Shown: positions 1-8,744 of the stretch, piece by piece | Layout: the number at the start of each line of letters is the position of its first letter | Numbering within the stretch: the stretch's first letter is position 1 | Notes under the pieces: model-generated | What the model was told of the DNA's origin: nothing | Database searches by the model: none | The model's input: only the letters and a program-made list of their open reading frames with translations | Translations under genes and position numbers: made by a program | Origin: Thermococci archaeon | Lineage (GTDB): Archaea > Hadarchaeota > B88-G9 | Reading direction: 5' to 3' | Assembly (NCBI GenBank): GCA_003660555.1 | Contig: QMUK01000052.1 | Coordinates: 1-8,744, forward strand | Length of the DNA stretch: 8,744 nt

Positions 1-1362
1 ATAGGGAACCCAGAGGACGAGATACCCCCAAATCTGAGAAGGAAGGATCTACCGGAGCTTCCACAGGTCACTGAGGTGGAAGTAGTTAGACATTACACTA
101 GGCTATCTCAAATGAACTACGGAGTAGACTTGGGCATATATCCCCTTGGCTCATGTACTATGAAGTACAATCCAAAGATATCAGAGAAGATATCTAGGGA
201 CAGAAGAGTCCAGGAAGTACACCCACTCCAGGACGAAAGAACTGTTCAAGGCTCTCTTAGAATAATGTACGAATTTGAAGAATTTTTGTGCAAGCTAACT
301 GGAATGGATGCCTTTACACTCCAACCTTCTGCAGGGGCACATGGGGAATTCACCGGTCTCCTGATAATAAGGAAGTACTTGAAGGAAGAGAGAGGAGAGA
401 GCAGGAAGGAAGTCATAATCCCAGACACGGCTCATGGAACAAATCCAGCTAGTGCTGCAATGGCTGGGTACAAGGTAATTGTGATACCGAGTGACGAGGA
501 AGGCTGTGTAGACATAGAAGCATTGAAGGAAGTAGTGTCAAAGGAAACAGCGGCCCTAATGCTAACGAATCCCAATACACTCGGAGTATTTGAAAAGAAC
601 GTGAGAGAGATATCAGAAATAGTTCATGAGGTCGGAGGTCTAATGTACTACGACGGAGCCAATCTAAATGCCATAATAGGGAAAGCTAGGCCCGGAGACA
701 TGGGTTTCGATGTAGTACACTTGAATCTCCACAAGACTTTCTCTACACCACATGGAGGGGGAGGACCAGGTTCAGGACCAATTGGAGTTAAGTACTTCTT
801 AGAAGAGTACCTTCCTGTGCCTAGAATCAGGTATGATGAGAAAGAAAAGAGATACTTCCTCGATTATTCATCAAAAAAGACTATAGGAAAGGTCAGGACA
901 TTCTACGGAAACTTCTCTGTTATTCTGAAAGCCTATGTATACGTGCTACTGATGGGAAGATACCTGAAAGAGGTCGCTGAGTTATCGGTAATCAATTCCA
1001 ACTACCTGATGAAAAAACTCTTGGAATCTGGGGAGTATGAAGTGAAGTTCAAAAGCGTTATGCACGAGTTCGTAGCGACGCCAAAGAATTGGAGGGCCAT
1101 GGACGTAGCTAAGTCCCTTCTGGACAAGGGAGTTCACGCACCAACGGTGTATTTCCCGTTGTTAGTCAAGGAGGCCATGATGGTGGAACCAACTGAGACT
1201 GAACCGAAATACGAGCTAGATAGGTTCTATGATGCCATGACATCTGTGGAGAAGGACTCTCCAAGGAATACATCTATAGACAGATTAGACGAAGTGAAGG
1301 CAGCCAGAAATCCAATTCTGAGCTGGAGGATGTACCTTGAGAAAAGTGGGACTAGTGGTTAA
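1..1362 (+). CDS. gcvPB: Glycine dehydrogenase (decarboxylating) subunit 2, 5'-partial
   Basis: This is the C-terminal subunit of the split P-protein of the glycine cleavage system. It decarboxylates glycine with PLP and passes the aminomethyl group to lipoylated H-protein in the cytoplasm. The frame is open from base 1, so the GTG at 76 is internal; 453 residues are visible and probably a few tens are missing, since family members are about 470-500. Family-typical blocks are RHYTRLSQMNYGVD, YPLGSCTMKYNPK, the TAHGTNPASAAMAG stretch, and LNLHKTF followed by a glycine-rich HGGGGPGSGPIG loop. The PLP-binding lysine of that motif is encoded at 733-735. GcvPA, the other subunit, is expected upstream but lies outside. 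The 3' end overlaps the NAD kinase gene by 26 bases, suggesting one transcript. No frameshift or lost key residue is visible. The family call is very secure; whether it runs as cleavage or in reverse cannot be told. Confidence 0.96.
   Translation: MGNPEDEIPPNLRRKDLPELPQVTEVEVVRHYTRLSQMNYGVDLGIYPLGSCTMKYNPKISEKISRDRRVQEVHPLQDERTVQGSLRIMYEFEEFLCKLTGMDAFTLQPSAGAHGEFTGLLIIRKYLKEERGESRKEVIIPDTAHGTNPASAAMAGYKVIVIPSDEEGCVDIEALKEVVSKETAALMLTNPNTLGVFEKNVREISEIVHEVGGLMYYDGANLNAIIGKARPGDMGFDVVHLNLHKTFSTPHGGGGPGSGPIGVKYFLEEYLPVPRIRYDEKEKRYFLDYSSKKTIGKVRTFYGNFSVILKAYVYVLLMGRYLKEVAELSVINSNYLMKKLLESGEYEVKFKSVMHEFVATPKNWRAMDVAKSLLDKGVHAPTVYFPLLVKEAMMVEPTETEPKYELDRFYDAMTSVEKDSPRNTSIDRLDEVKAARNPILSWRMYLEKSGTSG
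1325..1329 (+). promoter_or_regulatory. Ribosome binding site GGAGG for the NAD kinase gene
   Basis: GGAGG lies inside the last codons of gcvPB, 7 bases before the TTG at 1337. It supports that TTG as the true start and indicates translational coupling between the two genes. Confidence 0.75.
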
Positions 1363-2461
1363 TCCAATAGCAGGAATAGGAGGCCCCTCCGGACTAAAAG
1401 GAAGTGATAGGTTAGAGAAAGTTATGAAAGCGATCAGTTTGGGCTATAGGAAGGTATCTCCAAAGAGAACAGAACTTTTCCTTAAGGAACTTCTTTCTAT
1501 TTTAGATCCAAACCAAATGAAAGAAATCGAGTTTCTCACATATTCTGGAGAAATGGGAGAGATAGAACTCCGGAAATTCGGCATTGATCCAGTGGTTTTT
1601 GGAGAAGAGAAGGAAGTAACTACTAGGGAGGACACCATGGAGGCAGTTCGTCACTTCATCGAAAACGGAGTTGAGATAATACTATTCTGTGGAGGAGATG
1701 GAACAGCTAGGGACGTATTTCAATCCCTTTCTGGGAAAGAAACTCCAGTAATAGGCATTCCTGGAGGAGTAAAGATGTATAGTGGAGTATTCGCTAGTAA
1801 CCCGAGAGACGCTGCTGAATTACTCTATTATTTCCTACTGGGAGAGACGACATTGGTAGATGAGGAGGTAATTGATGTAGATGAGGAAAATCTGGAGGAA
1901 AATCCTAATTTCAGAGTTATAGGATATTTAAAGGTGCCAAAGTACAGGAAAGAAACACTTCTTCAGGGAAAGAAGGAACCAACTCCGATGGAGGAAGATT
2001 CAATAAAAGAAGAAATAGCTGAGAGGATAATAGAGGAGATGTCTCCAGATACTGTTTACGTAATTGGACCTGGGAGTACTACCCTAAAGCTCAAGGAGAA
2101 AATTGGAGAATACACCAAATTCGGAGTAGACGTCTATCTAAATGGAAAATGTATATCAAAGGATGTAGATGAACTTAAGTTACTCTCTCTGATTGAGGAA
2201 AACAAGGACAAAGAGATAAAGCTAATATTGACCGTAGTGGGTGGACAGAACTTCCTGCTCGGAAGAGGAAATCAACAGATAAGCCCTAGGGTCTTGGATA
2301 AAATAGGAGTAGATAATATGATCGTAATAGCCACACCGTCTAAGCTCAGAAAGGGGTACGTAAAGGTAGATCAAGAATACAAGGACTTCTTTGATGGAAA
2401 GAAATACATAAGGGTAGTTTCCTCGTACTTCGAGGAAGTTCTCATTAAGATAGATCCTTAA
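1337..2461 (+). CDS. ATP-NAD/AcoX kinase family protein (predicted NAD kinase)
   Basis: Predicted to phosphorylate NAD to NADP in the cytoplasm. It belongs to the long archaeal/AcoX branch (COG3199 type), which differs from classical NadK. The 374-residue protein opens with VGLVVNPIAGIGGPSGLKGSD, the usual N-terminal signature. It carries the GGDGT nucleotide-binding motif at residues 119-123, the IPGGVKMYSGVFA block near 140-153, and GGQNFLLGRGNQQISP at 302-317, all typical of this family. The start is a TTG with GGAGG 7 bases upstream, and it overlaps gcvPB by 26 bases, so the two are probably co-translated. The 3' end overlaps the convergent ThiI-like gene by 17 bases. Related AcoX proteins sit in acetoin dehydrogenase operons, so a recurring link with lipoyl-dependent enzyme complexes is possible (inference). 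The phosphate donor (ATP or polyphosphate) cannot be read from sequence. Confidence 0.9.
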   Translation: MRKVGLVVNPIAGIGGPSGLKGSDRLEKVMKAISLGYRKVSPKRTELFLKELLSILDPNQMKEIEFLTYSGEMGEIELRKFGIDPVVFGEEKEVTTREDTMEAVRHFIENGVEIILFCGGDGTARDVFQSLSGKETPVIGIPGGVKMYSGVFASNPRDAAELLYYFLLGETTLVDEEVIDVDEENLEENPNFRVIGYLKVPKYRKETLLQGKKEPTPMEEDSIKEEIAERIIEEMSPDTVYVIGPGSTTLKLKEKIGEYTKFGVDVYLNGKCISKDVDELKLLSLIEENKDKEIKLILTVVGGQNFLLGRGNQQISPRVLDKIGVDNMIVIATPSKLRKGYVKVDQEYKDFFDGKKYIRVVSSYFEEVLIKIDP

Positions 2462-3566
2462 AAGAGACTTCTTCGGATGAGGAAAGCAATACCTCGATTT
2501 TTTCAGTTAAATTAACTCTCTCCTCTAGCCTCTCTAACTCTCTCGGACTCAATTTCCTTGGAGTAGCTCTGGATCTACAAAATGACAGCTCCTTGAGAGT
2601 GTTGAGATTCATTGTTACAATGGACTTCATTATCCTAGATATTTCCTCTTCCTCCATAGCTAGCAAGGGCCTTATTATCGGGAGGGAAATCCCCCTGGAG
2701 ATAATCCTAATTGAGTCTAATTTCACTCCTTTCTCTCCGAGAATCTCTCCTACTACTATCCCTTCTGCCCCCTCCCTTCTCGCCAATCTCTCTGACACTA
2801 AATACATTATTCTCCTGCATATATGACAAACTCTCCTTCCAGCTATCTGACTGATTTCATCCAATGTATCGCTATACGGTATGAATATAGCTTTTCTGTC
2901 TATTTCAGCACCTATACTCCAAGAGAATATCTCTCTAATAACTCTTGTTGCTACTTGCCTTCCATGGAAGTCGAAAAACACTGGGATGACTGGGTGCCCT
3001 TTCCTCATTACGCTCCACGATGATAGAAAGGAGTACTCACTATCGTTAAGTATTGAAACAAGGGGACTCTCCGAACCCAAAGCTCTCCCACCAGGCCCTT
3101 TTTCCCTTTCAGTACAGAGGAAGTAAAGACCGCCAGCTCTCTCCAAATACATTTTTGCTCCATTCTTAGGAGAAATGACTAATTCAGTTAGTTCTACAAT
3201 TTTTCTTTTTATCTCGGGGACATCTCTCTTAACATCTCGGCTTAAAGGCTTTAAATCAAAACTTGCCTCTTTGCTACTATTAATTTCCTCTAAGATTTTC
3301 TCTGTAATTTCCTCCTTGCTGTTAGCTGAGAGAGCCTTTGTGAAATAACTAATTCCAAAGTGTTTCCTTACCGTTTTAGCTGCCTCATTTATACTCTCTT
3401 CTCCAGTTAGTACGAAGATCTTCCCCTCCTTAGATATTACGTCCTCTCTGTTTACTCCCGTAGCTTCAGTTATCTGCTTCTTGAGCATTTCCCTATTCCT
3501 AGAAGCTCTCCTAGGCCCCCTAATCGGAGTCGTCCAAATGACTAGGGAGTCCCATTTCATCGTCAT
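2445..3566 (-). CDS. ThiI-like protein (NFLD-THUMP-AANH) with degenerate PP-loop
   Basis: Divergent relative of ThiI, the tRNA 4-thiouridine synthase; probably not an active ATP-dependent synthase itself. Numbering is from ATG 3566 (373 residues). Residues 1-50 match the NFLD region, about 55-155 the THUMP RNA-binding domain, and the hinge KGPGG is at 156-160. The Rossmann-like AANH domain follows (WSVMRKGHPVIPVFF aligns with ThiI). The SGGxDS PP-loop is replaced by NDSEYS at 174-179, losing both glycines and the aspartate. The ThiI GDxLGQVxSQT segment reads GEILGEKGVKL at 273-283. By contrast CHIC (C247, C250) followed by RRIMY, and C330, are kept at positions resembling archaeal ThiI iron-sulfur ligands. 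A GTG at 3584 is also possible, but ATG 3566 has GAAGGT 6 bases upstream. It lies just downstream of larA on the same strand. The family is secure; the function is unknown. Confidence 0.82.
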   Translation of the reverse strand: MTMKWDSLVIWTTPIRGPRRASRNREMLKKQITEATGVNREDVISKEGKIFVLTGEESINEAAKTVRKHFGISYFTKALSANSKEEITEKILEEINSSKEASFDLKPLSRDVKRDVPEIKRKIVELTELVISPKNGAKMYLERAGGLYFLCTEREKGPGGRALGSESPLVSILNDSEYSFLSSWSVMRKGHPVIPVFFDFHGRQVATRVIREIFSWSIGAEIDRKAIFIPYSDTLDEISQIAGRRVCHICRRIMYLVSERLARREGAEGIVVGEILGEKGVKLDSIRIISRGISLPIIRPLLAMEEEEISRIMKSIVTMNLNTLKELSFCRSRATPRKLSPRELERLEERVNLTEKIEVLLSSSEEVSFKDLS

Positions 3567-3602
3567 ATCGATACCTTCGCTCACACACTCTTATTCTGTC
3601 GT

Positions 3603-4835
3603 CTATACTATTGGCAAAGTATCTCCTCCATAGGGGAGAACGGAAAATTCTCCATCTATTTCCTTTACGGCATGTTCTGGAGACATTTTCTCACATCTGA
3701 ACATGTCTTCTACAATCTCTTTCGGGAGATCGGTAACCATTATGAGTCTATAGTTTTCCACAGTTCTGAACCAATAATAGGCCTTGTGGCCACCTATTAC
3801 GAACTTCTCCTTGACCCTCTCCTCTGCGTCTTTCAAATCGTTGCATTCCCTCATCCATTCCTCAAAGACCTTGTTTCCAACACCTTCTTTGCATTGAGCA
3901 AATAGTATTATTGTACCTCCACGTTTAACCATCTTCTCTGCATTAAATACTGCCTTTTGGGCTTGGTAAACGTTTATGTCTCTTGGAAATCCTCCAGCAC
4001 TTACTAGTACAGTGTCCACTTTCTCCTTCGCTTTGACTTTGTACATTTGATCCACGACCTTTGCCCCTCTTCTCAGCACCTCCTTGAAGTCACCAGAAAA
4101 TACTGAGACTATCTCTTTTTTCTCATTTTTGACTATATTAACAGTGAATGTAATTTCTGCCATCTCAGCGGCTTCTGTCATGTCCTCGTGGACGGGGTTC
4201 CCATCCAGTACACCTATATCGGATCTCGGATCTAGTAACATGGAGTGGTTCCTCGTTATGGTTTCCCTTCCAGACACACCAGGTAAAACACTCTTTCTGC
4301 CACCGCTGTACCCAGCGAAGTAGTGCAGCTCTACCTCTCCAGTCAGTATTTTGTATTCGGACTCCATGAAGGTCTCATTAAGGTAAACAGGTGTATTAAA
4401 GCTTGTTTCTCCCAAGTAGACTAGCTCATCATCACAGTTATGATTTAGCACCTTGTATTTTCCTGCTATATCTCCGAGGATTTTGTTCATTTCCTCTCTG
4501 GTAACGGGTCGGTGAGTTCCCGTTGCTATGATTATCCTGATGTCATCTCTTTGAACTCCACACTCTTTCAGCACTCTTAGTATAGGAGGGAGCATCAAAT
4601 GGGTGGGAGTGGATCTAGTTATGTCGTTCACCACTATGGAAGTTTTCCCACTGCCATTGATCAACTCATCCAGAGGTGAAAACTCCGTAGGGACTGGGTT
4701 TCTTATCGATTTCTCTACTTCGGAAATCGGATTTTTAACTCCTTCTTTTTTCTTCGGCAAGAGAATCTCGGAGAACATTGACTCTGGCACTTCTAAAGTT
4801 AACTTGGATTTCCCATATGGTAATTCTATCTTCAA
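3603..4835 (-). CDS. larA: LarA-family nickel-pincer racemase/epimerase
   Basis: Cytoplasmic 2-hydroxyacid racemase or epimerase that uses the nickel-pincer nucleotide (NPN) cofactor. The founding member interconverts L- and D-lactate, but many homologues use other hydroxyacids, so the substrate is open. The 410-residue protein is of normal length. Visible motifs are NDITRSTPTH (D71, R74), ATGTHRPVT (H108), ELHYFAGYSGGRKSVLPG (H171, K181), NH (H197) and YQAQK (291-294). These correspond to the catalytic histidines, the cofactor-attaching lysine and the nickel-ligand histidine of L. plantarum LarA. I start at TTG 4833-4835 (MKIELPYGK, the usual LarA opening), because the upstream GTG at 4844 lies inside GAGGTGA, which is itself the ribosome site. 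The NPN synthesis genes larB, larC and larE are not in this window. The ThiI-like gene follows 36 bases downstream. Confidence 0.92.
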   Translation of the reverse strand: MKIELPYGKSKLTLEVPESMFSEILLPKKKEGVKNPISEVEKSIRNPVPTEFSPLDELINGSGKTSIVVNDITRSTPTHLMLPPILRVLKECGVQRDDIRIIIATGTHRPVTREEMNKILGDIAGKYKVLNHNCDDELVYLGETSFNTPVYLNETFMESEYKILTGEVELHYFAGYSGGRKSVLPGVSGRETITRNHSMLLDPRSDIGVLDGNPVHEDMTEAAEMAEITFTVNIVKNEKKEIVSVFSGDFKEVLRRGAKVVDQMYKVKAKEKVDTVLVSAGGFPRDINVYQAQKAVFNAEKMVKRGGTIILFAQCKEGVGNKVFEEWMRECNDLKDAEERVKEKFVIGGHKAYYWFRTVENYRLIMVTDLPKEIVEDMFRCEKMSPEHAVKEIDGEFSVLPYGGDTLPIV

Positions 4836-4840
4836 GGGGC

Positions 4841-4847
4841 TCACCTC
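4841..4847 (-). promoter_or_regulatory. Ribosome binding site GAGGTGA for larA
   Basis: On the minus strand GAGGTGA is a strong match to the complement of the 16S rRNA 3' end. It lies 5 bases before the TTG at 4835 and contains the GTG at 4844, which argues against that GTG as the start. Confidence 0.7.
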
Positions 4848-4877
4848 TTTTCTCTACCTGAACGTGTGGGGAGTTAC

Positions 4878-4887
4878 GTATTAAAAT
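4878..4887 (-). promoter_or_regulatory. Putative box A (TATA-like) promoter of the larA unit
   Basis: Read on the minus strand, ATTTTAATAC is TATA-like. A start about 26 bases downstream (near 4857) would give a short leader holding the GAGGTGA ribosome site. It overlaps the thioredoxin promoter element on the other strand. Assigned by eye from spacing and composition only. Confidence 0.4.
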
Positions 4888-4893
4888 GTTTAT
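4883..4893 (+). promoter_or_regulatory. Putative box A promoter of the trx-trxR unit
   Basis: AAAATGTTTAT is a TATA-like element. Transcription about 26 bases downstream of its TTTAT centre would begin at or just before the ATG at 4920, making the thioredoxin mRNA leaderless or nearly so. That fits GGAGG sitting only 2 bases before the ATG, too close for normal use. Confidence 0.45.
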
Positions 4894-4919
4894 CTAGTCC
4901 TCTACACCCGGGGGAGGCG

Positions 4920-5348
4920 ATGACTGATTGGGAGCTTGAGAGAATTAGGATGAAGAAGTACATGGAAATGCTAAGGAAAATGGAAAACAAAGGAAAAGGA
5001 GAAGAAAGAGGTGTCAGGAAGTTGGTGAAAGTTGAAGTAAATGACGGAAATTTCGAGGAAGAGGTTATAGAGAGATCTAAAGATATCCCGGTAGTTGTAG
5101 ACTTTTGGGCTGAGTGGTGTATGCCTTGCCTAGCTTTAGCACCAGTTTTAGAAAAACTAGCTAAGGAATACAATGGAAGGTTCGTTTTAGCAAAGTTAAA
5201 TGTTGATAGGAACCCTCAGACAGCATCTAGGTATGGAATAATGAGCATACCAACAGTTATAATGTTTAAAAACGGTAAGCCCGTCGACAGCTTTGTAGGT
5301 GTAATGCCGGAGCCAATGATTAGAGAATGGCTAGATAGGAACCTCTAA
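4920..5348 (+). CDS. Thioredoxin with basic helical N-terminal extension
   Basis: Small cytoplasmic dithiol-disulfide oxidoreductase, presumably reduced by the thioredoxin reductase encoded next. Of 142 residues, about 36-142 form the thioredoxin fold, with VVVDFWAEWCMPC active site (C67, C70), the LAKLNVDRNP strand region and the cis-proline in SIPT (P111). The central pair is Met-Pro rather than the commoner Gly-Pro. Residues 1-35 form a charged, probably helical extension (ELERIRMKKYMEMLRKM and a Lys/Gly/Glu linker) absent from minimal thioredoxins. It resembles the start of TFAR19/PDCD5 proteins. ATG 4920 is preferred over an upstream in-frame ATG at 4866, which would lie before the likely transcription start. 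The stop abuts the reductase gene, so one operon is likely. Confidence 0.93.
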   Translation: MTDWELERIRMKKYMEMLRKMENKGKGEERGVRKLVKVEVNDGNFEEEVIERSKDIPVVVDFWAEWCMPCLALAPVLEKLAKEYNGRFVLAKLNVDRNPQTASRYGIMSIPTVIMFKNGKPVDSFVGVMPEPMIREWLDRNL

Positions 5349-6293
5349 TTGGGGAAAGAGATGTACGAAGTACTAATCATAGGATCAGGAGCGGCAGGTC
5401 TATCTGCAGCCATATACTCAGCTAGATACAATTTGAGCACCATAGTACTTGGCAAAGACTTTGGTTTAGCCTCTGAAGCACCAATAGTGGAGAACTATCC
5501 AGGTATAAGAGAAATACAGGGGCTAAAGCTAATTCAGGAGATGCAGGAACAAGCGAAATCGTTAGGGGCAGAATTAATCTTAGGAGAAGAGGTAACTAGA
5601 ATTAAAAGGGAGAAGAAGTATTGGTTGGCTGAAACTCATAGTGAAAAGTACCTTGGAAAGGCAGTAATAATAGCAACAGGGTCAAGGAAAAGGAAGCTAG
5701 GAATAAAAGGAGAAGAAGAATTCGTCGGAAGAGGAGTGTCTTATTGTGCGATTTGTGATGCACCTTTTTATAGAGGAAAAGTGGTTTCTGTGGTAGGAGG
5801 AGGAAACTCAGCATTGACTTCAGCGATACTCCTCTCAGAATTTGCTGAGAAAGTCTACTTGATCCACAGAAGGACAGAGTTCAGAGCGGAACCTATCCTG
5901 GTGGATAGGCTCATGAATCTAAAAAAAGAAGGGAGAGTAGAGATGAAATTGGGCTACATACCGAGAGAAATAGTGGGAACGGATGTAGTGGAATATTTAC
6001 ACTTAAAGAAGGTTGACGAAGAAGGAGTAGAGGAAAAACTAAAAACCGAGGGAATATTTGTGGAGATAGGAGAAGTGCCTAACTCAGAGTTAGCCAGAAA
6101 CCTAGGTCTGAAATTAGATGAAGAGGGCTATATACTAGTCAAGGAGGACATGTCCACCAATTTAGAGGGAGTTTTCGCAGCAGGAGACGTCACGACTGGA
6201 TCGAACAAGCTAAAACAGATAATAACAGCATGCGCTGAGGGAGCAATAGCTGCCACCTCTGCATATAGGTACATCACTAGGAAATACCAGTGA
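5349..6293 (+). CDS. trxB: Thioredoxin-disulfide reductase
   Basis: FAD flavoenzyme that passes electrons from NAD(P)H through an active-site disulfide to thioredoxin. Its 314 residues match the low-molecular-weight family. The N-terminal FAD motif is VLIIGSGAAGLSAAIYSAR (GxGxxG at 12-17), ATG at 110-111 follows, and the redox pair is CAICD (C133, C136). The NAD(P)H motif is VVGGGNSALTSA (150-158), HRRTEFRA (173-180) matches the NADPH-preferring HRRxxxR pattern, and the C-terminal FAD motif is GVFAAGDV. The start is ambiguous. TTG 5349 abuts the thioredoxin stop and has AGGA 8 bases upstream; ATG 5361 has GGGG 6 bases upstream and gives the usual MYEVLIIG opening. Adjacency to thioredoxin supports the pairing, as a general cytoplasmic disulfide-reducing system. 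No anomaly is visible. Confidence 0.95.
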   Translation: MGKEMYEVLIIGSGAAGLSAAIYSARYNLSTIVLGKDFGLASEAPIVENYPGIREIQGLKLIQEMQEQAKSLGAELILGEEVTRIKREKKYWLAETHSEKYLGKAVIIATGSRKRKLGIKGEEEFVGRGVSYCAICDAPFYRGKVVSVVGGGNSALTSAILLSEFAEKVYLIHRRTEFRAEPILVDRLMNLKKEGRVEMKLGYIPREIVGTDVVEYLHLKKVDEEGVEEKLKTEGIFVEIGEVPNSELARNLGLKLDEEGYILVKEDMSTNLEGVFAAGDVTTGSNKLKQIITACAEGAIAATSAYRYITRKYQ

Positions 6294-6302
6294 GAAAACG
6301 CG

Positions 6303-6314
6303 AAAATGTTATAA
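6303..6314 (+). promoter_or_regulatory. Putative box A promoter of the coiled-coil gene
   Basis: AAAATGTTATAA is TATA-like and closely resembles AAAATGTTTAT before thioredoxin. Spacing predicts transcription starting near 6335-6340, downstream of the ATG at 6331, which favours the GTG at 6349 as the start. It also implies the gene is transcribed separately from trxB. Confidence 0.45.
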
Positions 6315-6334
6315 CCTAGTTATTACTCTTATGG

Positions 6335-6339
6335 GGAGG
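6335..6339 (+). promoter_or_regulatory. Ribosome binding site GGAGG for the coiled-coil gene
   Basis: GGAGG within a GGGGAGGGG run lies 9 bases before GTG 6349. It supports that GTG over the ATG at 6331, which would place the run inside the coding region. Confidence 0.5.
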
Positions 6340-6348
6340 GGATTAATA

Positions 6349-6897
6349 GTGGAGGGGGGAAGAGTAAACTTAGGAGTCTACGTCCTCATCTCAGCCATGG
6401 TATCTCTCCTAGTTTTCGGAGGGCTTGTGGCCCTGTCATACAAAGCATCAGCTGAGGAATATAGATCTCTATCTGAGAAAATAGAGTTAGAAAACGTGAG
6501 GCTACAATCTGAGAACTACCAACTAGTTCAGAGACTAGAGTTAACTCAAGACAAGCTACAAGAACTCCTAGACGAAATAGAAGATCTAAAAGAAGAGAAC
6601 AGAAAGTTAAGGGAGAAATTGGAGGAAGCAAACCTCAAGAACTCAGAGCTTAAGGAGAGTACTGAGGATTTAATGAAGCAAATAGACGAGTTAGAGTTCT
6701 CCATAAGGCAACTCCTGAGTGAGAATGAGAATCTAAAAGATGAAATAGAGCGAGTGAGGGAGGAGTTATCGTCTGAGAAGAGGTATCACTATGATTACAT
6801 AGTTAAATATAGATACGTAATTCCGTGCAATGTGTGCTGCGAAATCAGATATTACCGCTGTCCTGACTGGTGTCATTGCCATTGGGATGATCCATAG
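6349..6897 (+). CDS. Membrane-anchored coiled-coil protein with Cys/His-rich C-terminus
   Basis: I do not recognise this family. Starting at GTG 6349 it has 182 residues (an ATG at 6331 would add six). Residues about 8-29 are one hydrophobic span (LGVYVLISAMVSLLVFGGLVAL), either a membrane anchor or an uncleaved signal. Residues about 35-144 are Glu/Lys/Leu-rich with heptad-like leucines and read as one long coiled coil. The last 25 residues are different: aromatic residues, then a cysteine cluster at C160, C163, C164, C171, C175 and C177 with H176 and H178. This spacing suggests a small metal site or disulfide knot. The two arginines before the span suggest the N-terminus is inside and the coil outside, with weak support. 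It has its own promoter just after the thioredoxin system, and its last 53 bases overlap the convergent methyltransferase gene. Confidence 0.8.
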   Translation: MEGGRVNLGVYVLISAMVSLLVFGGLVALSYKASAEEYRSLSEKIELENVRLQSENYQLVQRLELTQDKLQELLDEIEDLKEENRKLREKLEEANLKNSELKESTEDLMKQIDELEFSIRQLLSENENLKDEIERVREELSSEKRYHYDYIVKYRYVIPCNVCCEIRYYRCPDWCHCHWDDP

Positions 6898-7531
6898 GCT
6901 TCTCAGCCTCTATTACTAATATGGGGCCGAAGTCTCTGGGAAGTGGAATTGGAAGTAGAAGAGACCCATACACTTTGCCAGAGAGACCACATTTCGGGAG
7001 TAGTCTTTCTATTTCCTCTCTAGTATAAAACTTAGTCCAAACTGAGAGAGTCTTTCCACCAATTACAAGCCTTATCTTCCCTTTCCTTTTGATCTTCGGC
7101 TTCTTTCCCATAATTATGGATTTAATAACTCTAAGAGCATCTCTTCTATTGTGTATTGTGGCAAAGAATTTTCCACCTCTTTTCATCACTCTACTGATCT
7201 CTCTCAACGATTTTACTATGTTAGAGTGGTTTAAACTTCCGAAAAAAGCGTAAACACAGTCAAAAGATTCGTCTTTGAACGGAAGATACTCCGATGAACC
7301 TCTAACCAGGATGCCTTTCCCCTTAGCCCTCAATAACATTCCTTGGGATATGTCTATTCCGAAGTGTCTTAGGTGTCTTCCTGTCCCACATCCCACGTCC
7401 AGAGACACTCCATGGCATTTTTCAATTAGCTTTTCCTCTAGATTTCTTTGAACTCTAATTTTCATTTTCTTTTCGGAGTACACGTCATCGTAGACTTTAG
7501 CTAGCTCATCGTAGAAGTCTGTCTTACTCAA
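6845..7531 (-). CDS. Class I SAM-dependent methyltransferase (Methyltransf_11 type)
   Basis: Predicted cytoplasmic methyltransferase of 228 residues. SAM-binding motif I is VSLDVGCGTGRHL (42-54). Strand 2 ends in GIDIS, whose aspartate (D60) would bind the ribose. EYLPFKDESFDCVYAFFGSLNH (81-102) is the motif IV region, and EISRVMKRGGKFFATIHN (111-128) is the post-motif strand. The substrate is not readable; UbiE-like and tRNA-wobble (Trm9-like) enzymes share this general pattern. The start is TTG with GAGGGG 5 bases upstream on the minus strand. The recognisable fold ends near ILVIEAEKP; the last 17 residues, polar and Asn/Asp/Ser-rich, are encoded antisense to the cysteine cluster of the neighbouring gene and look like read-out of that overlap. 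It is transcribed divergently from the 306-residue gene. Confidence 0.88.
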   Translation of the reverse strand: MSKTDFYDELAKVYDDVYSEKKMKIRVQRNLEEKLIEKCHGVSLDVGCGTGRHLRHFGIDISQGMLLRAKGKGILVRGSSEYLPFKDESFDCVYAFFGSLNHSNIVKSLREISRVMKRGGKFFATIHNRRDALRVIKSIIMGKKPKIKRKGKIRLVIGGKTLSVWTKFYTREEIERLLPKCGLSGKVYGSLLLPIPLPRDFGPILVIEAEKPMDHPNGNDTSQDSGNI

Positions 7532-7536
7532 ACCAT

Positions 7537-7542
7537 CCCCTC
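7537..7542 (-). promoter_or_regulatory. Ribosome binding site GAGGGG for the methyltransferase
   Basis: On the minus strand GAGGGG precedes the TTG at 7531 by 5 bases and decides that start. The intervening ATG (7536-7534) is out of frame and meets TGA after one codon. Confidence 0.55.
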
Positions 7543-7544
7543 AT

Positions 7545-7553
7545 GTTTTTAAG
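7545..7553 (+). promoter_or_regulatory. Putative box A promoter of the 306-residue gene
   Basis: GTTTTTAAG is TATA-like, about 33 bases before ATG 7583. No ribosome site precedes that ATG, so a leaderless or very short-leader transcript is likely. The preceding ATG bases extend the ATGTT resemblance to the two other plus-strand promoters in the window. Confidence 0.35.
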
Positions 7554-7561
7554 CATTTGAG

Positions 7562-7568
7562 AATTAAA
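7562..7568 (-). promoter_or_regulatory. Possible box A promoter of the methyltransferase gene
   Basis: TTTAATT on the minus strand lies about 31-37 bases before the TTG at 7531. Spacing would put transcription near the GAGGGG ribosome site, which is tight, so this assignment is tentative. Confidence 0.25.
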
Positions 7569-7582
7569 GCGAATGGGTCAAC

Positions 7583-8503
7583 ATGGCACACAGATTACTG
7601 GAAGTAGCAGAGGAAATAGAGAGAAGAAAGATGACAGGTTATCTAGAAGTTCACCTTGAAAGCGGAGAGAAGTATTACATGTTCTTCTTGGATGGAAAGT
7701 TAATCCTCTTGGGTGGAAAGGAAGTCGGAGACAAGGGAATGCTCTCTTTACTCAGCAAATCCAATCTGATACAGGAGGACAGTCTAGATAAGTTCTATCT
7801 AGTTGAGGAGGGTTTAGATTACGTAGAGGAGGCACCACCAAGCCTATTACTCAGTAGAAATTCAATATTTGCTTACGTATCTCAATATTTGATGAGAACT
7901 CTAGAGCCTAGGTTATCTAAGGAATTAGAGCATGCACTAGATCAAATGTCTGTTAGAGTAGTTCCATGGAGTTGTAAAGTTTACCTGAGACTAATCGGTT
8001 TACTCGAAGATAGAGAAAAATTAAAGGAAAAAGTGAAATCGATTCTGGAAAAAGAACCGCTAGTTAAAGACTTGCCAATAGAGGTGGAAGTTTCTACGGT
8101 TAAGGATAGGGATGCTCTGTTGAGAAAATACGGGTTAGAAATCCCATCCAAGATGGAAATAGACAAAATTCTTCTAAGTTTCTTAGAGGAGGACATAAAA
8201 GCAGAGTTAGACAAAATAAAGGCTTTGCTTGAGAACAAGATAGACAAAATGGAGAAAGTGCGAAGTTATTCAGTTAGTTACGATCTAAATCCAGAGAAAG
8301 GAGCTAAAGCAATATTCAGAGTCAAAGTATCTATCAGTATTAGCACGATGGAAAAGATGCTTGGGAAAGAAAAGAAAATATGTAATAAGATCTCAGAGGA
8401 GCTATCCAAGTTACTTAGGACTTCAGAAATAAAGGTCTTGGGAGGCTTAGGGAAAAAGGGTTTGTTGGTAGACTGCGAACTTGACTTAGAGTGCTCCTCT
8501 TAA
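7583..8503 (+). CDS. Conserved-looking hypothetical protein, 306 residues
   Basis: I do not recognise the function. Residues about 1-60 (EIERRKMTGYLEVHLESGEKYYMFFLDGKLILLGGKEVG) have the look of small alpha/beta DUF4388/PATAN- or DUF2226-like domains, which typically read 'TG-L-V ... Y-x-F-x-DG-K' followed by a glycine turn. This is a resemblance, not an assignment. Residues about 125-170 and 235-305 contain alternating strand-helix segments rich in Lys/Glu/Leu/Val. A charged helical, probably coiled segment lies at about 185-225 (IDKILLSFLEEDIKAELDKIKALLENKIDKMEKV). There is no membrane span or signal peptide, so a soluble cytoplasmic protein is likely. The start is ATG with a TATA-like box upstream and no clear ribosome site. 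It diverges from the methyltransferase and ends 15 bases short of the converging winged-helix gene. Confidence 0.8.
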   Translation: MAHRLLEVAEEIERRKMTGYLEVHLESGEKYYMFFLDGKLILLGGKEVGDKGMLSLLSKSNLIQEDSLDKFYLVEEGLDYVEEAPPSLLLSRNSIFAYVSQYLMRTLEPRLSKELEHALDQMSVRVVPWSCKVYLRLIGLLEDREKLKEKVKSILEKEPLVKDLPIEVEVSTVKDRDALLRKYGLEIPSKMEIDKILLSFLEEDIKAELDKIKALLENKIDKMEKVRSYSVSYDLNPEKGAKAIFRVKVSISISTMEKMLGKEKKICNKISEELSKLLRTSEIKVLGGLGKKGLLVDCELDLECSS

Positions 8504-8518
8504 TAAAAGTTCTGTACT

Positions 8519-8744
8519 CTAAAGTTCTTCGCCTTCAGGCGATCTTATCAGTCTGAATTTAACAATCCTTCCGTCCTGGAACTTCTCTAGATATCCCATT
8601 TCCCATAACTGGTTCAGGCACCCACTCTCAGTGGATCGGGCCCTGCCAGTTAAGTTAGCGATTTGATACGCAGAAGCCTCTCCACCGAGCTTTACTAGAG
8701 CTTCTAGTGTCTGAGTACATGTTTTTGGTATTTTAAGCCTTTTC
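8519..8744 (-). CDS. Winged-helix DNA-binding protein, C-terminal fragment
   Basis: An open minus-strand frame enters from the window edge and ends at TAG (8521-8519), giving 74 visible residues. TQTLEALVKLGGEASAYQIANLTGRARSTESGCLNQLWEMGYLEKF and then DGRIVKFRLIRSP read as a helix-turn-helix followed by a two-strand wing. This pattern is common in archaeal MarR/TrmB/Lrs14-like regulators and as a C-terminal DNA-binding domain of larger proteins. Its start lies beyond the window, so whether this is a small regulator or the tail of a larger protein is unknown. Length, purine-rich coding-strand bias and domain sense support a real gene. The short tail after the wing is PEGEEL. Confidence 0.78.
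   Translation of the reverse strand, partial: KRLKIPKTCTQTLEALVKLGGEASAYQIANLTGRARSTESGCLNQLWEMGYLEKFQDGRIVKFRLIRSPEGEEL

Follow-up and report, generated by a model that had tools for sequence, protein, structure and literature searches.

The question raised by this locus is what a full-length ThiI-like protein with an erased PP-loop does in a Hadarchaeota genome which also encodes an intact ThiI. The window (the whole stretch of DNA analysed, 8,744 nts) carries the gene on its minus strand at 2445-3566, with 373 aa from an ATG at 3566, from which residue numbers are counted throughout. A GTG at 3584 is an alternative start; an AAGGT-like ribosome site lies about 7 nt 5′ of the ATG and is better than the one for the GTG. 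The reading frame is intact, without stop or frameshift in 373 codons. A LarA-family gene (3603-4844, minus strand) is located directly upstream, with its stop codon about 36 nt 5′ of the ATG.

On this strand, the gene encodes successively an N-terminal ferredoxin-like domain (NFLD) and THUMP region (3087-3566, boundaries approximate), whose fold is retained, the GPGG hinge (KGPGG motif, about 3087-3098), the sequence NDSEYS in place of SGGxDS (3030-3047), CHICRRIMY (2802-2828) with C247 and C250 at two of the three Fe-S ligand positions, GEILGEKGVKL (2718-2750) in place of the second ATP motif (canonical GExLGQVASQTL), and C330 (2577-2579) at the third ligand position, the ligand positions being those of the alignment. 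A preliminary description of the locus had correctly quoted KGPGG, NDSEYS, CxxCRRxMY and the cysteine numbers, and had noted that the GDxLGQVxSQT segment is changed. A frameshift or misread start concealing a real SGGxDS was excluded, since the motif is restored in no frame.

Kinship with ThiI along the whole length, which that description had proposed, was borne out. The protein matches Pfam ThiI at E 1e-18 and NCBIfam TIGR00342 at E 2.5e-28, with 99.2 bits and thus below the cut-off of 264.5, and the AlphaFold2 model displays a complete NFLD-THUMP-PPase fold (pLDDT 89.3, pTM 0.88). The best solved matches of the model are Thermotoga maritima ThiI (4KR7; Z 33.6, rmsd 2.9 Å across 356 residues), Bacillus anthracis ThiI (2C5S; Z 31.9) and PH1313 of Pyrococcus horikoshii (1VBK; Z 24.4). 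The Pfam search gave neither a ThiI_fer nor a THUMP match: the NFLD/THUMP half is strongly diverged as well, a point missed in the preliminary description. Archaeal ThiI/TtuI, the tRNA U8 4-sulfurtransferase of the [Fe-S]-dependent subclass, thus shares with this protein the NFLD-THUMP-PPase fold, the GPGG hinge, CxxCRRxM, RPL and the third Cys position. The protein differs from it by the loss of the PP-loop and second ATP motif, by the loss of most conserved tRNA-binding residues and by its score below the TIGR00342 cut-off.

Does the altered loop affect the ATP site as a whole? In contrast to NDSEYS, G[IL]DS closes the PP-loop in each of 27 full-length ThiIs compared from other archaeal phyla (SGG/STG/SSG/SEG), and GEILGEKGVK departs from the second motif, G(E/D)xLGQxxSQT. 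We used the T. maritima ThiI complex (PMC4041423) as the source of the named contacts to ATP phosphates, adenosine and CCA, keeping its numbering and transferring positions by alignment. Among the phosphate contacts, S182N, G184S, I185E, D186Y, N288I, Q291E and Q295K are altered, whereas S187 and R264 are kept; the adenine/ribose contacts L181, M267, G286 and E287 are also kept. As judged from these aligned residues, the adenosine side appears partly retained and the triphosphate side appears replaced, at two positions by acidic residues. This agrees with the earlier proposal of a non-adenylating homologue.

Changes are more extensive in the part of ThiI which binds tRNA. Of the 30 conserved NFLD/THUMP columns of the alignment, the protein retains only 7, compared to 28 of 63 PPase columns. 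The THUMP/CCA contacts (T. maritima numbering) are altered at K104D, V105L, Y119P, N122K, S123R, G126V and A127E, and the helix is about five residues shorter. The net charge of the N-domain is +6 (canonical mean +4.5). The suggestion of an RNA-binding partner made in the preliminary description is therefore weakened, the canonical tRNA-binding residues being mostly gone; the protein may still be a remodelled RNA-binding partner.

The cysteines fared otherwise. C247, C250 and C330 all align with the Fe-S ligand cysteines of archaeal ThiI, so that the CxxC...C triad is retained, as had been noted before, at positions which would accommodate a putative Fe-S cluster. All three fall within the 28 kept PPase columns, which is not significant by chance expectation (p = 0.08).

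The genome, that of a deep-branching member of Hadarchaeota, is a MAG of 150 contigs, 91% complete with 0.61% contamination, and is the sole member of its family among the genomes compared. A second, intact thiI, for which the preliminary description had advised looking, is present: one full-length copy with STGIDS and CVLC on contig C12 (L082:6120-7277), the window gene being on another contig, C66. Two further PF02568 matches, of which one is LarE, represent different PP-loop families, and no stand-alone PP-loop ThiI was found in this 91% complete genome. In trees, the intact copy clusters with the ThiI of Thermococcaceae (support 100/99 to 100/100, 52% identity). Since it is Thermococcales-like, it was probably acquired by horizontal transfer into this Hadarchaeota lineage.

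This odd affinity of the intact copy, in a MAG of 150 contigs, could also mean that one of the two contigs is foreign, so that the two ThiIs do not reside in one cell. Tetranucleotide correlations of the two contigs, 0.615 and 0.616, are indeed at the low end for contigs of the genome. They are however comparable to the values of other short contigs (0.63-0.73) and exceed those of other Hadarchaeota (0.24-0.47) and Thermococcaceae (0.03-0.33). GC contents of C66 and C12 are 0.418 and 0.444 (genome 0.42-0.45), contamination is low, and both thiI genes have codon usage native to the genome. We therefore regard a binning artefact as highly improbable.

Other genes of these contigs and of the genome can be mentioned here. 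Each thiI contig encodes a membrane-anchored coiled-coil protein with a cysteine-rich tail (window 6331-6897 and L082:1797-2732); the pair shares a common layout only, without similarity by tblastn. A THUMP protein of about 285 aa on contig C28 (L269:1279-2133) is not a ThiI and is possibly a THUMP methyltransferase.

We then asked where the window protein comes from. A scan for its pattern over 84,980 species gave no orthologue, and neither did a search of 394 archaeal genomes, where only canonical-level matches occurred, the best at about 32% identity. The neighbours of the gene displayed no conserved synteny at other Hadarchaeota loci. The protein thus stands alone among the genomes searched, at the end of a very long branch (2.5-2.8 in trees), and its placement is unsure. 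A recent duplication of the resident C12 ThiI was rejected, as a clade of both gave an AU p of 7e-5. A clade of the window protein with the ThiIs of family-f2 Hadarchaeota was not rejected (p 0.16). A common origin with the dead ThiIs of family f2 alone was rejected (p 0.008, with a long-branch caveat). The simplest history may be that a native Hadarchaeota ThiI was displaced and then diverged into the window protein.

A displaced gene, redundant with the intact ThiI, could simply be drifting to loss without important function now. The very long branch, the lack of an orthologue in the searches and the loss of conserved residues from both halves would fit such a drift. However, simulated random substitution of Hadarchaeota thiI to 30-35% identity, in a simple scheme without indels, gave 13-14 expected stops under neutrality, compared to none in the 373 codons of the window gene, which also lack frameshifts, and the predicted fold is complete and confident. 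The absence of stops, together with codon usage at the genome mean, implies constraint on the gene during the greater part of its divergence. The searches gave no relative close enough for measuring present selection. Drift to loss is in our judgement unlikely, in agreement with the earlier opinion on simple decay.

Dead ThiIs are not restricted to this genome. In family f2 of the same phylum, 15 of 22 genomes encode a ThiI of full length whose PP-loop is erased (L164-L172, L174-L177 and G-handle loci), the loops reading SGSLNSS, SGNRNDV, SGNHNDV, SGSMND, EGKRADT, DGSGRDV and others. These proteins form one clade (100/99) nested inside the intact copies of G004 and G015, so that one loss suffices. 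In genus g5, dN/dS values of 0.13-0.39 in both halves indicate purifying selection. They keep 26-29 of 30 NFLD/THUMP columns and 23-42 of 63 PPase columns; the cluster cysteines are mostly lost, and the N-domain is more positive than the canonical mean of +4.5, at +8 to +19. In 11 of the 15 genomes with a dead copy, a stand-alone PP-loop ThiI was also found; it measures about 225 aa, and its SGGIDS and CxxC are perfect. Considering f2 genomes at least 83% complete and holding a full-length copy, it accompanied 10 of 10 dead and 2 of 5 intact copies (p 0.02, kinship ignored). In G008, G017 and G019 the stand-alone protein was present and a dead copy was not found.

The same arrangement was observed in distant lineages. 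In rumen Methanomethylophilaceae/Thermoplasmata, the gene of a dead NFLD-THUMP protein, with a PPase remnant and no CxxC, has a catalytic PP-loop gene of the stand-alone type directly after it, at a distance of a few bases (L208:3983-5510, L214:2414-4250, L219:2515-4054, L220:3968-5507). At L232:4145-5683 both parts lie in one 513-aa frame, either a fusion or an assembly effect; in its model the halves fold (pLDDT 81.9) while their mutual arrangement is not predicted (pTM 0.49). Dead ThiIs also occur at Nanoarchaeota, Woesearchaeota and Poseidoniales-type loci (L224-L229). Among the 12 genomes behind these and the Methanomethylophilaceae loci, a stand-alone PP-loop ThiI was seen in 11 and an intact full-length ThiI in none. 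The stand-alone protein matches the NCBIfam model PRK08349 (‘hypothetical’) with a score below the cut-off of that model. Co-occurrence, gene adjacency and the one fusion-like frame lead us to infer a two-subunit ThiI in which the dead protein would bind tRNA and the stand-alone protein would thiolate U8. Such a split agrees with the homodimeric state of ThiI, where the PPase of each subunit receives U8 from the NFLD/THUMP of its partner (PMC4041423). The literature searched gave no description of a split ThiI.

Further loci can be mentioned here. At L227:3983-5721 (Woesearchaeota), the dead ThiI gene overlaps a TtuA/TtcA-type PP-loop gene by a few bases, an arrangement which looks like the teaming of a THUMP protein with a different PP-loop subfamily; this genome also has a stand-alone ThiI. 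Long ThiI-like proteins, in frames of 600 and 500 aa with loops LSATLAS and LNDGMDS, were observed at L152 and L151 (G225 and G196, respectively), and both genomes hold a canonical ThiI as well.

Could the window protein then be a tRNA-presenting scaffold of the kind which we infer for Methanomethylophilaceae and for the other Hadarchaeota with dead ThiIs? It has the same fold and a dead PP-loop, its N-domain charge of +6 is near the canonical mean, and U8 is presented across subunits in the ThiI homodimer (PMC4041423). Nevertheless, it keeps 7 of the 30 conserved NFLD/THUMP columns where f2 dead proteins keep 26-29, its THUMP contacts are changed (K104D, Y119P, N122K, S123R and G126V among them), and its grouping with the dead proteins of f2 in one clade is rejected. 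It resembles these as a full-length ThiI with an erased PP-loop from the same phylum. In contrast, they have kept NFLD/THUMP, mostly lost the cysteines and carry other loops, and their loss was independent (p 0.008). The preliminary description had asked whether the loop and cysteines are conserved as a clade, and this was not supported: 394 archaeal genomes gave no orthologue, and the related dead ThiIs are another lineage. Since NFLD/THUMP residues are lost, no stand-alone partner was found in the 91% complete genome and an intact full-length ThiI is present, a scaffold role is quite unlikely. By the features tested, the window protein behaves as a pseudoenzyme, and it qualifies neither as a ThiI enzyme nor as the scaffold of a split ThiI.

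The upstream gene suggests another function, a new role tied to larA such as sulfur handling for the nickel-pincer cofactor. The two genes are on the same strand, about 36 nt apart and likely co-transcribed, LarE is encoded in the genome, and LarE structures with a [4Fe-4S] cluster resemble the PPase domain of the model (Z about 12). Yet the genome already has a LarE scoring far above the family cut-off, the LarE model TIGR00268 is not among the NCBIfam matches of the window protein, and the adjacency is known from one genome only. We consider this role very unlikely.

Our best explanation, held tentatively and at somewhat less than an even chance, is that the gene encodes a non-adenylating pseudoenzyme of the ThiI family which has been maintained, and which is probably the native ThiI of Hadarchaeota, diverged after an acquired Thermococcales-type ThiI took over U8 thiolation. 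The lineage would have acquired the Thermococcales-type enzyme, which would have taken over U8 thiolation and displaced the native ThiI; the latter would then have diverged, losing residues of the ATP triphosphate site and most canonical tRNA-binding residues and keeping the CxxC...C triad. The resulting protein may now work without ATP, pairing through its PPase domain or relaying sulfur. This explanation is supported by dead ThiIs elsewhere, which are under purifying selection beside catalytic partners.

The most likely role of this pseudoenzyme, although a doubtful one, would be that of a non-adenylating Fe-S-bearing accessory protein or subunit, by analogy with Ctu2/Ncs2, the dead partner of the U34 thiolase Ctu1/Ncs6 (PMC10067955). 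Like the window protein, Ctu2/Ncs2 is a non-catalytic paralogue of PP-loop fold beside a catalytic one. It belongs to a different PP-loop subfamily and has no cluster cysteines, whereas the window protein keeps them. This difference argues against the explanation (PMC10067955), as do the non-significant retention of the cysteines (p = 0.08), the missing orthologue, the unsure placement on a long branch, and the lack of a physical link to the resident ThiI, with the two genes on separate contigs. A fuller version, which we regard as unlikely, is that the protein is a silent Fe-S-bearing subunit teamed with the horizontally acquired ThiI. It would do beside the archaeal U8 thiolase what Ctu2 does beside Ctu1, and would represent one of several independent routes by which ThiI was divided in archaea between a catalytic and a dead protein.

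ThiI-fold pseudoenzymes have been known so far from one uncharacterised structure, PH1313 (1VBK), a ‘ThiI-like protein’ without known activity (PMC9957541). It too has the ThiI fold without key ThiI residues. Its PPase domain is shortened, whereas the window protein is full length; in a relative of 310 aa (L163) the CxxC region is absent, in contrast to the window protein, which keeps the cysteines. Thermococcaceae also hold other ThiI homologues. Taken together, our survey suggests that ThiI has been divided repeatedly in archaea, into a dead protein that binds tRNA and a distinct catalytic one of PP-loop type, at present annotated as ‘hypothetical’ (PRK08349). If true, a split ThiI would give a function to both proteins and explain how many archaea without full-length ThiI could make 4-thiouridine. 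The window protein represents a further type, in which the cluster cysteines are kept and the RNA-binding residues are not, and which can help to distinguish the contribution of the Fe-S site from the contribution of ATP.
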